The translations under genes were made by a program, and so were the position numbers. This document shows, in pieces, positions 1 through 64,000 of a DNA stretch of 64,000 bases (position 1 is the stretch's first letter; the number at the start of each line of letters is the position of its first letter). The notes beneath the pieces were generated by a model. That model made no database searches. It had not been told where the DNA came from and saw only the letters and a list, made by a program, of their open reading frames with translations. This DNA comes from a virus: the IMG/VR virus record IMGVR_UViG_3300021963_000034, positions 1 through 64,000 of that record, one strand, 5' to 3'.

Positions 1-5
1 TTGTT

Positions 6-122
6 ATGTTAAACTCTATTCAGAAAGAACAAAAATCAAATGTTCTGACTTCACAAGATATTGCCTGGCAAGAGGCAAGACGCCAACGCAAAGTAAAGCG
101 TTTGGATTTTGAGGTTCGCTGA
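6..122 (+). CDS. Small basic protein, possibly the 3' end of a longer gene
   Basis: A 38-codon frame from ATG at 6 to TGA at 120-122. It is rich in Arg, Lys and Gln near the C-terminus (motif EARRQRKVKR). The frame is open to the window edge, so this may be the tail of a gene that starts upstream. It ends 12 nt before tRNA-Ser. I do not recognise the family. Confidence 0.4.
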   Translation: MLNSIQKEQKSNVLTSQDIAWQEARRQRKVKRLDFEVR

Positions 123-134
123 ACCTCTAATATT

Positions 135-220
135 GGAAGATTGGCCGAGTGGTTGATGGCGATAGTCTTGAAAACTATTAACGTTAATAGCGTTCCAGGG
201 TTCGAATCCCTGATCTTCCT
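135..220 (+). tRNA. tRNA-Ser(UGA)
   Basis: An 86-nt cloverleaf. The acceptor stem GGAAGAT (135-141) pairs with ATCTTCC (213-219). The anticodon loop CTTGAAA gives anticodon TGA. A long variable arm follows, as expected for a class II Ser tRNA, and the T arm carries TTCGAATC. No CCA is encoded. UGA-anticodon Ser tRNAs read UCN codons, which are common in this AT-rich phage. Confidence 0.93.
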
Positions 221-333
221 TTAAGAAAAATTACAAATTTAATAATTCCTTCAACAGTGTTACTGAATGAACACAAAAGTTGACTTTGAAAGGTTAGTGA
301 TTAGTATATAGTAGTATACTAAGATAAAGACCT

Positions 334-483
334 ATGGATCAGCACACCTACCTTAACTGGGTGAAGATCAAGGAGACCTTTGAAGAGTCTGGTAATACAG
401 ACAATATGTTTTACAAAAGATCAGTTGAAATTGTGAAAACCCGAAGAGATCCTCTCGCAAAATTTCTTGGAGATGAGAAATGA
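334..483 (+). CDS. Conserved cyanophage small hypothetical protein
   Basis: A 49-aa protein from ATG 334 to TGA 481-483, beginning MDQHTYLNWVKIKETFEESG. It is charged, with no membrane segment or Cys. The stop overlaps the next start (ATGA). It looks like one of the small early proteins typical of T4-like cyanophages. Function unknown. Confidence 0.65.
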   Translation: MDQHTYLNWVKIKETFEESGNTDNMFYKRSVEIVKTRRDPLAKFLGDEK

Positions 484-686
484 TGGAACCTTTCGATGAT
501 GATTATGTAACTCGCACAGAAGTGCAGGAGATGATCGATGCAGCAATACGACGACACAACCGTAATGCTTCTATCATTAGTATGTGCGTCGGTTGGGTGG
601 TTCTTGCTTTATTTGCTGAGGGACTGCTGAGGTTAGTTGGAGTAATTCCCCCATTACTACCATGGCTCAAAATCACTCTGAACTAA
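480..686 (+). CDS. Small single-pass membrane protein
   Basis: A 68-aa protein: an acidic N-terminus (EPFDDDYVTRTEVQEM), then one long hydrophobic segment at about residues 33-60. The start at 480 overlaps the upstream stop by 4 nt; ATG at 483 is the alternative. The 3' end overlaps the next gene by 25 nt, suggesting translational coupling. Function unknown. Several neighbours are also one-helix proteins, so an inner-membrane role early in infection is possible but not shown. Confidence 0.6.
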   Translation: MMEPFDDDYVTRTEVQEMIDAAIRRHNRNASIISMCVGWVVLALFAEGLLRLVGVIPPLLPWLKITLN

Positions 687-952
687 TTTTTTTGGTTCCG
701 TGGTTTGTTCTTTTAGTTATTTCTATATCAATGTTTGTGCAGGGATGGATGATTATGAATGCTCATCATGGGTATTCAAAAAGTCCAAAAGTCAAACACC
801 CAGAATTAAACGACGTTAAGGCAGGAGATCCTTTACTGGTGATTAGATTTACAGAAGAAGATTTACAAGAACTACACCAAAGAATTCTTCAACAAAAAAT
901 GGATGAACTCTTTGAAGAACCATCTACTTACGAGGATGAAGAGGATGACTAA
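662..952 (+). CDS. Membrane-anchored acidic protein
   Basis: A 96-aa protein with one hydrophobic helix at about residues 9-32, followed by a charged soluble tail ending in an acidic patch (EDEEDD). It shares its architecture with the 77-aa protein at 38404-38637 (one helix, then an acidic Asp/Glu tail). The downstream gene starts inside its last codons. Function unknown. Confidence 0.6.
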   Translation: MAQNHSELIFLVPWFVLLVISISMFVQGWMIMNAHHGYSKSPKVKHPELNDVKAGDPLLVIRFTEEDLQELHQRILQQKMDELFEEPSTYEDEEDD

Positions 953-1037
953 AACGCTTTTAACTTTAACGCTCATTTACGGTTCAACCATGGCAATTTG
1001 GATTGTCTGGGGATTAAATAGCGCATATCCACAATAG
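945..1037 (+). CDS. 30-aa single-helix membrane peptide
   Basis: From ATG at 945, which overlaps the upstream gene by 8 nt, to TAG at 1035-1037. Almost the whole peptide is one hydrophobic helix with two Trp (AIWIVWGL). Very small one-helix proteins are common in photosystem and cytochrome complexes, but I cannot match this one to any of them. It lies 10 nt before talC. Confidence 0.5.
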   Translation: MTKTLLTLTLIYGSTMAIWIVWGLNSAYPQ

Positions 1038-1047
1038 GAGTTAATGG

Positions 1048-1701
1048 ATGAAGATTTTTCTAGATACTGCTGATGTTTCACTAATTGCACCAGCATATGA
1101 AACGGGAATACTAGATGGTGTCACTACAAATCCATCACTTATTCTCAAAAGCGGAAGACAACTTCTAGACGTTATCGCAGAGATTTCAAGTGAATTTAAA
1201 AACTTGGAAAGTATCTCCGCAGAAGTTGTAGCAGATACATCTGAAGAAATGCTTTCGCAAGCAGAAAAGTATTACACGATTGCACCTGTAGTTACGATTA
1301 AAGTTCCTTGTACAGTGGAGGGACTTAAAGCATGTAAGTTTCTTACTGATAATGGAATACAAGTCAATGTAACTTTGGTGTTTTCAGTTTCCCAAGCAAT
1401 ATTAGCATCTAAGGCAGGTGCAACATTCATTTCACCTTTTGTAGGTCGTTGGATGGATAATTCAATTGATGGTATTGAGTTAATCAAAAATATCCGTAAG
1501 GCATTTGATTACTCTGGAACAAAAACCCAAATCCTTGCTGCATCTCTTCGTGATGTAAGACAAGTTGAGCAATCTGCATTAAACGGTGCTGATGTAGTTA
1601 CCATTCCACCAATTGTATTCTGGGGAATGTATAAGAATATTATGACTGATAAAGGATTGGAATTATTTCAAAAAGATTGGGAAGAAGTTCTTAAAAAATG
1701 A
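1048..1701 (+). CDS. talC: Transaldolase, TalC / fructose-6-phosphate aldolase type
   Basis: A 217-aa protein, the usual length of the short TalC/FSA class and shorter than the ~330-aa host TalB type. It opens MKIFLDTADV with TTNPSL nearby, the hallmark of the family. The Schiff-base Lys lies in VTIKVPCT (about residue 86). TalC moves three-carbon units between sedoheptulose-7-P and glyceraldehyde-3-P in the cytoplasm. It is a standard cyanophage auxiliary metabolic gene thought to push carbon through the pentose phosphate pathway for NADPH and ribose. Here it sits in an operon with gnd, which supports that role. It overlaps the next gene by 4 nt. Confidence 0.95.
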   Translation: MKIFLDTADVSLIAPAYETGILDGVTTNPSLILKSGRQLLDVIAEISSEFKNLESISAEVVADTSEEMLSQAEKYYTIAPVVTIKVPCTVEGLKACKFLTDNGIQVNVTLVFSVSQAILASKAGATFISPFVGRWMDNSIDGIELIKNIRKAFDYSGTKTQILAASLRDVRQVEQSALNGADVVTIPPIVFWGMYKNIMTDKGLELFQKDWEEVLKK

Positions 1702-1904
1702 AAAAAGAACATGAATGTTGGAACTTTGTGATGTCTTCTTTTGCAAGAATTTATGGAGTACCAAAAATGAAAAGTGATGAAAGAATTCATGCATTCGCAT
1801 TAGAATGGTGCGATGAAAATAATTATACTTGTGATATTCATTTAGATGATTTGAGAAAAGTTGATGCTTATTTTAAACAACAATACGAAAATTGGGAGGG
1901 TTAG
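1698..1904 (+). CDS. Conserved hypothetical protein, intact paralogue of the broken gene at 3008-3235
   Basis: A 68-aa protein with a Trp near the start (CWNFVMSSFARIYG) and an aromatic C-terminus (FKQQYENWEG). It aligns along its length with the frame at 3008-3235: FVMSSFARIYGV against FAMSAFSRMLGV, and QYENWEG against YEYKNWRG. The family is unknown. It lies between talC and gnd with 0-4 nt spacing, so the three genes are co-translated. Confidence 0.65.
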   Translation: MKKEHECWNFVMSSFARIYGVPKMKSDERIHAFALEWCDENNYTCDIHLDDLRKVDAYFKQQYENWEG

Positions 1905-2939
1905 ATGAAAATAGGACTGATTGGACTGGGACGTATGGGAGAAGGTATGTCCCGTCGTATGATGAAAGCGGGTATTGAAGTTTGGGGGTATAGAAGAAAT
2001 TATGAAAAAGCAAACGAAACTTTTGAAAATGGATTTGTTAATGGAATTGCAACTAATATTGAAAGCCTTGTTAAAGTAGTTAAACAAAACAATAAAGGTG
2101 GATCACAACCAGGCATATTCCAAATGGTTGTCCCTGCCGAAACAGTAGAGGAAACAATCAATGAGTTACTACGATATTGTAGTGAAGGAGATATTATTAT
2201 TGATCATGGCAATAGCAATTTTAAAGACAGTAGGAAAAGAGCAGAACGCTTGGCAAAACTGGGTATCCAATATATTGATTGTGGTACTAGCGGTGGTGTT
2301 TATGGTTTGGATCGTGGATACTGTCTTATGGTTGGTGGCGGAAATACTGCGGTCGCCACTTGTTCGCGCATTTTTGATGCCCTTGCCCCAGGAATCAATG
2401 CTGCCCCAAGGACTCAATTTGACTCGGACATAACTTCTGCAGAGTATGGATGGTTGCATTGTGGTGGTCCAGGTGCTGGACACTTTGTGAAGATGGTGCA
2501 TAACGGCATTGAATATGGAATGATGCAAGCATATGCTGAAGGATTTAATATCTTAAAGAATGCAAATAATGGAGCACAATATGTCAGAGAAGGAGATGCT
2601 GAGGTCGCTCCAATGGCAGATCCAGAAAGTTATTGCTATGATATTGACGTTGCTGAGGTGGCTGAGTTATGGCGTCGCGGTAGTGTGGTTGGCAGTTGGT
2701 TACTCGATCTTACTGCTGATGTGTTACGCAGGGATGGTAGCCTTAAACAGTTCTCTGGTGGAGTTTCCGATAGCGGTGAGGGTCGTTGGACTGTTTCTGC
2801 CGCTGTGGACCTGGGGGTTCCCGCTCCTGTCATTACTACTGCCCTTTTTGAAAGATTTAATTCACGCAATCTCGGATCATTCGGAGCAAAAATCCTGAAC
2901 GGAATGCGATACATGTTTGGAGGTCATCATGTTAGGTAA
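1905..2939 (+). CDS. gnd: 6-phosphogluconate dehydrogenase (decarboxylating), short form
   Basis: A 344-aa protein. The N-terminal Rossmann motif is GLGRMGEGMSRRM. The substrate-site block DHGNSNFKDS is at about residue 90, the SGG motif is in CGTSGGVYG, and the catalytic Lys is in GHFVKMVHNGIEYG. The length fits the short, tetrameric GntZ/YqeC-like class rather than the ~470-aa form. It converts 6-phosphogluconate to ribulose-5-P with NADP+ reduction. With talC it gives the phage two pentose-phosphate enzymes; no zwf or cp12 gene is seen beside them. The start overlaps the upstream TAG region with no gap. Confidence 0.93.
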   Translation: MKIGLIGLGRMGEGMSRRMMKAGIEVWGYRRNYEKANETFENGFVNGIATNIESLVKVVKQNNKGGSQPGIFQMVVPAETVEETINELLRYCSEGDIIIDHGNSNFKDSRKRAERLAKLGIQYIDCGTSGGVYGLDRGYCLMVGGGNTAVATCSRIFDALAPGINAAPRTQFDSDITSAEYGWLHCGGPGAGHFVKMVHNGIEYGMMQAYAEGFNILKNANNGAQYVREGDAEVAPMADPESYCYDIDVAEVAELWRRGSVVGSWLLDLTADVLRRDGSLKQFSGGVSDSGEGRWTVSAAVDLGVPAPVITTALFERFNSRNLGSFGAKILNGMRYMFGGHHVR

Positions 2940-3048
2940 AGCACTATTATTCGTTGCTATTCCATTTGTGTTATCTACACTTTACTTTGGAACACGAGGA
3001 GGATACTATGACTCCAAAGACTATAAGGGAAATGGAACCGCACATTAG
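2929..3048 (+). CDS. 39-aa membrane peptide
   Basis: From ATG at 2929, inside the last codons of gnd (11-nt overlap), to TAG at 3046-3048. It has one hydrophobic helix (LLFVAIPFVLSTLYFG), then a Gly/Tyr-rich polar tail. It is preserved despite overlapping genes on both sides, which suggests selection. Function unknown. Confidence 0.5.
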   Translation: MLGKALLFVAIPFVLSTLYFGTRGGYYDSKDYKGNGTAH

Positions 3049-3235
3049 GCAGAGATATTGATTTGCAATGTCTGCCTTTTCAAGAATGCTTGGAGTAAAG
3101 ACTGCTGCTAATGATATACATATTAAACAGTTCTGTATTGAATGGTCACATTGGGATGTTCAATCTCCTTTACAGGGACTTGACGAAGCGGACCAATACA
3201 TGTATTATGAATACAAGAACTGGAGAGGAAGATGA
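3008..3235 (+). pseudogene. Paralogue of the 1698-1904 gene, interrupted by an in-frame TGA at 3059-3061
   Basis: A strong Shine-Dalgarno (GAGGAGG) precedes ATG 3008. The frame runs 17 codons to TGA at 3059-3061 and continues open in the same frame to TGA at 3233-3235. Without that stop it would encode 75 residues resembling the 1698-1904 protein. The TGA falls exactly where the paralogue has Trp (CWNFVMSS against Y-stop-FAMSA), a TGG-to-TGA change. Reinitiation at ATG 3068 would give a 55-aa product (MSAFSRMLGVKTAAND). Either a recent nonsense mutation, a readthrough site or a sequencing error. Confidence 0.7.
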
Positions 3236-3348
3236 TTTTCCACTTGGTTGAAACACTAGCAGCAAGTCCTTTTTTTCTTTTTCTATGTGGATGTGGGTTG
3301 ACAATCGTACCATTTGCTGGTATTATGTACATACATAAAAGCAAATAA
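3232..3348 (+). CDS. 38-aa membrane peptide
   Basis: From ATG 3232, overlapping the previous stop (ATGA), to TAA 3346-3348, immediately before tRNA-Pro. The middle is strongly hydrophobic (SPFFLFLCGCGLTIVPFAGI) with a short Lys-rich tail. Function unknown. Confidence 0.45.
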   Translation: MIFHLVETLAASPFFLFLCGCGLTIVPFAGIMYIHKSK

Positions 3349-3422
3349 CGGGGTGTAGCGCAGTTTGGTAGCGCGGTTGCTTTGGGAGCAATAGGTCGCA
3401 GGTTCGAATCCTGTCACCCCGA
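3349..3422 (+). tRNA. tRNA-Pro(UGG)
   Basis: A 74-nt cloverleaf. The acceptor stem CGGGGTG (3349-3355) pairs with CACCCCG (3415-3421); the discriminator is A. The anticodon loop TTTGGGA gives TGG. The T arm holds GGTTCGAATCC. The first C-G pair is typical of bacterial tRNA-Pro. Confidence 0.94.
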
Positions 3423-3446
3423 TTAAAATTATTTTTACATCATAAA

Positions 3447-4031
3447 ATGGCGGAACATCTTATTGCACAACCTTATTTTCTTTATTCTGAAGTAATTCCT
3501 TCTGATCTTGTTGATTTGATTCTTAAAGAAGTAAATGAAATTCCTTCGAATGAATATTGTTTAGGTGAAGTTCAATCCTCTTCGGATCATCATGAGTATG
3601 AAATTTCAGAAAAAACTAGAAATTCAAAAATTTCTTGGTGGAATGAAGAACATTGGACTGCGTTAATATTTTCTCATTATTTTAATAAATCTAACAGAGA
3701 AAATTGGGAATATGATTTAGATCATCTTGATGACATACAAGTTAGTACATATAATGAAGGAGATCACTATACGTGGCATTGTGATTATGGAACTTCAACA
3801 GATGATAGATACACAAGAAAAATAAGTGCATCTTTACTTGTTACAGATCCTTCTGAATATGAAGGTGGTGACTTAGAATTAATTGACTATCACAATAATT
3901 TAATTGTTGCTCCAAAACAAAAGGGAACAATTGTTGTCTTTGATTCTAGAGTTCCTCATAGAGTTACTCCAGTTACAAAAGGAAAACGAATATCGATAGT
4001 ATCGTGGATGTTAGGTCCTAAATTAAGATAA
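3447..4031 (+). CDS. 2-oxoglutarate/Fe(II)-dependent oxygenase
   Basis: A 194-aa protein with a double-stranded beta-helix domain of the PKHD/prolyl-hydroxylase type. The Fe(II) ligands are visible: HCD in YTWHCDYGTS (about residues 111-113) and the distal His in SRVPHRVTPV, followed by the 2OG-binding Arg in GKRISIVSW. An EGGDLEL turn is also typical. These enzymes hydroxylate proteins or small molecules and are frequent in T4-like cyanophages; the substrate is unknown. It stands alone between tRNA-Pro and the antitoxin-like gene. A second, distant member is at 62480-63046. Confidence 0.85.
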   Translation: MAEHLIAQPYFLYSEVIPSDLVDLILKEVNEIPSNEYCLGEVQSSSDHHEYEISEKTRNSKISWWNEEHWTALIFSHYFNKSNRENWEYDLDHLDDIQVSTYNEGDHYTWHCDYGTSTDDRYTRKISASLLVTDPSEYEGGDLELIDYHNNLIVAPKQKGTIVVFDSRVPHRVTPVTKGKRISIVSWMLGPKLR

Positions 4032-4056
4032 ATTTATTAAACTTTAAATCAAATTT

Positions 4057-4299
4057 ATGAAAAACCAAAATTCAGAAACTGAAGAATTATCAAATATTCC
4101 AAAGTTTACAGTTGAAGAATTTCAAGAAAATTTTGACAATTTAATGAATAGGGTTGAAAACGGTGAATCAATTATAATTACAAGTGATCATGGAAATGCA
4201 GTTATGGTTCCATATAAAGAAGTAATTGAAATATTTAAAGAATCAGGTATAGATGAAGAACTAATACGAATACACACAGACCACGAAGAAGGTTCTTGA
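4057..4299 (+). CDS. Phd/YefM-type antitoxin-like protein without a toxin partner
   Basis: An 80-aa protein. The core (FTVEEFQENFDNLMNRVENG, then ESIIITSDHGNAVMVPYKE) fits the Phd/YefM fold: an N-terminal helix that places the antitoxin on DNA, and a strand pair ending in VP(Y/L)xE. The acidic C-terminus (HTDHEEGS) would be the toxin-binding arm. No RelE- or Doc-like toxin frame follows; the next elements are a promoter and tRNA genes. It may neutralise host toxins or act as a repressor. The family call is by motif only. Confidence 0.7.
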   Translation: MKNQNSETEELSNIPKFTVEEFQENFDNLMNRVENGESIIITSDHGNAVMVPYKEVIEIFKESGIDEELIRIHTDHEEGS

Positions 4300-4324
4300 C
4301 AAAGCGTTCCAGATCCGCTATTAT
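4296..4324 (+). promoter_or_regulatory. Sigma70-type promoter for tRNA genes
   Basis: TTGACA at 4296-4301, a 17-nt spacer and TATTAT at 4319-4324. It lies 15 nt before tRNA-Ile, so it most likely drives the two tRNA genes. Confidence 0.7.
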
Positions 4325-4338
4325 AGATCTGGATTCAA

Positions 4339-4410
4339 GGGAGTATAGCTTAATGGTTAGAGCGGGCTCCTTATAAGGGCTTAGTCTGGGTTCAACTCCC
4401 AGTATTCCCA
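4339..4410 (+). tRNA. tRNA, probably Ile(UAU)
   Basis: A 72-nt cloverleaf. GGGAGTA (4339-4345) pairs with TATTCCC (4403-4409) with one G-T pair; the discriminator is A. The anticodon loop reads CTTATAA, giving anticodon TAT (Ile, AUA codons). The T arm has GGTTCAACTCC. The anticodon stem has two wobble pairs, so the isotype is less certain than the tRNA itself. Reading AUA would suit AT-rich phage mRNAs. Confidence 0.8.
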
Positions 4411-4412
4411 TC

Positions 4413-4485
4413 GCTCCTTTAGCAATCTGGTGAATGCAGCGAACTCATAATTCGCCTGAGGCGTGTTCGATCCACGCAAGGAGCA
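4413..4485 (+). tRNA. tRNA-Met(CAU)
   Basis: A 73-nt cloverleaf two bases after the previous tRNA. GCTCCTT (4413-4419) pairs with AAGGAGC (4478-4484). The anticodon stem GCGAA/TTCGC encloses CTCATAA, anticodon CAT. It could be elongator Met, or Ile if the C is modified to lysidine; sequence alone does not decide. Confidence 0.88.
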
Positions 4486-4486
4486 C

Positions 4487-4516
4487 TTGACAGATTGCCT
4501 GTCAAACCTTTATAAT
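4487..4516 (+). promoter_or_regulatory. Strong promoter with an inverted repeat over the -35 box
   Basis: TTGACA at 4487-4492, an 18-nt spacer and TATAAT at 4511-4516. The -35 is the left arm of a perfect inverted repeat, TTGACAG-ATTGC-CTGTCAA (4487-4505). The repeat has no T-run, so it is not a classic terminator. It could be an operator site or a processing hairpin for the tRNA transcript. It drives the gene at 4539. Confidence 0.72.
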
Positions 4517-4538
4517 AACAAGGTCAACATTCAAAACA

Positions 4539-4754
4539 ATGACTCTCACAACAAAATTCAAGAAAGATGTTCAAACCCTTCGTGGTGCAGCAAATGGCGA
4601 TTTCTACCTTGATGTAAAGAATCCGAAACTCTACAAAAAGGTTCGTCGTTTCTACGAAAACGAAGGTGTAGTGTTCTCTGGTGATCCTCTGGATGATTAT
4701 GAGATGCTTATGGAATATGTTCTTGCTGATCTTGAATCCGTTGAGGTTGCATGA
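4539..4754 (+). CDS. Conserved cyanophage hypothetical protein
   Basis: A 71-aa soluble protein (TTKFKKDVQTLRGAANGDFY near the start, then a basic YKKVRRFYENEG motif and an acidic C-terminus). It is the first gene after a strong early-type promoter and overlaps the next start by 4 nt. The family is common in T4-like cyanophages as far as I recognise; function unknown. Confidence 0.65.
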   Translation: MTLTTKFKKDVQTLRGAANGDFYLDVKNPKLYKKVRRFYENEGVVFSGDPLDDYEMLMEYVLADLESVEVA

Positions 4755-4996
4755 CAACACGACTTCCTAAAGTACTTTTGGAACGTGAAGGATACCGCTT
4801 TGTAGAAGTTGGTATTATTGAGTTAAACGGTAAACCTGATTACCGTCTCCAAAAACAAAATGAATACACAAAACGCTGGAATGACATTTATCTTTTTGAT
4901 AATGTTCTACAATGTTCTACTGCAATGGAGGATATTGAATATGCGAAATGGTTAGATCCAGATCGTGTTCCATGTTATGTAAAAGATGATGATTAA
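4751..4996 (+). CDS. Hypothetical protein
   Basis: An 81-aa protein starting at ATG 4751 within the upstream stop. It is mixed charged and aromatic (QKQNEYTKRWNDIYLFD), with no membrane segment. Coupled to the 4539 gene. I do not recognise it. Confidence 0.6.
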   Translation: MTTRLPKVLLEREGYRFVEVGIIELNGKPDYRLQKQNEYTKRWNDIYLFDNVLQCSTAMEDIEYAKWLDPDRVPCYVKDDD

Positions 4997-5044
4997 ATAG
5001 ACACGGATGGTCTATAACAGCACTGGTCGGGAGCAAACCCCTTT

Positions 5045-5272
5045 ATGTCAAAAACAAGTATCTTAAGATACATTGGAAACTCTCTCCTTATCGTTGGTTA
5101 TCAAATCATGTTATGGGGAGATTTCAAATATGGACTGCTAGTAAAGTTTATTGGTGGTGCTTTAACAATACCGTTTGCGATAAAACTAAAACTCTATGAT
5201 GTTTTAGTTTTATGTTTGTTCTTTTCTGTAAATGAATTAGCAAAATTATCGCAACTTTTCCTAGTTTCTTAA
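5045..5272 (+). CDS. Small membrane protein
   Basis: A 75-aa protein with two predicted hydrophobic helices, about residues 10-45 (LLIVGYQIMLWG and LLVKFIGGALTIPFAI) and 50-63 (LYDVLVLCLFFSV). It ends before a 137-nt stretch without a gene and a terminator. That stretch holds short GC-rich repeats but no convincing tRNA or frame. Function unknown. Confidence 0.55.
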   Translation: MSKTSILRYIGNSLLIVGYQIMLWGDFKYGLLVKFIGGALTIPFAIKLKLYDVLVLCLFFSVNELAKLSQLFLVS

Positions 5273-5409
5273 AACTAGGTGGTGGAGTCAAATGACCCTC
5301 GTTTGGTTTCTTGCTTTTCCATAAAAAAGCAAGTGGTGCGGATGGGACTCTCTCCCGCCTGGTTTCCAATTTCCAGTCAAAGAATTGGTGGCGAGCCTGA
5401 ATACTATAA

Positions 5410-5445
5410 AGAGAAGTTGCATAAACTTCTCTTTTTTTGTATAAT
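5410..5445 (+). promoter_or_regulatory. Composite terminator-promoter ahead of the glycan operon
   Basis: Hairpin AGAGAAGTT (5410-5418) / AACTTCTCT (5424-5432) with loop GCATA, followed by seven T: a rho-independent terminator. In the same bases TTGCAT (5417-5422), a 17-nt spacer and TATAAT (5440-5445) form a sigma70 promoter whose -35 lies across the loop. The upstream operon would stop here and the 15-kb glycan operon start. Confidence 0.75.
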
Positions 5446-5465
5446 ATCATAAGTGATAATCTGAT

Positions 5466-6473
5466 ATGAAAAAAGCATTAATTACTGGTATTACTGGACA
5501 AGATGGTTCATACCTTGCAGAGTTACTTTTGAAAAAAGGATATGAAGTTCATGGCACAATCCGAAGAAGTTCTACTATTAACAATAGTAGAATTAATCAT
5601 CTATCTGATGATGTCTCCTTACATCACGCAGATTTAACTGATGCAACAAATATTCTTCATGTAATCCAAGAAGTTCAACCAACTGAAATTTATAATCTTG
5701 CTGCGCAAAGTCATGTAAAAGTATCTTTTCAAATGCCTGCATATACTGCAGAGGTTGATGCCTTAGGTGCCGTTCGCATTTTACATAGTCTTTGTATTTT
5801 GGGCATGGAAAAAGATGTTCGTTTTTATCAAGCATCAACTTCAGAAATGTTTGGTTTAGTTCAAGAAATTCCACAAAAGGAAACTACGCAATTTTATCCA
5901 CGTTCTCCTTATGGTGTAGCAAAACTTTATGGACATTGGATTACTAAAAACTATAGAGAATCTATGGGAATTCATGCAAGTTCAGGAATTCTCTTTAATC
6001 ACGAGTCTCCTAGAAGAGGAGAAACTTTTGTCACTCGTAAGATTGCAATTGGACTATCAAAAGTTAAAACTGGTCTCTTGGATTGTTTGCCATTAGGAAA
6101 CTTAAACGCAAAACGTGATTGGGGACATGCTAAAGATTTTGTAGAGGCAATGTGGTTAATGCTTCAACAAGATGTTCCTGATGATTATGTTATTGCAACT
6201 GAAGAGCAGCATTCTGTACGTGAATTTGTAGAACGATGTGCTCCATATTTTGGTATGAATATTGAATGGCATGGAGAAGATCTTGAAGAAATTGGTATTG
6301 ATACTGTTACTGGTAAAGTTGTAATTAGAGTTGATGATAAGTATTTTCGTCCATCTGAAGTAGAAACTCTTGTTGGAGATTCTTCTAAGGCAAGAGAAAA
6401 ACTGGGATGGTCTCCAAAAATTTCTTTCGATGATCTAGTTAAAGATATGTGTCTAAATGAATTAAAATTTTAA
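5466..6473 (+). CDS. gmd: GDP-mannose 4,6-dehydratase
   Basis: A 335-aa SDR-family enzyme. The NADP-binding motif is [14 protein letters not shown] at residues 7-20; [11 protein letters not shown] is a Gmd-specific cofactor/tetramer segment. The catalytic STSEMFG and [10 protein letters not shown] (YxxxK) are intact, and [16 protein letters not shown] is diagnostic of Gmd. It makes GDP-4-keto-6-deoxy-D-mannose, the branch point to GDP-fucose, rhamnose, perosamine and colitose. It is the first gene of the glycan operon and would feed the ColD-like enzyme next door and the Rmd-like reductase at 17020. Confidence 0.95.
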
Positions 6474-6490
6474 TATTGGAGGATATTCTA

Positions 6491-7648
6491 ATGTATTGGC
6501 CTTTAATGAAAGATACGATCACCTTTAGTGATCGTTTAAAAATGGCAGCATTTTTGCTTACTAGCAGTAGGTTGACAAATGGACCAAAGGTAAAAAAGTT
6601 TGAAGACGCTTGGTCAAATTGGTTAGGTGTAAAGCATTCTCTATATGTTTCTAGTGGGAGCACTGCAAATTCATTACTTGTTTCTTCTGTAAAAGAATAT
6701 TATGGATTGAAAGATGGAGATAAAGTTTTAGTTCCTGCAACTACTTGGATGACAAACGTTGCTCCTATTATTCAATCTGGGTTACAACCTATTTTTTGTG
6801 ATATTAATTTAAAAAACTTTTCTTTTGATATTGATGAGTTAAAATATGTTGCTTCTCAGCATCCAGACATTAAGTGCGTATTTATTACTCATCTAATCGG
6901 ACTTTCTTCCGACGTAGAAAAAATTAAAGAGATATTTCCAAATGCACTTATTCTTGAGGATGTTTGTGAGTCTCATGGAGTAAGAGGTCCAGACGGTAAA
7001 AGACGAGGCACAACTTCTGTTGGTTCGACGTTTAGTTTTTATTTTGGGCATCATATTACAACTATTGAGGGTGGAATTGTTTGTACTAACAATAGTGAAC
7101 TATATGAAATAATGAGGATGAAAAGAAGTCACGGTATGGCTCGTGAAGCTTCTCCAAAGATTTTTGAAAAATATAAAAAAGAAAATCCTTATATTGATCC
7201 AGCGTTTTTATTCATTACTGATGGATACAACTTTAGAAATCATGAGATTTGTGCTGTTCTTGGGTTATCTCAACTTAAAAAATTAGATAAAAATATTGAT
7301 ATTCGTCAACAAAACTTTAGATATTGGTGGAAAAAAGTATATAAATCTTCCGAGTATATTATTCCAGAATATCAAGTTGGTAATAGTAGTTTTTCTTTCC
7401 CACTTATTTCTAAAGAAAAGAGCGTTTGTTACTATCTGAAAGAAAAACTAAAAGAGAATAGTATAGAGTATCGTCCTATTATTAGCGGAAATTTACTTTT
7501 ACATCCTGCATTTAAGCAATATAAACTTTGCACAGAAAGACAAAATCCAAATGTCTCTACTCTTCATTATAATGGTTTATATGTAGGAAATAGTCAGTTT
7601 GTGAAAACAGAACAAATAGATAGACTTACTACTCTTATGGGTCTATAA
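6491..7648 (+). CDS. PLP-dependent sugar 3-dehydratase, ColD/RfbH-like (DegT/DnrJ/EryC1 fold)
   Basis: Start ATG 6491 is chosen because GGAGGA lies 7 nt upstream; a TTG at 6476 would sit on that ribosome site. 385 aa. The fold is DegT aminotransferase (SSGSTANSLL, VPATTWMTNV, ILEDVCESHG, IEGGIV). Where aminotransferases have the PLP-binding Lys this one has FSFYFGHHITTIEGG (His187-His188). Replacement of Lys by His is the hallmark of ColD (GDP-4-keto-6-deoxymannose 3-dehydratase) and of RfbH/DdhC-type dehydratases. Placed right after gmd, whose product is ColD's substrate, it probably makes a GDP-3,6-dideoxy-4-keto sugar. An aminotransferase role is unlikely without the Lys. Confidence 0.8.
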   Translation: MYWPLMKDTITFSDRLKMAAFLLTSSRLTNGPKVKKFEDAWSNWLGVKHSLYVSSGSTANSLLVSSVKEYYGLKDGDKVLVPATTWMTNVAPIIQSGLQPIFCDINLKNFSFDIDELKYVASQHPDIKCVFITHLIGLSSDVEKIKEIFPNALILEDVCESHGVRGPDGKRRGTTSVGSTFSFYFGHHITTIEGGIVCTNNSELYEIMRMKRSHGMAREASPKIFEKYKKENPYIDPAFLFITDGYNFRNHEICAVLGLSQLKKLDKNIDIRQQNFRYWWKKVYKSSEYIIPEYQVGNSSFSFPLISKEKSVCYYLKEKLKENSIEYRPIISGNLLLHPAFKQYKLCTERQNPNVSTLHYNGLYVGNSQFVKTEQIDRLTTLMGL

Positions 7649-7656
7649 TATAAATA
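7649..7656 (+). promoter_or_regulatory. Candidate T4-type late promoter
   Basis: TATAAATA directly after the ColD-like stop and 28 nt before the next start. It matches the T4 late consensus, so part of the glycan operon may also be expressed late. Confidence 0.4.
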
Positions 7657-7684
7657 CAAAAAAATTTTTTTGAGGTGTAATTGA

Positions 7685-8752
7685 ATGACTGAAAGACAAA
7701 AGACTGCTTTAGTGTGTGGTGCTGGTGGATTTATTGGAAGTCACATGGTGCGCAGATTGAAAAGTGAAGGTTATTGGGTTAGAGGTGTAGATATTAAAAA
7801 TCCAGAATATTCTGAGACATCAGCAGATGAATTTATTATCGGCAATCTTACTGATGCTCGATTTGTTGATCGCGTAGTCAGATTTATGGGAAATTCTGGT
7901 AATTTTTATAATACTATTCCGGAAAGATATCAAGAACCATTTGATGAAATTTATCAGTTTGCTGCTGATATGGGTGGTGCTGGATTTGTTTTTAGTGGTG
8001 ATAATGATGCTGAAATTATGCACAATTCTGCAGCAATCAATTTGAATATTCTTGAGTCAGTAAAGCAACTTAATCAATCTACTAATACTAATAAGACCAA
8101 AATTTTCTATTCATCGTCTGCTTGCATGTACCCTGAGTATGCTCAAATGGATGTTGATAATCCTGGACTAAAAGAAACTGATGCATATCCTGCAGGTCCA
8201 GATTCTGAATATGGATGGGAAAAACTATTTTCCGAACGTATTTTTCTAGCATACAATAGAAATCATGGTATTCCTGTGCGTATTGCGCGTTACCATAATA
8301 TCTTTGGTCCAGAAGGAACTTGGACTGGTGGTAGGGAAAAATCTCCAGCAGCAATGTGTAGAAAAGTTGCTGAACTTCCTGTTGAAGGTGGAGAAATTGA
8401 AATCTGGGGCGATGGTGAACAAACTCGATCATTCCTTTATATTGACGAATGTATTGAGGCAACTCGTCGCTTAATGGATTCGGATTTCATGGGACCAGTA
8501 AATATTGGTTCGGAAGAAATGGTCACAATCAATACTCTAGCAGATACTGCTGCAAAAGTTGCTGGCAAAACAATTACCAAAAAACATATTGATGGTCCTC
8601 TTGGTGTTCGTGGACGTAACTCTAACAATGACCTTATTCGTGAAAAACTTGGTTGGGATTATTCTCAAACTCTTGAAGAAGGAATTTCTAAAACATACGA
8701 GTGGATTAATATACAAGTTAATAAGAATACTGTATTACATCATTCGGTTTGA
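7685..8752 (+). CDS. GDP-mannose 3,5-epimerase-like SDR enzyme
   Basis: A 355-aa protein. The NAD-binding GAGGFIGSHMVRRLK is near residue 13. Segments match plant GDP-mannose 3,5-epimerase closely: AADMGGAGFV, SSACMYPE, the YGWEKLFSE catalytic YxxxK, ARYHNIFGPEGTWTGGREK, QTRSFLYIDECIE and GVRGRNSNND. The catalytic Cys is in SSACMYP. The plant enzyme turns GDP-D-mannose into GDP-L-galactose and GDP-L-gulose. In this cluster it may supply GDP-L-sugars or epimerise the 4-keto intermediate made by Gmd and the ColD-like enzyme, as ColC does in colitose synthesis. Confidence 0.85.
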   Translation: MTERQKTALVCGAGGFIGSHMVRRLKSEGYWVRGVDIKNPEYSETSADEFIIGNLTDARFVDRVVRFMGNSGNFYNTIPERYQEPFDEIYQFAADMGGAGFVFSGDNDAEIMHNSAAINLNILESVKQLNQSTNTNKTKIFYSSSACMYPEYAQMDVDNPGLKETDAYPAGPDSEYGWEKLFSERIFLAYNRNHGIPVRIARYHNIFGPEGTWTGGREKSPAAMCRKVAELPVEGGEIEIWGDGEQTRSFLYIDECIEATRRLMDSDFMGPVNIGSEEMVTINTLADTAAKVAGKTITKKHIDGPLGVRGRNSNNDLIREKLGWDYSQTLEEGISKTYEWINIQVNKNTVLHHSV

Positions 8753-8754
8753 AA

Positions 8755-9690
8755 ATGAAAAAAATATACCTGGTAAACACTCCAGAGTATCCTAGTGTTG
8801 GTACTAATTATCTTTTTAATTTAAAGTTTATTAATACTTTTTCATATCATGGTCTGGAGTGTAGAGAAATTACAAGTTTTGAAACCTTCAATGAATTAGA
8901 AGATTCTGAAGATCAAATTTTCTTTTTGTGCGATAATTTTTATGATCATCGTAGACCAACTTGGAAAAATGATTTTCAATTTTTGTCTGAAAAGTTTTCT
9001 AAGTCTACCTGGATTTTTTGGTCATTCCAAAATGTACTGAGTGTCCTGTATGCAGGAGATACTTTTCCATTTAAGAAAAGTATTTTTACAGGTGAATATT
9101 ATCGAAAACCTAATATTGATGTTCTAGGACAAAATTTTCAAGATTATATTGATCTTCCTAATTATGTTCCACTTCCTTTTTCTGCAGGCGCTCATCCAGA
9201 TACCCTGGATGATCTCTGGGAAAAGAGAACAGATGTCTACGATTGTGGATTTTGTGGATGTGGATATAAAGTTGATTGGTCTAAAAAATTAAGTGAAAAG
9301 TATAATTGCTTCATTCATTACTATCCACCATTCCTGGACGAAGAAACTAGACTTCAAAAAGTATTTCTAGATTCTAAAATTTGTTTAGGATTTAATTCTG
9401 ATCATGCTGTAGAAAATGGTATGCCAACAGAAAGAGTTTTTGAAGGAGTTGCCTATGGATGCATTGTGTTAACTGATTGTCCCATGGCAGTTGATGCAAC
9501 TGATGGTGCAGCAGTTCTTGTAACAAGTTATACTGACTTAGAAGAAAAAGTTGAGTATTATCTAAACAATGAAGAAGCCCGCTTAGAAAAACAAAAGCAA
9601 GGGAAAATATTTGCAAAATCTAAAGGGACTTACTTTAGTGTAGTTAAAAACTTTTTAGAAACTATTAATAAAATTAATCAAGAACAATGA
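8755..9690 (+). CDS. Glycosyltransferase, GT-B type (CgeB-like)
   Basis: A 311-aa protein starting at ATG 8755, 2 nt after the epimerase stop. The C-terminal half has a nucleotide-sugar-binding pattern: NSDHAVENGMPTERVFEGVA, then GCIVLTDCP and a helical tail (GKIFAKSKGTYFSVVKNFLE). This resembles the C-terminal domain of CgeB/group 1 transferases. The N-terminal part has no clear motif. Probably adds one sugar of the phage-directed glycan in the host cytoplasm. Confidence 0.7.
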   Translation: MKKIYLVNTPEYPSVGTNYLFNLKFINTFSYHGLECREITSFETFNELEDSEDQIFFLCDNFYDHRRPTWKNDFQFLSEKFSKSTWIFWSFQNVLSVLYAGDTFPFKKSIFTGEYYRKPNIDVLGQNFQDYIDLPNYVPLPFSAGAHPDTLDDLWEKRTDVYDCGFCGCGYKVDWSKKLSEKYNCFIHYYPPFLDEETRLQKVFLDSKICLGFNSDHAVENGMPTERVFEGVAYGCIVLTDCPMAVDATDGAAVLVTSYTDLEEKVEYYLNNEEARLEKQKQGKIFAKSKGTYFSVVKNFLETINKINQEQ

Positions 9691-10448
9691 ATAGAATTTC
9701 AAATTATAAAGAAGTTAAAGATAACATTGTAAAATGGTTGGGCGACTATGTTGTAAAAAATCCAGGCATTAAATCTTTTGTTGTTGGAGTGTCTGGTGGA
9801 ATTGATTCTGCTGTAGTATCCACTCTTTGTGCAGAAACTGGTTTGCCAACCTACGTTTTATCAATGCCTTTGCATTCTAGTGCAAAAAATGATACTCTTT
9901 CTGATGATTACAGTGATTTTCTTGAGAAGAATTATTCAAATGTCACTAAGATTAGAATCGATCTTACCACTGCATATGATCAATTTTTAAATTCATTTGA
10001 TTTTTGGACAGGTAAGGGAGAATATACCTCAAATCAATTGACCAATGCAAACACAAAGTCTCGTCTTCGTATGGTGACTTTATACCAAGTAGCAGGTACT
10101 GTTGGTGGTATTGTTGTTGGAACTGGCAATAAGGTTGAAGATTATGGTGTAGGATTTTATACTAAATATGGTGACGGTGGAGTTGACATTGCTCCCATCG
10201 CAGATCTTTACAAAACCGAAGTATGGGAACTTGGGAAGTATCTTGGCGTAGATCAACGTATCATTGATGCTCCTCCTACGGATGGTCTTTGGGAAGATAG
10301 TAGATCTGATGAAGATCAGATTGGTGCATCTTATGCTGAACTTGAAGAAGCAATGGAAAGCGGAACTGGACCTGCAGTTGAAATTCTGCTAAAATTTAAT
10401 AATCAAAACAAACACAAAATGGAACCCATCCCCACGTTTAAACTATGA
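9687..10448 (+). CDS. nadE: NAD+ synthetase (ammonia-dependent)
   Basis: A 253-aa protein, the normal length for NH3-dependent NadE. The ATP pyrophosphatase loop GVSGGIDSAV is at about residues 33-42. GTGNKVEDYGVGFYTKYGD, DIAPIADLYKTEVWELGKYL and APPTDGLWEDSRSDEDQIG are conserved NadE blocks for deamido-NAD+ and ATP. It makes NAD+ from nicotinate adenine dinucleotide. It overlaps both neighbours by 4 nt, so it belongs to the glycan operon. It might sustain the NAD-dependent dehydrogenases and epimerases encoded around it, or general redox needs. Confidence 0.92.
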   Translation: MNRISNYKEVKDNIVKWLGDYVVKNPGIKSFVVGVSGGIDSAVVSTLCAETGLPTYVLSMPLHSSAKNDTLSDDYSDFLEKNYSNVTKIRIDLTTAYDQFLNSFDFWTGKGEYTSNQLTNANTKSRLRMVTLYQVAGTVGGIVVGTGNKVEDYGVGFYTKYGDGGVDIAPIADLYKTEVWELGKYLGVDQRIIDAPPTDGLWEDSRSDEDQIGASYAELEEAMESGTGPAVEILLKFNNQNKHKMEPIPTFKL

Positions 10449-11608
10449 AAATTGGAGTAATTGGTGCAGGAAGACTTGGTATTTGCTTTGCTCTTCTTTG
10501 TGAAGCAGCAGGATATGATGTTCTTGTTTCTGACATTAGAGAAGATTATGTCGAAAGTCTTAATAATAGAGATATTGTAACTAACGAACCAGAAGTTCAA
10601 AGTCTTTTGAAAGTTGCTAAAAATTTCAGAGCAACTACCGACAACAAAGAAGTAATTCGTGAATGTGATTTAATTTACACATTGGTAGCCACTCCTTCTC
10701 TGGAAGATGGTTCATATGATGTTTCTTCTGTTTGGAGTATCGTTGAAAATTTCAATGAAGAAAATATTAGAGATAAAAAATATTTTGTTGTTGGGTGTAC
10801 TGTAAATCCTGGAGATTGTGATAACTTTAGAAAAAATCTCCCAAGTAATATAAAGGTTTTTTATAATCCAGAATTTATTGCACAAGGATCTATTATCAAT
10901 GATCTTCGTAATGCTGATATGGTTCTTCTTGGTGTAGATCCTAGAGTTGACAGTGATGATAAAACTATTTCGGATATCAAAGGTCTCTATAAGAAAATCC
11001 AAGTTAACCGAGCAATTGTTTGTACAATGTCAACAACTGCTGCCGAGATTACAAAAATTGCAGTTAATTGCTTCCTGACAACAAAAATTAGTTATGCCAA
11101 TATGCTTGGAGACGTTCTTAATCTTTCTGGTTGTGGCGATGAAGTTATTGGAGTTCTTACTGCAATTGGAACTGATACTAGAATCGGTAGAAAATATCTT
11201 AACTATGGTTTAGGATATGGTGGACCTTGCTTACCAAGAGATAATAGAGCATTTGCTGCATTTGCAAAAAACCTTGGATTAGATTATAATCTAGGTACTG
11301 TCACTGATGAAATTAATAATCAACATGCAAGTTTTGTTTGTGACTTTTACAATAAAATAAACAAAAATCACAAACCTTTTTATTTTGATTATATTACCTA
11401 TAAGAAAGGTACTGACATTCTAACAGAAAGTCAGCAGTATAGACTTTGTATTGATCTTTTAGAACTTGGACATTCTGTTTACATTCATAATGATAAACGA
11501 ATTTTTAATGAAGTTTATGATTATCTAAATGAAAAATATGGAGACAGAGTTAAGTTTGTTGATGACATTAAAAATATTACAGAACCTATTTTCATTGTAA
11601 ATCTATGA
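10445..11608 (+). CDS. UDP-glucose/GDP-mannose 6-dehydrogenase family enzyme
   Basis: A 387-aa protein. The N-terminal Rossmann motif is GVIGAGRLGICFALLC. Family blocks include CTVNPGDCDN, YNPEFIAQGSI, AEITKIAVNCFLTTKISYAN and the catalytic Cys in GLGYGGPCLPRDN. These enzymes oxidise the C6 alcohol of a nucleotide sugar to a carboxylate in two NAD+-dependent steps. The C-terminal domain is shorter and more divergent than in Ugd, so the substrate (UDP- or GDP-sugar) is not clear. It overlaps nadE upstream and the fucosyltransferase-like gene downstream. Confidence 0.87.
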   Translation: MKIGVIGAGRLGICFALLCEAAGYDVLVSDIREDYVESLNNRDIVTNEPEVQSLLKVAKNFRATTDNKEVIRECDLIYTLVATPSLEDGSYDVSSVWSIVENFNEENIRDKKYFVVGCTVNPGDCDNFRKNLPSNIKVFYNPEFIAQGSIINDLRNADMVLLGVDPRVDSDDKTISDIKGLYKKIQVNRAIVCTMSTTAAEITKIAVNCFLTTKISYANMLGDVLNLSGCGDEVIGVLTAIGTDTRIGRKYLNYGLGYGGPCLPRDNRAFAAFAKNLGLDYNLGTVTDEINNQHASFVCDFYNKINKNHKPFYFDYITYKKGTDILTESQQYRLCIDLLELGHSVYIHNDKRIFNEVYDYLNEKYGDRVKFVDDIKNITEPIFIVNL

Positions 11609-12450
11609 TAGGATATAACAGACTCGGTACAAATGGTAGATTTGGTAATCAACTATTTCAATATGCAGCACTTAGAGGAATTGCTGCAAAACATGGATAT
11701 GAGTGGACTATTCCTCCAGATGAGTATGAAACCCATGCAAACTATGGAATTCATCATCCATTCAAATTAAAACATTTAAAAAATATTGGAATTGTTCCTT
11801 TCCCGACGAAAGATGAATCGCATTTTCATTTTGATGAAGAACTGTTTGATACCTGTCCAGACAATATAAATCTAGACGGGTATCTTCAGAGTGAAAAATA
11901 TTTTAAACACATTGAAAATGAAATTCGCGAAGATTTTGAATTTATTGATGGAATTCTAAATCCTTGCAAAGAGTTCATTGATCAATATGAAAAGATTATT
12001 TTTCTTCATGTTCGTCGTGGAGACAATGTAGGCAGAGAAGATTATCATCCTATTCCTACTTTTGATTATTACAAGTCTGCACTTGAGAATTTTGATGATG
12101 ATGTTAATGTTCTAATTTGTTCCGATGATGTCAATTGGTGTAAGGAACAAGAGTTTTTCTCTGGTGATAAATTTTTGATTAATGAAAACGTTCAACAATA
12201 CTCTCATAAATGTGTAGAAGGTGATGGTGTGGCAAGAAATTCTTTCATTCCTTATACTGATTTGTGCTTAATGAGCCTCTGTGACGGTGCTATTATTTCT
12301 CCAAGTACTTTGAGTTGGTGGGGTGCCTGGCTGCAAAAGAATAGAACTAGAGCAGTCGTTGCTCCAAATCCTTGGTTTGGTCCCAAACTTTCCATTAAGA
12401 ATAATACAAAAGATTTGCTTCCCGATGATTGGATTAAACTATCTTGGTAA
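11605..12450 (+). CDS. Glycosyltransferase family 11 (alpha-1,2-fucosyltransferase-like), copy 1
   Basis: A 281-aa protein. GT11 motifs: RFGNQLFQYAALRGIA at the N-terminus, HVRRGDN (the nucleotide-binding HxRRGD), VLICSDDVNWC and SPSTLSWWGAWL near the C-terminus. Members transfer fucose, or a related GDP-6-deoxyhexose, to galactose. GDP-fucose-like donors could come from Gmd in the same operon. It is followed by an overlapping paralogue. Confidence 0.87.
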   Translation: MIGYNRLGTNGRFGNQLFQYAALRGIAAKHGYEWTIPPDEYETHANYGIHHPFKLKHLKNIGIVPFPTKDESHFHFDEELFDTCPDNINLDGYLQSEKYFKHIENEIREDFEFIDGILNPCKEFIDQYEKIIFLHVRRGDNVGREDYHPIPTFDYYKSALENFDDDVNVLICSDDVNWCKEQEFFSGDKFLINENVQQYSHKCVEGDGVARNSFIPYTDLCLMSLCDGAIISPSTLSWWGAWLQKNRTRAVVAPNPWFGPKLSIKNNTKDLLPDDWIKLSW

Positions 12451-13234
12451 AATGGGGCAACTTGGAAATCAAATGTTCCAATATGCCGCATTAAAAGGAA
12501 TTGCCAGAAATAAAAATTATGAATTTTGTATTCCAAACCATCAAGAAGTAGTTGATGATGGTTTGGGAAATAAATTGCGAATAGAACTTTTAGATGTATT
12601 TGACTTAAACAAAAACACTTTTGGGTATGTAAATACATCTAATAATATTCAAGAAGCAAATTTTTCATTTGATTCTGAGTTGTTCAACAACTGTCCTGAT
12701 AACTCATGTTTGATTGGATATTTTCAAACTGAAAAATATTTCAAACATATTGAAACTGAAATAAGAAGTGATTTTTCTTTTAAGGAAGAATTTCTTAGTT
12801 CATATGAAGAAATTAAAGATATGTTTGATAATCCAATTGCTCTTCATATCAGACGCGGAGATTTTTTAATCAACTCTGCAAATCACTATAATCTTTCTCT
12901 TGATTATTATAGAACTGCTTTATCGCAATTTGAAAGTAATCGTCAGGTAGTAATATTTTCTGATGATACTCGATGGTGTAAAGAACAAGAATTATTTGCT
13001 GACGATAGGTTTTTAGTTTGTGAAACAAATAATTCTTATGTCGATCTTTGTATAATGTCAAAGTGCTCTGACTTTATAATTGCTAACTCTACTTTTTCCT
13101 GGTGGGGTGCTTGGCTTTGCGATAATAAAAATAAAGTGGTATTATATCCAGATAAATGGTTCGGGCCCAACAACAGCGATAAATCAACAAAAGATTTGTT
13201 TCCCGAAGAGTGGAGAATGATTAATGAAAACTAA
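12425..13234 (+). CDS. Glycosyltransferase family 11, copy 2
   Basis: A 269-aa protein. Start ATG 12425 is chosen because it gives MIGLNYLGKMGQLGNQMFQY, matching the start of copy 1; it overlaps copy 1 by 26 nt. Motifs: HIRRGD, FSDDTRWCKEQELFADDRF and NSTFSWWGAWL. The two copies share order and motifs but have clearly diverged, so this is an old tandem duplication with probably different acceptors. Confidence 0.85.
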   Translation: MIGLNYLGKMGQLGNQMFQYAALKGIARNKNYEFCIPNHQEVVDDGLGNKLRIELLDVFDLNKNTFGYVNTSNNIQEANFSFDSELFNNCPDNSCLIGYFQTEKYFKHIETEIRSDFSFKEEFLSSYEEIKDMFDNPIALHIRRGDFLINSANHYNLSLDYYRTALSQFESNRQVVIFSDDTRWCKEQELFADDRFLVCETNNSYVDLCIMSKCSDFIIANSTFSWWGAWLCDNKNKVVLYPDKWFGPNNSDKSTKDLFPEEWRMINEN

Positions 13235-14105
13235 TTTAAAAGATACAACATTCATAATTCCTTTAAGAATTGATACTGGAGATAGGCTTAGAAATGTAAT
13301 TATTTCTACTGCCTATCTTTTACATCATTTTGATACTAATGTATTAATTAAGGAAGTGGATTCTGAGCATAGGTTTGAAACTTATGCATTGCCTGTAATT
13401 AAAAGACTTGTAGATACCTCCAATTTAATTCATATTTTTGAAGAAGAAACTAGAACAGATGATTCTTTTCATCGTACAAAGGTTCTTAATGATATGATTT
13501 TAAGTGCAACTACAGAAATAGTTGTTAATTATGACACAGATATTATTCTTCCTGTAAGCACTTACATCAAGTCTAACAAAATGCTTAACGGAGAATATGA
13601 TGTGGTCTACCCATACAGATTTGGCAACTATGGGGAAAGGAAAGTAGTTCTTGATTTTACTATTGAAACTCAAGATGATATGGATAATTTTGAAAAAAAT
13701 AGTTTTGTAAGTCAATTCATTCAATCAAATTATAATTGCGAATGTTTTGATGATAAGTATTTTCATTATGAAAGTCATCAAGGTCTTGGGTGGGCAGAAT
13801 ATGGAATGGTTCAGTTTTTTAATCGTCAAGTTTATATTGACGGTTATCTAGAGAATGAGGGTTTTATTGCTTATGCTCCAGAAGATGTAGAAAGACATCA
13901 TAGATGGAAAACTTTGGGTTACAATATTGGAAGAGTTGATAATCATGCATATCACTTAGAGCATGAAAGAACTCAAAATTCTTGGTATCATAACCCTCAT
14001 ATGCAAAATAATAACAATCTTTGGGAACACCTTAAAAATTTATCTAAAGAAGAACTTATTACATACTACGAAAATCAAGAGTATGTAAAGGAGAGGAAAA
14101 AATGA
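13224..14105 (+). CDS. Glycosyltransferase, GT-A type
   Basis: A 293-aa protein overlapping the previous gene by 11 nt. It opens with a GT-A strand-helix (TTFIIPLRIDTGDRLRNVII) and has a metal-binding DxD in VNYDTDIIL at about residue 98. A later HHRWKTLGYNIGRVD block resembles the C-terminal part of galactosyltransferase-like (GT7/GT27) domains. The donor sugar is unknown. Part of the long glycan operon. Confidence 0.75.
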   Translation: MKTNLKDTTFIIPLRIDTGDRLRNVIISTAYLLHHFDTNVLIKEVDSEHRFETYALPVIKRLVDTSNLIHIFEEETRTDDSFHRTKVLNDMILSATTEIVVNYDTDIILPVSTYIKSNKMLNGEYDVVYPYRFGNYGERKVVLDFTIETQDDMDNFEKNSFVSQFIQSNYNCECFDDKYFHYESHQGLGWAEYGMVQFFNRQVYIDGYLENEGFIAYAPEDVERHHRWKTLGYNIGRVDNHAYHLEHERTQNSWYHNPHMQNNNNLWEHLKNLSKEELITYYENQEYVKERKK

Positions 14106-14851
14106 AATTAGTTTATATAAATTATTCTGATTTAAATTACAGAGAACATCAAGAAAAATTAATACAGCATGTTTTAGGCAATAAACTATTTGATGCTGCA
14201 ATTCCATTTACTAAAGAGTGGTTATTAGAAACTGATTTCTACAATCAAAATAAAAAAATTCTTGATAGAGATCGCCTTGCTGGTTATGCAATATGGAAAC
14301 CTTACATCATTTTAGAAGCATTTAATCATGTCGAAGAGGGTGATGTAATTGTTTATATGGATTGTGGTGATGTTCCTTTTCCAGGAATTGATCAGTGTAT
14401 TCGTGACTATATGAAAGTAAATGATCAATATTTCCTATCCCAAAATCATACAGGTGTGCATAAATGGTTTACTAAAAGAGACTGTTTTTATTATATGAAT
14501 TGTGATAGTGAAAAGTATTGGGATGCTATTCAACTTGAAGATGGTTTTATGGCCTTTAAAAAGACTGAATATAATATTAATCTTCTCAATGAGTTTTTAA
14601 AATATTGTTGCGATGAAAGAATAGTTACTGATATTCCCAATCAGTGCGGATTAGAAAATTTTGAGGGGTTTCAAGATCATCGGCATGATCAAAGCATCAT
14701 AACCAATCTTCAATTGAAGTATGATCTTCCTAGGGTAGTTGGTCATAGTGGAGTTAGAAACTTTATTCAGTGGAATGTCTTACTTCATAAAGATGGTGAA
14801 GAATATTCTAATGGTTCATATAATTGGGGGGAGATGGGATGCATAGCATAG
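14102..14851 (+). CDS. Glycosyltransferase-like protein of glycan clusters
   Basis: A 249-aa protein. The segment AIWKPYIILEAFNHVEEGD followed by IVYMDCGDVPFPG has the WKPYI and xDCG features of a GT-A-like family found in polysaccharide loci. The DCGD could hold the metal. There is no membrane segment. Overlaps its neighbours by 4 and 13 nt. The functional call is weaker than for the flanking transferases. Confidence 0.6.
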   Translation: MKLVYINYSDLNYREHQEKLIQHVLGNKLFDAAIPFTKEWLLETDFYNQNKKILDRDRLAGYAIWKPYIILEAFNHVEEGDVIVYMDCGDVPFPGIDQCIRDYMKVNDQYFLSQNHTGVHKWFTKRDCFYYMNCDSEKYWDAIQLEDGFMAFKKTEYNINLLNEFLKYCCDERIVTDIPNQCGLENFEGFQDHRHDQSIITNLQLKYDLPRVVGHSGVRNFIQWNVLLHKDGEEYSNGSYNWGEMGCIA

Positions 14852-15669
14852 TATTAACTGTTCACAATAAAGATTGGCTTTTACCTTTAGTATTGAATGG
14901 TATTAAGGATAATACTTTAGGAGATTATGAACTGGTTGTTGTTCTTGATGGATGCACTGATAATTCTGAACAATCTCTTAATGAATTTGTAAAAGAAAAT
15001 CCAAACATTAAAACAAAGATTGTTTTCACTCCAGATGTCTTTGAAACAAAGGCAAATAATGCTGGTCTTAAAGTTTGTGAGGGTGATAAAGTAATCATCG
15101 TTCAAGATGATATGGTTATAAAGGAACTTGGATGGAACCAAAGACTGGAAAAACCATTTGACGAGTTTATTGATGTTTTTGCAGTAACTGCCCGATCTGC
15201 ATTTAACTATAGGTTTAATCATAATAGTGTTCATGTAAATTTATCTGTAGATGAAGACTCTAAAATAGATAATTGCTGGAGTGATATCTTTACATACGAA
15301 TCTCACATCAATAGCGATGAAGGTTTGAGTAGAAATATTTTTGCAGTTAGAAATAATGTTAATCGAGGTCCACTTATGATTGATCATGCAGACCTGATTA
15401 AATTAGATTATTTTGATGAGATTTTTTCTCCTCAAGACCAGGATGATGCAGATCTTTGTTATCGTGCCTTTAAAGAACTAGGAAAAGTAGTTGGGGCATA
15501 TTGGATTGAATATGATTGCGATCATGCTTGGGGTGGAACCCGTCCAGATGGAAAAAACCCTGCACCTTGGTTGTTGAGAGCACATCATAAAAATAGTAGA
15601 ATAGTTTTTGATCGACATTCAGATATTATTTTCTTTGAAAAACATGACGAGGATAGAGTTTTAAAATGA
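14839..15669 (+). CDS. Glycosyltransferase family 2
   Basis: ATG 14839 follows the G-rich ribosome site at 14826-14838; 276 aa. Classic GT2 start HSIVLTVHNKDWLLPLVLNG, VVVLDGCTDNSE, and the metal motif VQDDM at about residue 90. A later FSPQDQDDADLCYRAFKELG is the ED(D)xDLxxR acceptor-side block of GT2 enzymes. Likely adds a sugar at the cytoplasmic face. Confidence 0.85.
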   Translation: MHSIVLTVHNKDWLLPLVLNGIKDNTLGDYELVVVLDGCTDNSEQSLNEFVKENPNIKTKIVFTPDVFETKANNAGLKVCEGDKVIIVQDDMVIKELGWNQRLEKPFDEFIDVFAVTARSAFNYRFNHNSVHVNLSVDEDSKIDNCWSDIFTYESHINSDEGLSRNIFAVRNNVNRGPLMIDHADLIKLDYFDEIFSPQDQDDADLCYRAFKELGKVVGAYWIEYDCDHAWGGTRPDGKNPAPWLLRAHHKNSRIVFDRHSDIIFFEKHDEDRVLK

Positions 15670-16292
15670 ATAATTTTTCCGATATTTTCAAACTTGAATA
15701 TTTTGAAAAAATGAAAACGCCCGGAAGTCTTAATAATCCTGTTAGAAATAGGGCTGATAGTTTTTTGAAAATATTTGAATTGCTAGAGCAAAAAAAAGAT
15801 AAGACTTTTTATATTGTAGAAACTGGAACTACAAGAGCAGATCATGGACACCTTGCTTTTGGAGATGATGGTGCATCTACGTATATTTTTGATCAGTTTA
15901 TAAATTACTATGATGGAGAGGTAAATTCGGTAGATATAAGTCAAGCAAATGTAGATCACTGTTCTAGTCTTGTTTCTTCTAAAACAAAAGTTTTTTGCTC
16001 AGACTCTGTTAAATTTTTATGGGACCTTCCTAAAAAAAGAAAAATTGATTTCTTATATTTGGATTCTTATGATATTGAAAAAAACAATCCACATCCATCA
16101 CAACTTCATCATGTAAAGGAGTTGTGTGCTGCAATAGATAAATTAAAGAGTGGATCTATAGTTGCAGTTGATGATCATGATGCTTTCTTTACTGGTGGAC
16201 AAATCGGCAAAGGAAATTATGTAAAAGATTTTATGGATGATATTGGAGCAACTCTTGTTTATGAAGGTTATCAAATAGTTTGGATTTTATGA
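15666..16292 (+). CDS. Class I SAM-dependent methyltransferase
   Basis: A 208-aa protein. YIVETGTTRADHGH is motif I of the SAM-binding fold, NSVDISQANVDHC motif II, and IDFLYLDSYDIEKN motif IV. This pattern is that of the Methyltransf_24 / FkbM-like group used to methylate sugars or lipids. Its place between transferases suggests methylation of a glycan residue; the substrate is inferred from context only. Confidence 0.75.
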   Translation: MNNFSDIFKLEYFEKMKTPGSLNNPVRNRADSFLKIFELLEQKKDKTFYIVETGTTRADHGHLAFGDDGASTYIFDQFINYYDGEVNSVDISQANVDHCSSLVSSKTKVFCSDSVKFLWDLPKKRKIDFLYLDSYDIEKNNPHPSQLHHVKELCAAIDKLKSGSIVAVDDHDAFFTGGQIGKGNYVKDFMDDIGATLVYEGYQIVWIL

Positions 16293-17017
16293 CTGACATT
16301 TTTTTAAAGGCATATCATGGCGGACTTGGAGATAGTCTACAATTTTCTACTCTGCCAGAACAATTTTCAAAGCAACAAGGAAAAAAGACTTACATTCTAG
16401 AAGACGCACCTTTCAGAAATACTGAGATTTATGAACTAGTCTGGGGTAAAAATCCATATGTTGAGGGAAGAGCATTAGGCACTTGGAATGCGGGAGATAC
16501 TCCAGAAATTGAGTATTCTAATCTCACTGGAAATACCATTTTGAATTGGGAAAAACTTCACGGACTTAAACCAGTTAATACTCACCCAAAAATTTATTAT
16601 GAACCAGAAAATCATAAAGACATGAAAGATGTTTTTATTGTAGATTTTTCTTGTATTAGCATAGATTATGATAAGTGGCAACTTAAAAATATTTTTGAAA
16701 AAATAAAAAATGAATATCCTGATAGAAAATTTTTATCAGTATACTTTAAAAATAAAGTTTCTGATGGTAAGCATAATGTTTATGATATTGGATTTGATGG
16801 TTATATTGAAATCGAAAGTATTTTTAGGTATTGTGATTTAATTTCTTCTGCATATGGATTTCTTTCTTTGAGTAGTGGAGCTAGTCATTTGAGTTCTGCA
16901 ATCAAAGAATATTCTCCCAATCTTAAGAGTATTTGCATAATGCCAGAGAAATGGTATAATATTCATAGAGATCGTGGTCTTTTTCTTTTTGATAATATTG
17001 AATACTTAAAATACTAA
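16289..17017 (+). CDS. Possible glycosyltransferase, GT9/heptosyltransferase-like
   Basis: ATG 16289 overlaps the upstream stop (ATGA); 242 aa. The N-terminus KAYHGGLGDSLQFSTLPEQF resembles the G-D-x(2)-x-T-P loop at the start of GT-B heptosyltransferase-like proteins, and LSLSSGASHLSSA resembles their donor-site SG(A/P)SH segment. The rest is unfamiliar. The call rests on these two motifs and the operon context. Confidence 0.55.
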   Translation: MTDIFLKAYHGGLGDSLQFSTLPEQFSKQQGKKTYILEDAPFRNTEIYELVWGKNPYVEGRALGTWNAGDTPEIEYSNLTGNTILNWEKLHGLKPVNTHPKIYYEPENHKDMKDVFIVDFSCISIDYDKWQLKNIFEKIKNEYPDRKFLSVYFKNKVSDGKHNVYDIGFDGYIEIESIFRYCDLISSAYGFLSLSSGASHLSSAIKEYSPNLKSICIMPEKWYNIHRDRGLFLFDNIEYLKY

Positions 17018-17019
17018 AA

Positions 17020-17997
17020 ATGAAATTTTTAATTACAGGAATTACTGGATTTGCAGGACCGCATCTTGCAAATCTTCTTCATAAAGAAGGTCATAAAGTT
17101 TATGGATTAATCCGCCGCACGAATGGAATGGAGAGTGATATTCGTGATGTTGTTCCGGACGATGTTTATAATTCGATTACATTTTTGTACGGAGATCTAA
17201 CAAACTATCGCTCAATGCGAAAAGTTTTTGAAGAAAATCAATTTGATGGAGTATTTCATCTCGCCGCCCAGTCTCATCCACCAACCAGTTTTATTGATCC
17301 TATTGGAACAATGGAAACAAACGTGATTGGTAGTGCAAATCTTATTCAAGTGTTGCAAGATCACCAACCCGATTGTAAAGTAATGTTCTGCTCTACTTCG
17401 GAGGTTTATGGTAATGTGGGTCAAGATGGACGTAAAATTCATTGGGAAGATCATATCGTTCCTTCCAATCCATATGGAGCATCTAAAGCAGCTACTGACG
17501 TTTATCTACAAGAAAGATTTAATAATGGGTTCCTAGAGGGATTTATCACTCGGGCATTTTCTCATACTGGACCTCGTAGAGGAAGAATTTTTTCAATTTC
17601 ATCAGATGCATATCAAATCGCACGAATGATGAAAGGTATGCAAGATAAAGTTCTTCTTGTAGGAAACCTTAGTACCACTAGAGTTGTTATGGATGTAAGA
17701 GATACTGTTCGTGCATATTATCTTGCAATGATTAATCCTGAGGTGACTAATCATGTATTTAATATTTGTGGAGACACTCCTCGTAAGATGCAGTTCTTTA
17801 CTGACAAATTGATTGAACTTTCTGGTCTTGATTATGTTGAACAAAAAATTCATGATCCATTTTGGAGACCTCATGAAATTTATTATCAACATGGAGACTC
17901 TACCAATCTAGTAGAAATGACTGGTTTTAAGGAAGAGTATAGTATTGAAAAAACACTAGATGATCTTTTGAAGTATTGGTACAATAAAATTTCGTGA
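17020..17997 (+). CDS. GDP-6-deoxy-D-mannose reductase / GDP-mannose dehydratase-like SDR
   Basis: A 325-aa protein. NAD-binding GITGFAGPHLANLL at residue 7; the catalytic CSTSEVYGNVGQ and NPYGASKAATDVY (YxxxK) are intact; SHTGPRRGRIFSISS is typical of the Gmd/Rmd subgroup. It lacks the RRSST cofactor segment of true Gmd, so it more likely acts on the product of the gmd at 5466, for example as a 4-reductase (Rmd) giving GDP-rhamnose. A second dehydratase is possible. Confidence 0.8.
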   Translation: MKFLITGITGFAGPHLANLLHKEGHKVYGLIRRTNGMESDIRDVVPDDVYNSITFLYGDLTNYRSMRKVFEENQFDGVFHLAAQSHPPTSFIDPIGTMETNVIGSANLIQVLQDHQPDCKVMFCSTSEVYGNVGQDGRKIHWEDHIVPSNPYGASKAATDVYLQERFNNGFLEGFITRAFSHTGPRRGRIFSISSDAYQIARMMKGMQDKVLLVGNLSTTRVVMDVRDTVRAYYLAMINPEVTNHVFNICGDTPRKMQFFTDKLIELSGLDYVEQKIHDPFWRPHEIYYQHGDSTNLVEMTGFKEEYSIEKTLDDLLKYWYNKIS

Positions 17998-18395
17998 CTA
18001 AAGTATTTGTAAACGGAACATTTGATGTCCTCCACCGAGGGCATCTTTTGCTGCTTAATTATGCTAAAAGTTTGGGTGATGTTCTTTACGTTGCCATAGA
18101 TACAGATGAAAGAGTTAAAGAAAAGAAAGGACCATCAAGACCTGTCAATTCTCTTGATGAGAGAATGTTTATGCTTGAAAATTTAAAAGCAGTTGATCAT
18201 GTCATGTCATTTTCAAACGATAAGTCTTTAGAGAGTCTTGTAAAAATTTTAAAACCTGATATAATGGTTGTAGGATCTGATTGGAAAGATAAATCTGTAA
18301 TAGGATCTTATTATGCAGCAAAAGTTATATTTTTTGATAGAATAGATGAGTACTCAACAACAAAAATCATTCAAAGTATTATTGATAGGGGATAG
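17994..18395 (+). CDS. Nucleotidyltransferase, HldE C-terminal domain (RfaE2)-like
   Basis: A 133-aa protein with GTG start at 17994 (GTGA overlap with the previous stop). NGTFDVLHRGHLLLLNYAK holds the HxGH nucleotide-binding motif, and GSDWKDKSVIG matches the second family block. It is the size of the ADP/GDP-heptose nucleotidyltransferase domain that is fused behind a kinase in bacterial HldE. Here it is a separate gene, and the kinase gene follows it and overlaps it by 50 nt. Probably activates a heptose or related sugar phosphate. Confidence 0.85.
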   Translation: MTKVFVNGTFDVLHRGHLLLLNYAKSLGDVLYVAIDTDERVKEKKGPSRPVNSLDERMFMLENLKAVDHVMSFSNDKSLESLVKILKPDIMVVGSDWKDKSVIGSYYAAKVIFFDRIDEYSTTKIIQSIIDRG

Positions 18396-19107
18396 TTGCG
18401 TAGATGAGTATGTCTATGGCGTATGCGATAGATTAAGTCCTGAAGCACCAGTTCCAGTTCTTTCATATAAAGAAACAAAAAAATCAATAGGAATGTCTCA
18501 TAACGTTTTTTTAAATCTCCTTTCATTTGGCATTGATTGTCAATTTCATACTAATGACCCAGAGGAATTAATTAAAAGAAGGTTTGTTGATCTAAAATCA
18601 ATGACACAGTTAATGCGTCAAGATATTGGATCGTTGGTTGAATCAAAACCAGTAGAAGTTAATAGTGAATATGATGCTGTTGTAATCTCAGATTATAATA
18701 AAGGATTTGTAGATGCTGATTCAATTAAAAAATTATGTGAAACATTTTCTGGTCCAATATTTGTTGACAGTAAAAGAAAAGATCTTAGTATCTTTCCAAA
18801 TTCTATAATAAAAATTAATCAGTATGAGGCAGAACATGCAATTTTACCACATGCATGTGACATAATTGTTACTTATGGGAAAGATGGAGCAATGTATAAA
18901 GGTGATCATTTTAAAGCACCACATGTGGATGTTTATGATGTGACCGGTGCAGGAGATATCTTTCTCGCATCTTTATGTTACTTTTATCTTAAAACAAAAA
19001 ATCTAGAGGAGTCAATTCCTAAATGTGTAACCCTAGCAACTAAGTCAGTTCAGCATATTGGATCTTACATTCTTACAGAGGAGGATATTAATGAAGTATG
19101 TAATTGA
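18346..19107 (+). CDS. PfkB-family sugar kinase, HldE N-terminal domain (RfaE1)-like
   Basis: A 253-aa protein. VLLIGDSCVDEYVYGVCDRL then SPEAPVPV matches the RfaE1/HldE kinase start. VFVDSKRKDL, KINQYEAE and the catalytic DVTGAGDIFLASL are present. It is about 60 residues shorter than usual (~310): the region after the N-terminal lid is trimmed. With the preceding nucleotidyltransferase it forms a split HldE in reversed gene order. Likely phosphorylates heptose-7-P or a related sugar. Confidence 0.85.
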   Translation: MSTQQQKSFKVLLIGDSCVDEYVYGVCDRLSPEAPVPVLSYKETKKSIGMSHNVFLNLLSFGIDCQFHTNDPEELIKRRFVDLKSMTQLMRQDIGSLVESKPVEVNSEYDAVVISDYNKGFVDADSIKKLCETFSGPIFVDSKRKDLSIFPNSIIKINQYEAEHAILPHACDIIVTYGKDGAMYKGDHFKAPHVDVYDVTGAGDIFLASLCYFYLKTKNLEESIPKCVTLATKSVQHIGSYILTEEDINEVCN

Positions 19108-19414
19108 TATTGATGGAACTATTTGTGATAAGGAGGATGGTAAAAGTTATTCATCTTCTATACCAAAAAGAGATAGGATAGAAGCGATCAATCGACTTTA
19201 TGATGATGGGCATTTGATTGTTTATCTTACTGCACGAGGTATGGGTAGATATGATAATAATGCAAAACTAGCAGAGGCAGACTTGAGATATATAACGGAG
19301 TTGCAACTTAAAGAATGGGGATGTAAATATCACGAATTGTTTATGGGCAAACCTTCAGGTGATGTCTATATAGATGACAAAGGAGTTAATGCAAATGACT
19401 TTTTCACAGAATGA
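19091..19414 (+). CDS. HAD-family phosphatase
   Basis: ATG 19091 has GAGGAGG about 6 nt upstream; 107 aa. HAD motif I is YVIDIDGTIC, motif II is IVYLTARGM, and DVYIDDKGVN is motif IV. It has no large cap domain. Proteins like this lie in capsule and LPS clusters and may dephosphorylate a sugar phosphate; here it follows the kinase, as GmhB-type phosphatases do in heptose pathways. Confidence 0.75.
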   Translation: MKYVIDIDGTICDKEDGKSYSSSIPKRDRIEAINRLYDDGHLIVYLTARGMGRYDNNAKLAEADLRYITELQLKEWGCKYHELFMGKPSGDVYIDDKGVNANDFFTE

Positions 19415-19760
19415 TTTTATTAAGTTTGTTTCAAAAGGATGGGGATTTGAAAAGTGGATTGTAAATTGTGAACAGTATTGCGGTAAACTTCTTTATCTTG
19501 CAAAAGGTAGAAAATGTTCCTGGCATTATCACGAAATAAAAGATGAAACTTTTTACATTCAATCTGGTAAACTTATATTGTTTTATGGGAATGATGACGA
19601 TATTAATTTAGCCCAGAAAAAAGTTCTTAAAAAAGGTGATAAATTTCACGTTCCAATTGGTCTCAGGCATAGAATGTATGCTTTAGAAGACACTGAATTA
19701 TTTGAATTTTCTACTCAACATTTTGATAGTGATAGTATTAGAATTATTAATGGTGACTAA
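19395..19760 (+). CDS. Cupin-domain protein
   Basis: ATG 19395 overlaps the HAD gene by 20 nt; 121 aa. A single cupin: motif 1 WHYHEIKDETFYIQSGKL, motif 2 GDKFHVPIGLRHRMYAL with metal-binding His residues. It resembles the metal-binding domain of mannose-6-phosphate isomerase type II or sugar-binding cupins. Probably a sugar isomerase or epimerase of the glycan pathway. Confidence 0.72.
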   Translation: MTFSQNDFIKFVSKGWGFEKWIVNCEQYCGKLLYLAKGRKCSWHYHEIKDETFYIQSGKLILFYGNDDDINLAQKKVLKKGDKFHVPIGLRHRMYALEDTELFEFSTQHFDSDSIRIINGD

Positions 19761-19762
19761 TA

Positions 19763-20560
19763 ATGGATAAAAATAAATCAACATATAAACTGAAAAATAT
19801 TGGACCTATCTATTACCTTAATCTTGATGGTCAACCAGAAAGGCAACAGTATATGGAAGACCAATTTAAATATTGGGAAATAGAAAACTATACTCGAATT
19901 TCTGCATATGATGGTAGAGAAGATGATCTGAGTGATATTATTAAGGGAAGATATCCCGAGATGATGTCTTCTGGAGAAATCGGATGCGTTACTTCTCATC
20001 TTAAGGCAATCAAACATTGGTATGAAACTTCTGATAGTCCTTATGCGATTATCATGGAAGATGATTGTAATTTGGATCTTGTCAAGTATTGGAATTTTAC
20101 TTGGGATGATTTTTATTGCCGTGTTCCATATGATTGGGATATTGTTCAGATCGCTATTATTTGTACTGGTGATTTGCATGTAAAACTACATAAAAGATTT
20201 GTAAACGATTTTTCTACAGCTTGTTATTTGATTAATCGTCATCATGCAACTAAGTTGCTAAAACATCATATTAGGGATGACAAATATAAACTTGATAATG
20301 GTGTTAAACCAAGACCCGTTGCTGATGATTTAATTTACAATTCTGGAAACACATATAGTATTCCTCTATTCCTTTATAAGATTGAACTTGGTTCATCTAT
20401 TCACCCAGAACATATTGACATCTTTCATAGGGGTAGTCATGATGGTCTGTTAAACTTTTGGAGTCAAAAAGGATCTGAAATGGATATTTCCGATTTAATG
20501 AACTACGATCCATACTTGGGTCGAATAACTGAAAATTCGGCAACACAACAAAGTGCTTGA
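19763..20560 (+). CDS. Glycosyltransferase family 25
   Basis: A 265-aa protein, last gene of the glycan operon. GPIYYLNLDGQPERQQYMED is the GT25 start (YxINLDxRxDR), ARISAYDG-like spacing follows, SSGEIGCVTSHLKAIKHW is the central block, and AIIMEDDCNL carries the EDD metal motif. GT25 enzymes add galactose or glucose to lipooligosaccharide. A promoter overlaps its stop codon. Confidence 0.87.
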   Translation: MDKNKSTYKLKNIGPIYYLNLDGQPERQQYMEDQFKYWEIENYTRISAYDGREDDLSDIIKGRYPEMMSSGEIGCVTSHLKAIKHWYETSDSPYAIIMEDDCNLDLVKYWNFTWDDFYCRVPYDWDIVQIAIICTGDLHVKLHKRFVNDFSTACYLINRHHATKLLKHHIRDDKYKLDNGVKPRPVADDLIYNSGNTYSIPLFLYKIELGSSIHPEHIDIFHRGSHDGLLNFWSQKGSEMDISDLMNYDPYLGRITENSATQQSA

Positions 20561-20586
20561 CATAATCTTAAAAACAATGTTAAGAT
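20557..20586 (+). promoter_or_regulatory. Sigma70-type promoter before the porin gene
   Basis: TTGACA at 20557-20562, which spans the TGA stop of the GT25 gene, then an 18-nt spacer and TAAGAT at 20581-20586. The predicted start falls at the left edge of the hairpin at 20591-20618, so the porin mRNA could carry that hairpin at its 5' end. Confidence 0.65.
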
Positions 20587-20590
20587 AGCA

Positions 20591-20618
20591 AAACCTTGAG
20601 GAAACTTAAGGTTTTTTT
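20591..20618 (+). terminator. Rho-independent terminator of the glycan operon
   Basis: The stem AACCTTGAG / CTTAAGGTT around a GAAA tetraloop, followed by T7. It ends the 15-kb operon from 5466. Its overlap with the start region of the next promoter is unusual. Confidence 0.8.
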
Positions 20619-20645
20619 CATATTCTATAGAAGAAATACAAACTT

Positions 20646-22112
20646 ATGAAACTCAAACAACTGATGCTTGCACCTGTTGCTCTGGGAATGATTGCTCCTG
20701 CTGCTGCGAATGCGGCAGACCTTAACATGGCAGCAGTCAATCAATATTCTGCAGAACAGGTTACAAGCGTCACTCAACTTTCTGATGTGCAACCAACTGA
20801 TTGGGCGTATCAGGCACTCAGCAACCTTGTAGAGCGTTATGGTTGCGTCGCTGGTTACCCCAATGGCACCTTTGCTGGTGGTAAGGCAATGACCCGCTAT
20901 GAGGCAGCTGCTCTTTTGAATGCTTGCCTTGACCGTGTAACTGAAGTTACCGACGAACTCAAGCGTCTTGCTAATGAGTTTGAGCAAGAACTTGCTGTGC
21001 TTCGTAATCGTGTAGGCAAACTGGAAACACAAGTTACCACTCTTGAAGCACAACAGTTCTCCACTACCACCAAACTGCGTGGTGAAGCAAACTTTGTTCT
21101 CGGTGGTGTTGATGACTATCAAACCAAAGGTGGCGATGTAACTCATACTGCATTTAACTACGATCTTCGTCTTAACCTGGATACTTCATTCACTGGTAAG
21201 GATCTGCTACGCACTCGTCTGCGTTCCGCTAACTTCAGTGGCGATCCTTTCGGTTCCAGTTCTTCAATCTTTAAACTGGATAAAGCAGACGATACTTCTA
21301 GCGAAGTTGGTAACAACGTAGTTATCGACCGTCTGTATTATTCGTTCCCTGCTTTCAATAACAGCACTACTCTGACTGCTGGTGCTCTGGTTCGTAACAC
21401 CGAAATCTCCTGGGTGCCTACTGCATATAAGTCTGGTATTCTTGACTTCTTTGCTGTTGCTGGTACTCCTGGTGTTTATAACAAAGCAACTGGTGCTGGT
21501 TTCGGTGCCCAGTACGGCACAAAAGGTCTTGTTGCTGGTGTAAACTATGTTGCCCAAGCAGGTCAAGATAGCACCCGTGGTGAGTTTGATGAGACTGGTG
21601 CTCTGAATACTCTGGCACAAATCGGTTATCGTGGTAATAACTGGGGTGCTGCATTCGGTTATCGTTATGGTACTGAAGGTACTCGTGTTCGCACTTACAA
21701 CGGTCTGAACGGTGCTTCTGGTACTCTTGTTCCAGGTCAAACCTCTAACGGTTATGCCCTGAACGCTTATTGGCAACCTCAGAAATCAGGCATTATTCCT
21801 TCTGTATCTGCTGGTTATGGTTGGAACACTGTTAGCGGAACCGCTAGCAATGCTACCAATAGTCAGTCTTGGTTCGCTGGTCTTCAGTGGGAAGATGTGT
21901 TTGTTGGTGGTAATTCCGCTGGTGTTGCTATCGGACAGGCTCCTACTGGCGAGAACCTTGAGAAGTCCACTCTGCTTGAAATCTTCTACAAGTATCAAGT
22001 GTCTGATAACATCAGCGTCACTCCTGCTATCATCTACGGTAGCGACAATCAGCGTCTTGCTGATAACTCTTCCAACTGGGGTGGTGTAATCCAGACTACC
22101 TTTAAGTTCTGA
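20646..22112 (+). CDS. Cyanobacterial-type porin with SLH domain (OprB family)
   Basis: A 488-aa protein. Signal peptide at residues 1-24 (LMLAPVALGMIAPAAANA). An SLH domain lies at about 45-98 (DVQPTDWAYQALSNLVERYG, CVAGYPNGTF, MTRYEAAALLNACL), then a coiled coil (about 100-135, EFEQELAVLRNRVGKLE), then an OprB-like beta-barrel. The last residue is Phe (TTFKF), as outer-membrane barrels require. This is the architecture of the main cyanobacterial outer-membrane porins. Base composition is more GC-rich than in the neighbouring glycan genes, suggesting host origin. It could alter solute entry or replace host porins. Confidence 0.9.
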   Translation: MKLKQLMLAPVALGMIAPAAANAADLNMAAVNQYSAEQVTSVTQLSDVQPTDWAYQALSNLVERYGCVAGYPNGTFAGGKAMTRYEAAALLNACLDRVTEVTDELKRLANEFEQELAVLRNRVGKLETQVTTLEAQQFSTTTKLRGEANFVLGGVDDYQTKGGDVTHTAFNYDLRLNLDTSFTGKDLLRTRLRSANFSGDPFGSSSSIFKLDKADDTSSEVGNNVVIDRLYYSFPAFNNSTTLTAGALVRNTEISWVPTAYKSGILDFFAVAGTPGVYNKATGAGFGAQYGTKGLVAGVNYVAQAGQDSTRGEFDETGALNTLAQIGYRGNNWGAAFGYRYGTEGTRVRTYNGLNGASGTLVPGQTSNGYALNAYWQPQKSGIIPSVSAGYGWNTVSGTASNATNSQSWFAGLQWEDVFVGGNSAGVAIGQAPTGENLEKSTLLEIFYKYQVSDNISVTPAIIYGSDNQRLADNSSNWGGVIQTTFKF

Positions 22113-22144
22113 TCTCCTAACAAAATTAGGTATAAATGACTACT

Positions 22145-22181
22145 AGAGGGGCTTGACCCCTCTTTCTTTTTGCTATATAAT
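22145..22181 (+). promoter_or_regulatory. Composite terminator-promoter before hli
   Basis: Hairpin AGAGGGG (22145-22151) / CCCCTCT (22157-22163) with a CTTGA loop and a T-rich tail ends the porin transcript. TTGACC (22153-22158) in the loop and right arm, a 17-nt spacer and TATAAT (22176-22181) form a promoter for the hli operon at 22210. Confidence 0.78.
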
Positions 22182-22209
22182 TATGTAACAATTCTTAACG
22201 AATTAAACA

Positions 22210-22404
22210 ATGACTGTAACAACTAATGAGTATGGGCAACAAAACATGTTTGCCAAAGAACCGACAATGTATTATGAGAACTATGGGATGCTGTCTCCCA
22301 ATCAAGTAAAGGAGCGCACTAATGGACGCTGGGCAATGCTCGGTTTTGTTGCTGGTGTTATTTCTTATGCTAGCACTGGGAACTTCTTCTTCGGTATCTT
22401 CTGA
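22210..22404 (+). CDS. hli: High-light-inducible protein
   Basis: A 64-aa protein with the chlorophyll-binding motif ERTNGRWAMLGFVAGVISY near the C-terminus and one transmembrane helix. Hli proteins bind chlorophyll and carotenoid, protecting photosystem II in the thylakoid. They are standard cyanophage genes and fit with psbA and psbD here. First gene after a strong promoter. Confidence 0.95.
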   Translation: MTVTTNEYGQQNMFAKEPTMYYENYGMLSPNQVKERTNGRWAMLGFVAGVISYASTGNFFFGIF

Positions 22405-22490
22405 TGATTGAAGCAATTTGGACAGTGACTACGGTTGCATTTTTTGTGATTCTAGGTTATGCTGTTGATCAACTATCTGAAACATACTGA
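22404..22490 (+). CDS. 28-aa single-helix peptide
   Basis: From ATG 22404, overlapping the hli stop (ATGA), to TGA 22488-22490. One helix (IWTVTTVAFFVILGYAVDQL). Its size and position in an hli operon recall the tiny subunits of photosystem II or cytochrome b6f, but the sequence matches none that I know. Confidence 0.5.
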   Translation: MIEAIWTVTTVAFFVILGYAVDQLSETY

Positions 22491-22768
22491 TGACCGCTGG
22501 AATGCTCGGGCAATTTGCGCTTGCCCTTGAAACACTTGGATGGGATAAAGATGATGACATCTCAGTTGAAATTGGTGGTGTAGCAGTCACAGGAACTCCT
22601 ACTAGTCCAGATGCTAATCCAAAATGGGCAAAACCATTTGGAACAGTATCTTACCAAAACGATGCCTTCATCGTAATTAAAAACAAATCAAGGAACCCAG
22701 TTGTTCCTTCACAACCAAATCCTGAACTCAAACAACGACACCCTTATAATGGAACACTCTCTAGTTGA
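22490..22768 (+). CDS. Hypothetical soluble protein
   Basis: A 92-aa protein; ATG overlaps the previous stop. The N-terminus is MLGQFALALETLGWDKDDDI, followed by Pro-rich segments (GTPTSPDANPKWAKP). No membrane span. Translationally coupled within the hli operon. Family not recognised. Confidence 0.55.
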   Translation: MTAGMLGQFALALETLGWDKDDDISVEIGGVAVTGTPTSPDANPKWAKPFGTVSYQNDAFIVIKNKSRNPVVPSQPNPELKQRHPYNGTLSS

Positions 22769-22934
22769 ACTGCTGACTTACTATGTAATCGTTGCTGCTC
22801 TCTTTATTGGAGCACCTGCAGTATTTTTTACAATTGCTTTTATGCCTGCTTTGATGAATACTAAGGGCGCAGTTGTTGGTTATAAAATTCACCGCGATTA
22901 TGGTGAAACATTTATCTATTCTAAAGTAAAATAA
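22749..22934 (+). CDS. Small membrane protein of the hli operon
   Basis: 61 aa from ATG 22749, overlapping the upstream gene by 20 nt. One strong helix (YYVIVAALFIGAPAVFFTIA) with a short hydrophobic extension, then a polar tail (YKIHRDYGETF). It lies between the two hli genes. Function unknown; a thylakoid location is inferred from context only. Confidence 0.55.
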   Translation: MEHSLVELLTYYVIVAALFIGAPAVFFTIAFMPALMNTKGAVVGYKIHRDYGETFIYSKVK

Positions 22935-22946
22935 AGGAGAAAAACA

Positions 22947-23066
22947 ATGAACAAAATTTTTACTGAAAAAGCAGAACGCATTAATGGTTGGGCTGCAATG
23001 ATTGGATTTGTTGCCGCTGCTGGTTCTTATCTTGTCACTGGCCAAATTATTCCTGGTTTGTTTTGA
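22947..23066 (+). CDS. hli: Short high-light-inducible protein
   Basis: 39 aa, with GGAG at 22935-22938 upstream of ATG 22947. The motif EKAERINGWAAMIGFVAAAG is the core Hli chlorophyll-binding helix (ExxNGxxAMxGF). It is little more than the helix itself, so it probably acts as a dimer or partner with the longer Hli at 22210. It overlaps the upstream region of the peroxiredoxin gene. Confidence 0.88.
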   Translation: MNKIFTEKAERINGWAAMIGFVAAAGSYLVTGQIIPGLF

Positions 23067-23077
23067 TGGAGGTTAAA

Positions 23078-23605
23078 ATGCGTAAAGAAGGTTATCAAAT
23101 TCCACAAGTTGAATTTGTATTCCGCGAGAATAGCGAATTCGTAACCCGTACATCTTCAGAACTTTTCGATGGAAAGCGTGTGGTCCTGTTTAGCCTGCCT
23201 GGTGCTTTCACTCCTACTTGCAGTGCCTATCAGCTACCTGGATTCGAAGAGAAATTTGACGACTTTATTGGTAGTGGCATCGACGATATTTACTGCATCT
23301 CTGTTAATGATGGGTTTGTGATGAATGCCTGGGCACAAGATCAAAACATTAAGAATGTAAAACTTATTCCGGATGGCAATGCATATTTTACACGCTCAAT
23401 GGGGCAACTTGTAATGAAATCAAATCTTGGATTTGGTGGACGCAGTTGGAGATATGCTGCGATTGTTGATAATGGTATTATCGAAAAACTATTCGAAGAG
23501 TCTGGAAAGAGAGACAATGCTGATACTGATCCTTACGAAGAAACTACCCCAGACAAAGTTCTGGATTATGTAAAATCTACAACAAGGGAAACTGTTACTG
23601 CCTGA
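23078..23605 (+). CDS. Type II (Prx5-like) peroxiredoxin
   Basis: Start ATG 23078 is preferred because GGAGG lies 5 nt upstream; an ATG at 23066 would add four residues. 175 aa. The peroxidatic site is LPGAFTPTCSAYQLPGFEEK, with Cys in PTCS. ISVNDGFVMNAWAQD and a Tyr/Arg-rich C-terminus (GFGGRSWRYAAI) match Prx5. It reduces H2O2 and organic peroxides using glutaredoxin or thioredoxin; a glutaredoxin is encoded at 37624. With the hli genes it makes a photo-oxidative stress operon. Confidence 0.92.
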   Translation: MRKEGYQIPQVEFVFRENSEFVTRTSSELFDGKRVVLFSLPGAFTPTCSAYQLPGFEEKFDDFIGSGIDDIYCISVNDGFVMNAWAQDQNIKNVKLIPDGNAYFTRSMGQLVMKSNLGFGGRSWRYAAIVDNGIIEKLFEESGKRDNADTDPYEETTPDKVLDYVKSTTRETVTA

Positions 23606-23613
23606 AGATAATC

Positions 23614-23638
23614 AAAGCGCCTAAAAAGGCGCTTTTTT
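23614..23638 (+). terminator. Rho-independent terminator after the hli-peroxiredoxin operon
   Basis: The stem AAGCGCC / GGCGCTT with a TAAAAA loop, then a run of T. Position 8 nt after the peroxiredoxin stop. Confidence 0.88.
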
Positions 23639-23646
23639 TATAAATA
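23639..23646 (+). promoter_or_regulatory. Candidate late promoter
   Basis: TATAAATA immediately after the terminator T-run and 25 nt upstream of the C39 peptidase gene. It matches the T4 late -10 element. Confidence 0.6.
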
Positions 23647-23671
23647 TCTTCAGTGTTTATAGAGATAATCC

Positions 23672-24343
23672 ATGACCCTAGATCTTCATAACTTTTTTAA
23701 GTTTTATGATGATAGCAATTCAAATCATGTTGCAGCGGTTCAATGGTTAGAAGACAATCTTCCCGCTCAGTTTTTGGATGATTCAGAGACAGATTGGATT
23801 GGAATTTTCAGAACCAAACCACCAACACCGGCAGTTCTCAACGTTCCTTACTTCAATCAAGTAGATAACTACAGAGATGCACATAGAACTTGCAACTCTT
23901 CATCGTGTGCTATGTGCCTTGCTTTCCTCAAGCCAGGCAGCATCAAAGGCGATGACGAATACGTTAAAAAAGTATTTGCTATCGGTGACACAACTGATCA
24001 TGCCGTACAGACAAAGGTTCTGGCAGGTTATGGAGTTAAGTCACACTTTAGTTACAATCTTTCTTTCGCTGATATTGATAAAAGTCTCGATGCTGGGAAA
24101 CCTGTTGTTATTGGTATCCTTCACAGGGGTTCTCTTTCTGCACCTACTGGTGGGCATATGTGTGTTGTAATTGGTAAGACACCAGATGGAAAGGGATATT
24201 ATGTAAACGATCCTTATGGTTCTCTTAACGATAACTATACTGGACCTGTAACTAACGGTAAGAAGACAATCTATACCAAAGCAGTTCTCAAGCACCGTTG
24301 GTGTCCAGGGGGTAACGATGGATGGGGCAGAATCTTCGACTAA
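23672..24343 (+). CDS. C39-like cysteine peptidase with a shared N-terminal domain
   Basis: A 223-aa protein. Residues 1-35 (LHNFFKFYDDSNSNHVAAVQ, then WLEDNLP) match the N-terminus of the lysozyme at 24442. The catalytic domain is peptidase_C39_2-like: nucleophile Cys in TCNSSSCAMCL, GGHMCVVIG with the His, and VNDPYGS with the Asp. There is no signal peptide. Probably cleaves peptide bonds in the envelope during lysis or entry. Preceded by a late-type promoter. Confidence 0.78.
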   Translation: MTLDLHNFFKFYDDSNSNHVAAVQWLEDNLPAQFLDDSETDWIGIFRTKPPTPAVLNVPYFNQVDNYRDAHRTCNSSSCAMCLAFLKPGSIKGDDEYVKKVFAIGDTTDHAVQTKVLAGYGVKSHFSYNLSFADIDKSLDAGKPVVIGILHRGSLSAPTGGHMCVVIGKTPDGKGYYVNDPYGSLNDNYTGPVTNGKKTIYTKAVLKHRWCPGGNDGWGRIFD

Positions 24344-24356
24344 TTTTAAAAGAAAG

Positions 24357-24464
24357 ATGCTTAAGGTCATTAGAGATCTTACAAATAGTGGAAAGCATCT
24401 AGAGGCAAACGAACTTTATCAACGGTATTTCGGAGACAACAATGGCAAGAATCGACTTACATAA
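24357..24464 (+). CDS. Small overlapping protein
   Basis: 35 aa from ATG 24357 (or 48 aa from ATG 24318), ending at TAA 24462-24464 inside the lysozyme gene. Charged helical sequence (MLKVIRDLTNSGKHLEANEL). The AAGAAAG before ATG 24357 is a weak ribosome site. It fills the gap between two lysis-type genes; whether it is expressed is uncertain. Confidence 0.4.
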   Translation: MLKVIRDLTNSGKHLEANELYQRYFGDNNGKNRLT

Positions 24465-25113
24465 CTTCTTTAAGTTCTATGACGAGAAGAATCCTAATCA
24501 TGTAAAAGCAGTTCAGTGGTTAGAAGATAACCTACCTGTCAAATATCTAGAAGATAATATTGATTGGGCGGAGATTTATAGAGGAAAAAAGACTAGTGCT
24601 GCACCAGCATCTGCACCCGCTGCTGCAGCTCCTGTAACAGGTGGTGATGATGTTCCACAAATGGGAATCAAGTTAATTAAAGAGTTTGAAGGATGTCACT
24701 TAAAGGCATATCCAGATCCTCTTACTGGAGGACTTCCAATCACAATCGGTTGGGGTTCTACCCGCAAGAAAGACGGATCGCCATTTAAACTTGGTGATAC
24801 TCTATCTCAACAAGAAGCAGATGAACTTCTTATCGAACAATGTAAGAAAGAGTTCCTTCCTGCCTTGCGTAAAATCCCTCATTGGAGTGAAATGTCTGAT
24901 GGAAAAAGAGGCGCTCTGCTCAGCTTTGCTTATAATCTTGGTGCCGGTTTTTACGGTGGCGATAACTTTAATACTATTACTAAACGCCTAAAAAATAAAG
25001 AGTGGGATTTAGTTCCTGATGCTCTTTATCTCTATCGCAATCCTGGTTCTAATGTAGAAGCAGGTCTTGCACGTAGAAGAAAGGCAGAAGGTGAAGCTTG
25101 GAAGAAGGGATAA
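24442..25113 (+). CDS. Lysozyme (glycoside hydrolase 24), endolysin candidate
   Basis: A 223-aa protein. The N-terminal segment (LHNFFKFYDEKNPNHVKAVQ, residues 5-24) is shared with the C39 peptidase. An Ala/Pro-rich linker follows at about 52-68, then the GH24 domain: the catalytic Glu in LIKEFEGCHLKAYPDP, Asp 9 residues later and Thr in ITIGWG, as in T4 lysozyme E-D-T. SFAYNLGAGF and GLARRRKAEGEAW are typical phage lysozyme blocks. It hydrolyses peptidoglycan glycan strands. No signal peptide, so it needs a holin; a candidate lies at 27495. Confidence 0.9.
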   Translation: MARIDLHNFFKFYDEKNPNHVKAVQWLEDNLPVKYLEDNIDWAEIYRGKKTSAAPASAPAAAAPVTGGDDVPQMGIKLIKEFEGCHLKAYPDPLTGGLPITIGWGSTRKKDGSPFKLGDTLSQQEADELLIEQCKKEFLPALRKIPHWSEMSDGKRGALLSFAYNLGAGFYGGDNFNTITKRLKNKEWDLVPDALYLYRNPGSNVEAGLARRRKAEGEAWKKG

Positions 25114-25168
25114 ATAGTTACAATCATACCTGATTCTTGATCTTAACTGGTCTGAATCTACATAGTCC

Positions 25169-25255
25169 GAGTCCTCTGTGATTCGGTGAATACTTTACTT
25201 TTAAACATAACTTCGGTTTGTTTTGTTTAGTACACACTGAACTCACAGAGGATTC
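25169..25255 (+). promoter_or_regulatory. Inverted repeat that could hide the ribosome-binding site of the 25258 gene
   Basis: GAGTCCTCTGTGA (25169-25181) is complementary to TCACAGAGGATTC (25243-25255): 13 pairs with one G-T. The right arm contains the Shine-Dalgarno AGAGGA of the gene starting at 25258. If the arms pair in the mRNA (61-nt loop), translation would be blocked until opened. A late-type motif GATAAATA is at 25109-25116. Confidence 0.6.
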
Positions 25256-25257
25256 TT

Positions 25258-27435
25258 ATGTCTTACGCTACAAGGGCGCTTGCTGTAGCGTCTGCTCTTT
25301 TAATGGGGGCACCAACAGCATTCGCAGATACAATTTCTGGTACAGATTTCGAGACTGGAGATACTTCAGGATGGAATACTGGAACTCAAACTGGAACACT
25401 AGATGCCACAATCGGTGGAAATGGAACTGGTGTGAGTGTTGTCGATAATCCAGTTATCTTTAATGCTGGATCTTTCCCCGCAGTAGGAAGCCCAACACTA
25501 CAAGACGGTTCTCCTAATCCATATCACGCACCCGCAGTAACACCAACCACTTGGGAGTTTGCTCCTTATGGAACTGCTGGTGCCGCACTACAACCAAACG
25601 GTCAACAAACATTTAACCAAGCAACAGAAGCACTTGGTTTAACTCCAGAGCAAAATCAAGCAATAAGAGATCTTCTCACTCAACAACAACAAGCATCAGG
25701 ACTTGGAAATCCAAACCCAACCGATGCTTCTTGGATTACTAAATCAGTCACTTTGGAGACTGGAAAAGTTTATACGATGTCTTGGAACTATATTGGAACT
25801 GATTATGTTCCTTTCAATGATGGTTCTATCACTTCACTTGTTTATCAGGGATCTGGAACTTCCCCATCAGTAACAGTTAATAACCAACTTCAAAACTATG
25901 CATTACTTGGATTTACCAATCCAGGAACAGGTGATTATTCAACAGGTTCTTTTGGTTCTACTGGATGGCAGTATTCGACTTATCAGGTAGGTGCTGATGG
26001 TGATTATCTCTTAGGATTTGCAGTATTCAATCTTGGAGATACCGCACTATCACCAGTTCTTTTAGTTGATAGTCAACCTGGAACTACAACAGCAAATGGT
26101 CAGGCATTCACTCCTGTTGCTCCAAACAATCCAGATGCACCATCTGTTGATGAAGTAGCACCAACACCAACTCCTGAACCAGAACCCACTCCTGAACCCA
26201 CACCAGAACCAGAGCCAACTCCTGAACCAGAACCCACTCCTGAGCCAGAGCCAACTCCTGAACCTACACCAGAACCAGAGCCAACTCCTGAACCTACACC
26301 AGAACCAGAACCAACTCCTGAACCTGAAGTAACTCCAGAACCAACTCCTGAACCTGAAGTAACTCCAGAACCAACTCCTGAACCCACTCCAGAACCAGAA
26401 CCCACTCCTGAACCAGAACCACCAACATTATTAAACTCTGTGACTGTTCCTGCACCAGGACTTCCAGTTGTTGTTACTACAGAAGTAACTCATAAGGCAT
26501 CTGAGAAGGATGGAGTTCAGAAGATTAGAAGAGACTTTGCAACCACAACTCAAACTCCATTATTAAAGCAAGATACTTATAGTGATGGAACAGTTGTAAG
26601 TTCTTTACTTCTCTCAGTTGATACTCAAAATACTCGTGATGTTCTTTCTGGTCGTGTAGATCAATATGAAGTTTTAGATAAGATTGGTGGTGGATTACAA
26701 AATCTTCTCATTCACGAACCATCTAAACCAGACACTGATATAGTAAGAGTATTCAGTAACAACTATTATGCATGGTCTTCTGGTGATTATGGATACAATG
26801 GTAAGACTTTAATCATTGGTGGTGGATTAGAGATTGATATTACTCCTACTTGGACAATTGGTGGTCAGTATAATAATATGAATATTGATTTAGGTGGAGT
26901 TGATAGCACTTCTAAACTCCTCAAAAATCATTATGGAATATTCAATATGTTCCGTGGAAATACATTCTCACTCTTAACAAATGCTGGATTTGCACAGAAC
27001 AAATATAATGTATCCAGAAATGTTCAGGGTGTCTTTAATAATGAAAGTTCAACAGAAGGAAAAGAGTGGTTTGTAAATAACAGACTATTCTGGCATCTCA
27101 ATAAGAACGTAACATCATTTGTTGGTTACACTGTTGGTAACTATCAAAGAGATGAATTTGTTGAAAAAGGATCTATTCAATCCAGAAGAACTGTTGATTC
27201 TATAAACAAAACTTCACAATCTGGTGAGGTAGGTCTAAATATTTCACACCGTTTTGGTGGAAAGAAAAAGGATTTATTTGGAGTAACTGTTGGTGGTTCT
27301 TATGAAACCAGTGGAATGATTGAGGCATCTGCTTCTGTTGATTATAAAGAGATGGTCGTTATTGAAGGAATTCATCAAATCAATGATGGAGTTTCTAACA
27401 CAGCAGTTTCTGCAAAACTTAAATTTAAGTTCTAA
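25258..27435 (+). CDS. Large exported protein with PEP-repeat linker and barrel-like C-terminus
   Basis: A 725-aa protein. Signal peptide at residues 1-23 ([17 protein letters not shown]). Residues 24-300 are Gly/Thr/Asn-rich with a lectin-like [12 protein letters not shown] start. Residues about 300-388 are tandem (T)[13 protein letters not shown] repeats. Residues about 480-725 alternate polar and hydrophobic residues in strand-like fashion, and the protein ends in Phe (AKLKFKF), the usual outer-membrane barrel signal. This is the layout of an autotransporter-like or surface protein. It could be a phage-encoded host-surface protein; a virion fibre is less likely given the signal peptide. 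Preceded by the SD-sequestering repeat. Confidence 0.75.
26157..26420 (+). repeat. Tandem repeat encoding Pro-Glu-Pro-Thr
   Basis: About 264 nt of imperfect 6- and 12-nt units (variants of ccaactcctgaa / ccagaaccagag) encode TPEP and EPEP repeats. Synonymous differences (ccc/cca/cct, gag/gaa) show it has diverged by base changes, and VTPEP insertions occur twice. It probably forms a stiff periplasm- or surface-spanning linker. Confidence 0.9.
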
Positions 27436-27494
27436 AATCCTAAATAACAAAGACATCATCACAGGAACTGATGGAAAACAAAAGGGAAAAATGT

Positions 27495-27809
27495 ATGAGT
27501 CAGATTATTCGTATTGCGATTTTGGGTTGGTCTGCCGCACTACTGACAGCAAGTTATGCTGGTGCTCTCGCTAAAATGGATCCTACCTTTATTGCAACCG
27601 TATTCACTGCCTCTGCTGCAACCTTTGGTATTAACACAATGAAGAAGGGCGGTGATGATGATGAAAAAAAGGATGAACCAAAAAGGGAAGAGGTTGTAGA
27701 ATCTCTTCCTGAACCACCTACTCCCGAAGTTTCCGCATCGGAACCAACTCTAGAAGAAAGAGTTGAAGTATTGGAAGGTCAAGTACAACCTCGCACAGGT
27801 GGAGCATAA
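27495..27809 (+). CDS. Small membrane protein, holin candidate
   Basis: 104 aa from ATG 27495 (an upstream ATG at 27471 would add 8 residues). A hydrophobic N-terminal half with two helices (RIAILGWSAALLTASYAGAL and TFIATVFTASAATFGIN), then a highly charged tail (KKGGDDDEKKDEPKREEVVE) and a short coiled coil. Two short helices plus a charged tail, 2.4 kb from the lysozyme gene, fit a class II holin. CTAAATA at 27440-27446 may be its late promoter. Assignment is by architecture only. Confidence 0.5.
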   Translation: MSQIIRIAILGWSAALLTASYAGALAKMDPTFIATVFTASAATFGINTMKKGGDDDEKKDEPKREEVVESLPEPPTPEVSASEPTLEERVEVLEGQVQPRTGGA

Positions 27810-27922
27810 TGGCAAAGTCCGCAAATAAAGGTAAGAAAGGTTCTGCTGGAGGTAAGCAATCCAAGCAAAATCAAGGTAATGCAACTGCCAAAAAAGCAAA
27901 GAATGGTGGAAAGAAAAAATGA
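27809..27922 (+). CDS. Highly basic 37-aa protein
   Basis: From ATG 27809, overlapping the upstream TAA by one base, to TGA 27920-27922. 15 of 37 residues are Lys and most others Gly, Ala, Asn, Gln or Ser. No hydrophobic core, so it is probably disordered and nucleic-acid-binding or a charge-neutralising peptide. Family unknown. Confidence 0.5.
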   Translation: MAKSANKGKKGSAGGKQSKQNQGNATAKKAKNGGKKK

Positions 27923-28098
27923 TTGAATTTGTGACTTTGGTGGTTGTTGGTCATATGATAGTTGGACCTAACTTATGTCAAACTGATTTTTTAGGTGATA
28001 ATCAAATTTACACATTTACATACCAATGCCAAGAGAATGGAACACTCCTAAACGAGAGTGTTGGAATGCTCCCATCCATCAAATACTCAAAGCTATAG
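27919..28098 (+). CDS. Small protein with hydrophobic N-terminus
   Basis: 59 aa from ATG 27919 (ATGA overlap) to TAG 28096-28098, overlapping the next gene by 73 nt in another frame. The N-terminus FVTLVVVGHMIVGPNLC could be a signal or lipoprotein-like segment; two Cys (C20, C37) are in the remaining part. Function unknown; the long overlap lowers confidence. Confidence 0.45.
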   Translation: MIEFVTLVVVGHMIVGPNLCQTDFLGDNQIYTFTYQCQENGTLLNESVGMLPSIKYSKL

Positions 28099-28226
28099 AT
28101 AATCACACCCGTCTTCACATGGAGACGGGTGATTTTTGGCATGAAGAACAGGCCCAGATCTTGAGAAAATATGTCAAAGATTTGAAAATCTGGATTCATA
28201 AACAAGAAGGATGGTGGAATGAATGA
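28026..28226 (+). CDS. Conserved hypothetical protein
   Basis: 66 aa, rich in Trp, His and charged residues (REWNTPKRECWNAP, then TRLHMETGDFWHEEQ and KQEGWWNE). Soluble. Overlaps the next start by 4 nt. Looks like a cyanophage core small protein; function unknown. Confidence 0.55.
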   Translation: MPREWNTPKRECWNAPIHQILKAIDNHTRLHMETGDFWHEEQAQILRKYVKDLKIWIHKQEGWWNE

Positions 28227-28969
28227 AAAAAATTTTAGCAACAATTGGGTTATCCCTAACTTTAGCATTTCCTGCAATTGCTAATTCTTTACAATCAATC
28301 CAACCAACAGTAAAGCCATATAGTGCCGCTGCAATGGGTTGTATGATACTTTTAGAATGTACTGAAGGAGTTGAAAAACTCACAGTAGATTCTGAACTAC
28401 TAAAGGATCCAGACTTTGATCCATTCAGAGAAGAACTAAAAAGAATTATTACTGCTCTTGATGGTGTAAATGTTCCCGTTTATGTTGCACCAGAAAGATA
28501 CTTTACTCCAAGAACAGTAGGATTATATAAACCAAACTATAATCGTTTCTTTGTCAATGAAACTCTTCTCAAAGATCCTAGAGAGTTCTTGGGAACAATG
28601 AGACACGAAGGATGGCACGCTGTACAAGATTGTATGGGTGGAGGAATGCAAACTTCTTTTATGGCTCAGGTACATCAGGATTCAGAAATTCCTGCTTGGG
28701 TAATGAAGCAGACTCGATTAACTTATGAATCAATGATGCAAAGTCGTGCTATTCCTTGGGAAGCAGATGCTAACTGGGCAGAAGAGCAATCAAATCAAAC
28801 AGCAGAAAAACTTGAAATGTGTGCAAAAGGTCCACTATGGGATCAAATCAGACCAACTCCAATGACGATGGATTGGTTAATTGGATGTGGATGGATGAAA
28901 CCACAAGAAGGTAAGTATCCTTATTATCCAAATAAGAAAGTTGAGTATTGCACTGAGGGTAAGTATTGA
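28223..28969 (+). CDS. Exported HExxH metallopeptidase-like protein
   Basis: A 248-aa protein. Signal peptide at residues 1-20 (ILATIGLSLTLAFPAIANS). A zinc-binding motif HEGWHAVQDC (HExxH) sits at about residues 131-140. A downstream Glu in AIPWEADANWAEEQS is a candidate third ligand. Six Cys suggest periplasmic disulfides. The fold is not one I can name. It may process host envelope proteins. In an operon with small membrane proteins and a nuclease. Confidence 0.7.
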   Translation: MKKILATIGLSLTLAFPAIANSLQSIQPTVKPYSAAAMGCMILLECTEGVEKLTVDSELLKDPDFDPFREELKRIITALDGVNVPVYVAPERYFTPRTVGLYKPNYNRFFVNETLLKDPREFLGTMRHEGWHAVQDCMGGGMQTSFMAQVHQDSEIPAWVMKQTRLTYESMMQSRAIPWEADANWAEEQSNQTAEKLEMCAKGPLWDQIRPTPMTMDWLIGCGWMKPQEGKYPYYPNKKVEYCTEGKY

Positions 28970-29118
28970 TGGATTTTCCGTGGGGAGTTGTTACAATATT
29001 GGGATGCGGTCTTATCTTTACTGCATATGTAATTTACTACATACTACGATTAGCACACGAGGAAATGAAAGATGAAAAATCTAGCAATCATTCTGTCAGC
29101 AACGAGTCTGGCAATTAG
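28969..29118 (+). CDS. Single-helix membrane protein
   Basis: 49 aa from ATG 28969, overlapping the previous TGA by one base, to TAG 29116-29118. Helix VVTILGCGLIFTAYVIYYIL, then a charged tail. Overlaps the next gene by 47 nt. Function unknown. Confidence 0.5.
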   Translation: MDFPWGVVTILGCGLIFTAYVIYYILRLAHEEMKDEKSSNHSVSNESGN

Positions 29119-29284
29119 TGGAGCACTTTGTTACGGTGCTTATGTGACCTATAAAAAAGCAGAAGCAATCCTCAACAATCCAGAAGAGTTTGTTGGTAAG
29201 GTTGTAGAGAACCAAGTCAATAAAGCATTTGAAAAATTACCTATCCCCAAACTAAATACTGAGAAGTTCAAATTACCATTCTAA
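29072..29284 (+). CDS. Membrane-anchored or exported small protein
   Basis: 70 aa. N-terminal hydrophobic segment (LAIILSATSLAISGALCYGA) then an amphipathic tail (YKKAEAILNNPEEFVGKVVE). It could be a signal anchor. TAA overlaps the nuclease start. Function unknown. Confidence 0.55.
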   Translation: MKNLAIILSATSLAISGALCYGAYVTYKKAEAILNNPEEFVGKVVENQVNKAFEKLPIPKLNTEKFKLPF

Positions 29285-29721
29285 TGGATAAAGATCCGTA
29301 CATTTATAGAATCAAGTCTGTTCTTAAGGTTGTAGATGGTGACACTATTGACGCTGCTATTGATCTTGGTTTTGATATCTCCCTTACTAAGCGAATTCGT
29401 CTTGCTGGTGTCGATACCCCAGAGAGCAGAACAACTGATGCTAAAGAAAAGGCACTTGGTCTTGAAGTTAAAGAATGGCTTAAGAAAAAGTTAGAAGGTC
29501 AAACCGACATCATTGTTAAAACAGAACTCCCAGATTCTACTGAGAAATATGGTAGAATTCTGGGATATTTGTTTATTGGAGATGCTGAAGTATCTGCAGT
29601 CAATAAAAAGAAATCAGTCAATCAACAAATGATTGATGAGGGATTTGCTTGGGAATATTCCGGTGGAACTAAAAAGAAAGATTTTTCTCTATTGGAATCA
29701 AAAAGACAAGCGAGCAGATAA
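29284..29721 (+). CDS. Staphylococcal nuclease-like (thermonuclease) protein
   Basis: A 145-aa SNase (OB) domain. VVDGDTIDAAIDLGF, RIRLAGVDTPESRT and EKYGRILGYLFIG carry the Asp, Arg and Glu catalytic positions. No signal peptide of its own. Ca2+-dependent cleavage of DNA or RNA; may degrade host nucleic acid. Its 3' end overlaps the convergent minus-strand gene by 24 nt. Confidence 0.88.
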   Translation: MDKDPYIYRIKSVLKVVDGDTIDAAIDLGFDISLTKRIRLAGVDTPESRTTDAKEKALGLEVKEWLKKKLEGQTDIIVKTELPDSTEKYGRILGYLFIGDAEVSAVNKKKSVNQQMIDEGFAWEYSGGTKKKDFSLLESKRQASR

Positions 29722-30576
29722 TTTTTTAGCAATCTTTTTAGGAGGGGCATAGAGAGGTTTGAATCTTTCTTGTCCTTCTTTTGTGAACTTATCTTTTATT
29801 GGTTCATCAATGATTACTTTATTTTCAATTTCGTAAAGTGTGTTTTGCTCTATTTGGTCTCTAATGTACTGTTCAACATTATCAACTTGAGCAACTAATC
29901 TTGTTCCTTCTGCTGAGTATTCAAAAATATCAATATGACCTGCTTCTGCCATCACATAATGGAGAACAGGTTTAACTTGTTTGATTTTAATTTTAAACTT
30001 ATTCTTTGTTGCTTCTTTGATAAATGGTTCAGCAGCATTCTTCAATACATTAAAAGCAGCAGTTGATGCTATCGTAGCAGCAGTTGTAACTACTGCTACA
30101 GCACCAGCCGTAGCAACAAGAGAAGGATCAGGTAGATTAATATCGACACCATAAACAGAAAAGGTTGGTTGAGGTTTATCTGGTGGAACTTCTACAACTG
30201 GTGTAGGAGTTTGAGTAGTGGAGGTTTCAGCAACTTGTGGAAGTTGAGGTTGAGTGATAGTATCTGGAAGTCCTCTATTTTTCTGTTGTTCTTCTGCTGC
30301 TTGTTTTTGACGTTCTGCATTTACTGCAGCATCAAACTCTGCCTGAGTGGGAACATTGAGAACTGGATATTTAATTCCAGTGTTCGGCATATTAATAACA
30401 GGAACTTCTAACCCACGAACTACTGGTACTTCTACACCACGAACACTCGGTCTATCTATAGTTGATATTACAGATGGACCGGATATTCGATTTATGTTTG
30501 CGTTTGGTATGTTAATCGGATTATTTCCGATTATTGGTCTTAAATTTGGATTATCAATTGGTTGTATTGGTTCCAT
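29698..30576 (-). CDS. Hypothetical protein, last gene of a minus-strand operon
   Basis: Start at 30576 is preferred: GAGG lies 9 nt upstream (292 aa); ATG 30585 is too close to that site. The N-terminal half is Asn/Pro/Ile-rich (IQPIDNPNLRPIIGNNPINI), a Pro-rich middle follows, then a hydrophobic Ala-rich stretch at about residues 155-178 (VATAGAVAVVTTAATIASTA) and a charged C-terminus. No signal peptide. The central hydrophobic segment could span a membrane. Family unknown. Confidence 0.6.
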   Translation of the reverse strand: MEPIQPIDNPNLRPIIGNNPINIPNANINRISGPSVISTIDRPSVRGVEVPVVRGLEVPVINMPNTGIKYPVLNVPTQAEFDAAVNAERQKQAAEEQQKNRGLPDTITQPQLPQVAETSTTQTPTPVVEVPPDKPQPTFSVYGVDINLPDPSLVATAGAVAVVTTAATIASTAAFNVLKNAAEPFIKEATKNKFKIKIKQVKPVLHYVMAEAGHIDIFEYSAEGTRLVAQVDNVEQYIRDQIEQNTLYEIENKVIIDEPIKDKFTKEGQERFKPLYAPPKKIAKKLSARLSF

Positions 30577-31135
30577 TGACCACATCCTCAACTCTTGGGT
30601 ATTTCACAACAACATCCGCACAAACTTTATAGTAAGGACTATCGGGATGGAACATTACCCCCGCTTTATATGCCTCACCGCATTTCAATAATCTCACGAG
30701 TTCAAAATCTAATCTTGCCTTATCTGCTTCTGCTTGTTGTCTTGAAATTTCGACCCTTGCTCTTGCCTTACAAAGTTCTTGTAAAGAACCATCTAGTGGG
30801 ACATTAAATCCCATAGACAATCCAGCGTTACCAGAAAAAGATGTAAACTGTTCTGGGTCTTGACTTGCATTTCCATTACCAACAACGAAAGGTGCTAGAG
30901 AGAAGGTCGGTCCCTGGCAACTAACGCCCGCACCATAGGTATTAAGTGCGTACGGCCCTTGGAGAACTTGGACCGCTTGGTTTGTAACGTTTCCAGTAGC
31001 ACTAGCAGAAGGCCCAGCGATATTAGTATTACTAGGAGCTGTTTGAGCCAACACTGGCGATACATAAAGTCCTACTGCGTAAATACAGATACGGATGTAG
31101 TTGTTGATTCTGTTTCTGTAGTTCTGTCTATCCAT
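30554..31135 (-). CDS. Exported protein of the minus-strand operon
   Basis: 193 aa. Signal sequence at about residues 12-31 (NYIRICIYAVGLYVSPVLAQ). The body is Gly/Asn/Ser-rich with four Cys, and a coiled-coil stretch (ELCKARARVEISRQQAEADK). Overlaps the next gene's start and the upstream gene's end. Possibly a periplasmic or surface protein; not recognised. Confidence 0.6.
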   Translation of the reverse strand: MDRQNYRNRINNYIRICIYAVGLYVSPVLAQTAPSNTNIAGPSASATGNVTNQAVQVLQGPYALNTYGAGVSCQGPTFSLAPFVVGNGNASQDPEQFTSFSGNAGLSMGFNVPLDGSLQELCKARARVEISRQQAEADKARLDFELVRLLKCGEAYKAGVMFHPDSPYYKVCADVVVKYPRVEDVVNGTNTTN

Positions 31136-31437
31136 GTTTCTTTTGCCACTCCAGGTCCGAGATAGGTTTCACTGAACTGGAATGGAGCACCTTGCGTCAT
31201 AATTGAATAACCAGAACCTCTTTGAGGAACGCCAGGAATGTTGATGTTCGTACCAGTTACAGTATAAGATTCACCAGTTGTATATTCAACTTGGCGGATT
31301 GTTTCTACAATTCTTGTTGTAGATTCTGTTGTTGCGTTAATAGTGCCTCTAGTAAAATTAGGCACAACTGTATTTGCCATTGCGGGAGTACAAATGACTC
31401 CCGTTGCTAAAAGCAAAGCGGGAGTTAAATGTCTCAT
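31072..31437 (-). CDS. Exported protein, paralogue of the 31434-31898 gene
   Basis: 121 aa with a signal peptide (HLTPALLLATGVICTPAMAN). Its central part aligns with the upstream gene: GESYTVTGTNINI against GASYSASGTNIQA, and TQGAPFQFSETYLGPG against TPGQAFSFSESIIEAD. Ser/Thr-rich, strand-like; it might form beta-rich surface assemblies. Start overlaps the upstream stop (ATGA). Confidence 0.65.
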   Translation of the reverse strand: MRHLTPALLLATGVICTPAMANTVVPNFTRGTINATTESTTRIVETIRQVEYTTGESYTVTGTNINIPGVPQRGSGYSIMTQGAPFQFSETYLGPGVAKETWIDRTTETESTTTSVSVFTQ

Positions 31438-31898
31438 TTGAATACACTTAATTCGATGGATCTTTGAGCAGTAGCACTTGTACCTGCACCACCAGCAGTA
31501 ACAGTAGGAACACCAGTTGGAGAAAGAGTACCTGCAAGAGTTCCTTTCTCGCCACCAACTTGAGTTACACTATCTCCATAGAGATTTGGTGAGTCAAATG
31601 TTCCTTGATTAGAAAGTGTTTGATTGAGAACAGGAGTATCTGCCTCAATAATGCTTTCTGAGAAGCTAAATGCTTGACCTGGAGTATTAATGTCGTAGGT
31701 TCCAGCACCACCAACACCCCCAAAGGATGTTGCTTGGATATTGGTTCCTGACGCTGAATAGGAAGCACCAATTCGGGTTGATTGAACAGCAGCACCATCA
31801 ACTTTCAATTGAACGGAATCAGTGATTTTAGATGTAATTTCAGCAGCATTAACTGGGATTGCGAAGAATAACGAAAAGGCTAATAGAAGTCTTTTCAT
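31434..31898 (-). CDS. Exported protein, first gene of the minus-strand operon
   Basis: 154 aa from ATG 31898 (a GTG at 31919 would add 7 residues before the signal sequence). Signal peptide MKRLLLAFSLFFAIPVNA. The mature part is Gly/Thr/Ser-rich without Cys and looks beta-rich. Paralogue of the next gene. A late motif (CTAAATA) lies 28 nt upstream. Confidence 0.65.
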   Translation of the reverse strand: MKRLLLAFSLFFAIPVNAAEITSKITDSVQLKVDGAAVQSTRIGASYSASGTNIQATSFGGVGGAGTYDINTPGQAFSFSESIIEADTPVLNQTLSNQGTFDSPNLYGDSVTQVGGEKGTLAGTLSPTGVPTVTAGGAGTSATAQRSIELSVFK

Positions 31899-31925
31899 TT
31901 TCTTAATGTGAATAAACACTACTCT

Positions 31926-31932
31926 TATTTAG
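31926..31932 (-). promoter_or_regulatory. Candidate late promoter for the minus-strand exported-protein operon
   Basis: CTAAATA on the minus strand (TATTTAG on plus) within CTCCTAAATAAGAG. Only sequence motif upstream of the four-gene operon; the divergent psbA promoter begins 24 nt away. Confidence 0.5.
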
Positions 31933-31955
31933 GAGAGTGTCTCCATTTGAAGGGC

Positions 31956-31989
31956 TTGACAAGGGCAGCAGACCGTAGTATGATAAATA
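31956..31989 (+). promoter_or_regulatory. psbA promoter, sigma70 box running into a late motif
   Basis: TTGACA (31956-31961), 17-nt spacer, TATGAT (31979-31984). The -10 continues as TATGATAAATA, so a T4-type late ATAAATA overlaps it. The same fused arrangement is seen before psbD and the psbD relic. It could let psbA be transcribed both early and late. Confidence 0.8.
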
Positions 31990-32046
31990 GGTAAACAAAT
32001 GTTACGAACCCTAACGGATCTGTAACATTGTCCACTCCCATTAACC

Positions 32047-32107
32047 GAGACCTATGGGGAGTATAAAAACGTCTCTCATACCCACAGTGGAGGGTGCTGT
32101 GGGGTAT
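32047..32107 (+). promoter_or_regulatory. Structured psbA leader
   Basis: The 167-nt leader holds a hairpin ATACCCACAG (32078-32087) / CTGTGGGGTAT (32097-32107) with a purine-rich TGGAGGGTG loop, and an outer GAGAC/GTCTC pair (32047-32051, 32071-32075). The purine loop mimics a ribosome site. A regulatory role is inferred. The true psbA start has no strong Shine-Dalgarno just upstream (A-rich run). Confidence 0.45.
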
Positions 32108-32156
32108 AATTGTATCAGTTCGTCCCCCCGAACTTTTAACTAACTCTCTTAAAAAA

Positions 32157-33239
32157 ATGACTGCTACAATTTCACGTCAACAATCACAATCGAATATTTG
32201 GGAACAGTTTTGTAACTGGGTAACTTCAACCGACAACCGCCTCTATGTGGGTTGGTTCGGCGTTTTGATGATTCCCTGCTTGCTTGCTGCTACTACTTGC
32301 TTCATCATCGCATTCATCGGTGCTCCCCCAGTGGACATTGATGGTATCCGTGAACCAGTTGCTGGTTCTTTGATGTACGGAAACAACATCATCTCTGGTG
32401 CTGTTATTCCTTCGTCCAATGCAATTGGACTGCACTTTTATCCTATCTGGGAAGCTGCCTCTCTTGATGAGTGGCTATATAATGGCGGTCCTTTCCAACT
32501 TGTAGTGTTCCACTTCCTCATCGGTATCTATGCCTATATGGGTCGTGAGTGGGAACTTTCCTACCGCCTGGGTATGCGTCCTTGGATCTGCGTTGCTTAC
32601 TCTGCACCTGTTGCTGCTGCAAGCGCAGTGTTCCTGGTCTATCCTTTCGGTCAAGGTTCTTTCTCTGATGCAATGCCTCTTGGCATCTCTGGTACGTTCA
32701 ACTACATGCTTGTGTTCCAGGCAGAGCACAACATCCTGATGCACCCCTTCCACATGCTTGGAGTTGCTGGTGTGTTCGGTGGTTCTCTGTTCAGTGCTAT
32801 GCACGGTTCTCTGGTTACTTCCTCGCTGGTTCGTGAAACCACCGAGAACGAGTCACAGAACTATGGTTACAAGTTCGGTCAAGAAGAAGAGACCTATAAC
32901 ATCGTTGCTGCTCACGGTTATTTCGGACGCCTTATTTTTCAATATGCTTCCTTTAATAACTCCCGTTCGCTGCACTTCTTCCTGGCTGCCTGGCCTGTGG
33001 TTGGCATCTGGTTCACTGCTCTTGGTGTAAGCACGATGGCTTTTAATCTCAACGGTCTGAATTTTAACCAGAGCATTCTGGATAGTCAGGGTCGTGTGCT
33101 CAATACTTGGGCAGATGTCCTTAACCGTGCTGGACTGGGAATGGAGGTAATGCACGAGCGCAATGCTCATAACTTCCCTCTGGACCTTGCTACTGCACAG
33201 AACACTCCTGTTGCTCTGACTGCTCCTGCAATCGGTTGA
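32157..33239 (+). CDS. psbA: Photosystem II D1 protein
   Basis: ATG 32157 gives the normal 360-aa D1; upstream codons in frame lie in the leader. All five helices are conserved. Key residues: Tyr-Z region, GISGTFNFM-type block (here [20 protein letters not shown]) and QB site ([17 protein letters not shown]). The residue in [10 protein letters not shown] is Glu, the high-light D1:2 type, at the position usually numbered 130. The C-terminal processing site (LDLA) is present. No intron interrupts it. Phage D1 replaces damaged host D1 in the thylakoid so photosynthesis continues during infection. It has its own promoter and terminator. Confidence 0.98.
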
Positions 33240-33240
33240 T

Positions 33241-33285
33241 AAAAACTCAATAGTTTTTAAGACCTCCTTCGAGAGGTCTTTTTTT
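33241..33285 (+). terminator. psbA terminator
   Basis: Two adjacent hairpins: AAAAACT/AGTTTTT (33241-33258) and AAGACCTC/GAGGTCTT (33259-33266, 33273-33280) followed by T5. The second is a standard rho-independent terminator. Confidence 0.85.
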
Positions 33286-33293
33286 GTGACTAC

Positions 33294-33323
33294 TTGACTA
33301 AATACTTAAAGTTATGCTATAAT
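33294..33323 (+). promoter_or_regulatory. Promoter for the endonuclease gene
   Basis: TTGACT (33294-33299), 18-nt spacer, TATAAT (33318-33323), 27 nt before the endonuclease ATG. A CTAAATA late motif overlaps the -35 (33298-33304). Confidence 0.7.
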
Positions 33324-33349
33324 AACTTTAACAACTTAATCAAAGGACT

Positions 33350-33790
33350 ATGAAAACCTGTAAAATTTGCAACGAATTAAAACCACTTACAGAATTTTAC
33401 CAGACAGTAAGGAATGGAACTCCTTATGGACATCATGGTAAATGTAAAAAATGTTATGTAAAAAAGCAACAAGAAAACTATGACCCTATAAAAAAGAGAG
33501 ATGAAAACTTGAAAAGGGTTTATGGTATTGGTATTGAAGAGTATAATAATCTTCTAGAAAAACAAGGACATAAATGTGCTGTCTGTGGTTCTACTGACCC
33601 GAAAGGTAGAAAATCTGGTAGAGGTGGTGGTGTAGATGTTTTCTATGTTGACCATAACCATAAAACTGGTAAGGTAAGAGGTCTACTCTGTAATGTCTGC
33701 AATAGAACTATTGGATATGTAAATGAGGATGTTGATTTGATTAGGAATATGATAGAATATGTTAAAAAGCATAAAACCAATGTCTCATAA
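33350..33790 (+). CDS. Endonuclease VII-family HNH homing endonuclease
   Basis: 146 aa. An N-terminal CxxC...CxxC zinc unit (KTCKICNELKPL, GKCKKCYVKK), a middle CAVCG, and the catalytic ββα-metal core FYVDHNHKTGKVRGLLCNVCN (DHxH...N). This is the recombination endonuclease VII domain common in phage mobile genes. It stands directly behind psbA and has its own promoter. It probably cuts psbA or nearby sequence in competing phages and so spreads with the flanking DNA. Confidence 0.85.
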   Translation: MKTCKICNELKPLTEFYQTVRNGTPYGHHGKCKKCYVKKQQENYDPIKKRDENLKRVYGIGIEEYNNLLEKQGHKCAVCGSTDPKGRKSGRGGGVDVFYVDHNHKTGKVRGLLCNVCNRTIGYVNEDVDLIRNMIEYVKKHKTNVS

Positions 33791-33902
33791 TAATCAACAT
33801 CATCCTATGGAACCCTGGATTATCTGGGCAGGTGTAGGTATGATGGGATTCACAATCATTGTGTTTGTCGTATTCACTCTTTCGGTAATTTATTGGGGAT
33901 GA
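33780..33902 (+). CDS. Small membrane peptide
   Basis: 40 aa from ATG 33780 (overlapping the endonuclease end) or 31 aa from ATG 33807. A His-rich start, then one helix (WIIWAGVGMMGFTIIVFVVF). The size recalls small photosystem subunits, but I cannot assign it. Confidence 0.45.
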   Translation: MSHNNQHHPMEPWIIWAGVGMMGFTIIVFVVFTLSVIYWG

Positions 33903-33915
33903 GCACAAACACTCA

Positions 33916-33949
33916 TTGACTTCTTTGTTAAGCAATGTTAAGATAAATA
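33916..33949 (+). promoter_or_regulatory. Promoter of the psbD relic
   Basis: TTGACT (33916-33921), 17-nt spacer, TAAGAT (33939-33944), continuing as TAAGATAAATA with a late motif fused to the -10, like psbA and psbD. Still intact upstream of the relic. Confidence 0.65.
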
Positions 33950-33970
33950 TGAGAAACGATATAGGAGGCT

Positions 33971-34042
33971 ATGACTTCTTCAACTCTTTCACCGCCCATT
34001 TCTCAGAGAGGTTGGTTCGATGTCCTGGATGACTGGAAATAA
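33971..34042 (+). pseudogene. psbD: Remnant of a second psbD (first 23 codons)
   Basis: ATG 33971 to TAA 34040-34042 encodes a 23-residue peptide: MTSS start, then [12 protein letters not shown]. The intact PsbD begins [20 protein letters not shown] with DDWLKRDRF next. The leader AGGAGGCTATGACTTCTTC is also shared. Codon choices differ at many sites (TGG TTC GAT GTC CTG against TGG TTT GAT GTC CTT), so it is a diverged copy, not a fresh duplication. The rest of the gene is absent. It keeps its promoter and ribosome site, so the peptide may be made. Confidence 0.82.
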
Positions 34043-34075
34043 ACAAAACCTCTTAGCTTCCGTGAGGACTTCTGT

Positions 34076-34168
34076 ATGACCTTTTTGGGACTATATCTTA
34101 TCTTTCTTGGTGTGAGTGGATTGTTTAGAGATTTACAGAGATACAGAGAACAAACTGACGATAGGTAG
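34076..34168 (+). CDS. 30-aa single-helix peptide
   Basis: ATG 34076 to TAG 34166-34168. Hydrophobic MTFLGLYLIFLGVSGLF, then a charged tail (RDLQRYREQTDDR). It directly follows the psbD relic. Function unknown. Confidence 0.4.
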   Translation: MTFLGLYLIFLGVSGLFRDLQRYREQTDDR

Positions 34169-34189
34169 ACACTAAAAAAATCGGCACAG

Positions 34190-34224
34190 GGGCACTTGAA
34201 AACAGGTGCCCTTTCTGGTATGAT
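34190..34224 (+). promoter_or_regulatory. Composite hairpin-promoter
   Basis: Hairpin GGGCAC (34190-34195) / GTGCCC (34206-34211) with loop TTGAAAACAG. TTGAAA (34196-34201) in the loop, 17-nt spacer, TATGAT (34219-34224). The T-run after the stem is short (CTTTCT), so termination is weaker than at similar elements. Drives the gene at 34246. Confidence 0.65.
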
Positions 34225-34245
34225 ACTCTTATATACAAATGACTG

Positions 34246-34437
34246 ATGACCAACAACAAAGAAGTAGCACAAAAAGTTTATGAAGCATTCTGGAAAGATG
34301 AACCACATCCCTGTAATGTTGATGGATATGAGATTGCTAATGCTCTCCGTGAAGTAATCAACCAACTCCAACAATCTCCTGGTGTGATTTCTTGTCCCGA
34401 CCTCCTTGAACTTTGCGATGAGTTGGAAAATCTATGA
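34246..34437 (+). CDS. Conserved small protein
   Basis: 63 aa, soluble and acidic (VAQKVYEAFWKDEPHPCNVD, then ELCDELENL). Start 22 nt after TATGAT; overlaps the next start by 4 nt. Family unknown. Confidence 0.55.
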   Translation: MTNNKEVAQKVYEAFWKDEPHPCNVDGYEIANALREVINQLQQSPGVISCPDLLELCDELENL

Positions 34438-34610
34438 CTGAAATCAAATACCGACTTACTTGGAAATCAGACACTCAACGCACTCGTAAAGAAGCATACT
34501 TTCCTACACGCACGATGGCTGAAAAGTGGTATGATGAGAAACTAACAGAAGGTAAAAAACCACAACTCTGGATGGAAGAAACCACCACTATCCTTTATAA
34601 ACTGAAATGA
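34434..34610 (+). CDS. Conserved small basic protein
   Basis: 58 aa from ATG 34434 (ATGA overlap) to TGA 34608-34610. Pattern KYRLTWKSDTQRTRKEAYFP then LWMEETTTILYKLK. Probably an alpha/beta fold; function unknown. Confidence 0.5.
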   Translation: MTEIKYRLTWKSDTQRTRKEAYFPTRTMAEKWYDEKLTEGKKPQLWMEETTTILYKLK

Positions 34611-34669
34611 GTCGTTTTACTAAAAACCCAGACGAAGAATATATGGTATCTATTGATGAGAACTATTGA
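34607..34669 (+). CDS. Possible 20-aa peptide or gene stub
   Basis: ATG 34607 overlaps the upstream TGA; stop at 34667-34669. It is acidic (KNPDEEYMVSIDENY). It ends close to the homing endonuclease gene at 34742, so it may be the start of a gene cut off by that insertion. Low confidence. Confidence 0.25.
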   Translation: MSRFTKNPDEEYMVSIDENY

Positions 34670-34704
34670 AGAACTGGAAACTAAAAAGTAGAAATATTCA
34701 TTTG

Positions 34705-34712
34705 TATAAATA
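34705..34712 (+). promoter_or_regulatory. Candidate late promoter of the HNH gene
   Basis: TATAAATA 29 nt upstream of ATG 34742. Confidence 0.5.
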
Positions 34713-34741
34713 TTTATGTAGTCAATACAGTAGCAGTAAGA

Positions 34742-35323
34742 ATGAAGCATAAACATCATATTGTTCCAAGACATATGGGTGGAACTGACGACCCTTCTAA
34801 TCTTATTGAACTGACTGTGGAAGAACACGCAGAGGCACACAGAAAGTTATGGGAACAATATGGTAATATCAAAGATTACTGTGCTTGGAAAGGTTTAGAA
34901 GGAACTATTGGTAAAGAAGAGATTGTAAGATTGCTGATGGACCCAACTGGAAGAGTTCATACAGAAGAGACCAAACAGAAAATGAGTGAGGCACATAAAG
35001 GTAAGTCAAAACATACAAAGGAAAGTAAAGAAAAGATAAGTGAAGCAAGAAAAGGAAAGCCTTTGAGTGAAGAGCACAGGGCAAAAATATCAAAAAGTTT
35101 AGAAGGAAATACCCGTATGGTGGGTAAAAAATTGAGTGATGAGACAAAGAAAAAAATAAGTGAGGCAGGTAAAGGTAATAAGAGAGCATCTGGTCCTCAT
35201 AATGTTAGTGAAGAAGCAAAAAGAAATAGGATTGAAGCAACAAAAGAAAGGTGGAGGAAATACAGGGAGGCAAAAGGACTTGACCCAAATAAACCTATTG
35301 ATAGTAGATACTCCAAGATATAG
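34742..35323 (+). CDS. HNH homing endonuclease with NUMOD3 repeats
   Basis: 193 aa. An HNH core at the N-terminus: HHIVPRHMGGTDDPSNLIEL then TVEEHAEAHR. Three or four NUMOD3 DNA-binding repeats follow (HTEETKQKMSEAHKGKS, LSEEHRAKISKSLEGN, LSDETKKKISEAGKGN), and a basic C-terminus. Typical of free-standing phage homing endonucleases. It lies 100 nt upstream of psbD and likely targets psbD or the interval around it. Confidence 0.9.
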   Translation: MKHKHHIVPRHMGGTDDPSNLIELTVEEHAEAHRKLWEQYGNIKDYCAWKGLEGTIGKEEIVRLLMDPTGRVHTEETKQKMSEAHKGKSKHTKESKEKISEARKGKPLSEEHRAKISKSLEGNTRMVGKKLSDETKKKISEAGKGNKRASGPHNVSEEAKRNRIEATKERWRKYREAKGLDPNKPIDSRYSKI

Positions 35324-35351
35324 TGCCCGCAAGGGCACCTGCCGAAGGCAG
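35323..35351 (+). terminator. Two tandem hairpins after the HNH gene
   Basis: GTGCCC-GCAA-GGGCAC (35323-35338) and CTGCC-GAA-GGCAG (35339-35351) abut each other at the stop codon. There is no T-run after them, so they may stabilise the 3' end or weaken readthrough rather than terminate. Confidence 0.5.
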
Positions 35352-35355
35352 TAAG

Positions 35356-35400
35356 TATAAATACACTTCCCTCCTTACTTGATTTGCCCTATAATAAATA
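35356..35400 (+). promoter_or_regulatory. psbD promoter region
   Basis: A late motif TATAAATA at 35356-35363 and a -10 fused to a late motif, TATAATAAATA, at 35390-35400. No good -35 lies 17 nt upstream of TATAAT (TTCCCT), so late-type recognition may matter more here. AAGGAGG precedes ATG 35424. Confidence 0.6.
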
Positions 35401-35423
35401 TGTAAAGTAATGTAAAGGAGGCT

Positions 35424-36488
35424 ATGACTTCTTCTGTTTTACAGACACCCTCCCAATCGCAGCGTGGATGGTTTGATGTCCTTGACGATTGGTTGAAAAG
35501 GGATAGATTTGTGTTCGTAGGTTGGTCTGGCCTGCTTTTATTTCCAACAGCATACCTCGCACTTGGGGGGTGGTTGACTGGAACTACATTTGTTTCAGCG
35601 TGGTATACACACGGTTTAGCATCAAGTTATTTGGAAGGTTGTAATTTTTTGACCGCAGCGGTAAGTAGCCCCGCAGACGCTCTTGGACATTCCTTACTTC
35701 TTCTATGGGGTCCAGAAGCTCAGGGAGATTTCGTCCGCTGGGTCCAACTTGGGGGACTATGGACTTTTGTGGCGCTCCACGGGGCTTTCAGCCTGATTGG
35801 ATTTATGCTCCGCCAGTTTGAGATTGCCCGTCTTGTAGGCATCCGCCCTTACAACGCAATCGCGTTCTCTGGTCCCATTGCGGTGTTCGTCAGCGTTTTC
35901 CTGATGTACCCTCTGGGTCAATCCAGTTGGTTCTTCGCACCATCCTTTGGTGTCGCAGCAATCTTCAGATTCCTTCTGTTCTTACAAGGATTCCATAACT
36001 GGACCCTCAACCCTTTCCATATGATGGGAGTTGCTGGTATACTGGGAGGAGCACTTCTCTGTGCAATCCATGGAGCAACTGTAGAAAATACTCTATTTGA
36101 AGATGGTGATCAAGCAAATACATTCAAGGCATTTGAACCGACTCAAGAGGAAGAAACCTATTCAATGGTTACTGCGAACCGCTTCTGGTCGCAGATTTTT
36201 GGAATTGCTTTTTCCAATAAGCGTTGGTTACATTTTTTCATGCTTTTTGTTCCCGTTATGGGTCTCTGGACTAGTTCTATTGGGATTATTGGTCTCGCTC
36301 TCAATCTTCGTGCTTATGATTTTGTAAGTCAAGAAGTAAGAGCAGCAGAAGACCCAAGTTACGAAACTTTCTACACAAAAAATATCTTATTAAACGAAGG
36401 GCTTCGTGCTTGGTTAGCACCAGTTGATCAACCACACGAATCGTTTGTTTTTCCTGAGGAGGTATTGCCTCGCGGAAACGCACTTTGA
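35424..36488 (+). CDS. psbD: Photosystem II D2 protein
   Basis: A 354-aa full-length D2. [16 protein letters not shown] start, [17 protein letters not shown] lumenal loop, quinone/iron region [19 protein letters not shown] and the C-terminus [12 protein letters not shown]2 pairs with D1 in the photosystem II reaction centre in the thylakoid. With psbA it keeps photosystem II repaired during infection. Flanked by homing endonucleases on both sides. Confidence 0.98.
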
Positions 36489-36492
36489 TTTT

Positions 36493-36518
36493 AAAGACCT
36501 CATTGTTGGGGTCTTTTT
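36493..36518 (+). terminator. psbD terminator
   Basis: AAAGACC / GGTCTTT stem around a TCATTGTTGG loop, then T-rich, 5 nt after the psbD stop. Confidence 0.8.
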
Positions 36519-36548
36519 TATTTACATAAGAACCAAAATATGATATTA

Positions 36549-36556
36549 TATAAATA
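36549..36556 (+). promoter_or_regulatory. Candidate late promoter of the third endonuclease
   Basis: TATAAATA 25 nt before ATG 36582, within an AT-rich stretch. Confidence 0.45.
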
Positions 36557-36581
36557 ATAATAGATATTCATATTCAGGATA

Positions 36582-37163
36582 ATGCCTTTAAATAATAAAT
36601 CAAAACCTTGTGGTGCTTTGGTTGGTGAAAAGTTTGGAAAACTTACCGTTTTAAAAGAAGAAGTTATTTTTAAAAGTGGAAAGAATAGAGTATACACAAC
36701 TTGTAAGTGCGAATGTGGTGGGCAAAAAACCTGTGAAAGATATGGTTTAGTGTCTGGAAGAACTACTAGTTGTGGGTGTGTATTAACAGAACGAACTATT
36801 GCTTTTAATAAAACCAAAAAGAAACCAAAAGGTAGCAAAAAAGCAGATGATAGAAGATATAAGATGTTTCATAATGCTCAACATAGAGCAAAAAGAAAAG
36901 GCATTCCATTCAGTATAACTATAGATGATATTATTATTCCAGAAACTTGTCCTTTACTTGGAATACCTCTTATATCTACTAATGATAAGAGTGATCCAAG
37001 AAATCCAAGTCTGGATCAAAAGGTTCCCGGTAAAGGATATACTCCAGATAATATTTGGGTTATATCTTCAAGAGCAAATGCTTTAAAGTGGGACGCATCC
37101 CTACAAGAACTAGAACTCCTAGTAGAAAACCTAAAATGTTTCTCATCCTCTTCTCATTCATAG
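36582..37163 (+). CDS. Putative homing endonuclease with N-terminal zinc ribbon
   Basis: 193 aa. The N-terminus GEKFGKLTVLKEEVIF followed by CKCECGGQKTC and GRTTSCGC is the zinc-binding domain found at the front of many phage homing endonucleases. The C-terminal half (CPLLGIPLIS, NPSLDQKVPGKGYTPDNIWV) matches a compact nuclease in the HNH superfamily. It lies just behind psbD with its own late-type promoter, and its 3' end overlaps a small phage gene, as expected for a mobile insertion. Confidence 0.75.
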   Translation: MPLNNKSKPCGALVGEKFGKLTVLKEEVIFKSGKNRVYTTCKCECGGQKTCERYGLVSGRTTSCGCVLTERTIAFNKTKKKPKGSKKADDRRYKMFHNAQHRAKRKGIPFSITIDDIIIPETCPLLGIPLISTNDKSDPRNPSLDQKVPGKGYTPDNIWVISSRANALKWDASLQELELLVENLKCFSSSSHS

Positions 37164-37210
37164 CGTTTGGAATTCTAATGTTTATATTATCTGTTATGCA
37201 AGACTTATGA
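37136..37210 (+). CDS. 24-aa membrane peptide
   Basis: ATG 37136 to TGA 37208-37210: almost entirely hydrophobic (MFLILFSFIAFGILMFILSV). It overlaps the end of the endonuclease gene by 28 nt and the next start by 4 nt. Function unknown. Confidence 0.45.
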   Translation: MFLILFSFIAFGILMFILSVMQDL

Positions 37211-37326
37211 TAACTTCAACTACACCATACAAACTCGCAGAAATCATTAGAGATACTTGGCCTGGACTTTACAGACCACCAGTAAAGAGTTATAATCAAG
37301 CAAAAGCACCAGAAAAAAATGTATGA
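37207..37326 (+). CDS. Conserved small protein
   Basis: 39 aa from ATG 37207 to TGA 37324-37326 (TTPYKLAEIIRDTWPGLYRP). Chained by overlaps to both neighbours. Looks like a cyanophage core small protein; function unknown. Confidence 0.5.
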   Translation: MITSTTPYKLAEIIRDTWPGLYRPPVKSYNQAKAPEKNV

Positions 37327-37603
37327 TTATTGGGTGGTCACAGATAAAACCACAGGTAGGGTAATCGCTCATTGTGGCGAAGAAAATGATGCATTGATGT
37401 TAGTTGGATTCGATAAAGACAAAAGAACTTATCGAAAGCAAAAGTTTATTATGGATCAAGTGATTACAATAACATCAACAACAGATAAACAACTTCTTGG
37501 TCAACAAGGATTGCCTGCTGCAAAAGAAGAACTTCCTCCAATAGAACTTCAACAACAAGTATGGTTACCTGAAGGACAAGGAATTCCAGTTAACGCTAAA
37601 TAA
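37319..37603 (+). CDS. Conserved hypothetical protein
   Basis: 94 aa. A beta-rich start (YDYWVVTDKTTGRVIAHCGE), a Gln/Pro-rich C-terminus. Overlaps the previous gene by 8 nt. Soluble; family unknown. Confidence 0.6.
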   Translation: MYDYWVVTDKTTGRVIAHCGEENDALMLVGFDKDKRTYRKQKFIMDQVITITSTTDKQLLGQQGLPAAKEELPPIELQQQVWLPEGQGIPVNAK

Positions 37604-37623
37604 CTTTCAGTTTTATAAGAATT

Positions 37624-37860
37624 ATGAAGTTTACAGTTTATTCAAAAGACGGTTGCCCATATTGCACAAAAGTCCAACAGGTGTTAGAGTTGGCACAACT
37701 ACAGCATGTAGTCTACAAATTGAATACTGATTTTACTCGCGATGAGTTTTATGCTGAGTTTGGAGAAGGTTCTACCTTTCCCCAAGTGATTGTCAATGAT
37801 CAACACATTGGTGGTTGTTCTGACACAGTTCAATATCTACAGGAGCAAAAACTAGTTTAA
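37624..37860 (+). CDS. Glutaredoxin
   Basis: A 78-aa single-domain glutaredoxin. The active site CPYC lies in YSKDGCPYCTKVQQVLELAQ; the cis-Pro is in TFPQVIVN and the GG pair in HIGGCSDT. It reduces disulfides with glutathione and could serve ribonucleotide reductase or the peroxiredoxin at 23078. Stop overlaps the next start by one base. Confidence 0.93.
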   Translation: MKFTVYSKDGCPYCTKVQQVLELAQLQHVVYKLNTDFTRDEFYAEFGEGSTFPQVIVNDQHIGGCSDTVQYLQEQKLV

Positions 37861-38219
37861 TGGATAATAATCTTTACGAAGTTTGTAACGATGTTGAAAA
37901 AGCAATTGATTATGCTTTTAATGGTCAATTTGTTTTGAGTTTTTATGATTATTTAAAAGTTCGTGGAACTAAAAAAGTAGAAGTTGAACAGTTTATTGAA
38001 AGTAATACAGCACATGAACTGAGTAATCTTGTAATGGATTTGGATGACTATCTTGAAGGTGGGTCTGATGAGATGCATAAACAACTTCGTGAAGGATATG
38101 GTCATATTCCAAAGCCACAAGCAAGAAAAATAAGAAATTACCTATATGGTATTCTTGAAGATGCATGGAGATATAGTAATGACAAAAAACCGGGAAGGCG
38201 AAAGAAGCAAACTAAATAA
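37860..38219 (+). CDS. Conserved cyanophage protein
   Basis: 119 aa, helical, soluble. Acidic N-terminal half (VCNDVEKAIDYAF), Lys/Arg-rich C-terminus (KKPGRRKKQTK), suggesting nucleic-acid contact. Overlaps the next gene by 41 nt. Function unknown. Confidence 0.6.
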   Translation: MDNNLYEVCNDVEKAIDYAFNGQFVLSFYDYLKVRGTKKVEVEQFIESNTAHELSNLVMDLDDYLEGGSDEMHKQLREGYGHIPKPQARKIRNYLYGILEDAWRYSNDKKPGRRKKQTK

Positions 38220-38385
38220 GTCAGAACCTCAAATTAATCGAGGTGTTGAATTATTACTTAGGAATAAAAGGAGGAGAGAATCAAAACCAAAAACCTTTCA
38301 AGTGAAGTTTGGTAAAATGATTTCTCTCTTTCGCAGAGAGTTTCACTTTTTTATAGAATTTCATTTTGATGTTAGAAAAAAATAA
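38179..38385 (+). CDS. Conserved small basic protein
   Basis: 68 aa from ATG 38179, in a different frame within the end of the previous gene. Very basic (LLLRNKRRRESKPKTFQVKF) with an aromatic C-terminus (RREFHFFIEFHFDVRKK). Typical of the cyanophage small-protein set; function unknown. Confidence 0.6.
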   Translation: MTKNREGERSKLNKSEPQINRGVELLLRNKRRRESKPKTFQVKFGKMISLFRREFHFFIEFHFDVRKK

Positions 38386-38403
38386 ACTCTCTGGAGAAAA
38401 CAA

Positions 38404-38637
38404 ATGGAAACGGCATACGTAGTAACATTTATTACAATGTTTACCTTGCTCTTTTTTATGGTAGGAGGTATAATAGGTTGGTTAACTTATAAACATCTAC
38501 TGGAATCAAAACCTCCATATTTGCATCCAGAGTTTTTTGATGAAAATGGTCAGATTATTCCTGACGAAATAGTATCTGTACGATTTGAAAACGATTACGA
38601 TTATGACTACGACGAAGATGAAGAAAGCGACGATTGA
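38404..38637 (+). CDS. Membrane-anchored acidic protein
   Basis: 77 aa. One helix at about residues 5-28 (YVVTFITMFTLLFFMVGGII), then a strongly acidic tail with a DYDYDYDEDEESDD end. Same architecture as the 662-952 product. The 3' end overlaps the next gene by 20 nt. Confidence 0.6.
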   Translation: METAYVVTFITMFTLLFFMVGGIIGWLTYKHLLESKPPYLHPEFFDENGQIIPDEIVSVRFENDYDYDYDEDEESDD

Positions 38638-39178
38638 AAAACCTATTGAAACTCTTCCAACAAACCCCTTTGTATTTGAGATTCTAGAACTTGCCTCAAA
38701 GCAAAGAAGCAATGCAAAGAAAGTAGAAGTTCTTAAGACATATGAACACGATTCTCTAAAAGCAATTTTTATTTGGAACTTTGATGAGTCTGTTATTTCC
38801 CTTCTTCCCGAAGGTCAAGTTCCATATGCCAGTACAGGAGAGCAAACATCCTATAGTGGAACTCTAAGTGGAAAAATTGAAGACGCAGTATCTAAGATGC
38901 AAGAGTTAAACTCAAATTCTCTTGGATCAATGGATCAAGGAAAATCTTCCATCAGAAAAGAATATCATATGTTTTATAATTTCCTAAAAGGTGGTAATGA
39001 TGGATTGAGTTCTCTACGTAGAGAAACTATGTTTATTAATATTCTTCAGGGACTTCATCCTCTTGAGGCAGAAATTCTTTGTTTGGTAAAAGATAAAAAA
39101 CTTTCCAATAAATATAAGATATCTTTTGAAAATGTTAAAGAAGCATACCCCGATATTCAATGGGGTGGTCGTTCATGA
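38618..39178 (+). CDS. Conserved T4-like cyanophage protein
   Basis: 186 aa from ATG 38618, within the acidic tail of the previous gene. Conserved-looking core PIETLPTNPFVFEILELASK, IWNFDESVISLLPEG and helical C-terminal half (NILQGLHPLEAEILCLVKDK). I recognise it as a family widespread in T4-like phages but with no assigned function. Overlaps the next start (ATGA). Confidence 0.65.
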   Translation: MKKATIEKPIETLPTNPFVFEILELASKQRSNAKKVEVLKTYEHDSLKAIFIWNFDESVISLLPEGQVPYASTGEQTSYSGTLSGKIEDAVSKMQELNSNSLGSMDQGKSSIRKEYHMFYNFLKGGNDGLSSLRRETMFINILQGLHPLEAEILCLVKDKKLSNKYKISFENVKEAYPDIQWGGRS

Positions 39179-39513
39179 GTGCAGTAGTAGGAGAAAAGAA
39201 AAAAATGGCAGAAAATAAAACCAAGATTAATAAAGTTCTGCCACATGAATATGGATGCGAAATTCTTTTAGAAAAAACTACTGTAGAAAAAGCAAAAGAT
39301 TCTTCACTCCCAAATGATGCATATTTAATTTGGTATATCGTTGATGATGAAGAATGTATTGATCTAACTCGTTGCCCCAAACGAGTAAATCTTTTTGATA
39401 TGTACTACGATAAGTATGGTCCTGGTGCTGTTAAAAAAATTGATTTTGGGTATGGTAGAACTAATCCAAAACTTTGGGGATATAAACAACCAGAGAAAAA
39501 GAAAAGAAAATGA
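39175..39513 (+). CDS. Conserved hypothetical protein
   Basis: 112 aa from ATG 39175. Features: LPHEYGCEILLEKTTVEKAK, an alpha/beta middle, a C-terminus rich in Lys (QPEKKKRK). Start and stop both overlap neighbours by 4 nt. Function unknown. Confidence 0.6.
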   Translation: MSAVVGEKKKMAENKTKINKVLPHEYGCEILLEKTTVEKAKDSSLPNDAYLIWYIVDDEECIDLTRCPKRVNLFDMYYDKYGPGAVKKIDFGYGRTNPKLWGYKQPEKKKRK

Positions 39514-39689
39514 GTTCAGGATTTGATGTAGAAATTGAAATGCCGAAGTCTGATATTGACAAACTTCTTAAGCAGTATAAAAAAATAAAAAAGTATCAAA
39601 AATCATCTCTGTATGCTATCAAAACAATGGACGGCACAGAAGATATTGTGAGTTCATTGATAAAGGAAGCGGAGGAGAATCCACTGTAA
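39510..39689 (+). CDS. Conserved small helical protein
   Basis: 59 aa from ATG 39510 to TAA 39687-39689. Lys/Ile-rich amphipathic helix (DIDKLLKQYKKIKKYQKSS) and acidic C-terminus. Immediately before speD. Function unknown. Confidence 0.5.
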   Translation: MSSGFDVEIEMPKSDIDKLLKQYKKIKKYQKSSLYAIKTMDGTEDIVSSLIKEAEENPL

Positions 39690-40016
39690 ATGGGAAAGCA
39701 TTATCTACTTAACTTGTATGGATGCTCGTTTGTCCTTTTGGACGACGAGCGTTGTCTTATAGACTTACTAGAAAACGCAGCAGTAGCAAGTGGTGCTACT
39801 GTGGTTCAAACTATCTCAAAAAAGTTTGAACCACAGGGAGTTACTGTTATTTGTTTATTGTCTGAAAGTCATATTAGTATTCATACTTGGCCTGAAGAAG
39901 GTAAGGCAGCAGTGGACGTTTATACCTGTGGTGATTGTAATCCAAAGATTGGGTGTGATATGATTATCGAACAACTCTTTGCACAGAACCATACATTAAG
40001 TTATATTGAACGGTAA
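39690..40016 (+). CDS. speD: S-adenosylmethionine decarboxylase proenzyme
   Basis: 108 aa, the short prokaryotic class. The self-cleavage site is Glu-Ser in LLSESHISIHTWPEEGKA; the new Ser becomes the pyruvoyl group. The Cys in DVYTCGDCNP is also conserved. It makes decarboxylated SAM for spermidine synthesis. It is a common cyanophage auxiliary gene. No other polyamine gene is visible nearby. Confidence 0.95.
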   Translation: MGKHYLLNLYGCSFVLLDDERCLIDLLENAAVASGATVVQTISKKFEPQGVTVICLLSESHISIHTWPEEGKAAVDVYTCGDCNPKIGCDMIIEQLFAQNHTLSYIER

Positions 40017-40034
40017 CAAAAGTTACAAAAGTAC

Positions 40035-40064
40035 TTGTATAGATAATGTAACTAGAGGTATAAT
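40035..40064 (+). promoter_or_regulatory. Sigma70-type promoter
   Basis: TTGTAT (40035-40040), 18-nt spacer, TATAAT (40059-40064), 21 nt before the 40085 gene. Confidence 0.65.
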
Positions 40065-40084
40065 AATCCTCTACCGTTCATCCT

Positions 40085-40288
40085 ATGACTAAAGCACTCT
40101 TGCTTTTAGCATGGGTTCCTTTCCTCTTTGTTTCAGCGCCACAAGCATCTAGCATCCAACAGGTTGCAGTTTCTTGTGACACCGCGATGGAACTAATGGA
40201 CATCGTTAAAAACGGCGATGTAGTATCACAAAAGACAGAGGACCGATTGTTATTAGAACTCCGAAAGGATTTTATAGTAAAGTGCTAA
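40085..40288 (+). CDS. Exported small protein
   Basis: 67 aa with a signal peptide (LLLLAWVPFLFVSAPQASS). The mature part has two Cys, at about residues 31 and 67 (VAVSCDTAMELMDIVKNGD), that could form a disulfide. Its own promoter. Function unknown. Confidence 0.6.
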   Translation: MTKALLLLAWVPFLFVSAPQASSIQQVAVSCDTAMELMDIVKNGDVVSQKTEDRLLLELRKDFIVKC

Positions 40289-40290
40289 AA

Positions 40291-40380
40291 CCTAATAGGA
40301 CGGAAGTAAGCCGACGCGGAACGGATCGTTCATTCGCTATTCGCAAATAGCGAACGCAAACGCCGACTGAAGGAACGCTC
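40291..40380 (+). ncRNA. Candidate glutamine-type riboswitch (Downstream-peptide / glnA RNA-like)
   Basis: A 120-nt GC-rich gap holds signature blocks of the cyanobacterial glnA/Downstream-peptide RNAs: GGACGGAAGTAAG (40298-40310), CGTTC (40327-40331) and CTGAAGGAACG (40367-40377), with CGTTC/GAACG able to form the closing helix and a perfect hairpin TTCGCTATT-CGCA-AATAGCGAA inside it (40333-40354). GGAAGTAAG here lies 5' of CGTTC, not inside the helix as in known examples, and GCCGAC..GGAACG occurs twice (40310-40323, 40362-40377). So the element is permuted, duplicated or degenerate. It lies directly before a YRG-motif peptide gene, as expected for the Downstream-peptide class. Confidence 0.5.
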
Positions 40381-40408
40381 TTTAACCTAAAAAACTAAGG
40401 AGAACCCA

Positions 40409-40546
40409 ATGTCTAGAGTAGTATATCGTGGTGTTGAGTATGACACCCAAAAGCGTCTTGAGTATCAACAACAAATGATGCAGCAACCCCAACAATACAA
40501 CGAAACCTATCGTGGTGTTAAGTTTGTAAAGGAGGGGCATAAATGA
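40409..40546 (+). CDS. YRG-motif small protein (DUF4278-like)
   Basis: 45 aa from ATG 40409 (AAGGAG 6-11 nt upstream) to TGA 40544-40546. Two copies of a YRGV motif: VVYRGVEYDTQ and ETYRGVKFV, separated by a Gln-rich linker. The YRGxxY motif is that of short cyanobacterial DUF4278 peptides that lie behind glutamine-responsive RNAs. It may act in nitrogen-status signalling; the role is unknown even in the host. Confidence 0.6.
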   Translation: MSRVVYRGVEYDTQKRLEYQQQMMQQPQQYNETYRGVKFVKEGHK

Positions 40547-40641
40547 AGAAACTAAACTTCCTTCAACTCATTAAAGAGCAAAAACAAAAAGAAGAGAGGC
40601 GTCAAAAAGCATCTCTTGCTACTTTAGTAGCAGCAAAATAA
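40543..40641 (+). CDS. 32-aa basic peptide
   Basis: ATG 40543 (ATGA overlap) to TAA 40639-40641. KKLNFLQLIKEQKQKEERRQ: a charged helix. Co-transcribed with the YRG peptide and closed by a terminator. Function unknown. Confidence 0.5.
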   Translation: MKKLNFLQLIKEQKQKEERRQKASLATLVAAK

Positions 40642-40644
40642 TTT

Positions 40645-40683
40645 AGAGAGGGACTTGACTCCCTCTCTTTTTTTATGTATAAT
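40645..40683 (+). promoter_or_regulatory. Composite terminator-promoter
   Basis: Hairpin AGAGAGGG (40645-40652) / CCCTCTCT (40661-40668), loop ACTTGACT, then T-run. TTGACT (40655-40660) in the loop, 17-nt spacer, TATAAT (40678-40683). It ends the peptide operon and starts the thyX operon. The clearest of the set. Confidence 0.85.
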
Positions 40684-40706
40684 TACCTTTGTCGAGGTTA
40701 ATAAAC

Positions 40707-40892
40707 ATGGATCAAGAAAAGCTTAAGCTAATTGTCAGAAACCTTGAATCTCTGGTAGAATGTTTAAAGTCAGAGATTAGTTCTGATGAGGATTCTTTTA
40801 AACCAGAATTACAATATGAGGAAATTAAAAACTTTCTAAATGATTACGACGAAGTATTTTATGACGAGGAAGATGAATACAATGTTCGATGA
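40707..40892 (+). CDS. Conserved acidic protein
   Basis: 61 aa from ATG 40707 (a TTG at 40689 would add six residues). EKLKLIVRNLESLVECLKSE is a coiled-coil-like helix; the C-terminus is Asp/Glu/Tyr-rich. First gene after the promoter; overlaps thyX. Function unknown. Confidence 0.6.
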   Translation: MDQEKLKLIVRNLESLVECLKSEISSDEDSFKPELQYEEIKNFLNDYDEVFYDEEDEYNVR

Positions 40893-41592
40893 TTTTGAAT
40901 TTATGAAACCAGAAGTAAAACTAATTAGTGTTACTCCTGACGCAGAAAAGCATATGGCATATTGTGCTCGCGTAAGTAACCCTGCAAATCAGGAGAATGA
41001 AAAGTTCTCTGGACTACTCAAGTATTGTATTCAACATCAGCACTGGAGCATCTTTGAGCAAGCAAGTATGACTGTAGAAATTAATACTACAAGAGGTATC
41101 GCAGCTCAGATTTTACGTCATAGGTCATTTACATATCAAGAATTTTCGCAACGATATGCTGATGCTAATCTTCTGAATAATACTATTCCTCTTCCTGAAC
41201 TTCGTCGTCAGGATACAAAGAATCGTCAGAATAGTATCGATGATATTCCGGACTATCTGCGTCTAACTTTGACAGAAGATGTCCGCGTCCATTTTGAGAG
41301 TGCTCTACGCCTCTACAACCGCCTTCTGGAGAAAGGAGTGGCAAAGGAGTGTGCAAGGTTTGTACTGCCCTTAGCAACGCCTACAAGACTCTATATGACC
41401 GGTTCTGTAAGGTCATGGATCCATTATATTGATCTTCGTTCTGCACATGGTACACAGAAAGAACATATGGAGATTGCAGAACTTGTTCGCTGTATCTTTA
41501 CCTGCCAGTTCCCTGCGGTATCTGAAGCACTTGGTTGGACTCGTGAGGGATGTGTAGAATGTGTTGATCCACCTTCAGTCACTATTGAATAA
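40882..41592 (+). CDS. thyX: FAD-dependent thymidylate synthase
   Basis: 236 aa from ATG 40882 (GAGGAAG 10 nt upstream; ATG 40873 or 40903 are alternatives). The ThyX motif RHRSFTYQEFSQRY is at about residues 73-86. TGSVRSWIHYIDLR and AHGTQKEHMEIAE are also conserved. It makes dTMP from dUMP using methylene-tetrahydrofolate, NADPH and FAD. Standard in T4-like cyanophages for phage DNA synthesis. Confidence 0.95.
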   Translation: MFDDFEFMKPEVKLISVTPDAEKHMAYCARVSNPANQENEKFSGLLKYCIQHQHWSIFEQASMTVEINTTRGIAAQILRHRSFTYQEFSQRYADANLLNNTIPLPELRRQDTKNRQNSIDDIPDYLRLTLTEDVRVHFESALRLYNRLLEKGVAKECARFVLPLATPTRLYMTGSVRSWIHYIDLRSAHGTQKEHMEIAELVRCIFTCQFPAVSEALGWTREGCVECVDPPSVTIE

Positions 41593-41621
41593 ATATCCTT
41601 ACATACTATGGAGGTGTAACA

Positions 41622-41870
41622 TTGGCAACGTATCCAGTTTATAATAAAGTTACTGGTGAACAAAAAGAAGTTGTTCTCAGTGTTCATGATTGGGATCAGT
41701 GGAAAAAAGATAATCCAGATTGGGATAGAGATTGGTCTGATCCATCAACTTGTCCTGCATCTGGAGAAGTTGGTGAGATTTATGATCGACTTATAAAATC
41801 TCATCCAGGATGGAATGATGTTCTTCATAAAGCATCAAAAGCACCAGGATCAAAAGTAAAACCAATTTAA
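41622..41870 (+). CDS. Conserved T4-like cyanophage protein with TTG start
   Basis: 82 aa. The start is TTG 41622, set by a strong GGAGGTG at 41610-41616; no ATG is available in the conserved region. Start ATYPVYNKVTGEQKEVVLSV, then a Trp/Asp-rich DWDQWKKDNPDWDRDWSDP. AATAAATA at 41588-41595 may be a late promoter. The family lies upstream of phoH in related phages; function unknown. Confidence 0.7.
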   Translation: MATYPVYNKVTGEQKEVVLSVHDWDQWKKDNPDWDRDWSDPSTCPASGEVGEIYDRLIKSHPGWNDVLHKASKAPGSKVKPI

Positions 41871-41877
41871 TCATTCT

Positions 41878-42630
41878 ATGGCAAGAAGAAGAAAAGAAGA
41901 CCAACCAATTGGTGTTGGGATGACTGCTAAGCAGATGAAGCGTAAAAAACCAATCAATCTAGATTTAATTAGAGAGATTGAACCACTAACAGATAATCAA
42001 AAACTTTTATATCAAGCATACGAAAAGGGACAAAATATCGTTGCATATGGATGCGCAGGAACAGGTAAGACATTCATCACGCTTTATAACGCTCTTCAAG
42101 ACGTACTTGATGAAAGATCTCCTTACGAAAAGATTTATATCGTTAGGTCTCTTGTTGCTACCCGTGAAATTGGTTTTCTTCCTGGTGATCATGAAGACAA
42201 GTCATCACTTTATCAAATTCCCTATAAGAATATGGTGAAGTATATGTTTCAGATGCCAGATGATGCGTCGTTTGAAATGCTTTATGGAAATCTAAAACTT
42301 CAAGGAACAATTAGTTTTTGGTCTACTTCCTTTATTCGTGGAACTACTCTGGATAATGCAATCATCATTGTCGATGAATTTCAAAACTTGAATTTTCATG
42401 AACTTGATAGTATCATTACTCGTGTAGGTGAAAATAGTAAGATTATGTTCTGTGGAGATGCTACTCAAAGCGATCTTATTAAAACGAACGAAAAGAATGG
42501 AATTATCGATTTTATGAAAGTTCTTCGCGTGATGCCTTCAATTGATATTATTGAATTTGGAGTTGATGATATCGTCCGCTCTGGATTTGTGAAGGAATAT
42601 ATTCTTGCTAAAATGGAAGTCGGTGTATGA
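41878..42630 (+). CDS. phoH: PhoH-like ATPase
   Basis: 250 aa. Walker A GCAGTGKTF at about residues 58-66, Walker B AIIIVDEFQN, and GDATQSDLI: the PhoH/RecD-like P-loop core. Very common in cyanophages. Its role in the phage is unknown; links to phosphate stress and to RNA metabolism are proposed. Start 7 nt after the previous gene; overlaps the nuclease gene by 4 nt. Confidence 0.95.
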   Translation: MARRRKEDQPIGVGMTAKQMKRKKPINLDLIREIEPLTDNQKLLYQAYEKGQNIVAYGCAGTGKTFITLYNALQDVLDERSPYEKIYIVRSLVATREIGFLPGDHEDKSSLYQIPYKNMVKYMFQMPDDASFEMLYGNLKLQGTISFWSTSFIRGTTLDNAIIIVDEFQNLNFHELDSIITRVGENSKIMFCGDATQSDLIKTNEKNGIIDFMKVLRVMPSIDIIEFGVDDIVRSGFVKEYILAKMEVGV

Positions 42631-43307
42631 GTTTTATTCATTGTAATTACTTAGGTGATCTTGAATTAGAAAAGAAAGAAACAAATGGCATCCGCTTGTA
42701 TAATCTTCCTGATGGTCAGTGGGTGCCATCAATTACATCTGTGACTTCTTTTTATAATCGCGATATCTTTATTAAGTGGAGAAAAAGAGTAGGACTGGAA
42801 GAGGCAAATCGAATTACTAAAAGAGCCACTGCAAGAGGAACCGATTTTCACCAAGTCTGTCAAGATTATTTGGAAAACAAAGAACTTGATTGGAATGATT
42901 ATCAACCAATGACAAAGATAATGTTTTCTTACGCAAAACCTTATCTTAATAAGATAAATAATATTCATGCAATTGAAAGGACACTTTATTCTGAATATTT
43001 GGGACTTGCTGGAAGAGTAGATTGTATTGCAGAATACGAAGGAGAACTAGCAGTAATAGATTTTAAAACATCTGAGAAGATTAAACCCGAGGAGTGGATT
43101 GAAAATTATTTTGTTCAAGAAACTTTTTATGCTGCAGCATATTACGAACTCACTGGTCAGGTTGTTAAGAAACTTATTACACTCATGGTAACTCCTGGTG
43201 GAGAAGTGAAAGTATTTGACAAAAGAAACAAAGGCGACTATATTAAACTATTAGTTCGTTATATTAAAGAATTTGTACATCACAATACTAGGTCAGATGG
43301 AGAATGA
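42627..43307 (+). CDS. RecB-like PD-(D/E)XK exonuclease
   Basis: 226 aa. Nuclease core GRVDCIAEYEGELAVIDFKT with D and DxK, upstream ARGTDFHQVCQDYLE (the GxxxH helix) and a QxxxY-type motif QETFYAAAYYELTG. This is the Cas4/MGME1-like exonuclease pattern. Probably processes DNA ends in replication or recombination. Sits just before gp33. Confidence 0.85.
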   Translation: MSFIHCNYLGDLELEKKETNGIRLYNLPDGQWVPSITSVTSFYNRDIFIKWRKRVGLEEANRITKRATARGTDFHQVCQDYLENKELDWNDYQPMTKIMFSYAKPYLNKINNIHAIERTLYSEYLGLAGRVDCIAEYEGELAVIDFKTSEKIKPEEWIENYFVQETFYAAAYYELTGQVVKKLITLMVTPGGEVKVFDKRNKGDYIKLLVRYIKEFVHHNTRSDGE

Positions 43308-43554
43308 ATTAGAGAAAGCATTAGAAAGTAAGTTTTTTTGTCCCTCTAAATTCGCACAAGAAATCGAAAATCTTGTACAAGTTAATGTTGAAATGAACTA
43401 TATCGATGCCATTGTTTATTTTTGTGAACAAAATAACATCGATATAGAGTCAGTGCCAAAACTTATTTCAAAACCATTGAAAGAGAAAATTAAGTATGAA
43501 GCAATGGAACTTAATTTTTTAAAGAAAACATCTCGTGCTAAATTAGTTTTTTGA
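43297..43554 (+). CDS. 33: gp33-like late transcription co-activator
   Basis: 85 aa from ATG 43297. Conserved block NYIDAIVYFCEQNNIDIESV then KLISKPLKEKIKYEAMELNF. Identification rests on this block and on gene order: T4 has 33-59-32, and the same order occurs here. In T4, gp33 links RNA polymerase to the sliding clamp for late promoters, together with gp55. The late TATAAATA motifs in this window need such a factor. Confidence 0.78.
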   Translation: MENELEKALESKFFCPSKFAQEIENLVQVNVEMNYIDAIVYFCEQNNIDIESVPKLISKPLKEKIKYEAMELNFLKKTSRAKLVF

Positions 43555-44151
43555 ATGATTCCTTTTGATGCTTATAAATGTTATTTGTCTTTGAAAAATC
43601 ATTTTACCAAAGACAATTATGATTACCATAAGTATTGTGGTAAAAGTAGAGCAACTCTTCAATCTTTTTATAGAAGAAAAGATAGGATGTGGTTTGAAAA
43701 AGTTTCCAGACAAAAATCTGATAAAGAGGTAGAAGAGTTTTTCGTCGCCAATTTCGTATCATGCAATGATCCAGAAACTCTCTGGATTGGAGAAATGATT
43801 AAAGATGGTGAAGGAAGATATACTGAATGGAAAAAGAAAATACAATCTCTTTCATATATCTTTAAACAAGAAACAGAAAATTTATTTTCTGAAAACAAAT
43901 TTGAGGATGTTTTTAAGTGTTCTAAGGGACATCCTCCAATCTTAAAAAAGTTCCTGAACGGTAATATTAGCCTAGAAACTCTAGTCATATATGATAAAAT
44001 ATTCCTGTTCGGGAATGACTTTGATAAGAAACTTCAAGACCCGGTATGGCAAACCGTCAGTCGTAGGATTAAAAAATATAATCCATTTCTAAATATTGAT
44101 GTATTTCGTTACCGAAAAATTTTAAAGGAAGTAGTTCTAGGAGAAAGATGA
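43555..44151 (+). CDS. 59: gp59-like helicase loader
   Basis: 198 aa, close to T4 gp59 (217). The spacing of aromatic and basic residues resembles it: YKCYLSLKNHFTKDNYDYHK at the start, SFYRRKDRMWFEKVSRQ, FFVANFVSCNDPETLWIGEM and SLETLVIYDKIFLF. gp59 loads the gp41 helicase on gp32-coated DNA at forks. It starts one base after gp33's stop. Confidence 0.82.
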   Translation: MIPFDAYKCYLSLKNHFTKDNYDYHKYCGKSRATLQSFYRRKDRMWFEKVSRQKSDKEVEEFFVANFVSCNDPETLWIGEMIKDGEGRYTEWKKKIQSLSYIFKQETENLFSENKFEDVFKCSKGHPPILKKFLNGNISLETLVIYDKIFLFGNDFDKKLQDPVWQTVSRRIKKYNPFLNIDVFRYRKILKEVVLGER

Positions 44152-44492
44152 GTTTTTTTAATTCTGAAGTTGTACGTGCTGAGATGGTAGAAATATCTGA
44201 ACTTCAAGAGGAAATTTATGGAAGTGTCTTTAAATTTCCAGCTATGACGAAAGAAGATAAAATTAAGCATGTTGATCTTTTAGAAAAACTTTTGAATAAG
44301 CAACAAATTCTTTATACTCGTTTAAGTTTATCTGATGATCCTGAAGCTCAGGAAATGAAAAAACGGATAACAGAATCTGCTTCTATGATGGGTCTTCCTT
44401 CTGGAGTGGACATGAATATCATCTTTGGTAATATGACTAAGATGCTTGAAGTGATGAGGAAACAGATTGACAAGACTGGTTCCGACCTGTAG
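44148..44492 (+). CDS. DUF1825-like protein between gp59 and gp32
   Basis: 114 aa. MSFFNSEVVRAEMVEISELQ, a helical body (KHVDLLEKLLNKQQILYTRL, then SLSDDPEAQEMKK) and NIIFGNMTKMLEVMRKQID. The pattern resembles DUF1825, a family of small cyanobacterial proteins with a GFF(D/N)S start. It interrupts the T4 gene order 59-32. Possibly a host-derived protein recruited to replication; unproven. Confidence 0.68.
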   Translation: MSFFNSEVVRAEMVEISELQEEIYGSVFKFPAMTKEDKIKHVDLLEKLLNKQQILYTRLSLSDDPEAQEMKKRITESASMMGLPSGVDMNIIFGNMTKMLEVMRKQIDKTGSDL

Positions 44493-44539
44493 AATAACGA
44501 AGTACACAAAGGCCAAATCTCAACAAATAAGAGGTACAA

Positions 44540-45493
44540 ATGTCTAATTTTGCAAATCTTAAAAAGCAATCTTCGCTTGGTTCATTGACTGAGAAACTAG
44601 TGAAGCAAGTCGAGAAGATGAATACCACTTCTGGTGGTGCTGATGAACGTCTCTGGAAACCTGAGATGGATAAAACTGGAGTAGGTTCTGCAGTTGTTCG
44701 TTTCCTGCCTGCTCCTGATGGCGAAGATGTTCCTTGGGTAAAGATGTATACTCACGCTTTCCAAGGTCCTGGTGGTTGGTATATTGAAAACAGTTTGACT
44801 ACGATTGGTCAAAAAGATCCTGTTAGTGAATACAATCGTGGTCTCTGGAATAGTGGTAGCGAGAAAGATAAGGAAACTGTTCGTAAGCAAAAGCGTAAAC
44901 TTTCTTACTACAGCAACATTTATGTTGTAAAGGATCCTGCTAATCCATCTAACGAAGGTAAAGTATTTCTCTTTAAGTATGGTAAGAAGATCTTTGATAA
45001 GATTCTGAATGCTATGCAACCTGAGTTTGATGATGAAGATCCGATCAATCCTTTTGACTTCTGGCAAGGTGCAAACTTCAAGATCAAGATCGTGAAGAAA
45101 GATGGTTATTGGAACTATGATAAGTCTGAATTTGATCGTGTTGCTCCTCTTCTGGATGATGATGACGCACTTGAAGCACTTTGGAAGAAAGAGTATTCTC
45201 TGACTGCAATCACTGCTCCAGATCAGTTTAAGACTTATGAAGAACTTGAGAAGCGTATGAATTACGTTCTTGGTGTTGGTGGAACTAATACACCCACTCA
45301 GTCTCGTGCAGTAGTTGAACAGGAAGATGTATACGAGTCTTACAGTTCTCCCGTAACCCGTGAGGATAAAGTTATGGAAGAACTTGAGCAGTCTTATACT
45401 CGTTCTAAGTCTCCTTCACTTCCAGTTATCTCTCAAGATACTGATGATGAAGATGACGCTCTTTCTTATTTCCAGCGACTTGCTGAAGATTGA
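44540..45493 (+). CDS. 32: Single-stranded DNA-binding protein gp32
   Basis: 317 aa. A basic N-terminus (FANLKKQSSLGSLTEKLVKQ) for cooperativity, the OB-fold core with VVRFLPAPDGEDVPWVKMYT, GPGGWYIENSLTTIG and KVFLFKYGKKIFDKI, and an acidic C-terminus (SQDTDDEDDALSYFQ) for partner binding. Coats single-stranded DNA in replication and repair. The stop abuts the convergent gp53 stop with no gap. Confidence 0.95.
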   Translation: MSNFANLKKQSSLGSLTEKLVKQVEKMNTTSGGADERLWKPEMDKTGVGSAVVRFLPAPDGEDVPWVKMYTHAFQGPGGWYIENSLTTIGQKDPVSEYNRGLWNSGSEKDKETVRKQKRKLSYYSNIYVVKDPANPSNEGKVFLFKYGKKIFDKILNAMQPEFDDEDPINPFDFWQGANFKIKIVKKDGYWNYDKSEFDRVAPLLDDDDALEALWKKEYSLTAITAPDQFKTYEELEKRMNYVLGVGGTNTPTQSRAVVEQEDVYESYSSPVTREDKVMEELEQSYTRSKSPSLPVISQDTDDEDDALSYFQRLAED

Positions 45494-46504
45494 TTATTCA
45501 GAAAGTTTAATATTGTGCGCTTTCTTTAGGGTATCACTCACATACTGGGTGCTACCCTTTTTATATGGCATAATATCTTCTAAGTCATTAAACATTACGT
45601 TCAGATAACTTGGTTTTAGTATAAAGATATTTCTTTTTCTATTTTCAATTTCAGATTCATATTCAAAATTTGTAACTGATCTTAAAATTGATGATGAAGG
45701 TAATAATGAGTAATAGTTTAGTCCTGCATCATAAAATTCGTAGTAGTATGAATTTCCTCCAGTTCCCACTTGAAAAATAACTTCCTCGCTGCCATTTGTA
45801 CTTAAAGTTGGTGTTGCGGAAATTGGTGTTCTTGGTAATTCATATGTAAATGAAACTGCAATGTCATCGAATGGAACATACGCGGAGGTAACTTCAAATC
45901 TACCATTGAATATTCTTTCTGAAATATTGTTGATATTAACTTCAGAACCAACGTTTAATCCTTTTATGCCGTTGTTTAATGTTATGGTTACTGTTTTTGA
46001 TGGTGTTCTGCCATCTCCAGAAAATATTTGAGTAATTTTTGAGTTATTCACTTCAATAAAATTACCGCTAGTCTTCCATGTATTTGGCATTTTTAATCCA
46101 GCAGGTAAGACAACAGCACCTCTAGAATCTGTAGTTCCTATAGTTTCATAGTGATGAACACCAGAGTATAAGTTTTCATATGATCCATATTTGTTTAGGA
46201 GAACTTCATCAAATACTGATAGTGGCAAAGGCCATTCTGTTTGAACACTGAGAATATTATTGGACAACAATACCACCCAATCTAGAGTTTCATCTCCGTA
46301 GACTTTATAAGCAACATTGTCTGGTCTATCACCTCCTTGGATTTGATATTTTTCAAAGAAAGAAAGATTTCCAAAAATGTCTTCTCTAAGTTTCCCTCTC
46401 TTGAATAAATTTTTTACAGGAACACTGTCTGTAATTGAACTATATTGAGTAGTTCTATCTACATATTCGAAGTTTGGTACTTGTCTGAAATATGGTTTTG
46501 CCAT
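45494..46504 (-). CDS. 53: Baseplate wedge protein gp53
   Basis: 336 aa, minus strand. N-terminal region YFRQVPNFEYVDRTTQYSSI, DIFGNLSFFEKYQIQGGDRP and ETLDWVVLLSNNI is conserved in gp53 and carries the LysM-like peptidoglycan-related fold. gp53 joins the six wedges. Longer than T4 gp53 (196 aa) because of a strand-rich insert. Third structural gene of the minus-strand operon; 3 nt after gp48. Confidence 0.88.
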   Translation of the reverse strand: MAKPYFRQVPNFEYVDRTTQYSSITDSVPVKNLFKRGKLREDIFGNLSFFEKYQIQGGDRPDNVAYKVYGDETLDWVVLLSNNILSVQTEWPLPLSVFDEVLLNKYGSYENLYSGVHHYETIGTTDSRGAVVLPAGLKMPNTWKTSGNFIEVNNSKITQIFSGDGRTPSKTVTITLNNGIKGLNVGSEVNINNISERIFNGRFEVTSAYVPFDDIAVSFTYELPRTPISATPTLSTNGSEEVIFQVGTGGNSYYYEFYDAGLNYYSLLPSSSILRSVTNFEYESEIENRKRNIFILKPSYLNVMFNDLEDIMPYKKGSTQYVSDTLKKAHNIKLSE

Positions 46505-46507
46505 TTT

Positions 46508-47758
46508 TTAGTAACCTATTGGGTGATCTGTGTAGTCTGTACTGTATATTGGTTCTAGTTCTTGGAATGATAATGTCATTGTATATGCAACCATAGTTCC
46601 ATCATCATAAGTCATGTAGGTTCCCAGTGGCGTATAGTCAACCGCACAGTTTAGAAGAGCACATTCTTTAATTTGATTTATGCCAGTGTGGGTTGTTTCT
46701 CCTCCTTTAAGTTTATATTCGATGAAAAAAGTTTTTGGAGCCTTAAGGAAGATATTATCATCTGTTTTTCTTGGTGCCATATTTTCCTTGAAAAACTTGA
46801 TAATTTTTTTGATGTTATTCGCTTCTCTCTTTTCTCTTGCTGACATTTTAAATGTAAAGTCAAAAGGTCTTAGTTGTGGACCAGTAAAGAGAAGTTCTAA
46901 GTTTGGGTTCAATACTGAACCAAATCTTCCAAGTAGGTTTTGAATACCTACTGCTTCTCCTGCAAGGGCAACTCTTACTTCGTCTCCATACTTAACGACA
47001 TTTGCCAGTGCCTTATTGCCACTCTGCTCAAAAGCTGTACCTAAATCTTTGGTTGTTTGTGCTTTCATAGCATTGAGAGACAAGTTCACAAGTTCTCTGT
47101 CAACTACATTTAAACTTGCACCTTGCCAATCAACTGAGTTTGAATCTGTAATAGAGGCTTGAATTGGTAAAAATACATGTGGACCAGATCTAGTCTTTGT
47201 TCTGTTTGGAGAACTGAGACCAGATGATAAATTTCCACTTGCTTGATATTCAACTGCAGTAAATTTAATTCTATCTTGATCTGTCCCTCTCATTCCAAGT
47301 GGGTAAATTAATACGCCATCATCTTGTGGTTTTTGTTGTTGTATTTGTTGAGTTGGATTACTTCCACTCTGCTGGTCTGGAGTTCCAGCAGTACTAGCAG
47401 TATTTCCACTTCCACCACCAATCTGACTTAACGTTGATTGTTGTATTGGAGTGCCGATAGGTTCAAAGAAAGTTTTTTCAGTTGATCTTACTTGATCTCT
47501 TCTAACTTGATTTAAAGTTGAGTTTGGATTTGCAAGAAGTTTTTGTTCTTCTGCGGAAGCGTTGACTGTGTTTATTGATCTAGCAACAGGACCACCACCA
47601 GCTGGAGTTGCGTAACCCGCAATAGGTACATCGTTTTTTCCTTGAGAATCTGTTCGAAATAAAGTAGTACTAAAAGTACCATCTCCTTGATCGGTTACTT
47701 GTGTTCTATAAAAATTGTTACCTACTTTATTGACACCGCTTACTGCAATTTTTGCCAT
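46508..47758 (-). CDS. 48: Baseplate tail tube cap gp48
   Basis: 416 aa, minus strand. Features: a Gly/Ser/Gln-rich N-terminal region, then LIYPLGMRGTDQDRIKFTAV, GNKALANVVKYGDEV, LLFTGPQLRPFDFTFKMSAR and TYMTYDDGTMVAYTMTLSFQ, typical of the gp48/gp54 tube-initiator fold. It caps the hub and seeds the tail tube. Confidence 0.88.
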   Translation of the reverse strand: MAKIAVSGVNKVGNNFYRTQVTDQGDGTFSTTLFRTDSQGKNDVPIAGYATPAGGGPVARSINTVNASAEEQKLLANPNSTLNQVRRDQVRSTEKTFFEPIGTPIQQSTLSQIGGGSGNTASTAGTPDQQSGSNPTQQIQQQKPQDDGVLIYPLGMRGTDQDRIKFTAVEYQASGNLSSGLSSPNRTKTRSGPHVFLPIQASITDSNSVDWQGASLNVVDRELVNLSLNAMKAQTTKDLGTAFEQSGNKALANVVKYGDEVRVALAGEAVGIQNLLGRFGSVLNPNLELLFTGPQLRPFDFTFKMSAREKREANNIKKIIKFFKENMAPRKTDDNIFLKAPKTFFIEYKLKGGETTHTGINQIKECALLNCAVDYTPLGTYMTYDDGTMVAYTMTLSFQELEPIYSTDYTDHPIGY

Positions 47759-47773
47759 TAGACACAGCGTTTT

Positions 47774-48172
47774 TTATTTATTTAGACGGAATTTTGCATA
47801 AGGTATAGAAAGCATTTCATCAAGTTCTTCATATTTAACAGTATATAATTTTCCCGCAACTTCTTCCCAAGTATAATTTCTATATTTTTCCCAATGAAAA
47901 TTGATTCCTCTGAATCCCCAATTTTTAAGATCTACGCAAGCAATTAAAGGATGTTGATCGTATTCAATATCTGGAGTTTTTGGATTATATACAAATGTAT
48001 AAAATTTTCCTATTTCTGGATATAATGCATCTTCTTTTAATACTTCCATAATAATTAGCATTAAATCTTCTGGGTCGTTAGTTCCTGCATCAATAATTTT
48101 TTTTCTAAGTTCTCTCATTCTTGGTGGAACGTTAGAATACTGATTAGAATACTGACCAAAACCCTCTGCCAT
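47774..48172 (-). CDS. Conserved structural-region protein
   Basis: 132 aa, minus strand. EGFGQYSNQYSNVPPRMREL then PEDLMLIIMEVLKEDALYPE, FYTFVYNPKTPDIEYDQHPL and a VDLKNWGFRGINFHWE block. I recognise no T4 equivalent. It lies between gp48 and gp4 with a 1-nt overlap to gp4, so a virion or assembly role is likely. Confidence 0.65.
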   Translation of the reverse strand: MAEGFGQYSNQYSNVPPRMRELRKKIIDAGTNDPEDLMLIIMEVLKEDALYPEIGKFYTFVYNPKTPDIEYDQHPLIACVDLKNWGFRGINFHWEKYRNYTWEEVAGKLYTVKYEELDEMLSIPYAKFRLNK

Positions 48173-48624
48173 TATTTGATACCTAATTCGTTTTCTGTAA
48201 TTATGAGGAACTTAATCATTCTGTCTTCGCACCATTCTCGAATAGAATTCCATTTAGATTGATTAACAGCATATGTATTTACTTCATTAATATATGTTTT
48301 TGTTTTCTTATTTCCTTGAACTGGTGGTATAGTTTGTTTTCTTGGTTTTATTTCTATAACATATTTCTGTGTTTTTCCGTTACTTTCTAATACTTCAATA
48401 ATAAAATCTGGAAAGTATCTACATACTCGTTGTTTTACTGGATTATAATATGGAATACAAAATTCTTCTGAACCATATTTCAAAATATTAGAAGACCTAT
48501 CACACCATTGCATAAATTTAAGTTCCCATCCACTACGATATACTATGTTTTGAGGATCTCCAATATATTTTTCTGGATTTCTTGGATGGAAATACCCTTG
48601 ATGATACTTTGGTTCACGACGCAT
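48172..48624 (-). CDS. 4: Head completion nuclease gp4
   Basis: 150 aa, minus strand. YHQGYFHPRNPEKYIGDPQN, RSGWELKFMQWCDRSSNILK then FPDFIIEVLESNGKTQKYVI and EIKPRKQ: D...ExK of a TnsA-like nuclease core, as in T4 gp4 (gp50/gp4 head completion). It trims DNA ends or seals the filled head before tail joining. Start overlaps the upstream endonuclease-like gene by 11 nt. Confidence 0.9.
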   Translation of the reverse strand: MRREPKYHQGYFHPRNPEKYIGDPQNIVYRSGWELKFMQWCDRSSNILKYGSEEFCIPYYNPVKQRVCRYFPDFIIEVLESNGKTQKYVIEIKPRKQTIPPVQGNKKTKTYINEVNTYAVNQSKWNSIREWCEDRMIKFLIITENELGIK

Positions 48625-48973
48625 TTTTCCAACCTTTATGCGATTTTCTCTTTCTAGATAAAAGTTCTGATAGGTGACCCGTACTTAAATTTAATTCTTT
48701 TGCTGCTTTAGTAATACAATCAAATTCAAAAATTTTTCCATCTTTTATAATTTTTCCACCCTTATGTAAATGTGGTTTACTTTTTTGTGCAGATAAACTC
48801 ATTTTCTTTTTAGTTTTTTCTGAATGTTTTTTTCCTAACATTCCAGGAAAATGATATCCGCTTTGAGTGTATTCAAAAGTTTCTTCATATGTTGTAGCAC
48901 CATCTACATTAAAAAGTTCGCATAATTTTGTTGTATCAAATTTATACATATATGTTTTAATACTTTCTGCCAT
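48614..48973 (-). CDS. Nuclease-less homing-endonuclease relic (NUMOD3 + NUMOD1-type HTH)
   Basis: 119 aa, minus strand. A NUMOD3-like segment GKKHSEKTKKKMSLSAQKSK and a helix-turn-helix module FDCITKAAKELNLSTGHLSE with KSHKGWKN, as at the C-terminus of I-TevI-type enzymes. There is no GIY-YIG or HNH core; the first 45 residues (SIKTYMYKFDTTKLCELFN) resemble neither. A decayed mobile gene or a DNA-binding protein derived from one. Overlaps gp4. Confidence 0.65.
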   Translation of the reverse strand: MAESIKTYMYKFDTTKLCELFNVDGATTYEETFEYTQSGYHFPGMLGKKHSEKTKKKMSLSAQKSKPHLHKGGKIIKDGKIFEFDCITKAAKELNLSTGHLSELLSRKRKSHKGWKNAS

Positions 48974-49003
48974 TTTCCAGCATACATAATATAATAGTAA
49001 AAG

Positions 49004-49011
49004 TATTTATA
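49004..49011 (-). promoter_or_regulatory. Candidate late promoter for the minus-strand baseplate operon
   Basis: TATAAATA on the minus strand (TATTTATA on plus), 31 nt before ATG 48973. The same palindromic stretch reads TTTATAAATG on plus at the start of the 49013 gene. Confidence 0.6.
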
Positions 49012-49012
49012 A

Positions 49013-49942
49013 ATGCCTGGAAGAGAGGACTTAATCCAAAGAAATATAACCAGAGCAGCAGCACAAGGACAACCTCCTGTGCCCGGAGTTCCACTACCTT
49101 CGAATAATTTTACTTCAGGATCAGGAAGTAGTCCGGGAAATGCCAATCCATCTATGAATTCAACGGCAGAGGTTCCTTCTGGACCAAAACCACAAAGAGT
49201 TCCTAATTATGAAATAAAATCAAAGTTATTAAGACCTGCATTAACTTCACATTTTCAATGCATTTTTAATCCACCCAATGTAGATACCATAAGAAGATAC
49301 TATCTGGAAGGTGGAAAAATAATTACTTTATTGTGCAGTGAAGCCTCTTTACCAGGTTCATCCGTTCTTACTAATGAAATCAATGATGATTATACTGGCG
49401 TAACCGAGAGAATAGGTTATCGTAAACAGTATGATGATAGAGCAGACTTTACTTTTTATGTTGATCAAGGAACTCAGAATGGTGGTTATAATGTAATTAG
49501 ATTGTTTGAAGAATGGATAAGATATGCTATGGGTGAAAAGGAGACAACTGGTGCAAATTATAGTTATAGAGTGAGATTTCCAGACGAACCTGGAAGTGGA
49601 TATAGGACTGATATGTTCATTCAAAAATTTGAAAAAGATTTTGGTGGAAATTATTTGGAGTATGTTTTCGTAAAGGCATATCCAATTAGTATTGCATCTA
49701 TGCCAGTTTCTTACGATTCTTCTCAATTACTAAAATGTACAGTTTCTTTTACTTACAATCGTTATGTTCTTAGATTACGTCAGAATGTGCAAGAAAAAGA
49801 ACCACAACCATCAACACCACCAGGAGTTCCAAAAAAACCAGAATATTATGGACCTGGATTGCCTGGAGAACAAGCAAACGAACTTCGAAGAGGTCTCCTT
49901 GAAGACTTTATTGTAAGACAGCAAAATAATCCTCTTTTTTAA
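49013..49942 (+). CDS. Baseplate-tail tube initiator-like protein (gp54-like)
   Basis: 309 aa. A Pro/Gly/Ser-rich N-terminus, then a tube-protein-type domain: SHFQCIFNPPNVDTIRRYYL, EASLPGSSVLTNEINDDYTG, FYVDQGTQNGGYNVIRLFEE and FEKDFGGNYLEYVFVKAYPI with a final TVSFTYNRYVLRL. This is the gp19/gp54 fold. gp54 assignment rests on fold and position before gp26; it could be another tube paralogue. Confidence 0.7.
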   Translation: MPGREDLIQRNITRAAAQGQPPVPGVPLPSNNFTSGSGSSPGNANPSMNSTAEVPSGPKPQRVPNYEIKSKLLRPALTSHFQCIFNPPNVDTIRRYYLEGGKIITLLCSEASLPGSSVLTNEINDDYTGVTERIGYRKQYDDRADFTFYVDQGTQNGGYNVIRLFEEWIRYAMGEKETTGANYSYRVRFPDEPGSGYRTDMFIQKFEKDFGGNYLEYVFVKAYPISIASMPVSYDSSQLLKCTVSFTYNRYVLRLRQNVQEKEPQPSTPPGVPKKPEYYGPGLPGEQANELRRGLLEDFIVRQQNNPLF

Positions 49943-49991
49943 TATCTAATAAAAACAATAAATAATCACACTGAAACTTCTATAGGACATT

Positions 49992-50711
49992 ATGCCTTTA
50001 CCTAAGATCTCTACGCCAACTTATGAACTTGAGTTGCCATCTACAGGACAATTAATTAAGTATAGACCTTTTCTAGTAAGAGAAGAAAAACTTTTAGTTC
50101 TTGCTCTAGAATCTGAAGATACCAAACAGATTACCACAGCAATTAAAACTGTTATTAAAAATTGTATAGAAACAAAAAATGTTAAGGTAGAATTGTTACC
50201 TACATTTGATATTGAATTTATCTTTTTAAATATTAGAGGTAAGTCAGTCGGTGAAGAAATTGAGGTAAATATTATCTGCCCAGATGATGGTGAAACGACA
50301 GTACCTATTAAAATAAATGTAGATGATATTCGGGTTCAAAAAAATCCTGAGCATAGTAAGAGAATTAAAGTCGATAACTCTATCATGATGGAAATGCGGT
50401 ATCCATCTCTGGATCAATTTATTAAGAGTAACTTCGATTTCTCTGCAGATAATACAATGGATCAATCTTTTGAATTAATCTCTTCATGTATTGACAAAAT
50501 TTTTACAGAAGAAGAAGTATGGTCTGCCTCTGATGTAACCAAAAAAGAACTTATGGAATTCCTAGATCAAATGAATTCTAGTCAATTTAAAGAGATTGAG
50601 AAGTTCTTTGAAACAATGCCTAAACTTTCGCATACAATTAAGGTCACAAATCCAAATACTGAAATTGAAAGTGAAGTAGTTCTAGAAGGGTTATCAAGTT
50701 TTTTCGCATAG
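49992..50711 (+). CDS. 26: Baseplate hub protein gp26
   Basis: 239 aa. Pattern PKISTPTYELELPSTGQLIK, RPFLVREEKLLVLALESEDT, TFDIEFIFLNIRGKSVGE and IICPDDG is that of the T4 gp26/bacteriophage baseplate-protein family. Also the tape-measure chaperone-like region at the C-terminus. Late-type AATAAATA lies upstream (49958-49966). Followed by gp51, as in T4. Confidence 0.88.
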   Translation: MPLPKISTPTYELELPSTGQLIKYRPFLVREEKLLVLALESEDTKQITTAIKTVIKNCIETKNVKVELLPTFDIEFIFLNIRGKSVGEEIEVNIICPDDGETTVPIKINVDDIRVQKNPEHSKRIKVDNSIMMEMRYPSLDQFIKSNFDFSADNTMDQSFELISSCIDKIFTEEEVWSASDVTKKELMEFLDQMNSSQFKEIEKFFETMPKLSHTIKVTNPNTEIESEVVLEGLSSFFA

Positions 50712-50713
50712 GT

Positions 50714-50884
50714 ATGTCCCATATGGACTTGGAAAATTATTTCAAACTAAATTTTTCCTTAATACAGTACCATAAATATTCATTAACAGAGATTGAAAAC
50801 TTGATACCTTGGGAAAGGGATGTATACGTTGGATTGTTAAAAAATCATCTGGAAGAAGAAGAACTTAAGCAACAACAACGATAA
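50714..50884 (+). CDS. 51: Baseplate hub assembly protein gp51-like
   Basis: 56 aa from ATG 50714 to TAA 50882-50884. LENYFKLNFSLIQYHKYSLT and EIENLIPWERDVYVGLLKNH. This resembles the short chaperone encoded after gp26 in T4-like phages (gp51; analogous to the frameshifted G-T products of other myophages). The T4 order 26-51 supports the call. Confidence 0.75.
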   Translation: MSHMDLENYFKLNFSLIQYHKYSLTEIENLIPWERDVYVGLLKNHLEEEELKQQQR

Positions 50885-53374
50885 ATGAACTCAGTATCCG
50901 AAAAAATAGATGAAAGAATTCTGAGGTTACTGGGACTTCAATATACGTTTGACCTTGATTATGATACCTACTTAACTCTCATTAGGGAGGCAATGGTTTC
51001 TGGCGCAGGCAAATTACCACAAGAGGAACTTGCTCTCCTTGCAAATGAAAGAAAGAGAGTAAGAGGAAAGAAGGGTAGATTTAAACCAAAGAAGCAAAAA
51101 ATAACTGCAGGAAAATTTGCAACTACTAAGTTTCTAAAACCAACTGTTCAACCAGTATCTACCCCACTCCTGTCTGGATCAGTTGAACCACAAACTCAGT
51201 TAGTTAATTTATCGCCACTCCAAGGTCCTATTGAATCTATAAAGAAAACATTATCATCTTTCTTTGATTTTAGAAAAGATGCTGGTGAACAGGAGAGAAG
51301 AGACTACGAATTTCAAAAAAGATCTAAAAGAGAGGAGGGTCTTGAGGGCATAAAGAAGGGGATGGGTGCAGTCTCCGATGCCGTACAGAAATTTATTTCT
51401 CCTTTTCAGGGTATTATTGATAGAATTTGGAGATTTATTTACTTTACTTTATTGGGTAGAGCATTTACTCAACTTGTAAATTGGTTTGGTGATTCTAAAA
51501 ATAAAAAGAAGGTTGAAGTTTTAAAGAGATTTTTGAAGGATTGGTGGCCCTCTCTTCTTGCAGCGGCAGGATTCTTTTTTACTCCATTTGGAAAATTTGT
51601 TAGAGGGATTTTATCAATTGTTGGTGGATTAACTGGTAGATTAATATCGTTAATACCAAGAATTTCTGGTGCAGTAAAGGGACTTAGTAGAGTTTTACTT
51701 AATCCTTGGGTTGCTGTTCCTGCAGCAGCAGTTGGATTAGCAGCCGCTGCAAATGAAGTTACTGGACAAAGAAAAGCAGCAGGAGTACAAGCAGAGAACA
51801 AAGCAAGAGCACAGACTGGAAAGGGTCTAGGTGTTCAGGGAACTGACACTATGACAGATAAAGTTCCTAGTGTTGGTAACATGGGTGCTACAACACCTTA
51901 TGGACTCTTACAACAAGCTGCCCGTGGCGGTTCTGTGATGGATGGGTATTATGGTATTGATCATAGTACTGGACAAAGGATATCTGGATTTGGTCCTGAC
52001 ACACAATTAATCGCTGCACAACCTGGTGAAGTTGTTATTAATAAGAAAACTGTAGATGCTGTTGGTGCAGATACATTTTTAAGTTTAAATCATTACTATG
52101 GCGGTAGTGGTGCAAATCAACCTAAGTTTGGTAGATTATTTAATACTGGTGGAATTGTTGGTGGATTATCCCGTGGTGTTACAAAATTAGCAACTCCAAT
52201 CGAGAGAGCTATTAACTTTGCATTTCCGGTGGGAGGAAGAAAACCAACAACTAAAGGGCTTCGTGGCGCTCCTCTTAAAAGAATTATGCATGGCACCTCA
52301 TTTGGAGCACCTGAGTCTATTCGTGCTACAGGATTTAGAGAACAAATGGGAATGCTGGGGAAAGGTGTTTACGGTAGCGTAAAAGGTTGGGTTTCTGATA
52401 CTTATAGAGGTGCTGGTAAATTTAAAGGAATTTTACCTGGACAAGGACCAAGATTGGATATGTTAGTTCCTCAAGGAGCAAGAACATTAAGAGGTGCTAC
52501 AGTTGTTTCTGCCAGACAAGCAAATAGAGGTCTAAGAATTGCTGAAGGTATTATGAGTGGGAGGTATACTGGTGCTAAGGCAAGGTCATTAATGCCACTA
52601 TTGACTAGACAGACACCATCTATGGGTCGTGTATTAACAACAAGTGCTGCCAGACTTGGTGGTAGATTTGTTGGCGCTCTAAATGCGCCGATAATTGGAG
52701 ACATGCTTGACCCTGCAGGTACTGCAATGTACGATCAACTTAGCGGTCCTTATGCATATTACAATGCACCTGGATATAGAGGACCAAAACCACTAAGAAG
52801 GCAAGGTGGTGGAGAGATATCTGGATCAATAACTCCTGAAGAGGGAATGCGTGGATACCAGATGGCTTTAAAGAAAAAAGAACTTCCTGACTGGATAATA
52901 ACTGAATTAGGGAGAGAGATATGGGATGCTAAGTATGGTCCTGCTGCTAGAGGTGGTGCTGCTTTGAAAAAATACTATGGTGGTGGATTAGTTAAAGAAA
53001 ATACTGGAATGAATATTCGTGGTGCAACTGCTGATAGACAAATGACTGCACTTCAACCTGGTGAATATGTTTTACCTGTTGACACAGTTTCTCGTCTTGG
53101 AACTTCTTTGATTGATAAACTTGTAGCATTTACTGACAGCAATTCAAACCCCGCAAAATTAGGTAAGAAAAATATCAATAGACCAAATATTACTCCACTA
53201 TCCAATGGTGGAGGGAGTGGAGTGATTACTCTTCCGCCAATTACACAATCAACCTCTGGAGGATCTGCAGGTTCTCGTGGTGCTGGATCAAGAGTTCCTC
53301 CATTTCCTGCGACTTCTCCAACTGCTATTGAAGTAAGATCTATGAATGCTAGTATCTATGGGATTGTAGGATAA
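50885..53374 (+). CDS. Large tail/hub protein, possible tape measure
   Basis: 829 aa, starts right after the gp51 stop. Charged helical N-terminal third (about 1-160, including a Lys/Arg-rich GKKGRFKPKKQK), two or three hydrophobic helices at about residues 176-290 (IWRFIYFTLLGRAFTQLVNW, WPSLLAAAGFFFTPF, WVAVPAAAVGLAAAANEV), then Gly/Arg-rich repeats with GGxV-type and QPGEVVINKKTVD / QPGEYVLPVDTV motifs shared with tail tape-measure proteins. Position after gp26-gp51 fits the length-determining hub protein (gp29 role). No domain is conclusive. Confidence 0.6.
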   Translation: MNSVSEKIDERILRLLGLQYTFDLDYDTYLTLIREAMVSGAGKLPQEELALLANERKRVRGKKGRFKPKKQKITAGKFATTKFLKPTVQPVSTPLLSGSVEPQTQLVNLSPLQGPIESIKKTLSSFFDFRKDAGEQERRDYEFQKRSKREEGLEGIKKGMGAVSDAVQKFISPFQGIIDRIWRFIYFTLLGRAFTQLVNWFGDSKNKKKVEVLKRFLKDWWPSLLAAAGFFFTPFGKFVRGILSIVGGLTGRLISLIPRISGAVKGLSRVLLNPWVAVPAAAVGLAAAANEVTGQRKAAGVQAENKARAQTGKGLGVQGTDTMTDKVPSVGNMGATTPYGLLQQAARGGSVMDGYYGIDHSTGQRISGFGPDTQLIAAQPGEVVINKKTVDAVGADTFLSLNHYYGGSGANQPKFGRLFNTGGIVGGLSRGVTKLATPIERAINFAFPVGGRKPTTKGLRGAPLKRIMHGTSFGAPESIRATGFREQMGMLGKGVYGSVKGWVSDTYRGAGKFKGILPGQGPRLDMLVPQGARTLRGATVVSARQANRGLRIAEGIMSGRYTGAKARSLMPLLTRQTPSMGRVLTTSAARLGGRFVGALNAPIIGDMLDPAGTAMYDQLSGPYAYYNAPGYRGPKPLRRQGGGEISGSITPEEGMRGYQMALKKKELPDWIITELGREIWDAKYGPAARGGAALKKYYGGGLVKENTGMNIRGATADRQMTALQPGEYVLPVDTVSRLGTSLIDKLVAFTDSNSNPAKLGKKNINRPNITPLSNGGGSGVITLPPITQSTSGGSAGSRGAGSRVPPFPATSPTAIEVRSMNASIYGIVG

Positions 53375-56300
53375 TGGCAATTAACACTCAAAAGTTTTTA
53401 CCATCAGCAAAAACTACTGCAATTGCTAAGATTGGTGGATCAAATGCATCATCAAGTATTGTAGGTAAAAAAAGTATAAGTGCCGGTAAATTAATGGCAC
53501 TATCTCAAAAACGCAATGATGAAAGTGTTGATATTGTAAAAAGATCTTTAATTGATGTTGATTCCCTTTTAAGATCTGTTTTAAGTGAAGACAGAAAAAC
53601 AGAAACTGTAAAAAATGTAAGAAAGCAACAAGAAGAAAGTCAAGAAAGAGAGACTAAATTAGAAACTCCTAAAGAATCTAAGAAGTTTAACTTGCCAAAA
53701 GTTTCTCTTCCCGGAATGAGTTTTCTTGATAGAATAAAAAGATTTTTATTTTTCACTGGACTTGGGTGGTTATTTACAAGATTTCAAGAACAACTACCAA
53801 AGTTAACTGCCATTGTTAAAATTATTACTCCAATTTATGGAGTTGTTGAAAATATATTCAAATTCATTTTAGAGTCTGTTGTTAATTTTATAGATCGAGG
53901 ATATCAAACTTATGACAAAATAAGATCTATAGTAAAGAGTGTTGGTGGAGAAAAGGCACAGCAAGACTTTGATAAACTTTCTAGTAAATTAAATGAATAC
54001 ATTAACTATGTTTTTATTGGAGGAATGGCACTCACTGGTGCTATTACAACCTTTACTAAAAATGCAAAAAATTATAAACCACCTAAACCACCAACTCCAA
54101 CTCCACCAAGAGGTCCATTACAGAGAGTAGTTAGACCTGCTCAAGCAGCAGCAATAAAGGCATCTAGAGCAGCTATAGGAAAGCAAGCAACACGTCAATT
54201 ATTGAAACTTGCAAAAGGTCCATTATCAAGACTTCCTATTCTTGGTGGGTTAATTGAATTTGGACTTTCTTGGGCTCTTGGAGATCCTGTAGGTAAAGCA
54301 GCATTTAGAGGAGTTGGAACTTTACTTCTTGGTGCTGTTGGTTCTTTAATTATGCCCGGGTTTGGAACGTTTATTGGTGGTTGGGCTGGCGCAGAACTTG
54401 CTGGAAAATTGTATGAGGTTCTTTTTGAGAATAAAAAACCAGGAGCAACTGTTCAAACTCAAAGACATGGTGGAAAGATTAAACGTTATGCCAAAGGTGG
54501 TCAAGTTCTTGGTTCTAAGGGTAGAACTTTAACAATTCAAAAATCTAAGAAACCATATGTTGCACCACAATCAACTCAACCTGGTAAGGATGTAGGTGGA
54601 AAGAAAAAGATAGAATACTTATATCCAAATCCATCTGGTGGAACATTTTTTAGCAAAAAATTAACTTTAGATGAGTGGTTAAGAACCGGTAGTGGTGGTA
54701 CTTATGAAGACTATTTAAAGGAATATGACAATAGAAAAACTAAACCCAATGCATACAAAGCATTGACTGGTGTTGCTGAAATTTTAAAGGATATTCCTTT
54801 TGGAATTGGTTCTTTGATGGGTGGAGCAGTTGATGTTGCATTGGGTCAAAAATTAGACAGAGGGACTTTGAAAGGTATAAGTTATGGTCTTGAAAATCTT
54901 TTTAGTTCTTTTAGGGCAATATCTGAAAAATCTACACAAGGACTTTATGGTGTTCAGAAAGAAATTTCTACAATGCAGACTGGCGGAGTTATTGGTAGAA
55001 CTTCTGGTATGGGTTCAGTTGAGGTTGACCCCTTAAAAATTATTGGCGTAAGTATAAAGCAAAAAGTTGATGAGGCACTTAGAGAGGTTCAGAAACAAAT
55101 CTCCTTAAAAAAAGAAGAGAAAAAAATCACTCCTGGCGGAGAAACAGGACCATCTGCTCCACCACAAAGAGGGCCTGGAGGTGGAGGTGGAGGTGGACCA
55201 TCTCCAACTGGAGAAAATGGAAGATTGTCAGAATCTGTTCTTAAATCTGTTGGTCAGGGAAGATGTCGTGGTGGATGTAGATTATGGACTCCTGCGGCTA
55301 ATGCCTATTTAAAAATGAAAGCAGATGCTGCAAAAGATAAAATTAATTTTCAATTGGAAAGTGCTTATAGAAGTTATGAACACCAGGCAGAACTTCGTAA
55401 AGATTATGAAGAGGGTAGAGGTCCATTAGCAGCTCTTCCAGGAAAATCGGATCACGGTTTAGGAAAAGCAATTGATTTATATCCAGAAGCGGCGCAAGAT
55501 TGGGTTAGAGCGAACGGAAGAAAATACGGTTGGTATTGGCCTCCAGAAACTGGAGAACCTTGGCACTTTGTTTATGTTGGTGGAGGAAGACTTGAACCAC
55601 AAAAACAACAAACACCAATACCAAAACAACAACCGCAAATACCAGATAATCAAAATTATGGAGTAAAAGATGGTGAGCAAAAAAGAGTCAAATATAATAA
55701 TCAAAACTATGTGATTGCCAGAGACAAAGGTAGGTGGAGAATTTATAAGGTAAATCCAACAACTGGATTACTCGAAGAAGTTGACAGAACAGATCAAAGA
55801 TTCTTAAAGGTGCTTGAAGAGTATAGAAAAACTCAGTCTCCAACTTCGCCCAAACCTTCAGGACAACAACCAAAAGCAAAGAAATCTGGACAAGCTTCTT
55901 GGTATGGTCCTGGATTTCAAGGAGGGAGAACAGCGAGTGGTGAAGTTTATGATATGAATAAATTTACTGCAGCAAGTCCTACTTTGCCATTTGGTACTAA
56001 AGTTACAGTTACTAATAAGGCAAATGGTAAGAGCGTTGTTGTTACAATTAATGATAGAGGTCCATTTGAACCAGATTTAGTTACTCCTCATAGAACAAGG
56101 GTTATCGATCTATCAAAAGCAGCGATGGATAAACTTGGTGGTCTTGGATCTGGTGTAATTAATGTTGATCTTAATTATCAAGGTGGTGGACTTATTCCAA
56201 AACAGTCTCCAAAGAATAGAACATCATCACTCTCAATGTATCCATCATATTCGGAAGGTGGTGTGCGAATTGCTATTCAACCTATGATTATTGAAAAAGT

Positions 56301-56400
56301 AGTTCCTGTTCCTACTCCTTCTGGTGGAAATAGATCAGTAACATTTCCTGTTTCTGCTGGGGTAAATAATAGTAACATGGAAAGTTTAAGTAGAGGATAA
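53374..56400 (+). CDS. Giant tail protein with M15 peptidase and RlpA-like domains
   Basis: 1008 aa. N-terminal helices and hydrophobic segments (about residues 120-345, e.g. RLPILGGLIEFGLSWALGDP). A Gly-rich linker at about 600. Then a VanY/DacB-type M15 DD-carboxypeptidase at about 625-735 with ESAYRSYEHQ, KSDHGLGKAIDLYPE and EPWHFVYV (zinc ligands H, D, H). Then an RlpA double-psi barrel at about 830-930 with GQASWYGPGFQGGRTASGEV, SPTLPFGTKVTVTN, TINDRGPF and RVIDLSKAAM. So one protein can cut peptide stems and, if RlpA-active, naked glycan strands. Probably opens the cell wall during injection. Shares the helical/hydrophobic start with the previous gene. Confidence 0.82.
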   Translation: MAINTQKFLPSAKTTAIAKIGGSNASSSIVGKKSISAGKLMALSQKRNDESVDIVKRSLIDVDSLLRSVLSEDRKTETVKNVRKQQEESQERETKLETPKESKKFNLPKVSLPGMSFLDRIKRFLFFTGLGWLFTRFQEQLPKLTAIVKIITPIYGVVENIFKFILESVVNFIDRGYQTYDKIRSIVKSVGGEKAQQDFDKLSSKLNEYINYVFIGGMALTGAITTFTKNAKNYKPPKPPTPTPPRGPLQRVVRPAQAAAIKASRAAIGKQATRQLLKLAKGPLSRLPILGGLIEFGLSWALGDPVGKAAFRGVGTLLLGAVGSLIMPGFGTFIGGWAGAELAGKLYEVLFENKKPGATVQTQRHGGKIKRYAKGGQVLGSKGRTLTIQKSKKPYVAPQSTQPGKDVGGKKKIEYLYPNPSGGTFFSKKLTLDEWLRTGSGGTYEDYLKEYDNRKTKPNAYKALTGVAEILKDIPFGIGSLMGGAVDVALGQKLDRGTLKGISYGLENLFSSFRAISEKSTQGLYGVQKEISTMQTGGVIGRTSGMGSVEVDPLKIIGVSIKQKVDEALREVQKQISLKKEEKKITPGGETGPSAPPQRGPGGGGGGGPSPTGENGRLSESVLKSVGQGRCRGGCRLWTPAANAYLKMKADAAKDKINFQLESAYRSYEHQAELRKDYEEGRGPLAALPGKSDHGLGKAIDLYPEAAQDWVRANGRKYGWYWPPETGEPWHFVYVGGGRLEPQKQQTPIPKQQPQIPDNQNYGVKDGEQKRVKYNNQNYVIARDKGRWRIYKVNPTTGLLEEVDRTDQRFLKVLEEYRKTQSPTSPKPSGQQPKAKKSGQASWYGPGFQGGRTASGEVYDMNKFTAASPTLPFGTKVTVTNKANGKSVVVTINDRGPFEPDLVTPHRTRVIDLSKAAMDKLGGLGSGVINVDLNYQGGGLIPKQSPKNRTSSLSMYPSYSEGGVRIAIQPMIIEKVVPVPTPSGGNRSVTFPVSAGVNNSNMESLSRG

Positions 56401-56401
56401 A

Positions 56402-57727
56402 ATGCCAGCAGCAAATTTTGCCGCTCAGGCGGGAGAAACTCAAATTAAAATGTTTGAATTTTATTCAAACTATGGTAAAACTGTTGATGTGTCGAGTGGT
56501 TGTATTGAATTAAATTATTATGAGAGCATTCTTGATAATACAATTAGAGCGACTGCAACTTTTGCTGATACTGGAAATAGAAGTTCTGGTGAAGGGTCTG
56601 CTTCTGTAGAAAAAGATGACTTAAATTTAACTGTTGGTGAAAAGGTAAATTTAAAAGTAATTGATGGAAATCGAACAAGCCTTGAATTTACTGGCAGCAA
56701 ACAACTAAGAATTAAAGAAACCCGTAATATTGATGAAAGCACTGATAAATTAACGTTTACTGTAGATCTATTTTCAAAAGAATCTATTGATAATGAAATG
56801 GAAGAATTTAGAGTAAAGAAAAGATATGATGGAAAAATTTCAGATACAGTAGATAAAATATTAAAACAGGTTTTGAAAACTTCCAAGAAAATAGAAATCG
56901 ATACAACTCTTAATTCTCTGAGTGTATTGCCTACGACAACTAAACCGTTTTATCAATGTACTTGGTTGGGCCCTAGATCAGTCCCTACCGTTCAAAATGC
57001 AAAAGGAAATCTTGCGGGATTTTTCTTTTATGAAACATATGATGGATTTAAATTTAAATCTATTGATAAACTTTTTGAACAAAAACCTAAGAAAAAACTT
57101 ATCTTTAATAATTTAATTGGAGAAGTTCCTAAGGAATATGATGCAAAAATATTAGACTATTCTTTCGATAGTACAATAGATTTAAAAAATGTTTTGCTTA
57201 CAGGATCTCAATTAAATTCTAAGATGAAAGCAGTCAATTCTTATGAGAGTGCCTATCGAGAAAGTTCATTTGATTCAAAGAAGCAATTTAACACATCTAA
57301 TAATGGTGGAAAAGAGCAACCATTAATTGCAAAAGATCTTGGAATTCAACAAAAAACATCTAGGATATCTTATAAATGGGATGATCCTGGTTTTCTTGTA
57401 GAAGGAAAGTCTCTAAAAGATCAACTTCCAAAATCAACGTATATTAATTACAGTAACGATGAAATCTTGAGACAATCTTACATGAGATATAATAATCTTT
57501 TTGTTATTAAACTTTCGGTTACTATTGCTGGAGATTTAAGTTTAAGAGCAGGTGATTTGGTTCATTGTGATTTTCCTGAGGTTTCATCTAAAAAGAATAC
57601 GATTGTCAGTCAGAAAAAAAGTGGTATATATATGATAGCAGATGTATGTCATCGCGTAACAAAAAACAGTTGTTATACAAGACTAAATTTGATAAGAGAA
57701 TCCATTGGCAGAAAACCATTTAAGTAA
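56402..57727 (+). CDS. 27: Baseplate central hub gp27-like
   Basis: 441 aa. N-terminal strands FYSNYGKTVDVSSGCIELNY YES-like, KLTFTVDLFSKESIDNEMEE, VDKILKQVLKTSKKIEID and C-terminal YNNLFVIKLSVTIAGDLSLR with AGDLVHCDFPEV. This tube-domain layout, with a following gp5-like gene, matches gp27. It would form the trimeric hub ring. Confidence 0.8.
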   Translation: MPAANFAAQAGETQIKMFEFYSNYGKTVDVSSGCIELNYYESILDNTIRATATFADTGNRSSGEGSASVEKDDLNLTVGEKVNLKVIDGNRTSLEFTGSKQLRIKETRNIDESTDKLTFTVDLFSKESIDNEMEEFRVKKRYDGKISDTVDKILKQVLKTSKKIEIDTTLNSLSVLPTTTKPFYQCTWLGPRSVPTVQNAKGNLAGFFFYETYDGFKFKSIDKLFEQKPKKKLIFNNLIGEVPKEYDAKILDYSFDSTIDLKNVLLTGSQLNSKMKAVNSYESAYRESSFDSKKQFNTSNNGGKEQPLIAKDLGIQQKTSRISYKWDDPGFLVEGKSLKDQLPKSTYINYSNDEILRQSYMRYNNLFVIKLSVTIAGDLSLRAGDLVHCDFPEVSSKKNTIVSQKKSGIYMIADVCHRVTKNSCYTRLNLIRESIGRKPFK

Positions 57728-57728
57728 C

Positions 57729-57944
57729 ATGGACAGAACACTTCAACAACACATTAATGATGATAAAGATGAGATTGATAATCCTAATATCAGTGGCCAA
57801 CGTCGCCGCCACTTGGAGGATGAACTCGATCACTTAGAAAAATATCAGGTAAATCATCCAGATACTGATCATGATCCAACCGGATTTGAAATGTATTGCG
57901 ATGAACATCCAGATGCTCTAGGATGTAGAGTATACGAAGATTAA
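57729..57944 (+). CDS. Small protein with a CP12-like C-terminus
   Basis: 71 aa from ATG 57729 (a TTG at 57705 would lie in gp27). A helical acidic first half (RRRHLEDELDHLEKYQ), then FEMYCDEHPDALGCRVYED. The end reproduces the C-terminal loop of CP12, C-x8-C-RVYED, whose disulfide binds GAPDH; Cys57 and Cys66 keep the spacing. The N-terminal Cys pair of CP12 is missing. Located between gp27 and gp5, so it may be a baseplate small protein by location and a Calvin-cycle inhibitor by motif. Unclear which. Confidence 0.6.
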   Translation: MDRTLQQHINDDKDEIDNPNISGQRRRHLEDELDHLEKYQVNHPDTDHDPTGFEMYCDEHPDALGCRVYED

Positions 57945-58636
57945 TGAATCCATACTCAGGAAACTTTGATTTAGCGACTGTATCTGCTTTACCTAGATGG
58001 TTTGGTAGAGTAGTCTCTAGTATTTCTTGGCAAGATAATATTGAAGCATCCCATTTTAATCCAAAAAATCAAAAAGGATGGGGTTATCGATATAGAGTAA
58101 GATATTTTGGGTTACATTCTAGTAATACTCAGGAAGTCCCTGATGATCAGTTACCGATGGCAAATGTTGTCATGCCAGTAACTGCTGGTTCTGGTCTTGG
58201 TGGATTTATTGATACTCCAACTATTTCTGCGGGGACAATTGTAACTGGTTTTTTCTTAGATGGAATGGGTGGCCAAGAACCTTATATTGATGGTATCTTA
58301 ATAAACTCAAATAATTCTGTTCCAAAATCTCAACCAAAAGATGAACTTGGTGGACTTCAACTTTTTAATGATACTTATAAAGGAACTAGTCCTCAAACGG
58401 GTGCTTTTGTTCCTGATTTTTTGCAGGCAATTAAACCAGTAAATAGACCTTCAAGTGCTAGTACTCAATATAAAGTAGCACAACAAAGTCCACTCACGAT
58501 TGATCAATTGAGAGCAAGAACTGCTGAAAGGGAAGCAGCAGGACCACAAGTTGGACAAAAAGTTACAGATGCCGAGACATTGAAACTCATAGAACAGGAG
58601 AGGGAGATTGGAAGAACCGGAAGATTTACTAGATAA
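57944..58636 (+). CDS. 5: gp5-like hub/spike protein without lysozyme domain
   Basis: 230 aa starting on the last base of the previous stop. OB-fold N-terminal part LPRWFGRVVSSISWQDNIEA, YRYRVRYFGLHSSNTQEVPD, LPMANVVMPVTAGSG and GTIVTGFFLDGMGGQEPYID, as in gp5. T4 gp5 carries a lysozyme domain and a beta-helix; both are absent. In this phage the wall-cutting function may be taken by the 53374 protein. Confidence 0.82.
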   Translation: MNPYSGNFDLATVSALPRWFGRVVSSISWQDNIEASHFNPKNQKGWGYRYRVRYFGLHSSNTQEVPDDQLPMANVVMPVTAGSGLGGFIDTPTISAGTIVTGFFLDGMGGQEPYIDGILINSNNSVPKSQPKDELGGLQLFNDTYKGTSPQTGAFVPDFLQAIKPVNRPSSASTQYKVAQQSPLTIDQLRARTAEREAAGPQVGQKVTDAETLKLIEQEREIGRTGRFTR

Positions 58637-58658
58637 TAATAAGGAGTAGTTGAAAAAA

Positions 58659-59723
58659 ATGACAGCGATCACCGCAGGTTCACCATCTACAAGCACCATA
58701 ATTCAATCTGCTGTAGATAAAGCAAGGACAGTTGACTTTACTGAAATTACTAAAGCGGCATGGTCTCAAGATTTTGACTTGAAAAGGGTTTTAGATATTC
58801 AGAGCCCTTGTAAGTCTGATAATAGTTCTATGAAAGGAATTCAAAGAGTTATTAAAAATCTTCAGAATGATCTTGAGAGAATTAAAAGATTTTCAAATGT
58901 CAATTCTGCTTTTGATGCATTAACTAAAGAAGATGTTGAACCTTGGAAATCTATTAAAAAACTTATAAATTTTTCCGCAGATGACATTGCAAGTTATGTA
59001 AAAAATATATTGGGCGGAGTTCGTGGTTGGGTGATGACCACTATACAAAATAAAGTTAAAGAAAAATTACCATTTCTTTTTCCTGGCGAAATGCCATCAT
59101 TCATTGATAAGTTGAATAAAGGATTGAATGGAATTTCTTGTGCCTTTGCCAAGATTGTGAGAGGTCTTGCAAAAACTGTGGGAAATTTGCTTCTTCAAAT
59201 GTTGGATAAATTTATTAACGGTCCAATGTGTTTGGTTGAAAATTTTATTAATAATTTACTTAAGAAAATTTTAGGACCTATAGAATCTGCAATAAAAACT
59301 GCCTTGGGAATAATCGACAAAGCACTTTCCGCTGTTCAAAATCTAGCAGGCAGTTTGTTCAACTTACTAGACTTTATTACAGGTATTCTCAACTTTTTTA
59401 AATGTGATGATGATAAAGCATGTCCATCAGTTCAGGAGATAACATTGTCTGGTGCTGGGCAAAATAATCCTCAAGGTGGAGATGCTGTTGGTCCAAATTC
59501 TTCTTCATCAAGTTCTTCTCCTTTAGATGGTGGAATTACTCCTACTGGACAGTTTACTTCTGGCGTTGCGCAAGGAGATTCGTCTTCTACCCAAGATGCT
59601 AGAACATCATCTCCTAGCGGATCTACTAATTCTAATATTGATAAAACCTTTGGGACAAGTCAAGAAGCAAAAGATTTACTTGCTGGTAAAAAAGTTGACG
59701 GACTTTCTTTTGAGTTGAATTAA
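58659..59723 (+). CDS. Structural protein of the hub region
   Basis: 354 aa from ATG 58659 (AAGGAG at 58641-58646; a TTG at 58650 is the alternative). Helical segments at about 25-260 include amphipathic repeats (KFINGPMCLVENFINNLLKK, SAIKTALGIIDKALSAVQNL), with a Ser/Gly-rich C-terminal third. No known domain. Probably a virion component by position. Confidence 0.55.
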   Translation: MTAITAGSPSTSTIIQSAVDKARTVDFTEITKAAWSQDFDLKRVLDIQSPCKSDNSSMKGIQRVIKNLQNDLERIKRFSNVNSAFDALTKEDVEPWKSIKKLINFSADDIASYVKNILGGVRGWVMTTIQNKVKEKLPFLFPGEMPSFIDKLNKGLNGISCAFAKIVRGLAKTVGNLLLQMLDKFINGPMCLVENFINNLLKKILGPIESAIKTALGIIDKALSAVQNLAGSLFNLLDFITGILNFFKCDDDKACPSVQEITLSGAGQNNPQGGDAVGPNSSSSSSSPLDGGITPTGQFTSGVAQGDSSSTQDARTSSPSGSTNSNIDKTFGTSQEAKDLLAGKKVDGLSFELN

Positions 59724-59724
59724 T

Positions 59725-60867
59725 ATGGCAGACCAATATAGAGATACCTGTGTAGACAGGCAAAATAAAACTAGAAAATCTTTTAAAGGAAACCCTCTTG
59801 ATCCAATTAGAATTTCTTTCTATGATAAAGATGGACAAAAGATTAATGATGTAACTAGAAGTGAAGCAAATTGTATTGCAAAAGAAAATCCACAGCAAAA
59901 ATTTTATTATCAAGATGGTGGTGGATATCAAAGAGAGTTACTTATTGGTCAAGTAAATGCTTTATCTATTTTAGATTCTTTACCAAAAGCACCTAATTGT
60001 CCATCAAATCCACAACCTTGTGGTCCACCAAGAGTTCAGTTTTTTGGTGGTATGGGATTGGGAGCAATGGCAAATACAATAATCAGTCCAAATTCTAAAT
60101 CAATTATTGGATTTGATATTGTAAATCCTGGATTCAATTATCTAAATCCTCCTTTTGCAAATCTTGTTGATGAATGTGGAAATGGATCTGGTGGAAATTT
60201 ATTAGTTCAGACTAGACCTTATAGTGGAGGAGATCCTACTAAGGGAGGTCTAGAAATAAAGAACATTGTTATTACTGCTCCTGGAGATGGTTATCTTCCT
60301 GCACCTGACGGGTCTCTAGGTGGAAATGGAAGAGTGTGGAAATATCCTGAGGAAGGATATGTTGAAAGGAGTGATGGAAGCATCTATATAGTTCCTTCCG
60401 GTGCTATACCTGAAAATTTACCAGTTGGAGATAAATTTTATCCACCGGAATTACCGAGAACACAACCCACAATAAATACTTTGCCGACAACATATCCAGT
60501 AGTAGCTCAACTTGATGAAATATTTGTGGCAGATCCTGGATTTGGGTATGAACCTGGCGATACTTTGCAGGTGCTTGCTTCTGATGGTACAACCGGAGGA
60601 GCTGAATTGAGACCTGTTATAAATGACAGAGGAGAAATAATTCAAGTTAAAGTTATAAAACCGGGAATAGGATTTGTTGATCTTCCTGAGATTATTATAG
60701 ATTCTTCTAGAGGTTATAATGCAAAATTAATACCTGTATTAAAAGTAATTCCGTTGAGTCAACTTCCTGATCCAGCAGTAATTCCGCGATCAACTGCAGT
60801 AATTTCTGTTGTTGATTGTGTTGGTAGAATACTACCAAGAGAGACCTTTGATGTAGTACCGAGATGA
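59725..60867 (+). CDS. Structural protein, beta-rich
   Basis: 380 aa. Gly/Pro-rich strands (GFDIVNPGFNYLNPPF, VADPGFGYEPGDTLQVLASD, VIKPGIGFVDLPEIIIDSS) form imperfect repeats of a VxxPGxGY unit spaced by about 100 residues. Nine Cys, unusual for a cytoplasmic phage protein. Likely baseplate or fibre component. Overlaps the next gene by 4 nt. Confidence 0.55.
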   Translation: MADQYRDTCVDRQNKTRKSFKGNPLDPIRISFYDKDGQKINDVTRSEANCIAKENPQQKFYYQDGGGYQRELLIGQVNALSILDSLPKAPNCPSNPQPCGPPRVQFFGGMGLGAMANTIISPNSKSIIGFDIVNPGFNYLNPPFANLVDECGNGSGGNLLVQTRPYSGGDPTKGGLEIKNIVITAPGDGYLPAPDGSLGGNGRVWKYPEEGYVERSDGSIYIVPSGAIPENLPVGDKFYPPELPRTQPTINTLPTTYPVVAQLDEIFVADPGFGYEPGDTLQVLASDGTTGGAELRPVINDRGEIIQVKVIKPGIGFVDLPEIIIDSSRGYNAKLIPVLKVIPLSQLPDPAVIPRSTAVISVVDCVGRILPRETFDVVPR

Positions 60868-61442
60868 CAAAATCCAAAAATTACGAAACAAAAAGAACAG
60901 GTACAAAAGATGGACAAATATCTTTTGGACATATTCATGGAGATCAAGTAAAGTCTTCTGTTATGGTTCAGGGACAAGAAGCACTTGAATATATTTCTAT
61001 TGATCAAACTGAACCAAGAAAACGCTGGATGACATCAAGATGTCGTGGAAGATATCAAGTTAAATGTGGTGATGATATTCCTAAGGATCAGGTTGGGATG
61101 TGGTTTAATGCGGATAGAAGTGATATACTAATTCAAACCAGAGGTAGACTTAGATTAGAAGCGGAAAATATTGACATAATTGCTCGTGGGCCTGATGCCA
61201 CTAAAGGTGTGGTTAATATTATTTCAAATGAAAGTGTTAATGTTGAAACTAAAAAGTTTACAGTTAATGCAAATGAGACTATCAGTTTATATACTGATGG
61301 AGAAATGCTGCAGAGCGCAATAAATATTATGAAAATGTACGCTGGAAGTATTCAAAAAATGACTTCCATGAGTGCTATAAAGTCTCCTTCTCAACCGATT
61401 TTGAAGAATTTACTTCAGTTAACAAAACAATTCCCAAATTAA
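60864..61442 (+). CDS. Probable spike or fibre component
   Basis: 192 aa. The second half is short strands repeated in a beta-helix manner (ILIQTRGRLRLEAENIDIIA, VVNIISNESVNVETKKFTVN), like the C-terminal needle of gp5/VgrG proteins. This could supply the spike needle missing from the short gp5. Inference from pattern and location. Confidence 0.6.
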   Translation: MTKSKNYETKRTGTKDGQISFGHIHGDQVKSSVMVQGQEALEYISIDQTEPRKRWMTSRCRGRYQVKCGDDIPKDQVGMWFNADRSDILIQTRGRLRLEAENIDIIARGPDATKGVVNIISNESVNVETKKFTVNANETISLYTDGEMLQSAINIMKMYAGSIQKMTSMSAIKSPSQPILKNLLQLTKQFPN

Positions 61443-61448
61443 AAAATT

Positions 61449-62483
61449 ATGTCAAGTTCAAGCGATTTTGAATTAATTCATGGACAACTTCATGTTTGTG
61501 ATCGGGTTAATGATAAACCTTTAACCCCGGAAGCATTAGGTAGAGGTACTTGCAATATTAGAGGTGCTGCCTATTTTCAGTCTCCCACAATTTTGGGAAA
61601 TGATAAGACCTTTGATGCGACTGAAGCGACCGTTATGATAGGTCCTTTGAAAAATTTAGATGCACCTTTTCCTATTGTTTGTGGAAACTTGGAATTCATA
61701 GACAAATGGGAAATTAGTCCCTGCTCAAACGTCGGAGTTGGGAAGGGAATGGAAAAAGGTAAAGAACTTTTGAATCCATATTCTTTAGTTGTTCGTAAAG
61801 GACGACCAATAGTAGAGGGTCCAGAATGTTGTGCTCCAAAATGCGAAGGTCCTAGAAAAGGTCCAGCTGCCGCGATGTTTATTGGTGATGTTGATTTTTA
61901 TGAGAACGTAAGAATTAAAGAAAAATTATCTGTTGTTGATAAAGCAGATTTTTATGATGATATTGTAGTTAGGCAAAATGTCATTACTGGTAAAAATGGA
62001 TGTTTTGGTGGAACTCTAGATGGTACTCCGACAGGAAGATTACTTGCGAGAATTGAAGTAGCAGATGCTAGACCAAAACCATTTGATATGGTTCATCCAT
62101 CACTTGGGAAAGGTCATCGTCTTCGTTATGCTTGTATTGAGGGCCCTGAAGTTGGTGTATATTTTAGAGGTAGAGTAACGAATAAAACTGAGATTGAACT
62201 TCCCTGGTATTGGAAGGACTTGGTGCATACTAGAAGTATTTCTGTTCAACTTCAACCAATAGGATCTCATCAAGATATTATTGTAAAAAGATGGGACGAT
62301 CAAAAAATATATCTTCAGTCAAAGAGTGGAATTCCTATTGATTGTTTTTATCATGTCTATGCAGAAAGGAAAGATGTTAATGCACTTGTTGTTGAATATG
62401 ATGGCAACGAATGGAGTGATTATCCTGATAAAGATTATAACGATCCTCAATATGCGAATAAGGTAAACACTAAGACGTTGTGA
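61449..62483 (+). CDS. Structural/tail fibre-like protein with S74-like C-terminus
   Basis: 344 aa. Middle: collared strands (GDVDFYENVRIKEKLSVVDK, ADFYDDIVVRQNVIT). C-terminal 130 residues: HPSLGKGHRLRYACIEGPEV, GVYFRGRVTNKTEIELPWYW and HVYAERKDVNALVVEYDGN. This resembles the C-terminal region of phage tail fibres near intramolecular chaperone (S74) domains. Role in host recognition or neck fibre is possible. GTG start of the next gene overlaps the stop. Confidence 0.6.
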   Translation: MSSSSDFELIHGQLHVCDRVNDKPLTPEALGRGTCNIRGAAYFQSPTILGNDKTFDATEATVMIGPLKNLDAPFPIVCGNLEFIDKWEISPCSNVGVGKGMEKGKELLNPYSLVVRKGRPIVEGPECCAPKCEGPRKGPAAAMFIGDVDFYENVRIKEKLSVVDKADFYDDIVVRQNVITGKNGCFGGTLDGTPTGRLLARIEVADARPKPFDMVHPSLGKGHRLRYACIEGPEVGVYFRGRVTNKTEIELPWYWKDLVHTRSISVQLQPIGSHQDIIVKRWDDQKIYLQSKSGIPIDCFYHVYAERKDVNALVVEYDGNEWSDYPDKDYNDPQYANKVNTKTL

Positions 62484-63046
62484 AAAGATTGATTTATATT
62501 GAGGAAAATTTTTTAGACGCAGTAGCGTGTAAATCGTTTATAGATTTTGCTATTGAAAATAAGGATAAAGAATTGCCATATGGTAATGAAAGTAGAGGTG
62601 GAGATACTTTTATTACTAATTTAGATTGTGGTGGTAACCTTTATCAAGGAGGAGTGCCTGATTGTATAGACTTAAATGGTGTAAAAAATCCAATAATTTC
62701 TTCAATTACAAAAATTTGCAAGTCTTTTGATGAAAATATTAAATTAGACTATGCGACGATCGTGAGATGGCCTGAAGGAACTTTTATGAAACCTCATTAT
62801 GATAACTCCTATCAAGATAATCCTGATGTTTTTGCTGCTCTAGTGTACCTAAATGATTCTTATAGTGGTGGATATACTTGCTTTGAGGACTTTGAAGTGA
62901 AACCACAATTAGGAAAACTAGTTATATTTTCCAACTCCCAATATCTTCATCATGTTACAAAAGTTGAGGACAGCGAAAGATTTGTTCTTTCCCTCTGGTA
63001 CAGTGGGTTGACACGGACCCTTGACCGTGCTATGATACATGGGTAA
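62480..63046 (+). CDS. 2OG-Fe(II) oxygenase (prolyl 4-hydroxylase-like)
   Basis: 188 aa with GTG start at 62480 overlapping the fibre gene stop. Fe(II) ligands HxD in FMKPHYDNSYQDN and His in SQYLHHVTKV; the 2OG Arg in ERFVLSLWYSG. FAALVYLNDSYSGGYTCFED is a typical P4H block. It could hydroxylate a virion protein encoded next to it. Second oxygenase in the window, distant from the one at 3447. Confidence 0.85.
   Translation: MKRLIYIEENFLDAVACKSFIDFAIENKDKELPYGNESRGGDTFITNLDCGGNLYQGGVPDCIDLNGVKNPIISSITKICKSFDENIKLDYATIVRWPEGTFMKPHYDNSYQDNPDVFAALVYLNDSYSGGYTCFEDFEVKPQLGKLVIFSNSQYLHHVTKVEDSERFVLSLWYSGLTRTLDRAMIHG
63008..63036 (+). promoter_or_regulatory. Promoter inside the 3' end of the oxygenase gene
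   Basis: TTGACA (63008-63013), 17-nt spacer, TATGAT (63031-63036). CACGG/CCGTG (63012-63016, 63025-63029) can form a small hairpin across the spacer. It drives the gene at 63062. Confidence 0.68.
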
Positions 63047-63061
63047 TCAACGGACGACCGA

Positions 63062-63244
63062 ATGCAAGACGAGTACCTCTCACGCTGCGTGGTGGACCCT
63101 ATCAAGCGTACAGTGTATCTGTATTCTAACGAAGGGTCAGAGAAGCAAGTGACCTGTGATACAGTAGAAGAATTTATGAATGTGCTAGAGTTTGTTCGTT
63201 CTGCAGTGGATGAAGAGACTCTCTCATACGCAAATCCACTTTAA
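63062..63244 (+). CDS. Conserved small protein
   Basis: 60 aa. CVVDPIKRTVYLYSNEGSEK and a helical end (VEEFMNVLEFVRSAVDE). First gene after the promoter at 63008. Soluble; function unknown. Confidence 0.6.
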   Translation: MQDEYLSRCVVDPIKRTVYLYSNEGSEKQVTCDTVEEFMNVLEFVRSAVDEETLSYANPL

Positions 63245-63307
63245 TTTCCATTTTTGGTCCAAAAATTTTCCCGGTAAAAATTGCCCTTATTACTTTTTTG
63301 AAAAAGT

Positions 63308-63511
63308 ATGGTTTATAAAATTTCATACAAAGACCTCAAAGAGGAACCAGTCAAAACCACTCCCGAAAATGTAAAAGAGTCAAATGAAGCACTCTTTACA
63401 GCAAAGTGGAATCTCCCTAAAGCAGCAAAGCACTGTGGAATGTCACAAAAAGAAATGAAGTTGACATTCTGGGAATATATCAAGTATAATCCTAGTACTT
63501 ACCAAGCGTAA
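63308..63511 (+). CDS. Conserved small protein with HTH-like helix
   Basis: 67 aa. KWNLPKAAKHCGMSQKEMKL resembles a helix-turn-helix (AAKHCGMSQ...), so DNA binding is possible. The 63-nt gap before it is AT-rich with no clear promoter. Ends 8 nt before tRNA-Leu. Confidence 0.55.
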   Translation: MVYKISYKDLKEEPVKTTPENVKESNEALFTAKWNLPKAAKHCGMSQKEMKLTFWEYIKYNPSTYQA

Positions 63512-63518
63512 GTTTTTT

Positions 63519-63800
63519 GCGAGTATGGTGGAATCGGTAGACACACCAGACTTATGAAAATTGAGCCTCATTTAGGAAACTTTATGAGTGTAATTCCTCA
63601 AATTCGGTGAAACCTGTAAAATGGCAATACCGAGCCAAGCATCGCAAGATGAAGGTGTAGAGACTAGACGGGGAACACCTAAACCAAAAGGTATGGTGAA
63701 GGTATAGTCCAGACCACAAACCGAAAGGGTAGTGAAAACTATAGTGGTACGAAAATCTGTTGGGCGTATGCCCGTGGGAGTTCAAGTCTCCCTACTCGCA
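63519..63800 (+). tRNA. tRNA-Leu(UAA) interrupted by a group I intron
   Basis: Exon 1 is 63519-63553 and exon 2 is 63752-63800. GCGAGTA (63519-63525) pairs with TACTCGC (63793-63799); discriminator A. Joined exons give the anticodon loop CTTAAAA (anticodon TAA), the long Leu variable arm TTGGGCGTATGCCCGT and the T arm GGGAGTTCAAGTCTCCC. The intron splits the anticodon after its first U, the classic cyanobacterial and chloroplast position. The mature tRNA is 84 nt. The anticodon stem has one mismatch at its base (C-T). Confidence 0.93.
63554..63751 (+). ncRNA. Group I intron (IC3-like) in tRNA-Leu(UAA)
   Basis: 198 nt, ends in G; the upstream exon ends in T, as group I splicing requires. Conserved core elements occur in order: P (AATTCGGTGAAACCT, 63601-63615), Q (AATACCGAGCCAAGC, 63626-63640), R (GTGTAGAGACTAGACGG, 63655-63671) and S (GGTATAGTCC, 63701-63710). 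The ATTGAGCC near its start also matches the Anabaena tRNA-Leu intron as I remember it. No endonuclease is inside. Probably acquired with the tRNA from a cyanobacterial host. Confidence 0.9.
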
Positions 63801-63813
63801 TTAGAGTTCATAC

Positions 63814-63820
63814 TCTAAAT
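63814..63820 (+). promoter_or_regulatory. Candidate late promoter
   Basis: CTAAATA 24 nt before ATG 63844 and 14 nt after tRNA-Leu. Confidence 0.5.
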
Positions 63821-63843
63821 AAACAAAAGTAAGGGACTATTCT

Positions 63844-64000
63844 ATGAAATACAGAATAGATGCCAGATATGTTTGGTATAACAAAGGATCAATGGTTGTT
63901 CTTATGTATTTCATAAACCAGATTCCTTTTACTTTTGATGAACTCCCTGACGAATCTATATTTGACTTGGAGTTAGTAGAATTAGCAGACAAAGAAAGAA
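63844..64000 (+). CDS. Hypothetical protein, cut by the window edge
   Basis: ATG 63844, open to the end of the window (at least 52 codons). YRIDARYVWYNKGSMVVLMY then FTFDELPDESIFDLELVEL. Soluble, mixed alpha/beta. I do not recognise the family. Confidence 0.6.
   Translation, partial: MKYRIDARYVWYNKGSMVVLMYFINQIPFTFDELPDESIFDLELVELADKER

Follow-up and report, generated by a model that had tools for sequence, protein, structure and literature searches.

A psbD stub between two endonuclease genes of a T4-like cyanophage, best explained as a scar of gene-end replacement

Results

A truncated copy of the psbD 5' end, located upstream of the intact psbD gene of a T4-like cyanophage, is best explained as a real and informative scar of endonuclease-driven gene-end replacement. 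This short copy, hereafter the stub, was quite probably left by intronless homing of a psbD-linked endonuclease gene, which carries the 5' end of its target in recoded form; a later tract associated with an endonuclease-VII-type gene would have re-used the stub as a crossover. The observations on which this reading is built are the displaced end, the linkage of a homing endonuclease gene (HEG) to psbD, the recoding of the psbD 5' end and a joint shared among stubs.

The DNA analyzed, called the window, comprises the first 64,000 of the 153,555 bases of a virus record, assigned to a T4-like cyanophage on the basis of its genes. The relevant features are reported in Table 1. They follow each other in the order psbA, endonuclease-VII-type gene, 47-codon ORF, stub, orf30, two small ORFs, NUMOD3/HNH gene, psbD and a further HNH-type gene; since the latter comes right after psbD, psbD is bracketed by HEGs.

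Table 1. Features of the psbA-psbD region of the window
Feature	Position	Strand	Evidence and remarks
psbA	32157-33239		Uninterrupted frame in the window
Tract without mismatch to L115, 1,283 nt	32754-34036		Right end at the last stub base homologous to psbD
Endonuclease-VII-type free-standing HEG, F-CphI relative	33350-33790	+	PF02945 8e-22; phrog_2633; tblastn against S-PM2 (L002)
Small ORF, 47 aa, phrog_7358	33759-33902	+	In HEG-free relatives, lies before the native psbD leader
Native psbD leader	33903-33970	+	TTGACT-17-TAAGAT, sigma-70-like; NATAAATA, late-promoter-like, at 33942; GGAGG; 100% identical to the L115 psbD leader
psbD stub, codons 1-22 of displaced psbD	33971-34036	+	Matches PsbD N-termini; identical to L115
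Odd joint	34037-34042	+	AAAT replaces CTT (CTT in both L115 and L108), giving an early TAA; alignment
Degenerate continuation and likely orf30 ribosome site GTGAGGA	34043-34075	+	Common to the stubs of L108/L110/L114
orf30	34076-34168	+	Follows every stub found
Two small ORFs between orf30 and the NUMOD3/HNH gene	34246-34437, 34434-34610		
NUMOD3/HNH homing endonuclease unit (gene 34742-35323)	34701-35323	+	Own TATAAATA motif at 34705; homology begins at about 34701
Leader of intact psbD, HEG-linked type	35324-35423	+	Leader comparison
First 50 codons of intact psbD, HEG-linked, synonymously recoded	35424-35573	+	
Remainder of intact psbD	35574-36488	+	Not common to other HEG-module carriers
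Third HEG-like gene, HNH-type	36582-37163		phrog_3322 endonuclease; no Pfam match; directly 3' of psbD

The stub and its counterparts in other phages

The frame 33971-34042 runs from ATG to TAA and comprises 23 codons, of which 22 are psbD codons, followed by AAA and the stop. It matches the PsbD N-termini of cultured phages in tblastn searches (best E 1e-7), and its 66 psbD-homologous nucleotides are all identical to the start of the full psbD of a sister phage, L115, which excludes a chance similarity. A preliminary description of the window had taken this frame for a repeat of the PsbD start with diverged codons, lying 1.4 kb upstream of the intact gene and between two HEG-like genes. All of this holds: the distance is 1,381 nt, the flanking genes are the endonuclease-VII-type and the NUMOD3/HNH gene, and nucleotides 1-177 of the intact psbD show 74.5% identity to the L115 gene where aligned. 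The common leader and ribosome site, also proposed there, stand only in part. GGAGGCT-ATG precedes both copies, and a motif of the NATAAATA type, published as a late-promoter sequence of S-PM2 (PMC2984593), is located at 33942 and at 35393, but the leaders otherwise belong to different families, the stub having the S-PM2/L115 type and the intact psbD the L013/L017 type.

In S-PM2 (L002), the same upstream DNA continues into a full psbD (84.8% over 138 nt). The same continuity is found in six sister loci (L115, L117, L122, L127, L132, L138), which carry psbA, the endonuclease-VII gene and the 47-codon ORF (both 100% identical), the leader and a complete psbD, the first 22 residues of which are those of the stub, and are devoid of the NUMOD3/HNH gene. 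As no difference is found among the six over the compared 1,500 nt, they perhaps represent one phage seen repeatedly. Since L115 has a full psbD at the stub's place, the stub is a displaced psbD end and not a chance product; by this comparison, it derives from a formerly complete psbD, of which it is the 5' end, and it sits exactly where the relative has its gene.

Identity to L115 ends at bases 34037-34040, where the window matches neither L115 nor L108 and the early stop arises. Because of this coincidence, the window stub looks like a recombinant, in which an older stub supplied the tail and an L115-like psbD codons 1-22. The same form of stub is present in contigs L010 and L011, and is therefore no one-off assembly error.

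Further stubs were identified by scanning viral contigs. They extend for 47 codons in L017/L113, for 28 in L110, and for about 27, with a changed end, in L108, L109 and L114. Each is immediately followed by orf30, a 30-codon ORF with no match in cultured phages at E<=1. In L110, psbD proceeds to codon 28 and is followed by a short stretch with a ribosome site, and then by orf30. L108, L114 and the window have this joint with common changes, so that the joint predates the window's lineage; L017 has a different one. In L030/L112, orf30 is found directly behind the 47-codon ORF without a stub, most simply as the result of a deletion, since six psbD-leader bases remain. The stub/orf30 joint is common to phages whose NUMOD3 HEGs are of two kinds (45% identity), hence the present HEG may not be its maker. 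Every stub contig reaching far enough contains a NUMOD3-HNH gene and a complete psbD downstream, with L109 ending earlier; the stub frame was thus not seen in phages devoid of a second psbD, where its presence as an independent conserved gene would, according to the preliminary description, have contradicted the proposed reading.

Stub frequency was evaluated on 131 loci, after exclusion of those where the psbD match ended before residue 350. They correspond to 85 unique psbD sequences: 59 HEG-free, 15 of type N, 3 of type N', 6 undecided and 2 other. Stubs accompany none of the 59 HEG-free sequences and 5 of the 18 HEG-carrying ones (2 of 15 for the N types alone), the fraction 5/18 being inflated because L108, L109, L110 and L114 were found via orf30, that is, through carrying the stub module. 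Thirteen of the 15 unique psbD types beside the closest HEG type are without a stub, some of their contigs ending before psbA, and none was found within 3.5 kb upstream of the HEG in the N' contig L234.

Two groups of candidate stubs were rejected. S-RIM32 (H11) was considered because no annotated gene lies under the match, yet its psbD is complete and simply annotated from an internal start (KU594606.1 185916-186977; L001 6001-7062). Matches to the psbD N-terminus of 25-47% identity, found upstream of psbD in many loci, have E values of 0.004-0.73 and by position lie mostly inside psbA, a psbD homologue.

The psbD-linked endonuclease and the recoded 5' end

The predicted product of the NUMOD3/HNH gene matches NUMOD3 (3.9e-20), HNH (4e-4, just under the Pfam cut-off) and the homing endonuclease family phrog_655 (5e-22), and combines the catalytic and DNA-binding domains of a HEG. 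Its homologues with at least 67% identity occupy 24 loci (L010-L033), all with psbD just downstream, whereas the other 55 of the 79 loci kept have neither psbA nor psbD within their flanks. The gene has a fixed place beside one target gene and is absent from the sister phages. The 30 matches listed from the cultured-phage collection are only 33-51% identical. The sister phages with a full psbD at the stub's place and the psbD linkage of all 24 closest HEG loci support the endonuclease-driven replacement suggested in the preliminary description.

Its proposal that a whole new psbD was brought in had to be abandoned. When the window is compared with L013, L015, L017 and L018, identity is 84-88% over the HEG unit, 90-93% over the psbD leader and 96.7% over psbD nucleotides 1-150, and only about 82-84% over nucleotides 151-1062; psbA, where present, is 82-88% identical. 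The higher similarity of HEG, leader and first 150 nucleotides, relative to the rest of psbD, implies that the HEG moves along with its leader and about 50 psbD codons. On the strength of these comparisons, they are one module with synonymously recoded codons, the remainder of psbD coming from other lineages. In the window, psbD is 89.8% identical to the L115 gene over 301-477 and about 84% over 478-1065, with flanks at 89-95%, which suggests that a portion of the gene underwent a further exchange.

Codons 13-55 are nearly invariant at the DNA level in many HEG-free phages, and are respelled almost only synonymously in HEG carriers; between the window and L115, 26% of the nucleotides and 1 of the 43 residues differ. 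Sequences identical to L115 at 88% or more of positions, over nucleotides 36-90 and also over 90-165, were classed as having a common 5' allele. This allele is found in 24 of the 59 HEG-free and in none of the 18 HEG-carrying unique psbD sequences (Fisher p 8e-4, with relatedness ignored and on a non-random sample). Over nucleotides 600-1059 the groups do not differ, the means being 82.4% and 81.3% for the two HEG-carrying groups versus 83.1% for the HEG-free one. Mean distances over nucleotides 36-165 are 0.165 among HEG-free sequences, 0.198 among HEG carriers and 0.251 between the two; the correlation between HEG and psbD 5' distances is weak (rho 0.25, p 0.03, n 13).

The association is incomplete on both sides. 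Six HEG-free types have strongly respelled 5' ends (L120, L126/L197, L148, L176, L203, L231), many others are intermediate, and L027, a HEG-carrying type, is only partly recoded. In the HEG-free L126 (psbD 1680-2741, reverse complement), psbD nucleotides 1-150 are 99.3% identical to the recoded end of the window, and possibly represent a resistance allele without an endonuclease. Such types may descend from HEG carriers that lost the gene, or may have become resistant without it; they could also mean that the HEG is a passenger.

Proposed mechanism

In phages without the HEG, the endonuclease would cut the conserved 5' coding DNA of psbD, in or after codons 28-47. Repair would then copy in the endonuclease gene, its leader and some 50 recoded, putatively cut-resistant psbD codons, and recombination of the right end inside psbD would rebuild a full gene. 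What remains upstream as a stub would be the promoter, the ribosome site and the first codons of the recipient's gene. From the sequences compared, we infer the cut and its place, the resistance of the recoded allele, and the HEG that would have produced the first joint.

The single replacement initially envisaged was amended, in that the joint predates the window's lineage, and codons 1-22 of the window stub were recently overwritten from an L115-like phage. Outside the 1,283-nt identical tract, the window differs from L115 by 4.9% in psbA and by 7-11% downstream of psbD. The tract contains the endonuclease-VII-type HEG, whose product shows 39.7% identity in its tblastn match to F-CphI of S-PM2, together with the position in psbA equivalent to the S-PM2 intron site (about 33160); psbA around that site is the reported target region of F-CphI (PMC6083498). 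As it spans both, the tract looks like the product of a recent homing of the endonuclease-VII-type gene, most simply from an L115-like phage, which would have overwritten 32754-34036, the stub giving the last right-hand homology and its last homologous base the crossover; direction and agent are suggested by the arrangement.

More tentatively, and with somewhat more doubt than confidence, stubs may be regarded as working homology arms: homing modules would retain the native 5' end (promoter and 20-50 codons) as a right-hand crossover for subsequent endonuclease-driven exchanges that originate in HEG-free phages, and the psbA-psbD region would be a hub where at least two endonuclease genes trade photosynthesis-gene ends among cyanophages again and again.

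Alternative explanations

T4-like phages recombine heavily, and the stub might have been left by ordinary recombination of divergent psbD alleles, or by tandem duplication and decay, with the endonuclease genes as passengers. The near-identity of the L126 5' end to that of the window and the lack of a stub in most HEG carriers agree with such an origin. It is nevertheless held to be rather unlikely, as the closest HEG homologues are all bound to psbD, and in several lineages the recoded block starts at the HEG and stops after about 150 nt of psbD; furthermore, the stub and the intact psbD are of different lineages, which excludes a simple tandem duplication. The short frame and the metagenomic records might suggest chance similarity or an assembly error, which is virtually inconceivable and was discarded given the complete identity to the start of a full psbD and the recurrence of stubs in L010/L011, L017, L108/L109/L114 and L110.

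Retention of the stub for a function, either as a leader peptide or transcript regulating psbD or through translational coupling to orf30, appears very improbable. The stub has an intact promoter motif, ribosome site and reading frame, the differences among stubs in codons 14-22 are synonymous, and the end of the stub frame overlaps orf30 by ATGA in L108/L110/L114. In the window, however, the early TAA shortens the frame and the overlap is gone, and in L030/L112 orf30 occurs without any stub; synonymous differences are also expected if each stub was recently the functional psbD of a recipient. A decoy transcript, offered as an alternative in the preliminary description, found no support, since folding of 33950-34168 is not unusual (z 0.85) and no Rfam family was detected in 31900-37200 other than PhotoRC-II, upstream of psbA. 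Endonuclease-driven replacement of the psbD 5' end thus stays the preferred reading.

Relation to known systems

The closest parallel is offered by fungal mitochondria (Allomyces, Glomus), where mobile endonuclease ORFs (mORFs) are described as carrying a divergent 3' end of atp6, atp9, cox2 or nad3; identity to relatives is 91-98% for native and 64-81% for inserted ends, the protein being nearly unchanged (PMC3630166). In both systems, as far as the fungal one is described there, an endonuclease gene is associated with a synonymously changed target end, the frame is restored, and the native end is displaced alongside. Two copies of the target end lie on either side of the HEG (here the stub and the psbD 5' end at 35424), and the displaced copy matches relatives (100% to L115 for the stub) while the inserted one does not (74.5%). 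The reported fungal elements, however, replace the 3' end and displace the native one downstream, whereas here a 5' end with its promoter is involved, displaced upstream, in a T4-like phage. The phage module works like fungal mORFs without 3'-end replacement, and hence is not counted as a member; it may be described as their 5'-end mirror image.

Intronless homing, as documented for the free-standing T4 endonucleases SegF, SegG and MobE (PMC2988022), provides the mechanism in general terms. The window resembles these systems in having a free-standing HEG adjoining its target gene and, as deduced from sequence, in co-inheritance of flanking DNA; the description in PMC2988022 includes no displaced target fragment or target rebuilt downstream. 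F-CphI of S-PM2 (PMC6083498) belongs to the same psbA-psbD neighbourhood, and the tract around its relative in the window fits homing. As reported, the target of F-CphI is psbA, and the enzyme acts together with an intron, whereas the window has an unbroken psbA frame and its stub relates to psbD and the NUMOD3/HNH gene; psbD is unmentioned in the main text of that paper. Phage homing enzymes can rearrange neighbouring genes, as described for SegB-driven amplification in T6 (PMC13096335). Searches of the open literature yielded no paper that, judged by title and opening of the abstract, describes a psbD-linked homing endonuclease or a psbD stub, although an earlier one may exist in print.

Among auxiliary metabolic genes, psbA and psbD of cyanophages are textbook examples, and their mosaic history is usually credited to exchange between host and phage. 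The present data indicate that selfish endonucleases may set where psbD is cut and respelled, leaving readable traces in the form of stubs, recoded 5' ends and identical tracts, and codons from about 13 to 55 provide a concrete candidate target region in psbD.

Additional observations

The PhotoRC-II RNA (RF01717, 79.4 bits) is located at 32023-32117. Several other phages have relatives of the third HEG-like gene, about 44-90% identical, in the corresponding position. In L111 (103-165, reverse complement), a phage without a stub, orf30 minus its first nine codons lies behind psbA. The psbA gene is interrupted after residue 337 in L114 (3301-4638, reverse complement), and the psbA match stops at 332 in L108 (2800-3795, reverse complement), both near the S-PM2 intron site, probably because of an intron. 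Finally, the intergenic stretch 34167-34273 contains a GGGCAC...GTGCCC stem and a TATGAT box, and corresponds to a dispersed intergenic element, copies of which are found in S-SRM01 (L003 5001-5091, 5406-5463 and 9756-9855).

Follow-up and report, generated by a model that had tools for sequence, protein, structure and literature searches.

A candidate composite glutamine-I-type riboswitch of cyanophages, with a permuted core nested in a canonical aptamer and small genes in its stems

For the glutamine-I (glnA) riboswitch passages reporting the crystal work place the ligand at C1:G59, G2:C58 and G22, with the 23-60 pair forming on binding (PMC5393176, PMC6698751). The Downstream-peptide class is described in a passage of PMC6698751 as a pseudoknot, and glutamine-II RNAs, which in marine picocyanobacteria precede genes for short proteins of the DUF4278 type, appear in the passages concerned as ON switches that are probably translational, an ON polarity also being given there for cyanobacterial glutamine riboswitches (PMC6698751, PMC6316151). 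In phages a glnA riboswitch has been annotated in S-CREM1 (PMC9964418) and in the methylophage Melnitz (PMC9004378), where the passages concerned call it glnA RNA only, and tandem glnA RNAs are mentioned in excerpts from the literature. Within these passages on phage and tandem glnA RNAs and on DUF4278 no nested or permuted aptamer and no internal gene is described, and an earlier notice in the primary papers on the class is conceivable.

The locus considered here lies in the first 64,000 nucleotides (the window) of the IMG/VR virus record IMGVR_UViG_3300021963_000034, which has 153,555 bases and holds one such element. A first-pass annotation had pointed to positions 40291-40546 as a glutamine-responsive leader of the glnA or Downstream-peptide kind, possibly a permuted variant, placed before a peptide with two YRG motifs. 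The sequence blocks on which this rested are where it had put them (GGACGGAAGTAAG at 40298-40310, CGTTC at 40327-40331 and CTGAAGGAACG at 40367-40377), as are the duplications of GCCGAC (40310-40315 and 40362-40367) and of GGAACG, which also occurs twice, and the 45-residue peptide follows at 40409-40546. The block resemblance is not due to chance, as a glutamine-I model match (below) and matches of the leader in 100 phage records, nearly all of them cyanophages (best E 4e-38), attest. The phage setting holds too. The coordinates took in a real 3' part of the RNA and missed its 5' half, CGTTCATCCTAT at 40075-40086, some 220 nt upstream, as well as a 67-codon gene (40085-40288) between the two. 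With no more than the 3' portion of a nested element in view, the block order looked unusual. A simple permutation confined to the shorter span is thereby rejected. As to class, the Infernal search that had been proposed, run with cmscan, found RF01739 (glutamine-I) at 40325-40381 with 33.1 bits (E 2.9e-5), just below the gathering threshold of 35, and found no RF01704 (Downstream-peptide) match up to E 10 within 40000-40700, so the glutamine-I half of the assignment stands. Relatives score 35-41 bits with RF01739, and in one of them (L018, 41 bits) the model aligns along the entire composite. The parts of the element and of its surroundings are collected in the table.

Table. Features of the composite RNA and its flanks (window coordinates; all on the + strand)
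Feature	Position	Details	Basis
Sigma70-type promoter (putative)	40035..40064	TTGTAT 40035-40040, 18 nt, TATAAT 40059-40064; start expected just before P1	sequence
Whole composite glutamine-I-type aptamer (predicted)	40075..40378		covariation, 224 distinct elements listed; RNAalifold; pair counts
Outer P1, 5' strand	40075..40079	CGUUC; partner 40373-40377	pairing in relatives
P2a, 5' arm	40081..40086	UCCUAU, holds A and U of the embedded AUG; partner 40295-40300	helix against shuffles
Embedded gene	40085..40288	67 codons, within P2a; predicted to form a helical hairpin; N-terminus hydrophobic, two Cys invariant	pN/pS, alignment, AF2
P2a, 3' arm	40295..40300	AUAGGA	helix against shuffles
Outer ligand core (predicted)	40300..40303	ACGG; G22 = 40302, position 23 = G40303	numbering of PMC5393176, PMC6698751
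Loop E, 5' strand	40305..40308	AGUA; partner GAA 40369-40371	invariant in 34 ORF-less elements listed
Shared P3, 5' strand	40309..40316	AGCCGACG; partner CGCCGACU 40361-40368	last-pair covariation
Inner P1 hairpin	40319..40331	GAACG-GAU-CGUUC	213 GAACG/CGUUC and 11 CAACG/CGUUG among 224 listed
P2b	40333..40354	plain 9-bp hairpin in the window	sequence; P2b covariation
Inner ligand core (predicted)	40354..40357	ACGC; position 23' = C40357, partner G40324 (position 60')	covariation
3' strands of P3 and of loop E (GAA)	40361..40371		pair table; ORF-less alignment
Outer P1, 3' strand	40373..40377	GAACG	pairing in relatives
Candidate platform	40378..40402	CUCUUUA 40378-40384 facing RBS UAAGGAG 40396-40402	folds; function inferred
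Downstream gene	40409..40546	45-aa peptide with two YRG, DUF4278-like	profile search
Third ORF	40544..40642	32 aa (MKKLNFLQLIKEQ...), overlaps YRG stop codon	sequence
Intrinsic terminator-like stem, strong	40645..40674	AGAGAGGGA/UCCCUCUCU and U run	sequence

Relatives were gathered from eight annotated cyanophage loci and from pattern scans of IMG/VR, giving at least 224 distinct parsed elements; the loci are related and their counts are not independent events. The window RNA is identical to one of them (L310), whose row stands for the window among the 224. Because the retrieval patterns fix some bases, evidence was taken from free positions only, that is P2, the X-Y pair of P3, the 23-60 pair and the fifth pair of P1, and P1 itself was tested with the scan anchors placed outside it so that it was left free. 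Each listed element has two modules, A1 and A2, set 3-6 nt apart in all but one, and among the 224 the spacing of the P2 arms is strictly bimodal, at 15-52 or 145-239 nt with none between. Either a hairpin or a gene occupies each P2: hairpin in A1 and gene in A2 in 123, genes in both in 49, hairpins in both in 34 and gene in A1 with hairpin in A2, the class of the window, in 18. A gene of 50-75 codons thus sits within one P2 stem or within both in 190 of the 224. We read the whole as probably a composite glutamine-I riboswitch, in which a canonical outer aptamer carries in its P3 a circularly permuted inner core, in these viruses of marine and freshwater cyanobacteria, glutamine, the main nitrogen signal of the cell, being the presumed ligand; that the two parts are nested in this way is, as a matter of structural architecture, very likely. 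The permuted variant suspected at first thus survives as the inner module, 40319-40357, and not as a single permuted aptamer, the outer part being canonical and P3 shared.

Genes within the P2 stems begin with an AUG placed in the 5' arm of P2; measured from where P1 starts, its distance is 9-12 nt for 237 of 239 genes among the matches listed. The stop is often a core triplet: UAG in the P2a 3' arm, UAA in the AGUAAG of loop E, or CGAC-URA of P3 and loop E, the last used by 166 of 171 P2b genes among the matches listed. The arms pair across the genes, the continuous P2a helix averaging 5.5 bp against 3.78 in 1000 between-locus shuffles (maximum 4.43) and the P2b helix, which in most relatives listed encloses a second gene, 5.88 against 4.35, above the maximum of 1000 shuffles; among the matches listed, pairs 4 and 5 of P2b are formed in 98.8% and 89.5% against 64% and 56%. 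The embedded proteins are clearly under purifying selection, with pN/pS of 0.236 (the P2a genes, whose wrong frames give 1.5-1.6) and 0.316, against 0.82-2.04 over all wrong frames. Two cysteines are invariant in each alignment, and AlphaFold2 models the proteins as a two-helix hairpin (pLDDT 78 and 71, the latter, more exactly 70.6, for the P2a gene). Most belong to PHROGs 504, 6471 and 13397, whose function annotation is none, and a fold search of the P2b protein against the PDB returned nothing better than E 5. The 67-residue protein of the window itself gave no Pfam match above cut-off, no PHROG, no phage homologue by tblastn and no solved relative. In Syn9 the composite is present with gp196 and gp197, and the YRG gene is gp198.

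An embedded ORF so placed might control the YRG gene purely in cis, by serving as leader peptide or ribosome-occupancy sensor, with a product of no importance. The overlap of both start and stop codons with the aptamer suits that idea, as does the point that P1 and loop E would lie beneath a ribosome terminating at CGAC-UGA; we nevertheless hold it unlikely, given that pN/pS is 0.24-0.32 along the frame with the cysteine pair kept in every alignment, that the gene family at the P2b site is matched in 309 phage records by tblastn, and that both modules exist in ORF-less form, so that the ORF is not needed for switching. Under the preferred reading, that of a nested riboswitch enclosing genes for proteins that matter, the start codon would be controlled by P2, and here some caution is needed. 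Of 195 arm pairs among the matches listed, only 62 have the AUG wholly within the continuous helix and 96 have part of it there, so its occlusion may be weak, and closure of a P2a with a loop of about 200 nt could be slow.

Riboswitch ligand changes are known, and a glutamine-I-like fold whose ligand had changed could be imagined here, in that some core positions differ and most phages listed have C23-G60 and not G23-C60. We think this improbable, because C1:G59, G2:C58 and G22, which are the contacts named in the passage of PMC6698751, are unchanged at the outer site, because the window retains G23-C60 (G40303-C40378), and because the genes downstream are DUF4278-like, as the excerpt of PMC6316151 has it for glutamine riboswitches. 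In the inner module the strand order is P1 3', loop, P1 5', P2, core, which is that of a circularly permuted aptamer and is borne out by double changes in the inner P1 and by the 23'-60' pair; loop E is absent from it, and so this module may be structural and not a second binding site. Three relatives (L153, minus strand near 2398; L185, minus strand near 9170; L263, plus strand near 2009) carry additional nucleotides around the loop of the inner P1, in the last of them with an added stem, ACCUACUUAUAGGU.

The same blocks can be read as two independent tandem glutamine aptamers, each with its own P1 and the first carrying an ORF. P1, P2 and core blocks are indeed present in both halves, a passage of Weinberg et al. 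has been cited in favour, and P1 pairs either way in 213 of the 224 listed. What decides is the remainder. Where A1 ends and A2 begins, CAACG/CGUUG replaces GAACG/CGUUC in 11 of the 224 with the outer P1 still self-complementary, and where A1 begins and A2 ends CGUUU/AAACG stands in 2, so that the outer P1 comprises 222 CGUUC/GAACG and 2 CGUUU/AAACG with zero mismatches. Nested pairing of P1 thus holds in all 224 listed, and tandem pairing would leave both helices broken in the 11 variant loci. A similar outcome is seen for position 60, where the outer pair (A1 23 with the base after the A2 GAACG) is C-G in 184, G-C in 39 and C-A in 1, and the inner pair (A2 23 with the base after the A1 GAACG) is C-G in 221, G-C in 2 and C-A in 1, the tandem reading leaving 37-38 of the 224 unpaired at each. 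Loop E has its AGUA strand in A1 only and its GAA strand in A2 only, so that neither half holds both, and the last pair of P3, which joins the two halves, shows covariation: where P3 is long, the X of A1 GCCGAC-X and the Y of A2 Y-GCCGAC are U-A in 70, G-C in 16 and A-U in 14 of the matches listed, without exception, all being paired where shuffling gives 56%. In S-SRM01 the first P3 pair has gone from A-U to C-G, and the P3 of the window has two mismatches, A-C and C-A. For the 34 ORF-less elements listed RNAalifold recovers the nested fold unprompted, with 867 of 867 cells paired and none of 500 shuffles reaching the observed covariation score, against 96.2% of cells for the tandem fold, which breaks 23-60 in 13 of the 34, twice. 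In an RNAfold comparison of six ORF-less elements, which serves for illustration, the holo form did not come out as the minimum-energy state. A longer P1 than 5 bp was considered and rejected, the flanking bases having no consistent pairing.

Together the split loop E, the covariation of P1, P3 and 23-60, the RNAalifold fold and the pair counts argue for one canonical aptamer whose P3 carries a permuted second core. The covariance support that had been asked for is therefore present among the 224 listed, where it fits the nested topology and contradicts the tandem one, and two tandem aptamers are a very improbable explanation. Least probable of all is that the genes are passengers which invaded and inactivated the aptamer, regulation being lost where an ORF sits: insertions at two equivalent P2 loops do resemble repeated invasion, but the listed elements with an ORF still pair P1, P3, 23-60 and lower P2, and the P2 arms covary across the ORF. 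The nested composite is also carried by all of 12 further phage loci, 11 found through the embedded protein and not the RNA, with S-SRM01 as the other; Syn9 is among the twelve.

Upstream, 153 of 220 loci among the matches listed have a TATAAT-like box (at least 5 of 6 matching) whose last base is 7-10 nt ahead of P1, and so the RNA probably starts at P1. Downstream, an ORF with YRG follows in 210 of 211 and one with two YRG in 205 of 211 of the matches listed. The window peptide scores 18.2 bits (E 0.0032) with DUF4278 (PF14105), below the curated cut-off of 25.3, and 13 of 14 aligned relative peptides match at E<=0.1 (best 2.9e-7). The 3' strand of loop E is GAA in 171 and AAA in 53 of the 224 listed, and in the aptamer strand CURAAG it faces a CUUYAG that overlaps the ribosome-binding site, complementary at all 6 of 6 positions in 144 of 207 listed. 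Opposite the variable A there is U in 51 of 51 and in no case C, and opposite G there is C in 61, U in 57 and A in 37 of the matches listed (Fisher 4e-13), so the GAA/AAA change follows its ribosome-binding-site partner; the idea that it merely tracks UGA or UAA stop usage was rejected, AAA also occurring without the P2b gene (9 of 52 listed). Such alternative pairing fits a translational ON switch, with the polarity given in the passages of PMC6698751 and PMC6316151, and control of the YRG peptide in this manner is likely for the marine clades. The clade of the window, with C at position 60, does not have the E-loop pairing to the Shine-Dalgarno sequence; there CUCUUUA faces UAAGGAG in 37 of 37 of the matches listed, and as its first C is position 60 this hairpin excludes the 23-60 pair. 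It is compatible with most of P1, and the polarity in this clade is thus ambiguous. A sequence similar to the third ORF of the window (MNTLNLIRKQI...) is fused before YRG in many short-P3 marine phages, which suggests that genes were fused or split here and that the two are functionally linked. With the terminator-like hairpin, 40073-40675 forms a self-contained unit of about 600 nt; its neighbours are speD on one side and, on the other, a small ORF that lies upstream of thyX.

How the composite might work can be sketched as follows. Transcription would begin at P1, and the outer aptamer (P1, P2a, loop E, P3 and 23-60) would run through P3 into the inner core (P1 hairpin, P2b and 23-60), the P2a loop in the window being the 67-codon gene, part of whose start codon belongs to the P2a 5' arm. 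When glutamine is low, the helices P1, P2a and P3 would be open and the embedded two-cysteine protein translatable, with passing ribosomes also holding the aptamer apart. When it is high, both cores would fold about the shared P3 and P2a would shut over the start codon; for most relatives, CURAAG of loop E would also be drawn off the overlap with the ribosome-binding site, turning the YRG peptide on. A single RNA would so pick between two small proteins by the nitrogen status of the host. What the comparison shows is the nesting, ligand-core positions conserved in the outer and the inner module, P2 genes under purifying selection, the gene behind them and the alternative pairing. We infer the glutamine ligand, the occupancy of two sites, the reciprocal control and the polarity in the clade of the window, and for reciprocal control of the embedded gene we regard the case as evenly poised. 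The fullest version, in which two glutamine sites are set head-to-head through one shared helix, start and stop codons are sensor nucleotides, binding and translation of the inner gene exclude one another, and many T4-like cyanophages use the whole as a reciprocal two-protein switch that tracks the nitrogen state of the host, is tentative and falls a little short of that balance.

Riboswitch aptamers are normally viewed as compact leaders that do not code for protein. In the composite the bases that sense the metabolite appear to double as start codon, as stop codon and as the codons of the C-terminus, and such overlap would be found in hundreds of cyanophage genomes, including the widely used isolates Syn9, P-SSM2 and P-SSM4, with a version without genes in S-PM2. 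If true, this would account for the location of the hypothetical genes T4-GC 429/430 and Syn9 gp196/gp197, would furnish phage infection with a direct glutamine read-out, and would provide a natural two-core, shared-helix aptamer for cooperativity studies. Since covariance searches will miss aptamers split by ORFs, more may be hidden. The composite looks like a phage element: when 84,980 genomes of bacteria and archaea were scanned, its pattern occurred in 23 contigs, one of them a Prochlorococcus single-cell contig of 189,106 bases, as many as one IMG/VR virus, and the contigs besides this and others from marine assemblies look like chance matches of the gapped pattern. Other RNAs lie in the window, namely a wcaG RNA (5302-5402) and a PhotoRC-II RNA (32023-32117), both above the Rfam threshold, and a group I intron match of 62.9 bits (63544-63733). 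A manA RNA is found near the composite in two relatives (L004, 1019-1204; L024, 2033-2229) and upstream of it in P-SSM4.

Among known systems the closest is glutamine-I (RF01739; PDB 5DDP/5DDO), with which the composite shares a P1 with C1:G59 and G2:C58, P2, G22, 23-60, the AGUA/GAA loop E and P3; in the elements listed the outer P1 is paired in 224 of 224 and 23-60 in 223 of 224, and loop E is in the outer module. It departs from that class in having no compact three-way junction with terminal P2 and P3 hairpins, P3 leading instead into a second permuted core and the P2 loops enclosing genes, in a 23-60 pair that is usually C-G, and in scores that fall short of the Rfam threshold or barely attain it, that of the window being below gathering. 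The glnA element annotated in S-CREM1 is the same composite without ORFs. Glutamine-II (RF01704) has a similar setting, with a DUF4278-type gene behind, but is pseudoknotted, and the composite has no RF01704 match. Group I introns are self-splicing mobile elements that carry ORFs, including endonuclease genes, in peripheral loops, and have in common with the composite a structured RNA with a gene in a stem loop; the composite is instead a predicted metabolite sensor, and the start and stop codons of its genes are part of its helices. Tandem glycine-type riboswitches likewise place two aptamers in one leader, whereas in the composite the second aptamer is nested and permuted and one helix is shared between the two.

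Follow-up and report, generated by a model that had tools for sequence, protein, structure and literature searches.

The window analysed here, a stretch of DNA 64,000 bases in length, is the first part of the 153,555-base virus record IMGVR_UViG_3300021963_000034. Its genes include psbA, psbD, hli, td and a nucleotide-sugar epimerase gene, and its sequence matches phages of Synechococcus and Prochlorococcus; gene content and phage matches together mark the source virus as a T4-type cyanophage. At all four loci where an earlier note had placed them, direct reading and RNA folding revealed a hairpin, a T-run and a TTGNNN-17-TATAAT or TTGNNN-17-TATGAT pair on shared bases of the plus strand. The element at 40645-40683 reads TTGACT-17-TATAAT. 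Its predicted terminator hairpin (40645..40668) has nine perfect pairs and the loop CTTGAC, with a T-run continuing to 40674, in the order AGAGAGGGA-CTTGAC-TCCCTCTCT, then TTTTTTATG, then TATAAT. The -35 (TTGACT, 40655..40660) begins inside the loop and is separated by a 17-nt spacer from the -10 (TATAAT, 40678..40683); downstream lie a small ORF (40708..40892) and then the thymidylate synthase gene (40840-41592).

The other three elements, likewise read directly, follow the same plan. At 22145-22181, a hairpin of seven pairs with the loop CTTGA (22145..22163) contains the start of a putative TTGACC-17-TATAAT promoter (22153..22181), with hli (22210-22404) downstream. At 5408-5445, a hairpin of 11 pairs with the loop GCATA (5408..5434) is overlapped by TTGCAT-17-TATAAT (5417..5445), which precedes a gmd-like nucleotide-sugar epimerase gene (5466-6473). 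At 34190-34224, a hairpin of nine pairs (11 by folding) with the loop AAAA and a short T-run (34190..34211) is overlapped by TTGAAA-17-TATGAT (34196..34224), upstream of an ORF at 34246-34437. The title of the earlier note places the -35 in the loop; TTG truly lies there at 22145 and 40645, whereas at 5408 the TT is part of the stem and the loop starts with the G, and at 34190 TTG belongs to the ascending arm and AAA to the loop.

Folding energies at 5408, 22145, 34190 and 40645 were calculated as -12.7, -11.9, -17.4 and -14.9 kcal/mol, with z-scores of -5.0, -3.2, -4.9 and -4.1, respectively. Each site has the anatomy of an intrinsic terminator (a GC-containing stem, a short loop and a T-run, the last being short at 34190) as well as that of a sigma-70 promoter (hexamers 16-18 nt apart, with 9 to 11 of 12 consensus matches), and the terminator end falls within a few nucleotides of the -10. 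The proposal that one compact element is both a predicted terminator and a predicted promoter holds up; as described below, the element is far above chance and is conserved among cyanophages with compensating changes in its arms. Moreover, all four hairpins sit between co-directional genes, a layout consistent with the suggestion that the element would end one transcription unit and start the next.

Nested and tandem forms coexist in this genome. In the tandem form after psbA (33259-33323), the predicted terminator (33259..33280, plus strand) comes first, and TTGACT-18-TATAAT starts 13 nt past the stem; after psbD (36493-36549), TTTACA-17-TATTAT starts 4 nt past the stem at 36493..36516 on the same strand.

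Register and chance

Both strands were scanned with a rule requiring TTG, 17 nt, at least five of six matches to TATAAT, and a hairpin with T-run across the spacer. The window yielded exactly four elements, all on the plus strand and none on the minus strand, against a mean of 0.005 and a maximum of one in 200 dinucleotide shuffles; the recurrence reported earlier therefore stands against a shuffled background. Outside the window, the scan found two further simple nested elements in the record, at 116143 and 119620; with a bulged element at 64949, this brings the known nested elements of the whole record to seven. The design was also found to recur beyond this virus; S-PM2, for one, has a nested element ahead of hli at 124302. 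Across 11 cyanophage genomes (the source genome and ten others, S-SCSM1 being covered for 220,000 of 228,827 bases), 26 elements have a spacer of 17, counts that are not independent as the phages are related, and the same genomes hold 31 elements in total over twelve other spacings (11-16 and 18-23), or about 2.6 each.

Random re-pairing of the terminator halves largely abolished the 17-nt coincidences. In the strictest set, 22 were observed against 2.5 expected, with a maximum of 8 in 1000 trials; in two laxer sets, 25 fell to 3.4 and 27 to 5.0. Furthermore, TTG was present in 13 of the 30 cases with a perfect TATAAT 23 nt on, compared with 329 of 11850 otherwise. The shuffles, the re-pairing and the counts of TTG at 23 nt together rule out a chance origin. 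No general enrichment of TTGA in the loop was detected among cyanophage hairpins (10 of 114 with a -10, 20 of 286 without), and by eye many hairpins of the group without a -10 resemble chance ones. The idea that loops favour TTGA regardless of any promoter was likewise rejected, TTGA being enriched only in register; the coupling of hairpin and promoter resides in the register only.

Homologous loci and a bulged class

Loci homologous to those of Hli, the Gmd-like protein and Td were taken from IMG/VR (80 each) and counted when at least 100 nt lay upstream. Under permissive thresholds, nested elements were found upstream of 61 of 78 hli, 38 of 80 gmd and 46 of 76 td homologues, or 145 of 234 in total; the td search reached 700 nt upstream, such that some elements precede a gene upstream of td, and one gmd form (two loci) has no proper T-run. 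Although spacers of 16-18 were allowed, all 145 loci, representing 109 distinct forms, have a spacer of 17. The element at 34190 is poorly conserved: of 68 homologues, only 3 have a similar one upstream, and judging by this distribution it is a young or local instance.

Changes in one hairpin arm are matched by compensating changes in the other, with TTG and TATAAT remaining constant. All forms compared had been selected for the presence of a hairpin, so the share of paired cells is inflated, the double changes less easily so. For gmd, 24 of the 32 forms were compared; 213 of 216 cells were paired, against 42-68% when the partner was slid, and 29 cells carried double changes, against 1-9. Six pairs with double changes were seen in hli register 2 (25 forms) and five in td register 3 (13 forms), each against 0-2 when slid; hli register 4 (16 forms) gave one such pair, too few to inform. 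A single function, whether as a promoter with a chance palindromic spacer or as a terminator that happens to precede an AT-rich stretch, is highly improbable on these data. Some hli loci (e.g., L146 and L192) do keep the promoter at spacer 17 with the hairpin gone, as a promoter of that kind might, and the promoter thus seems the more constant part; compensating changes that hold the arms paired around a fixed TTG and -10, together with the loss of register upon random re-pairing, speak against a single function.

An open scan of viral contigs for TTGACNCCCCTNTTTTT, a gap of 0-12 and TATAAT, which permitted spacers of 11-23 and made no demand on the ascending arm, matched at least 120 stretches. 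Among the matches listed, 80 loci comprised 75 at spacer 17, three at 16 and two at 20. The simple hairpin rule accepted 29 of these 80 listed loci. One locus lay too near an end to be folded; of the other 79, 78 formed a strong hairpin. In 44 of the listed loci, the TT of TTGAC is paired and the GAC is bulged from an otherwise paired descending arm, for example in GAGGGGC-AACTGG-CAAAAT-CCAGTT-GAC-GCCCCTC-TTTTTT-TATAAT. These loci form a second class, in which the descending arm holds the -35 and the bulge looks as though the -35 had forced it; overprinting of one signal on the other predicts a stem that tolerates a bulge at precisely the position where GAC is required.

In SynMITS9220M01, S-SM2, S-SCSM1 and Bellamy, the bulged design is followed by a small conserved gene; S-RIM4 and S-RIM8 contain a similar bulged fold. 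The small conserved protein (MTIKLLLLKSGEDII...) follows the element in many contigs (L588-L667) and at 121655 in S-SM2, where the gene on the upstream side resembles, by eye, a small heat-shock protein. In the present record, the bulged element (64940-64990, referred to here as 64949) reads TTGCGT-17-TATAAT and lies upstream of a GIY-YIG-like gene, a label given from sequence reading alone.

Related composites in other phages

Composite units of an early promoter and a stem-loop, termed PeSLs (promoter-early stem-loops), are described from T4-type phages and said to mediate gene shuffling in the available part of one publication, which cites Arbiol et al. 2010 and Comeau et al. 2014 as sources (PMC4503421). 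The elements studied here resemble PeSLs in anatomy, joining a sigma-70-like early promoter and a stem-loop terminator in one intergenic composite. Their maintenance as homology patches for recombination, by which genes would be shuffled as cassettes, has this precedent in its favour; nevertheless, the seven copies of the record are only 36% identical outside TTG and the -10, where about 27% is expected from base composition, compared with 61% among KVP40 copies, so they offer little homology and, in this respect, differ from PeSLs whose copies are alike enough to recombine. The hli and td loci, moreover, keep their elements across phages, and we regard such a role as very unlikely.

Nested elements also occur in other T4-type phages. 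KVP40 (240,000 of 244,834 bases) has eight at spacer 17 and five at 18, RB43 (180,000 of 180,500 bases) eight and two, and Aeh1 one of each. As in the cyanophages, the TTG of KVP40 and RB43 lies in the hairpin, and the spacer of 17 or 18 consists of the descending arm and the T-run; the differences are that their -35 occupies the part of the ascending arm that borders the loop, their -10 is mostly TATTAT or TATATT, and the KVP40 copies resemble one another, whereas the cyanophage copies do not. RB49 displays the tandem form, its -35 lying downstream of the T-run instead of inside the hairpin. Comeau and colleagues reportedly treat the KVP40 group in their 2014 PeSL paper and may already have observed the nesting; for this reason, the element is classed as a nested variant of the known T4-type PeSL composites. 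In the part of the literature covered, no paper describing a -35 within a terminator loop was found. The host-like early promoters of S-PM2 and Syn9 have the same sigma-70-type -35 and -10 and are, in the accessible sections of the report, presented as promoters alone (PMC2984593), and the available text of another paper mentions S-PM2 stem-loops as few and apart (PMC4503421).

Scans of T4, RB49, 44RR, T5 (120,000 of 121,750 bases) and SPO1 returned no nested element at spacer 17 or 18; T4 is without them even though its relatives KVP40 and RB43 have many, and the layout thus differs sharply within one phage family. Among the cyanophages, Syn9 and S-RIM8 have no simple nested element by the scan rule; S-RIM8 has one of the bulged class, and in Syn9 these rules detect neither class. 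As to inheritance from the host, a sample of 78 cyanobacterial loci covering the neighbourhood of psbA (1.41 Mb, 439 hairpin-T-run sites) contained no element at spacer 17 and one at 18, and on this sample such an origin was rejected. One of the original 79 psbA loci, L386, was excluded from that sample; labelled as a Gammaproteobacteria MAG, it encodes a D1 protein 96% identical to that of the phage and is likely a misbinned cyanobacterial or phage contig.

Proposed overprinting and possible late-promoter signals

We consider the element to be, with a probability of about 85%, a sigma-70-type early promoter overprinted on an intrinsic terminator within approximately 40 bp. The free loop of the terminator, or its edge, would hold the fixed TTGNNN of the -35, and the 17-nt spacer, largely free in sigma-70 promoters, would accommodate the descending arm and the U-tract (about 8 + 8 nt). 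A polymerase arriving from upstream should halt where the T-run ends, immediately ahead of the -10 or on it, and initiation should start a few nucleotides past the -10, which would leave the hairpin out of the new mRNA. The likely cause would be selection that favours short junctions between genes together with strong early promoters, and the overlapping design probably saves space. Indeed, the median lengths of nested junctions are 97 in the cyanophages, 77 in KVP40 and 79.5 in RB43, shorter than the tandem medians of 122.5 in the cyanophages and 110 in RB49; gene ends were assigned from ORFs by a simple rule, and among the cyanophage tandem cases a length was obtained for only 8 of 19. Early use of such promoters would fit what the available portions of one study state of cyanomyoviruses, which are without the T4 polymerase-modifying genes alt, modA and modB and whose early genes are thought to use the unmodified host polymerase and sigma-70 motifs (PMC2984593).

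The earlier note had read the exact 17-nt spacing as the sign of a switch. Promoters keep 17 nt at the same loci even when the hairpin is gone, which runs counter to that reading. Seventeen nucleotides is the usual optimum of the sigma-70 spacer, so a switch need not be invoked, and economy explains the anatomy without one. A competition between RNA folding and promoter opening is also unlikely in the form proposed; it is the RNA made from upstream that folds into the hairpin, and transcription from the nested promoter should begin beyond it. The promoter does, by construction, lie in the path of polymerases from upstream, and one that passes or terminates there might occlude it. That read-through would thereby let upstream activity tune the downstream gene has little probability: terminators as strong as those predicted (-11.9 to -17.4 kcal/mol) should limit read-through, the downstream genes (hli, gmd, td and the GIY-YIG-like gene) are diverse with no common regulatory logic, and the promoters persist at the same loci without a hairpin.

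The closeness of the terminator end to the -10, within a few nucleotides at all four sites, would also suit recycling in place, wherein a host polymerase terminating in the T-run stays on the DNA and, since it already covers the -10 and -35, recaptures sigma and restarts, such that the upstream operon feeds the downstream one. Bacterial RNA polymerase can, according to the part of a report available, stay bound to the DNA once a hairpin has terminated it and start again from the nearest promoter (PMC11347151), and nested forms exist in more than one T4-type lineage. Tandem layouts, which are common in RB49, would permit recycling too, however, and space economy accounts for the same anatomy; we therefore hold recycling to be unlikely. 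On a further reading, the exact overlap would place a terminating host polymerase directly over the next promoter, and these phages would pass polymerases between successive early operons by termination and restart in place, without release; this seems quite unlikely.

The elements offer a clean case of one DNA signal written over another, probably under selection, and their register can be tallied in a large number of contigs. They are natural material for studying how polymerases are recycled once they have terminated, and they supply a ready rule for annotating early promoters and the borders of operons in cyanophages. Software that annotates the two kinds of signal one at a time will overlook how they are coupled.

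The late promoter of cyanophages and other T4-type phages has NATAAATA in place of the -35 and -10, as given in the available portion of the source (PMC2984593). TATAAATA is absent at all seven elements of this record, which rules out T4 late promoters as a general explanation, with a possible exception at 64949. There, the -10 runs into AATAAATA (N = A), matching the late motif, and the element may thus carry both early and late promoter signals. At 66250-66282 of the record, a predicted terminator is followed directly by TATGATAAATAAT, which contains GATAAATA; this is possibly a terminator joined to a late, instead of an early, promoter.
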